A program made the translations under genes and the position numbers. Below the pieces are notes generated by a model. That model was not told the DNA's origin. It made no database searches and saw nothing but the letters and a program-made list of their open reading frames with translations. From contig JAHFAK010000083.1 in assembly GCA_023250585.1 (NCBI GenBank), positions 1-10,605 on the forward strand: DNA of 10,605 bases. The letters run 5' to 3'. Position 1 is the first letter of the stretch; each line of letters opens with the position of its first letter. Source of the DNA: Deltaproteobacteria bacterium. GTDB lineage: Bacteria; Bdellovibrionota_F; JAHFAK01. Shown piece by piece: positions 1 to 10,605 of this stretch.

Positions 1-3000
1 CACGATAGGCAATGATATATTTGTAGGTAAATATGCCTACATGAGCCCCGAGCAATTGCTGAGAAAAGAACTGACACCAAAATCTGACATATTTTCAGCA
101 GGCATTGTTCTCTATGAACTCCTCTTTAAGAAACTTCCTCCGGGACGAATGAGAAATAGAGACATTGTAGTACTTGATACCGATGAATCACAGATTGATC
201 CCGAGCTAGATATTCGTCTCATGAATACCCTTCCAAAAGAATTGAAAAATATTATCGAAAAGGCGACTGCAATCAATCCCGAAGATCGCTATAAGAATGC
301 GCTTGAATTTCACGTTGATTTAATGAGTTTTATTTTTACGCATAACAAACATGTCAATTCATTTTCTGTAGCCAATTATATCAAAACGGCATTTTCAGGT
401 GCCATGTATGGACGAGAGGAAGAAGAGAGAGAATCCGAGGCCATAACCCTCTCAGAAGCAGTAACTTCTTTTATCGAGCAAAAGAAAGTAGCTGTTCTGC
501 ATATCAACATAAAGCCTATCGCTCGAGATACAGGCAAAAATGAAGAAGTCCTTGGTATGTTTCAAGAAGTGTTGCGAATTGTACTTAAACATGGAGGAAT
601 TATTTATCGATTACGTGATACTGAACTCATTACGGTCTTTGGTCTTCCTAAAAATCAAGAAGATGATGTGTATCGAGCTTTGCTTACAACGTTAGACGTG
701 AAAAACTATGTAAGCGGACTCAAACTCAATTTTAAAGTCGCCCTGACTCAGGCTTTAGACTTTGGTACGGTTATTGTTAATTTTAAAGACGAAGACTTAA
801 ATAATTTTACTCTATCTGAAGGCCCTGAAAAACAAGTGAAAGACTTAATAGCCGCAGCTTCTCCCGGAGATATTCTCTGTGGTCCTTCGATTGAACGTAT
901 GACTAAAGATCAATTTGAATTTACCCAAGTTGAACGAAACAATCATCACTACACTCGATTGATTGATACTGCGAAAGACTTAAGTCAATTCAAAAGCTCT
1001 CATGATCACCAAGAGCACTTTGTTAATAGGAAGACAGAACTCGATAGTGTAGCTCATGCATTAAACGAAATAACTATCGACAAGGGAAAAACCATAACAA
1101 TAATTGGAGAAGCAGGAATTGGAAAAACTGCGCTTATTCGAGAAATTGCACGAAGGGCCGGAGAGTCGAATACTCAAATATTTATAGGATCATTTCATCC
1201 GTATATAAAAACTCCGTATTCAATCTTTAGACAATTAATTGTTCAACTCTTGAGTGATCAGAGTAATAACAGAGAAATTTCTTCATCACACATAGCAGAG
1301 CTGCAAGGTTATGGACTCACTCCCATGGAATTTGAATCAATGAAGAGCATTCTTTCCATGAGGTATAAGAGCGAAGCTTTAGATGCTCTTCCTCCAGAAA
1401 AGAAAAAAATAATCATCTTTCTTGCATTACGAAAGATCTTACTTGGATATGCGAATCAGAAGACGATCTGTGTCTTTGAAGATCTACACTTGGCTGATGA
1501 ATTATCGTTTGAAGCGATTGATTCAATTTTTGCCAATGGACCTCTTCCTAATATTCTCATGATTAAAACACACAGAAAAGAATTTTCATACATCTGGAAA
1601 AACCTGGACCTGGAAGAAATAACACTTCACCTTGAGCCACTTGATAAAAATAATTTAGGAAATTATTTAAAAACAATCACCCATATTCCTATTGAAGAAA
1701 ATTCGTTATCACAGATATATACAAAGTCATCGGGAAATCCGCTCTTTGCAGGAGAGCTTACTAAAAGCTTACTTGATAAAAATCAATTAACTAAAGTCGG
1801 CAATTCTTTGTGTTTAAGAAAAGATCGAGATGCATATATCATTCCCGATACGATTTACTCTTTACTCTCTGCGCGAATTGATTCTCTTCCTAAGTCCGCC
1901 AAAGAACTGCTGAGATTAGCAGCAGTCATTGGGAATGAATGTACCTTTGATACACTCAGTGTTCTTGCGAATAAAGACTCGAAAAATTTGAAACATACGC
2001 TTACCGAATTACAATCAGCCGGTATGATACAAGAAGTATCTTCTCAGAACACATACACGGTGACTCACGCGCTCATGAGGGATGTCGTGTATAACAACAT
2101 CCCTACTGACACGAGAAAGTTATTACACAAAAAAACAGCAGATTATCTTCTTGAAAAATACACTCATGAATTGGAAGAGCACACGAATGAGCTTGCGTAT
2201 CATTACAGTAATTCAAATGATGGAGAAAAAGCATTTCATTATTTAGTTAAGGCTGGTGATGAAGCACATAAAGTTTATCTCTTAAATGAAGCTCATCGAT
2301 ACTATAGTGAAGCCATTGTTTGTTTTACCAACAACCTCACACTCTTTGGCGATAGCTATCTCGTACTTATTGAACTTCATTATAAAGTAGGAATTATCAA
2401 TCAGATTCTAGGAAAACTTGATAATGCACTAACGAGTCTCAATGAAGCACTTAAAACTTCACAGGATCATCAGATCCAGGACTTTGTTCCAAAGATCTAT
2501 CATCAAATAGCACGTATCTTGAACATTAAAGGAGATTACAGCAAGGCTTTCCATTATATACAGGATGCTATAACTATTTCGAGTAATACCAATCCTTTCG
2601 ACACACTCGAATTCTTACATGAAGAAGCAAATATGTATCGAACGATCCATAACAATACAAAGGCCTTGGAAATACTCGAAAAAGGATTAAACGAAGCGAA
2701 ACATTTAGATGATAAGCAGTTGGAAAGTAAATACTTAAATAACTTAGGCATTCTCTACGGTGATATCAATTATAAAAAAGCTATCAGTTTTTTCAAAGAA
2801 TCGTATTTTTTGCGTAAACAAATGAATGATAAACTTGCTATCTCAGTTCTTTTTTCCAATGTTTCAGCACTTTGGTATAAAAATAGGAAATTCGATAAAG
2901 CGATTAAATATGCAAAATTAAGTTTACGTATTTCTTCTGAAATCGAAGATAAATTTGGCATATGCTTGAATCTTAATAATTTAGGAGAAATGTATTTAGC

Positions 3001-3352
3001 ACTTGATGATCTTGATAGAGCACTTTCTTATTTCAAACAAGGGCTAACACAGTCTCGTGAAATGTCGTGGAAAGAAGGAATAGTTGCTTCGACGATTCAT
3101 ATATGCCTTATCAATGTACTTAAGAATCACAATATACCTGAAACAAAAAAGATACTTGAGGGATCTCTTAAGGGAGCACAAGAATTGCAACACCCAGAAT
3201 TAATCGCTAAAACATATCTTGTACAATCGAAAATTCTTGCTCTTGAAAACAAAGTTGAGGAATCAAACGTAGTTTTCAAGAATGCTCAGGATGTAATTAA
3301 ACAAAATAACCTTTCAAAGTATCTGCAGGATTTTGAGAGAAAAATTCATTAA
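1..3352 (+). CDS. Ser/Thr protein kinase - cyclase-like - STAND ATPase - TPR regulator (C-terminal part)
   Basis: The reading frame is open from the left edge (first full codon at position 2), so the N-terminus, including the kinase N-lobe and HRD/DFG motifs, lies outside the window; the first ATG at 41 is internal. Visible are 1116 residues. Residues 1-105 are a kinase C-lobe: the activation-segment end GKYAYMSPEQ, the subdomain IX Asp (D29 in SDIFSAG) and the subdomain XI Arg (R96 in INPEDR). Residues about 160-310 resemble a class III nucleotide-cyclase fold (GGIIYRLRDTELITVFGLP) but seem to lack the metal-binding Asp pair. Residues about 340-600 form a P-loop ATPase with Walker A GEAGIGKT (369-376), Walker B ICVFEDLH (489-496) and GNPLF at 578. 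TPR-like helices fill about 735-1110. Family knowledge suggests a cytoplasmic sensor that couples ATP-dependent assembly to Ser/Thr phosphorylation. Its ligand and targets are unknown. Confidence 0.9.
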   Translation, partial: TIGNDIFVGKYAYMSPEQLLRKELTPKSDIFSAGIVLYELLFKKLPPGRMRNRDIVVLDTDESQIDPELDIRLMNTLPKELKNIIEKATAINPEDRYKNALEFHVDLMSFIFTHNKHVNSFSVANYIKTAFSGAMYGREEEERESEAITLSEAVTSFIEQKKVAVLHINIKPIARDTGKNEEVLGMFQEVLRIVLKHGGIIYRLRDTELITVFGLPKNQEDDVYRALLTTLDVKNYVSGLKLNFKVALTQALDFGTVIVNFKDEDLNNFTLSEGPEKQVKDLIAAASPGDILCGPSIERMTKDQFEFTQVERNNHHYTRLIDTAKDLSQFKSSHDHQEHFVNRKTELDSVAHALNEITIDKGKTITIIGEAGIGKTALIREIARRAGESNTQIFIGSFHPYIKTPYSIFRQLIVQLLSDQSNNREISSSHIAELQGYGLTPMEFESMKSILSMRYKSEALDALPPEKKKIIIFLALRKILLGYANQKTICVFEDLHLADELSFEAIDSIFANGPLPNILMIKTHRKEFSYIWKNLDLEEITLHLEPLDKNNLGNYLKTITHIPIEENSLSQIYTKSSGNPLFAGELTKSLLDKNQLTKVGNSLCLRKDRDAYIIPDTIYSLLSARIDSLPKSAKELLRLAAVIGNECTFDTLSVLANKDSKNLKHTLTELQSAGMIQEVSSQNTYTVTHALMRDVVYNNIPTDTRKLLHKKTADYLLEKYTHELEEHTNELAYHYSNSNDGEKAFHYLVKAGDEAHKVYLLNEAHRYYSEAIVCFTNNLTLFGDSYLVLIELHYKVGIINQILGKLDNALTSLNEALKTSQDHQIQDFVPKIYHQIARILNIKGDYSKAFHYIQDAITISSNTNPFDTLEFLHEEANMYRTIHNNTKALEILEKGLNEAKHLDDKQLESKYLNNLGILYGDINYKKAISFFKESYFLRKQMNDKLAISVLFSNVSALWYKNRKFDKAIKYAKLSLRISSEIEDKFGICLNLNNLGEMYLALDDLDRALSYFKQGLTQSREMSWKEGIVASTIHICLINVLKNHNIPETKKILEGSLKGAQELQHPELIAKTYLVQSKILALENKVEESNVVFKNAQDVIKQNNLSKYLQDFERKIH

Positions 3353-3394
3353 TCCATAATCAACACAATGTACATTTCACAAAATGGATGGGCA

Positions 3395-3766
3395 CTATGC
3401 TGCTTTTAAGTTAAACTCAATTGCCTCATAATCAACAATGGGCTTCTTCATTGGTCGTCCCTGTACTTTTCTTTCGAGAACCTTAATAACTCCAAGGGTT
3501 TCAAAAAAAATAATCAACTTGTTTACATTGGATTGATCCTTCCCAACTATTTTGGCAAGCTCATAAATTGATCTTGGATGAAATGATTGAATGCACATAA
3601 GGATATCGATATTTTTGATAAACTTCTCGAAATCACGTTTATTATCAAATGCAATTTCATAATGAGGTATCATTTTTCTTTTCTTTGCTTTTATCTCTTG
3701 TAAAGTTCGTGCAAAATCAGTGAGTGATTCACTCGCCGTTTTTAATGAAATGATTAATTTTCTCAT
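3395..3766 (-). CDS. tumA: TumA-like antitoxin, winged-HTH DNA-binding protein
   Basis: This is a 123-residue basic protein. Residues about 50-105 read as a winged helix-turn-helix: helices around IDILMCIQ and SIYELAKIVG, a recognition helix KDQSNVNKLIIFFETLG, then a wing VIKVLERKVQGRPMKKP. This matches the HVO_A0114/TumA group of putative DNA-binding antitoxins. The ATG overlaps the stop of the upstream TumE-like gene by 4 nt (ATGA), and GGGAG (3778-3774) sits 7 nt before it, so translation is probably coupled. The usual role would be to neutralise the partner and repress the shared promoter; the dyad at 4080-4099 is a candidate target. The N-terminal 45 residues form a basic amphipathic helix, possibly the toxin-binding part (inference). 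A MarR-like regulator unrelated to toxin-antitoxin function is possible. Confidence 0.7.
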   Translation of the reverse strand: MRKLIISLKTASESLTDFARTLQEIKAKKRKMIPHYEIAFDNKRDFEKFIKNIDILMCIQSFHPRSIYELAKIVGKDQSNVNKLIIFFETLGVIKVLERKVQGRPMKKPIVDYEAIEFNLKAA

Positions 3767-4059
3767 AATTTTACTCCCATATGCTGATAAATAAGGTTTT
3801 TAAAGTCCTCTATTAACTGTTCTTCATTCCTATAGGTGTATTCATATTGTACACCATTTATATGAACATGATGTCCCTTCGGATGATGATTATCCATTAA
3901 AACCTTATTATTAGTTTTCGTATCATAAAAAATAAGACTATATTTTACTCCATCAGGGTATCGCTCTACATCTTCCACTATATAAATTGTTTCTTCTAAA
4001 ATATATCGATACCGGATTGTTTCTTTTAAATGGAATAGAACCGTTGCTTTAGGGCTCAT
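3763..4059 (-). CDS. tumE: TumE-like toxin (DUF6516 family)
   Basis: This is a 98-residue protein with the pattern I associate with TumE/DUF6516: an N-terminal strand pair with a basic region, a YSLIFYD strand, the His-rich signature DNHHPKGHHVH (residues 56-66), an aromatic strand VQYEYTYRN and a terminal helix QLIEDFKNLIYQ. The molecular target of TumE is not established. The gene is first in a two-gene unit and overlaps the antitoxin start by 4 nt; toxin-first order fits this family. No Shine-Dalgarno sequence lies before the ATG. Instead the predicted transcription start falls on the A of the ATG, which suggests a leaderless transcript. The length is normal to slightly short and the reading frame is intact, so the module looks functional. 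The family call comes from recognition without a database search. Confidence 0.7.
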   Translation of the reverse strand: MSPKATVLFHLKETIRYRYILEETIYIVEDVERYPDGVKYSLIFYDTKTNNKVLMDNHHPKGHHVHINGVQYEYTYRNEEQLIEDFKNLIYQHMGVKL

Positions 4060-4065
4060 GATTTT

Positions 4066-4094
4066 ATACTAGCAGTAATATAGGTAAAAGTCAA
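4066..4094 (-). promoter_or_regulatory. Sigma-70 promoter of the tumE-tumA unit
   Basis: Read on the minus strand there is a -35 box TTGACT (4094-4089), a 17-bp spacer and an extended -10 TGCTAGTAT (hexamer 4071-4066). The predicted +1 is 4059, the first base of the toxin ATG. Confidence 0.7.
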
Positions 4095-4099
4095 CCTAT
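4080..4099. promoter_or_regulatory. Candidate operator: 6-8-6 dyad over the tumE -35 box
   Basis: There is a perfect inverted repeat, ATAGGT - 8 nt - ACCTAT, covering the -35 box and the upstream part of the spacer. A dimeric winged-HTH protein bound here would block RNA polymerase. Autoregulation by the TumA-like protein is the natural inference. An imperfect second copy (ATAGGT at 4193-4198, ACCT at 4209-4212) lies about 110 bp away. Confidence 0.5.
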
Positions 4100-4326
4100 G
4101 TAGTATTATCACTGATGCTCCTATGGATTTAATCTGTATCTGATGGGCTGCTTTTACAAAAACCTAACAGTCATACAAGTTTAGGAGATACAATAGGTAT
4201 TTCAAAAAACCTGCATAATATGGACTCTGTGTATATCTATCAAGTCCTTACCAATTGAGGAGATCATAATTGACAGCTTTCATAAAAAAGGTTTATTGAA
4301 GATATAATACCTCTGGTTGTCAGAGA

Positions 4327-4373
4327 ATTTTTCCTATTTTGAGTACACATTCTTAGTCATGTGTTCGAAAAAT
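4327..4373. promoter_or_regulatory. Nested inverted repeats with a candidate enhancer (UAS) dyad
   Basis: The inner perfect dyad is ACACAT (4345-4350) - 8 nt - ATGTGT (4359-4364). Outside it lies a second perfect 7-bp pair, ATTTTTC (4327-4333) and GAAAAAT (4367-4373). The inner dyad is centred about 123 bp upstream of the predicted sigma-54 start at 4478, within the usual range for an enhancer-binding activator of sigma-54. The activator is not encoded in the window as far as I can see. Confidence 0.45.
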
Positions 4374-4422
4374 GGGATTATTGCCAAACCATACGGTGCT
4401 AAATAATCGGTAACCTTCTGTC

Positions 4423-4445
4423 TTTATTTGATTTTATGAAATAAA
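4423..4445. repeat. A/T-only inverted repeat between the UAS and the sigma-54 core
   Basis: The perfect arms are TTTATTT (4423-4429) and AAATAAA (4439-4445) with a 9-nt loop. It sits between the candidate enhancer and the promoter core, where bent or IHF-bound DNA often lies in sigma-54 systems. Only half of an IHF consensus (WATCAA) is matched, on the minus strand. With no G:C pairs in the arms it is a poor terminator. Confidence 0.4.
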
Positions 4446-4450
4446 AATTA

Positions 4451-4467
4451 TTGGCATAGCACTTGCA
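4451..4467 (+). promoter_or_regulatory. Sigma-54 (RpoN) promoter of the six-gene operon
   Basis: TTGGCATAGCACTTGCA matches the -24/-12 consensus YTGGCACG-N4-TTGCW. The invariant GG (4453-4454) and GC (4465-4466) have exactly the required spacing, and two consensus positions differ (C to T, G to A). The predicted start is about 4478, giving a leader of roughly 10 nt that still contains the GGAGG at 4480-4484. No sigma-70 promoter of comparable quality was seen near this gene. Confidence 0.75.
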
Positions 4468-4487
4468 TTATAACCAAACGGAGGTAT

Positions 4488-5474
4488 ATGAATATACAAA
4501 AAACTTTTACCATTCTTTGCGGTGTTTTTTTTCTCTGGAGTAATTTTATATATGACAATCCTGCGGTCGCATCTCTTCCTCTGTGCGGAATGTTTGGGAA
4601 ACTACCCTCATCTCAGAAAGGAAAGATTATGAAAAAAGCATCAAAAGAACACACTCCACTTCGTATTGCTCTTATTGGAGGAACACATGGAAACGAACGA
4701 TTGGGAATTGAAATTGTTTCTCATTGGTCACACGCAATTCCTTTTGAAACTCCACATATAATTGAACCAATGATTGCAAACCAAAAAGCAGTTGATTCAG
4801 GTCTTCGCTTTATTGATTATGATCTCAATCGCTCCTTCGGAAAAAACTCAACACCATCAGGCTATGAAGCAGAACGAGCCCGTGAATTGACAGAAAAGAT
4901 TAGTGGAAATTTTGATCTTGTCATTGATCTTCATACAACAACTTCACATATGGGCTTTACGATCATTCTACCAAAAACAGATCCATTAAGCCGCCGAGCG
5001 GCTCTCTATCTTAAAACTCACTTTCCTGATATCACTATAATTGAATCATTGAGAGTTGATGAAAATAGCCTGTTTATCAGTGCTCTTGCCCCGAGTGGAC
5101 TTCTTTTTGAAATTGGTCCCGTAGCAAATAATATTGTGAATACTCAATTATTACTTACATTGAATACCATTCTTACAAAACTTCTCACCTGGGATTTTGG
5201 AGAAATAAACGTACCTAAGTCCTGGTATTACTATAAAATTGTCGACTATCTCTATTATCCTAAGGAAGGAGGCCCATACTACATTCATCCTGAACGTGAG
5301 GGCAAAGATTTTGTAGCAGTGAAACACGGTGATCCTTTATTTATCGATCTTAATGGAAAGACACTTGTGTACGAAGGTGAAGAATTCTATCCCTTCTTCA
5401 TTAATGAAGCTGCGTATAGGCTGTCACGAATTGCTATGTATACATCAAAAAAAATGGAGGGGTGGAAAGAATAA
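4488..5474 (+). CDS. Aspartoacylase-family zinc amidohydrolase with N-terminal signal-like extension
   Basis: This 328-residue protein belongs to the aspartoacylase (ASPA/AstE, M14-like) family, which hydrolyses N-acyl amino acids such as N-acetylaspartate. Visible are the zinc ligands H67 and E70 (GGTHGNE) and H149 (DLHTTTSHMG), the substrate site RFIDYDLNR (R107, N114, R115), the catalytic Glu E208 in LLFEIGP and the C-terminal HPEREGKDF, HGDPLF and NEAAY (Y310) motifs. About 58 residues precede the first catalytic strand, far more than in human ASPA. The extra part reads as a signal peptide: K5, hydrophobic residues 6-22, and an AVA-type cleavage site near residue 28. GGAGG precedes this start by only 3 nt. 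An internal ATG at 4629 with a better-spaced site would give a 281-residue cytoplasmic form of family-typical length. It is the first gene after the sigma-54 promoter. The true acyl-amino-acid substrate is not known. Confidence 0.85.
   Translation: MNIQKTFTILCGVFFLWSNFIYDNPAVASLPLCGMFGKLPSSQKGKIMKKASKEHTPLRIALIGGTHGNERLGIEIVSHWSHAIPFETPHIIEPMIANQKAVDSGLRFIDYDLNRSFGKNSTPSGYEAERARELTEKISGNFDLVIDLHTTTSHMGFTIILPKTDPLSRRAALYLKTHFPDITIIESLRVDENSLFISALAPSGLLFEIGPVANNIVNTQLLLTLNTILTKLLTWDFGEINVPKSWYYYKIVDYLYYPKEGGPYYIHPEREGKDFVAVKHGDPLFIDLNGKTLVYEGEEFYPFFINEAAYRLSRIAMYTSKKMEGWKE
4617..4631 (+). promoter_or_regulatory. Alternative ribosome binding site and start of the aspartoacylase gene
   Basis: AAAGGA (4617-4622) lies 6 nt before an in-frame ATG at 4629-4631. 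Initiation here gives MKKASKEHTP directly before the conserved core and removes the signal-like segment. Both starts may be used, or the upstream one may serve only for export. Confidence 0.45.
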
Positions 5475-5498
5475 TCTATTTACTACAAAGGAGGATTT

Positions 5499-6266
5499 AT
5501 GGAAGTACTGAATCAACGATATCATAATGATCCATTTGCTCTGAGAGCAGTGAGTTATAAAATAGGATGTAATCAATTTGCTCACGTACGCCGCGAAGAA
5601 AGAGCCCATCTCTTTACCGATATTCCTATAATGAATAGTCAAAAAGCTCTCGAACTCCAATCAGGATCTGGTTATGTTTCAGACGGATTAAAAGAAATTG
5701 CTCCGAACATTGATGTCGTTTGTATAGAACCTTCTCTAAGTTTAGCGCAAACTACTTTAGATAAGTATCCCACTATCTGCGCTCCACTTGAGTCCATTCC
5801 ACTTGCAAATAACTCAGCTGACTTAATTTTTGTTCTTGCAGGATTTCATCATTCCCCTTCTTTAGCTCCAATAATTACAGAGATACAAAGAATACTGAAA
5901 TCTGGAGGATATGCATCGATAGCAGAAGTACTCAAGGGATCAAAAGAGGCGCGTTGGCTTAATGAATATGTAGATAAACATACGACAAGGGGACACAAGG
6001 GAATCTTTATATCAGAAGGAGATTTTTCTGAACTCTTGGTACAAGAAGGATTTACTGATATACATGAAGAAAGAAAAACAATTCATTGGCTCGCAAAGGA
6101 TAGAAATGAATTATTACAATTTCTCAAAACATTATTTGGCCTTGAATGCTCACTCAAACAAATCGATCAAGACATTGATGATTATTTACATCCACTAGAA
6201 TTACCAGGGGGATATGGAGTAAAATGGAATCTGTTGTATGCACAAGGGAAGAAACATGAATGCTAG
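5499..6266 (+). CDS. SAM-dependent class I methyltransferase
   Basis: This 255-residue protein has a Rossmann-type methyltransferase core (Methyltransf_11-like) at about residues 46-145. Motif I is ALELQSGSGYVSDGL (50-64), in which the usual Gly before the GxG is Ser/Gln-substituted (QSGSG). The acidic residue that binds the SAM ribose is E77 (VCIEPS). Motif IV is DLIFVLAGFHHS and the motif V region is ILKSGGYASIAEV. The C-terminal 100 residues are helical and probably form the acceptor-binding cap. A strong AAAGGAGG (5487-5494) fixes the ATG. It follows the aspartoacylase by 24 bp and overlaps the transporter by 11 nt. The context suggests methylation of a small molecule that the neighbouring ligase also handles, but N-, O- or C-methylation cannot be told from the sequence. 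Confidence 0.85.
   Translation: MEVLNQRYHNDPFALRAVSYKIGCNQFAHVRREERAHLFTDIPIMNSQKALELQSGSGYVSDGLKEIAPNIDVVCIEPSLSLAQTTLDKYPTICAPLESIPLANNSADLIFVLAGFHHSPSLAPIITEIQRILKSGGYASIAEVLKGSKEARWLNEYVDKHTTRGHKGIFISEGDFSELLVQEGFTDIHEERKTIHWLAKDRNELLQFLKTLFGLECSLKQIDQDIDDYLHPLELPGGYGVKWNLLYAQGKKHEC
6243..6258 (+). promoter_or_regulatory. Ribosome binding site that selects the MFS start at 6256
   Basis: AAGGGAAG (6244-6251) is 4 nt before ATG 6256-6258. An ATG 18 nt upstream (6238) is in frame but would place this site inside the gene, so 6256 is preferred. Confidence 0.6.
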
Positions 6267-7455
6267 GGCAACGTTTATAAAAATTTGGGCTGCTTCTTTT
6301 ATATCTACCATTGGAACCTTCATGCTGCTCCTTGCTATAACAGCAAAAGTATATACCCACACTCATTCAGTTTTTTATTCTTCATTAGTATTCCCCTCCC
6401 AGTGGATTGCCGGACTCTTTTTACTATCCCTTATAGGAAATTGGTCTCAAGGCAAAAGAGTACATAAAAGATTTCTCATGTCTGAATGCTGTGGAGCATT
6501 TTTTTCAGTTCTTGCAGGGTATGCATTTAATAGATCGGCACTCCTACTTTTTTTATTTTTATCTCTTAGAGGAATAGGAGAAAATGCAACAAAGGCAGTC
6601 CGATCAGTGAGCATGAAACGATACTTTGATGGAGATGAACGCAAAAAAGCAAGTTCATTGATCAATTCATCATACTATTTAGGAACCGGCGCTGGTGCAC
6701 TCTTAGGGAGTTATTTCATTAATTATTTTTCGATTCTAGAGCTAGCGTACATTGATGGAGCAACTTTTATAGTATCAGGAATACTCTATTATTCAGTTGG
6801 ACCAGAGCAATCCGCAGCTTACGAAATATCATCCGGTAGCTCATTAAAAGAAACACTCAATGAGTGGAAAAAGCATCCTTCATTACTCGGAATTATTGGA
6901 TATACGATTTTAGCAGTAGCAGCATTTCAAGGATTTCACAATCTCTGTCGAGGACCATTGCCTATTACAGTACTAAATATAGGAGAAAAAGGAGTTCTCT
7001 ATTTCCAGTTAACTTTTTGTATAGGAATTACATTGGCAACTATTATCGTAAAACGATATTTTTATAAAACATTTTGGGAGAAAAGTATCCCTTACATGAT
7101 TGGAGGATTACTCCTTATTCCTCTGATAGCATATACCCAATTACTATGGTTAAACTTTGTATTTTATTTTCTCATGGCACTCATATTCGAAATAATATTT
7201 ACCATTAACTATAAAGAAGCAATTGAACACTGCCCCGAACACCTTATTGGAAAATTAGGTGTTATTTTTCCTACCTTTGCATCGTTAGCTATGACAGCCA
7301 CGATTCTTTTTTTTGGAAAGATTATGGACTGGAAGGATTTTCAAACAGGTTCACTTATACTCTTTTGTTTTTTTGAACTCTCTTTTTTAGCAAGTTTTGT
7401 CTTCTATAAGATATTCATGAGGAAGTATGTACAAGAAACATCTCGTATTTGTTGA
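6256..7455 (+). CDS. MFS transporter, DHA3-like drug or metabolite exporter
   Basis: This is a 399-residue inner-membrane protein with 10 to 12 hydrophobic segments (first three near residues 9-30, 40-61 and 78-103). The loop 2-3 signature is GNWSQGKRVHKR (61-72), a relaxed form of motif A in which the usual Asp is Ser or Gln. The segment DERKKASSLINSSYYLGTGAGALLG followed by an IDGATFIVSGILY helix resembles DHA3-type exporters (EntS/MFS_3). These usually expel siderophores, drugs or other small metabolites with proton exchange. A central cytoplasmic loop near 184-208 separates the two halves. The start overlaps the methyltransferase end by 11 nt and the end overlaps the ATP-grasp gene by 29 nt, so translation is probably coupled. 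The likely cargo is the product of the adjacent enzymes (inference). Confidence 0.85.
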   Translation: MNARATFIKIWAASFISTIGTFMLLLAITAKVYTHTHSVFYSSLVFPSQWIAGLFLLSLIGNWSQGKRVHKRFLMSECCGAFFSVLAGYAFNRSALLLFLFLSLRGIGENATKAVRSVSMKRYFDGDERKKASSLINSSYYLGTGAGALLGSYFINYFSILELAYIDGATFIVSGILYYSVGPEQSAAYEISSGSSLKETLNEWKKHPSLLGIIGYTILAVAAFQGFHNLCRGPLPITVLNIGEKGVLYFQLTFCIGITLATIIVKRYFYKTFWEKSIPYMIGGLLLIPLIAYTQLLWLNFVFYFLMALIFEIIFTINYKEAIEHCPEHLIGKLGVIFPTFASLAMTATILFFGKIMDWKDFQTGSLILFCFFELSFLASFVFYKIFMRKYVQETSRIC

Positions 7456-8701
7456 AACAAATCAAAATGGCTCTCTTGCGCTTAGCGTGGCAGAAAAGAT
7501 GGGTTATATGGTTAGTTTTATCTATTCCCCTTTATACGAAAACCTTTTTCTTCGATCAAAAACCATCGATTTAAATAAATTATCATTCATTGAAACAGTT
7601 GATGATTCTTTTGATTATGTTTGTCTTAAAAAGGCGATTATTAAAATAAATTCCAAAAAAAAAGTTGATTGTATTTTATCAGTTGTTGATCAAACAATAC
7701 TTCCCATTGCTAATGTTGCAAGAGATTTAAATATTCCATTTACTCGACTTGAAGCAATTGAGCTTACAAAAAATAAATATAAATGTCGACAGTTTCTAAA
7801 AAATCATACCGTAGAAGTTGGAAATTCTTTTCTTATTAGAAATGAAGAAGATATAAAACATATAAAAGACAATATAGCGTATCCTTGTATTATGAAACCA
7901 AACGAGGGAGCAGGAAGTTACTATAGTCATATTATTGATTCATACGATGAACTACTTACTGTATATTCTAATTATAGTAAGGAGTTTTATTTAAAAGGAA
8001 TTCCAAAAAATAAAATCGCATCAGATGAACTCGTTGTAGAAGAATATTTCGAAGGTCCTTTATTTTCTGCTGAAATCGGAATTAATGAAGGGACCATTAT
8101 TGTATTTGCAGTAGGGGAAAGAAAACGTTGGGCAAAAAATGAGGTAATTGAACTTGGGACAACGATTCCATCAGTATATTCTCAAAAAGATTTAACGTTA
8201 CTAGAAGAATATGCAAAAAAAATAGTTCGTGTACTCAACCCTATAAGAGGTATTTTTCATATTGAAATGATTTTAACCAAAGATGGGCCTCGACTAATTG
8301 AAGTAAACCCTCGTCTGATGGGTGGTAATGGTCCATTGTTATTAAGTTATGCATGTGACATTAATATTTTTAAATATTTAATTCATATTCATTTACAAAA
8401 GAAATGTCCTAAAAAAGAATTTCGTTCTCATAATCCCATTACCTCACGACTCTTTGGTGCAGGAGGTCCTGGAATAACAAAAAATGATATCGATTGGTCA
8501 TGGCTTGACCACTATAAAAATCGCCTTGTTTCGTTTACATGCTCTGTGAAACCCAATCAGGAAGTAAAAGAGGTTACCTCAAACTATGGATATTTAGGAT
8601 CTTTTCAAGTAAAAGGAACTACTGCTCAAAACTCTATTGCCTTAGCAGATGAGATTCTCCAAAAAGTTGAATTAACTCTTGGAGTGGAGATTACCAAATG
8701 A
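7427..8701 (+). CDS. ATP-grasp carboxylate-amine ligase (L-amino acid ligase/carnosine synthase-like)
   Basis: This 424-residue protein has a pre-ATP-grasp Rossmann domain (about 1-112), an ATP-grasp core (about 113-310) and a C-terminal lobe ending in GYLGSFQVKGTTAQNSIALA, as in L-amino acid ligases of the BacD type. Visible are the ATP-binding Lys K157 (YPCIMKPNEGAG), the hinge VVEEYFEGP (E205-E206) and the metal ligands E280 (FHIEMIL) plus E292 and N294 with R296 (LIEVNPRLMGG). Such enzymes activate a carboxylate as acyl phosphate and join it to an amine, commonly making dipeptides, and work in the cytoplasm. GAGG (7419-7422) lies 4 nt before the ATG, inside the transporter gene. An A9 run at 7655-7663 encodes three lysines. 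The substrates cannot be read from the sequence; acyl-amino acids or methylated amino acids are suggested by the neighbours. Confidence 0.87.
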   Translation: MYKKHLVFVETNQNGSLALSVAEKMGYMVSFIYSPLYENLFLRSKTIDLNKLSFIETVDDSFDYVCLKKAIIKINSKKKVDCILSVVDQTILPIANVARDLNIPFTRLEAIELTKNKYKCRQFLKNHTVEVGNSFLIRNEEDIKHIKDNIAYPCIMKPNEGAGSYYSHIIDSYDELLTVYSNYSKEFYLKGIPKNKIASDELVVEEYFEGPLFSAEIGINEGTIIVFAVGERKRWAKNEVIELGTTIPSVYSQKDLTLLEEYAKKIVRVLNPIRGIFHIEMILTKDGPRLIEVNPRLMGGNGPLLLSYACDINIFKYLIHIHLQKKCPKKEFRSHNPITSRLFGAGGPGITKNDIDWSWLDHYKNRLVSFTCSVKPNQEVKEVTSNYGYLGSFQVKGTTAQNSIALADEILQKVELTLGVEITK

Positions 8702-9783
8702 AAGTAATTCAAATTATTACTATTGTGTATTCTTTAGTAGTATCTTGTAGTCTTTTTGCAAAAGTAAAAGTGTGTTATGTTGGTGAAAGTCGCCGATTTG
8801 GTCCTATTAATGAAAAGAGTACTAATCCTCGAATTGCCGGCTTTGTTCTTGCCAAAGAAATGATTAAGGATTTTAATTTATATATAGATTTTTTATTTAT
8901 TGATCTTGGTCCTGAATTTAGCCTTATAGACAAACTCGAAGCGGGCAAAAAACAAGGTTGTATTGTATATACCGGTCTTATTACTTCTGATGAATCCTTA
9001 CTTGCTGGACCATGGTTAGTAAAAAATAATCTATTTGGGATTTCTCCGACAGCAACAGCAGAGAAGCTACAATCATTTCATACTCACTTTAGAACACTCA
9101 TGGCATCATCAGAGATATTTGCTGAGAATATCCGCTCTTTTATTGAAAAAAAATCTCCACAGAAGATATTTATTATCTCATTTAGCGATGATCCGTATTC
9201 GTTAAATATATTGGGGAGCTATTCTCATGTTTTTAGAAAGTCTCCTGTTACTCGATATGAACTCAATATTCCAAAAGGAGGCACTATTGACATAAAGGAA
9301 TTAAAAGAAATTACTTCGGCAAAACGTTCTGCTGTACTTTTTACCGGGTATGATTATGCGAGCCTTAATGTCCTTGAGCAATTGAAAAAGCATAGTAGTA
9401 GCTTTAATCAGAATAACGATTTTATCGTAGGTGCTCCTTCATGGAGTTTTTCCGATACTCTTCATGCATCGACAAAACATATAAATTCCTTTAACGAGGT
9501 ATATATCACATACTTTCCTGTACCTCATAAGAGATCTCTTCTCTATCAAAAATATATTGAACGATATGGAGAAAAACCTCGTGAGAAAATAGCCTTCTCT
9601 TACGACTCTCTTGATTTCATCTTCGGATGTTCAAAAAAAACAGGCAATAACAAAGAAAAATTATTTGAATGCCTGAGAAAAAATACTATGTTTGAAGGAC
9701 AGTCAGGAAAAATAACACTGATTACAGGTAAAGCTCATGCAAAACCAACAATTCTTATTAAAAAGATAAAGAGGCAAGTATAA
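8698..9783 (+). CDS. Periplasmic-binding-protein type 1 (Leu/Ile/Val-binding-like) sensor or binding protein
   Basis: This 361-residue exported protein has a hydrophobic N-terminal segment (residues 3-16). It contains a lipobox-like VVSC with C17, and an alternative signal peptidase I site after A21 (SLFA). The mature part has a type-1 periplasmic-binding fold: KVKVCYVGESRRFG at the start, GIVAxGL-like second strand equivalents (GCIVYTGLITSDESLLAGP), then KIFIISFSDDPYS and SAVLFTGYDYASLNVLEQL in lobe 2. The late segment YITYFPVPHKRSLLYQKYIERYGEKP is typical of Peripla_BP_6. These proteins bind small amino acids or related ligands. No permease or ATPase gene follows. Instead the stop overlaps the histidine kinase start by one base (TAATG), as in LuxP-LuxQ-like sensor pairs. 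It overlaps the ligase by 4 nt (ATGA), with GGAG-rich sequence upstream. Confidence 0.8.
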   Translation: MKVIQIITIVYSLVVSCSLFAKVKVCYVGESRRFGPINEKSTNPRIAGFVLAKEMIKDFNLYIDFLFIDLGPEFSLIDKLEAGKKQGCIVYTGLITSDESLLAGPWLVKNNLFGISPTATAEKLQSFHTHFRTLMASSEIFAENIRSFIEKKSPQKIFIISFSDDPYSLNILGSYSHVFRKSPVTRYELNIPKGGTIDIKELKEITSAKRSAVLFTGYDYASLNVLEQLKKHSSSFNQNNDFIVGAPSWSFSDTLHASTKHINSFNEVYITYFPVPHKRSLLYQKYIERYGEKPREKIAFSYDSLDFIFGCSKKTGNNKEKLFECLRKNTMFEGQSGKITLITGKAHAKPTILIKKIKRQV

Positions 9784-10605
9784 TGAGTAATCCCTCATTT
9801 AAAACTTATATTAAAATTATCTTTATCGGTATTAGTATTATTCAGCTTCTCATATTTATAACTCATATCTATTTTTCTTTTAAGAAAGATTTAGAACTTC
9901 TTTCAGTTAAGACAAAGAAAGAATTCAAATCCATTTTTGACTTTCATCATGTGTATCTGGCAACTGATATTCTTTTAGGCGAAAAAGAAATTATTCAATA
10001 TCTCCTGCAAAGGATTAGTATTCATAATAATATTGCAATTACCTATTCATCAGAAAAAGCTACCGTAAAAACATTTCCTCCTTTATTCGAAGGAAATCGT
10101 ACTGTGCAAGATTCATTTTTAATAATTTATGGAGGTGAAAATTTAGGAAGATTAACTCTTACTAAGAGATTTACCTTTTCTTTTTTAGATTATCTTGAGC
10201 AGTTTAAGGAATTGATATTTTTTCAATGTACTTTTCTTCTGCTTTCATTTTTTTTAATCTGGAAATTTTTTAATAAAAAAATATTTCTGCCTTCGACACG
10301 ACTTCTTGAACTCAAAGACAAAAAACACAATCTTCTCCCTTCTTTTAATCGTTTGATTCCTCAAGAAATAATAACTATTGTTTTCAGTTTACAAAAAGCT
10401 CGCCTCAATGAACTCGAATTTGAAAAAGCAAGAACAATTGCTGCCATAGCTGCTCAAGTCGCCCATGACATACGCTCTCCCTTATCAGCATTAAATTCGA
10501 TTACCCGTGAACTTCCTGAGTTATCGGAAGAGAAGCGTTTACTCATTCGTGGAGCTGTTCAGCGAATTGATGATATTGCCAATGATCTTGCATCAAAAAA
10601 GAAAA
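9783..10605 (+). CDS. Membrane sensor histidine kinase (N-terminal part, truncated by the window edge)
   Basis: The visible 274 residues start at the ATG in the TAATG junction. A first transmembrane helix (about 9-32), a roughly 110-residue extracytoplasmic domain rich in beta strands and a second transmembrane helix (about 143-163) are followed by a short linker and the HisKA helix. The H-box is AAQVAHDIRSPLSAL with the phosphoacceptor H228 (codon 10464-10466). The HATP ATPase domain lies beyond the right edge. The extracytoplasmic part is too small for a complete ligand-binding fold of its own kind that I recognise, so input through the binding protein encoded just upstream is a reasonable inference. 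Its response regulator is not in the window and may follow it. Confidence 0.85.
   Translation, partial: MSNPSFKTYIKIIFIGISIIQLLIFITHIYFSFKKDLELLSVKTKKEFKSIFDFHHVYLATDILLGEKEIIQYLLQRISIHNNIAITYSSEKATVKTFPPLFEGNRTVQDSFLIIYGGENLGRLTLTKRFTFSFLDYLEQFKELIFFQCTFLLLSFFLIWKFFNKKIFLPSTRLLELKDKKHNLLPSFNRLIPQEIITIVFSLQKARLNELEFEKARTIAAIAAQVAHDIRSPLSALNSITRELPELSEEKRLLIRGAVQRIDDIANDLASKKK

Follow-up and report, generated by a model that had tools for sequence, protein, structure and literature searches.

The 10,605-base stretch analysed here, referred to as the window, makes up contig C160 in full, one of the 164 contigs of a 2.24-Mb genome. Its plus strand carries a six-gene operon that is very probably a sensing operon under sigma-54 and two-component control. 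The operon probably makes and exports a product. The reading that best accounts for the whole, and which we put forward tentatively, is that it makes, exports and monitors its own amino-acid-derived product. Sister operons with other enzymes and other binding proteins occur in the same genome, and the plan recurs in a second MAG. The host phylum is represented by just two genomes in the comparison set, the host's included, and a search of the host genome for a 16S gene returned nothing.

Gene content and regulatory region of the operon

The initial annotation described six same-strand genes at 4488-10605, all but one pair overlapping, and assigned each to a family. All six open reading frames were recovered at these coordinates on one strand (Table 1). 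The intergenic gaps are +24, -29, -29, -4 and -1 nt, so that every pair but the first overlaps. The family assignments are upheld by Pfam and NCBIfam scores, for the binding protein by an AlphaFold model compared with Foldseek, and for the kinase by its TM segments and phospho-acceptor motif. Neither Rfam nor tRNA scanning produced a match in the window.

Table 1. Features of the operon and of the DNA it has in common with the C64 sister operon
Feature	Position	Strand	Basis
Promoter region common to C64 sister operon, through start codon	4226..4492	+	92% identical (blastn, alignment)
Imperfect inverted repeat, 19-nt arms, 79% complementary	4332..4377	.	Conserved in C64
Sigma-54 (-24/-12) promoter TTGGCATAGCACTTGCA	4451..4467	+	Exact GG-N10-GC match
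N-acyl amino-acid deacylase, aspartoacylase/succinylglutamate desuccinylase family	4488..5474	+	NF002601, PF24827, PF04952
Class I SAM-dependent methyltransferase	5499..6266	+	PF08241 (Methyltransf_11), 51.9 bits
MFS transporter, probable exporter	6238..7455	+	PF07690 (MFS_1), 76 bits; relatives beside related ligases
ATP-grasp amino-acid ligase	7427..8701	+	PF13535 (ATP-grasp_4), PF02655 (ATP-grasp_3), about 60 bits
LivK-type (type I) extracytoplasmic binding protein, N-terminal export signal	8698..9783	+	AlphaFold model, Foldseek; hydrophobic segment 3-21
Sensor histidine kinase, cut by contig end	9783..10605	+	Two TM segments, ~110-residue periplasmic domain between, then DHp helix
Kinase-core DNA common to C64 kinase	10446..10605	+	93% identical; final 105 bases identical; assembly breaks here

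The promoter TTGGCATAGCACTTGCA lies 20 nt upstream of the ATG at 4488; with one mismatch allowed, it is still the window's only match. Across 194 kb of loci from the host genome, 11 strict sigma-54 sites were observed, compared with 0.18 in shuffles. All 11 belong to the window or to the loci on contigs C64, C153, C102, C75 and C14, with none in the remaining loci of the set. The inverted repeat, about 75-120 bp upstream of the promoter, may be the enhancer site at which an NtrC-type regulator binds. The C153 and C102 sigma-54 promoters have upstream elements that resemble each other, ATACATTCTG..AATACATGA (L070 1000-1165 and L071 10100-10250). They are candidate activator sites for the regulators of the two operons, which are related proteins, 63% identical. 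At the contig ends L069, L138, L139 and L140, a sigma-54-type promoter is followed by an identical gene start, MKRAFITEHGPLVRRLSEL, possibly the beginning of Ser/Thr kinase - cyclase-like proteins.

Two other loci lie upstream of the operon. Positions 2-3352 encode a Ser/Thr kinase - cyclase-like - AAA - TPR protein, whose best NCBIfam match, the TOMM kinase/cyclase fusion TIGR03903, scores 160 bits, below the cut-off. A 74% identical copy is found on the C102 contig (L071 1-3355), and both are cut at the same base. On the minus strand, 3395-4059 holds a two-gene unit with overlapping ends, encoding a 98-aa protein with no Pfam match and a 123-aa HVO_A0114 winged-helix protein; its layout is toxin-antitoxin-like.

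The deacylase and the ligase

The deacylase scores 219 bits against NF002601 (cut-off 180) and retains the HGNE, DLNR, DLHTTTS and FEIGP motifs; in the alignment, the zinc ligands and the catalytic Glu are present. In human ASPA we take the Arg at position 168 to contact the aspartate side chain. The aligned residue is Ser in the window deacylase, Ile in a Vibrio relative and Arg in Nostoc. Because this Arg is missing, N-acetyl-aspartate is not to be presumed the substrate. An in-frame N-terminal extension (4488-4628), hydrophobic or signal-like in appearance, precedes the family homology, and the true start may be the ATG at 4629, some ten residues ahead of that homology. Similar extensions of roughly 30-60 residues are seen at L073 7378-8577 and 6351-7334, L140 3168-4001 and L139 752-1858. 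The extended enzymes of these operons are of cytosolic types (deacylase, aldolase-like, methyltransferase), and the extensions could reflect misassigned starts, remnants of cassette exchange or genuine membrane targeting.

The ligase matches PF13535 at 60 bits, and the ATP- and Mg-binding residues of the ATP-grasp fold, K157, E280, E292, N294 and R296, are conserved. It is related to the L-amino-acid ligases 3vot and 4wd3 and scores below the cut-offs of both LAL_C2 (25.3 vs 29.4 bits) and the DdaF model (49 vs 840). From these scores the enzyme appears akin to BacD and DdaF, yet it is not classed as either.

The binding protein and the kinase

The window binding protein has no Pfam match. Its AlphaFold model, built from five distant relatives and of middling confidence (pLDDT 65, pTM 0.66), was used for fold class alone. 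Foldseek matched the model to PDB structures of LivK/LivJ-type type-I binding proteins (best E = 2e-12). The adjoining gene encodes a kinase with a periplasmic domain, its two TM segments being about 110 residues apart, an arrangement like that of LuxPQ. The HisKA match of this kinase is weak (19.7 bits vs a cut-off of 26.9), and it carries a clear AHDIRSPL phospho-acceptor motif. The kinase is read up to base 10605, with the catalytic domain beyond the contig end, and the window, which stops inside the kinase, contains no response regulator.

No ABC genes lie within the window, and no ABC permease genes were found in the sister operons within the stretches read. The sole BPD_transp_2 pair of the host genome is on C48, beside a binding protein of its own. 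The second MAG has no BPD_transp_2 permease, though it encodes several type-I binding proteins.

A sister operon with the same ends and a different middle

The operon on C64 shares both ends of the window operon (Table 1). The left-end homology includes the start codon: the ATG of the C64 NtrC-type regulator, the first gene of that operon, corresponds to the window ATG at 4488. At the right end, the kinase cores are 81% identical, while the sensor halves have no similarity. The two binding proteins are 18% identical, and the enzymes differ, with a deacylase, a methyltransferase, an MFS protein and a ligase in the window as against a methyltransferase and an SDR in C64. These comparisons suggest that the regulatory ends were retained and the enzyme-sensor cassette between them was swapped. 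The two kinases could both feed one regulator. Contigs C160 and C64 both stop at the kinase repeat. C34 was considered as the continuation of the window kinase and rejected, its DNA being just 83% identical; the repeat end is on no third contig.

A family of sensor operons in the host genome

Sister operons were found by searching for kinases and sigma-54 activators and then reading the neighbourhoods with Pfam. The host genome has at least six further operons with enzymes and/or an exporter, each of which also encodes a histidine kinase, an NtrC-type regulator and an orphan binding protein. Most of them lie behind the same type of sigma-54 promoter. The gene orders are as follows: in C64, regulator-methyltransferase-SDR-PBP-kinase, with the sigma-54 site directly before the regulator; in C153, regulator-MFS-radical SAM-SBP_bac_5 (two copies)-kinase, with one site before the MFS gene and one before a divergent ligase/MFS pair; in C5, regulator-threonine-aldolase-like-methyltransferase-ABC_sub_bind-kinase; in C102, regulator-[EamA+PBP]-kinase, with a site directly before the exporter-binding protein ORF; in C91, methyltransferase-hydrolase-MATE-acyltransferase-SBP_bac_5-kinase-regulator; and in C14, PfkB-aldolase-SBP_bac_1-kinase-regulator, with a site directly before this set. 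C75 (radical SAM-MFS-kinase-regulator, with a site directly before the radical SAM gene) is without a binding protein, and C101 consists of an SBP_bac_3-type protein and a kinase only. The NtrC-type regulator is thus present in six binding-protein sister operons and also in C75.

In C102 a single ORF codes for both EamA (from residue 28) and Peripla_BP_6 (339-679), separated by a signal-like segment. Unless the second part is translated from an internal start, this ORF ties an exporter to a sensor binding protein more clearly than any other locus. The classes of enzyme and binding protein also tend to match: the window pairs an amino-acid ligase with a LivK-type protein, and C153 pairs a radical SAM enzyme with oligopeptide-type proteins.

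Some genes were set aside. Nucleoside-salvage genes on C14 were rejected as members of that operon, as they are located ahead of its sigma-54 promoter. Proteins of LpoA-like type on C93, G001 C209 and G145 C24 also have a binding-protein domain but represent another class and were left out. A biosynthetic-looking operon on G000 contig C23 (L147 440-8207) has no kinase; it encodes an asparagine-synthetase-A/aaRS-like protein, a methyltransferase, an LD-carboxypeptidase-like protein (MccF type by eye), an MFS protein and two ATP-grasp proteins.

Occurrence in a second MAG and in other genomes

The closest relative found of the window ligase, 35% identical over 218 readable residues, comes from a groundwater Deltaproteobacteria MAG, JACPFF01 (G145). 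Its gene lies in the order ATP-grasp - [radical-SAM-like + MFS] - lipoprotein - kinase - second ATP-grasp. Another G145 locus reads ATP-grasp - GNAT-like - EamA - type-I binding protein, followed by a contig break, and a third reads hydrolase - binding protein - kinase. A radical SAM - MFS - kinase set in G145 matches C75 (radical SAM 52%, MFS 35%). On the G145 contig bearing the ligase-EamA-binding protein operon there is a regulator 60% identical to that of C64, and the binding protein of this operon is a homologue of the C64 one (E 3e-53). On G145 contig C5 (L152 3092-7275), a radical SAM/SPASM peptide-maturase-like gene has as neighbours a kinase and what may be a precursor, its tail a Cys/Asp-rich repeat, GPCDTDCDDVGKCDVDGSCDVDSGCDCDGHDSCDSDCDD; this may be a RiPP locus under kinase control.

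A related ligase followed by an MFS protein homologous to that of the window is found in four other genomes: Burkholderia (two genomes), Tistrella and Phyllobacterium. In a comparison with 13 other MFS proteins, these ligase neighbours alone matched the window MFS at E below 1e-5. PLP, HMGL-like and haem-oxygenase-like enzymes occur in the clusters of Burkholderia and Tistrella, and mangotoxin, an ATP-grasp peptide product, is made in comparable enzyme company (PMC13185094). Because the ligase-MFS pairs sit in biosynthetic-looking clusters, synthesis and export are favoured over import. Plasmid ligase-MFS neighbours in Erwinia, Rahnella and Klebsiella were not counted as instances of this pair; the Erwinia and Klebsiella MFS proteins, the two compared, have no detectable homology to that of the window.

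Conservation of gene order had been proposed as a check on the operon. The exact order occurs in no relative found; what recurs is the ligase-exporter pair and the overall plan. The six-gene order was absent from 145 widely sampled whole genomes of the domain in a ligase search, from the one other examined genome of the phylum, from plasmids, and from genome contigs scanned with two peptide patterns, which distant relatives could escape. A six-sequence ligase alignment offered no stretch conserved enough to serve as a scan pattern.

What the operon may do

The claim that the operon makes, exports and senses one molecule stands in part: the self-contained layout is real and repeated with other enzymes, but sensing of its own product is conjectural, given sister operons that look catabolic or detoxifying. 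The sigma-54 promoter and the exporter-binding protein ORF of the C102 sister operon make one functional unit likely. In the mechanism we propose, sigma-54 would drive all six genes as a single operon, and the deacylase, methyltransferase and ATP-grasp ligase would assemble a short modified amino-acid conjugate for export by the MFS protein. Outside the cell, the LivK-type protein would bind this conjugate, or a close mimic, and signal via the adjacent kinase to an NtrC-type regulator, which would activate the operon's sigma-54 promoter, a positive autoinduction. That the three enzymes share a pathway and the MFS protein is an exporter is our inference, as is the identity of the regulator as that of C64 or one past the contig end.

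Gene linkage, the C102 ORF and the match between enzyme and binding-protein classes point to the operon's own product as the ligand, an identity that is plausible at somewhat under even odds. For the reading as a whole, we count in its favour the overlapping genes, the sigma-54 promoters, and the promoter and kinase core shared with C64; the six or more further binding protein-kinase-regulator operons, the C102 fusion and the ATP-grasp - GNAT-like - EamA - binding protein locus of G145; and the ligase-MFS pair in four other genomes, the lack of ABC permeases in the operons and the class match. Counted against it are that the exact order is found nowhere else, that the window contains no regulator, and that C14 and C91 fit nutrient use and detoxification.

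With its MATE pump, hydrolase and hexapeptide acyltransferase, C91 looks like a detoxification operon. The window operon might likewise be a defence cassette, in which a foreign compound, such as an antibiotic or peptide from neighbours, is detected as an external ligand, modified by the enzymes and expelled by the pump. MFS, MATE and EamA proteins are frequent drug pumps, and methyltransferases and deacylases can inactivate compounds. However, the ATP-grasp amino-acid ligase is a synthetic enzyme whose closest relatives lie beside related MFS proteins in biosynthetic-looking clusters, and we regard this explanation as unlikely. C14, in turn, looks like a catabolic operon for sugar use: PfkB and class II aldolase are accompanied by a sugar-type binding protein, a kinase and a regulator behind a sigma-54 promoter, and nutrient genes are often under sigma-54 control. 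By analogy, the binding protein and kinase of the window operon could sense an N-acyl amino acid or peptide from outside, which the MFS protein would import, the deacylase degrade, and the ligase and methyltransferase process further. An ATP-spending ligase and a methyltransferase are atypical of a catabolic set, and the MFS relatives are found in biosynthetic-looking clusters, which makes nutrient use less probable still. That recombination at the repeated promoter and kinase sequences inserted unrelated genes, leaving the enzymes and the sensor pair without a common function, would fit the different middle between the homologous ends of C64 and the absence of the exact order elsewhere, but is improbable given the overlapping genes, the recurrent ligase-MFS pair, the exporter-binding protein fusion and the like plan in the second MAG.

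Returning to autoinduction by an exported conjugate, a wider extension can be considered. The 2.24-Mb genome has at least eight binding protein-kinase operons, and each might make and hear a different molecule. The regulatory ends (sigma-54 promoter, enhancer, kinase core and NtrC-type regulator) would then be interchangeable and would flank swapped enzyme, exporter and sensor genes, with counterparts in the second MAG. Such a repertoire of signalling cassettes is a doubtful proposition. If ligand and product are the same, new bacterial signals could be found with the receptor attached, the binding protein beside the enzymes being used to fish for the molecule, and an uncultured lineage would turn out to have many private chemical channels, governed by one sigma-54 control scheme. 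With an external ligand, the operons would form a catalogue of matched sensor-enzyme-pump sets, usable as biosensors. Either reading can be tested without culturing the organism.

Comparison with known systems

The initial annotation knew of no described system of this composition, and targeted searches of open-licence full texts likewise found none. Its parts are known singly: binding protein-kinase pairs, kinases in biosynthetic clusters, and operons such as agr that make, export and sense a signal. The agr and Lqs quorum-sensing operons encode signal production and a histidine kinase within a single transcription unit, and their signals are peptides or ketones. They are not known to have a separate binding protein or a sigma-54 promoter, in contrast to the window operon, whose signal would be a ligase product. 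The bacilysin and dapdiamide clusters contain ATP-grasp amino-acid ligases and tailoring enzymes. The window operon resembles these and the mangotoxin cluster (PMC13185094) in joining a ligase to tailoring enzymes, and an MFS gene adjoins the ligase in the related Tistrella, Burkholderia and Phyllobacterium loci. Those loci lack a binding protein-kinase pair, and their tailoring enzymes differ from those of the window. In a survey of biosynthetic clusters (PMC10663231), 204 of 2,694 contained histidine kinases; its main text mentions neither solute-binding proteins nor ATP-grasp, both of which the window operon has.

LuxP-LuxQ, TorT-TorS and XylFII-LytS are pairs of a binding protein and a sensor kinase (PMC6321045). 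As we propose for the window operon, a periplasmic binding protein in these systems relays ligand binding to its partner kinase, and LuxPQ reads a bacterial autoinducer. To our knowledge, the maker of the ligand lies outside the sensor operon in all three. The window operon, unlike them, places enzymes and an exporter with the sensor pair under a sigma-54 promoter, in a plan repeated many times. The combination of these elements in a repeated family of sigma-54 cassettes did not turn up in the literature searched.
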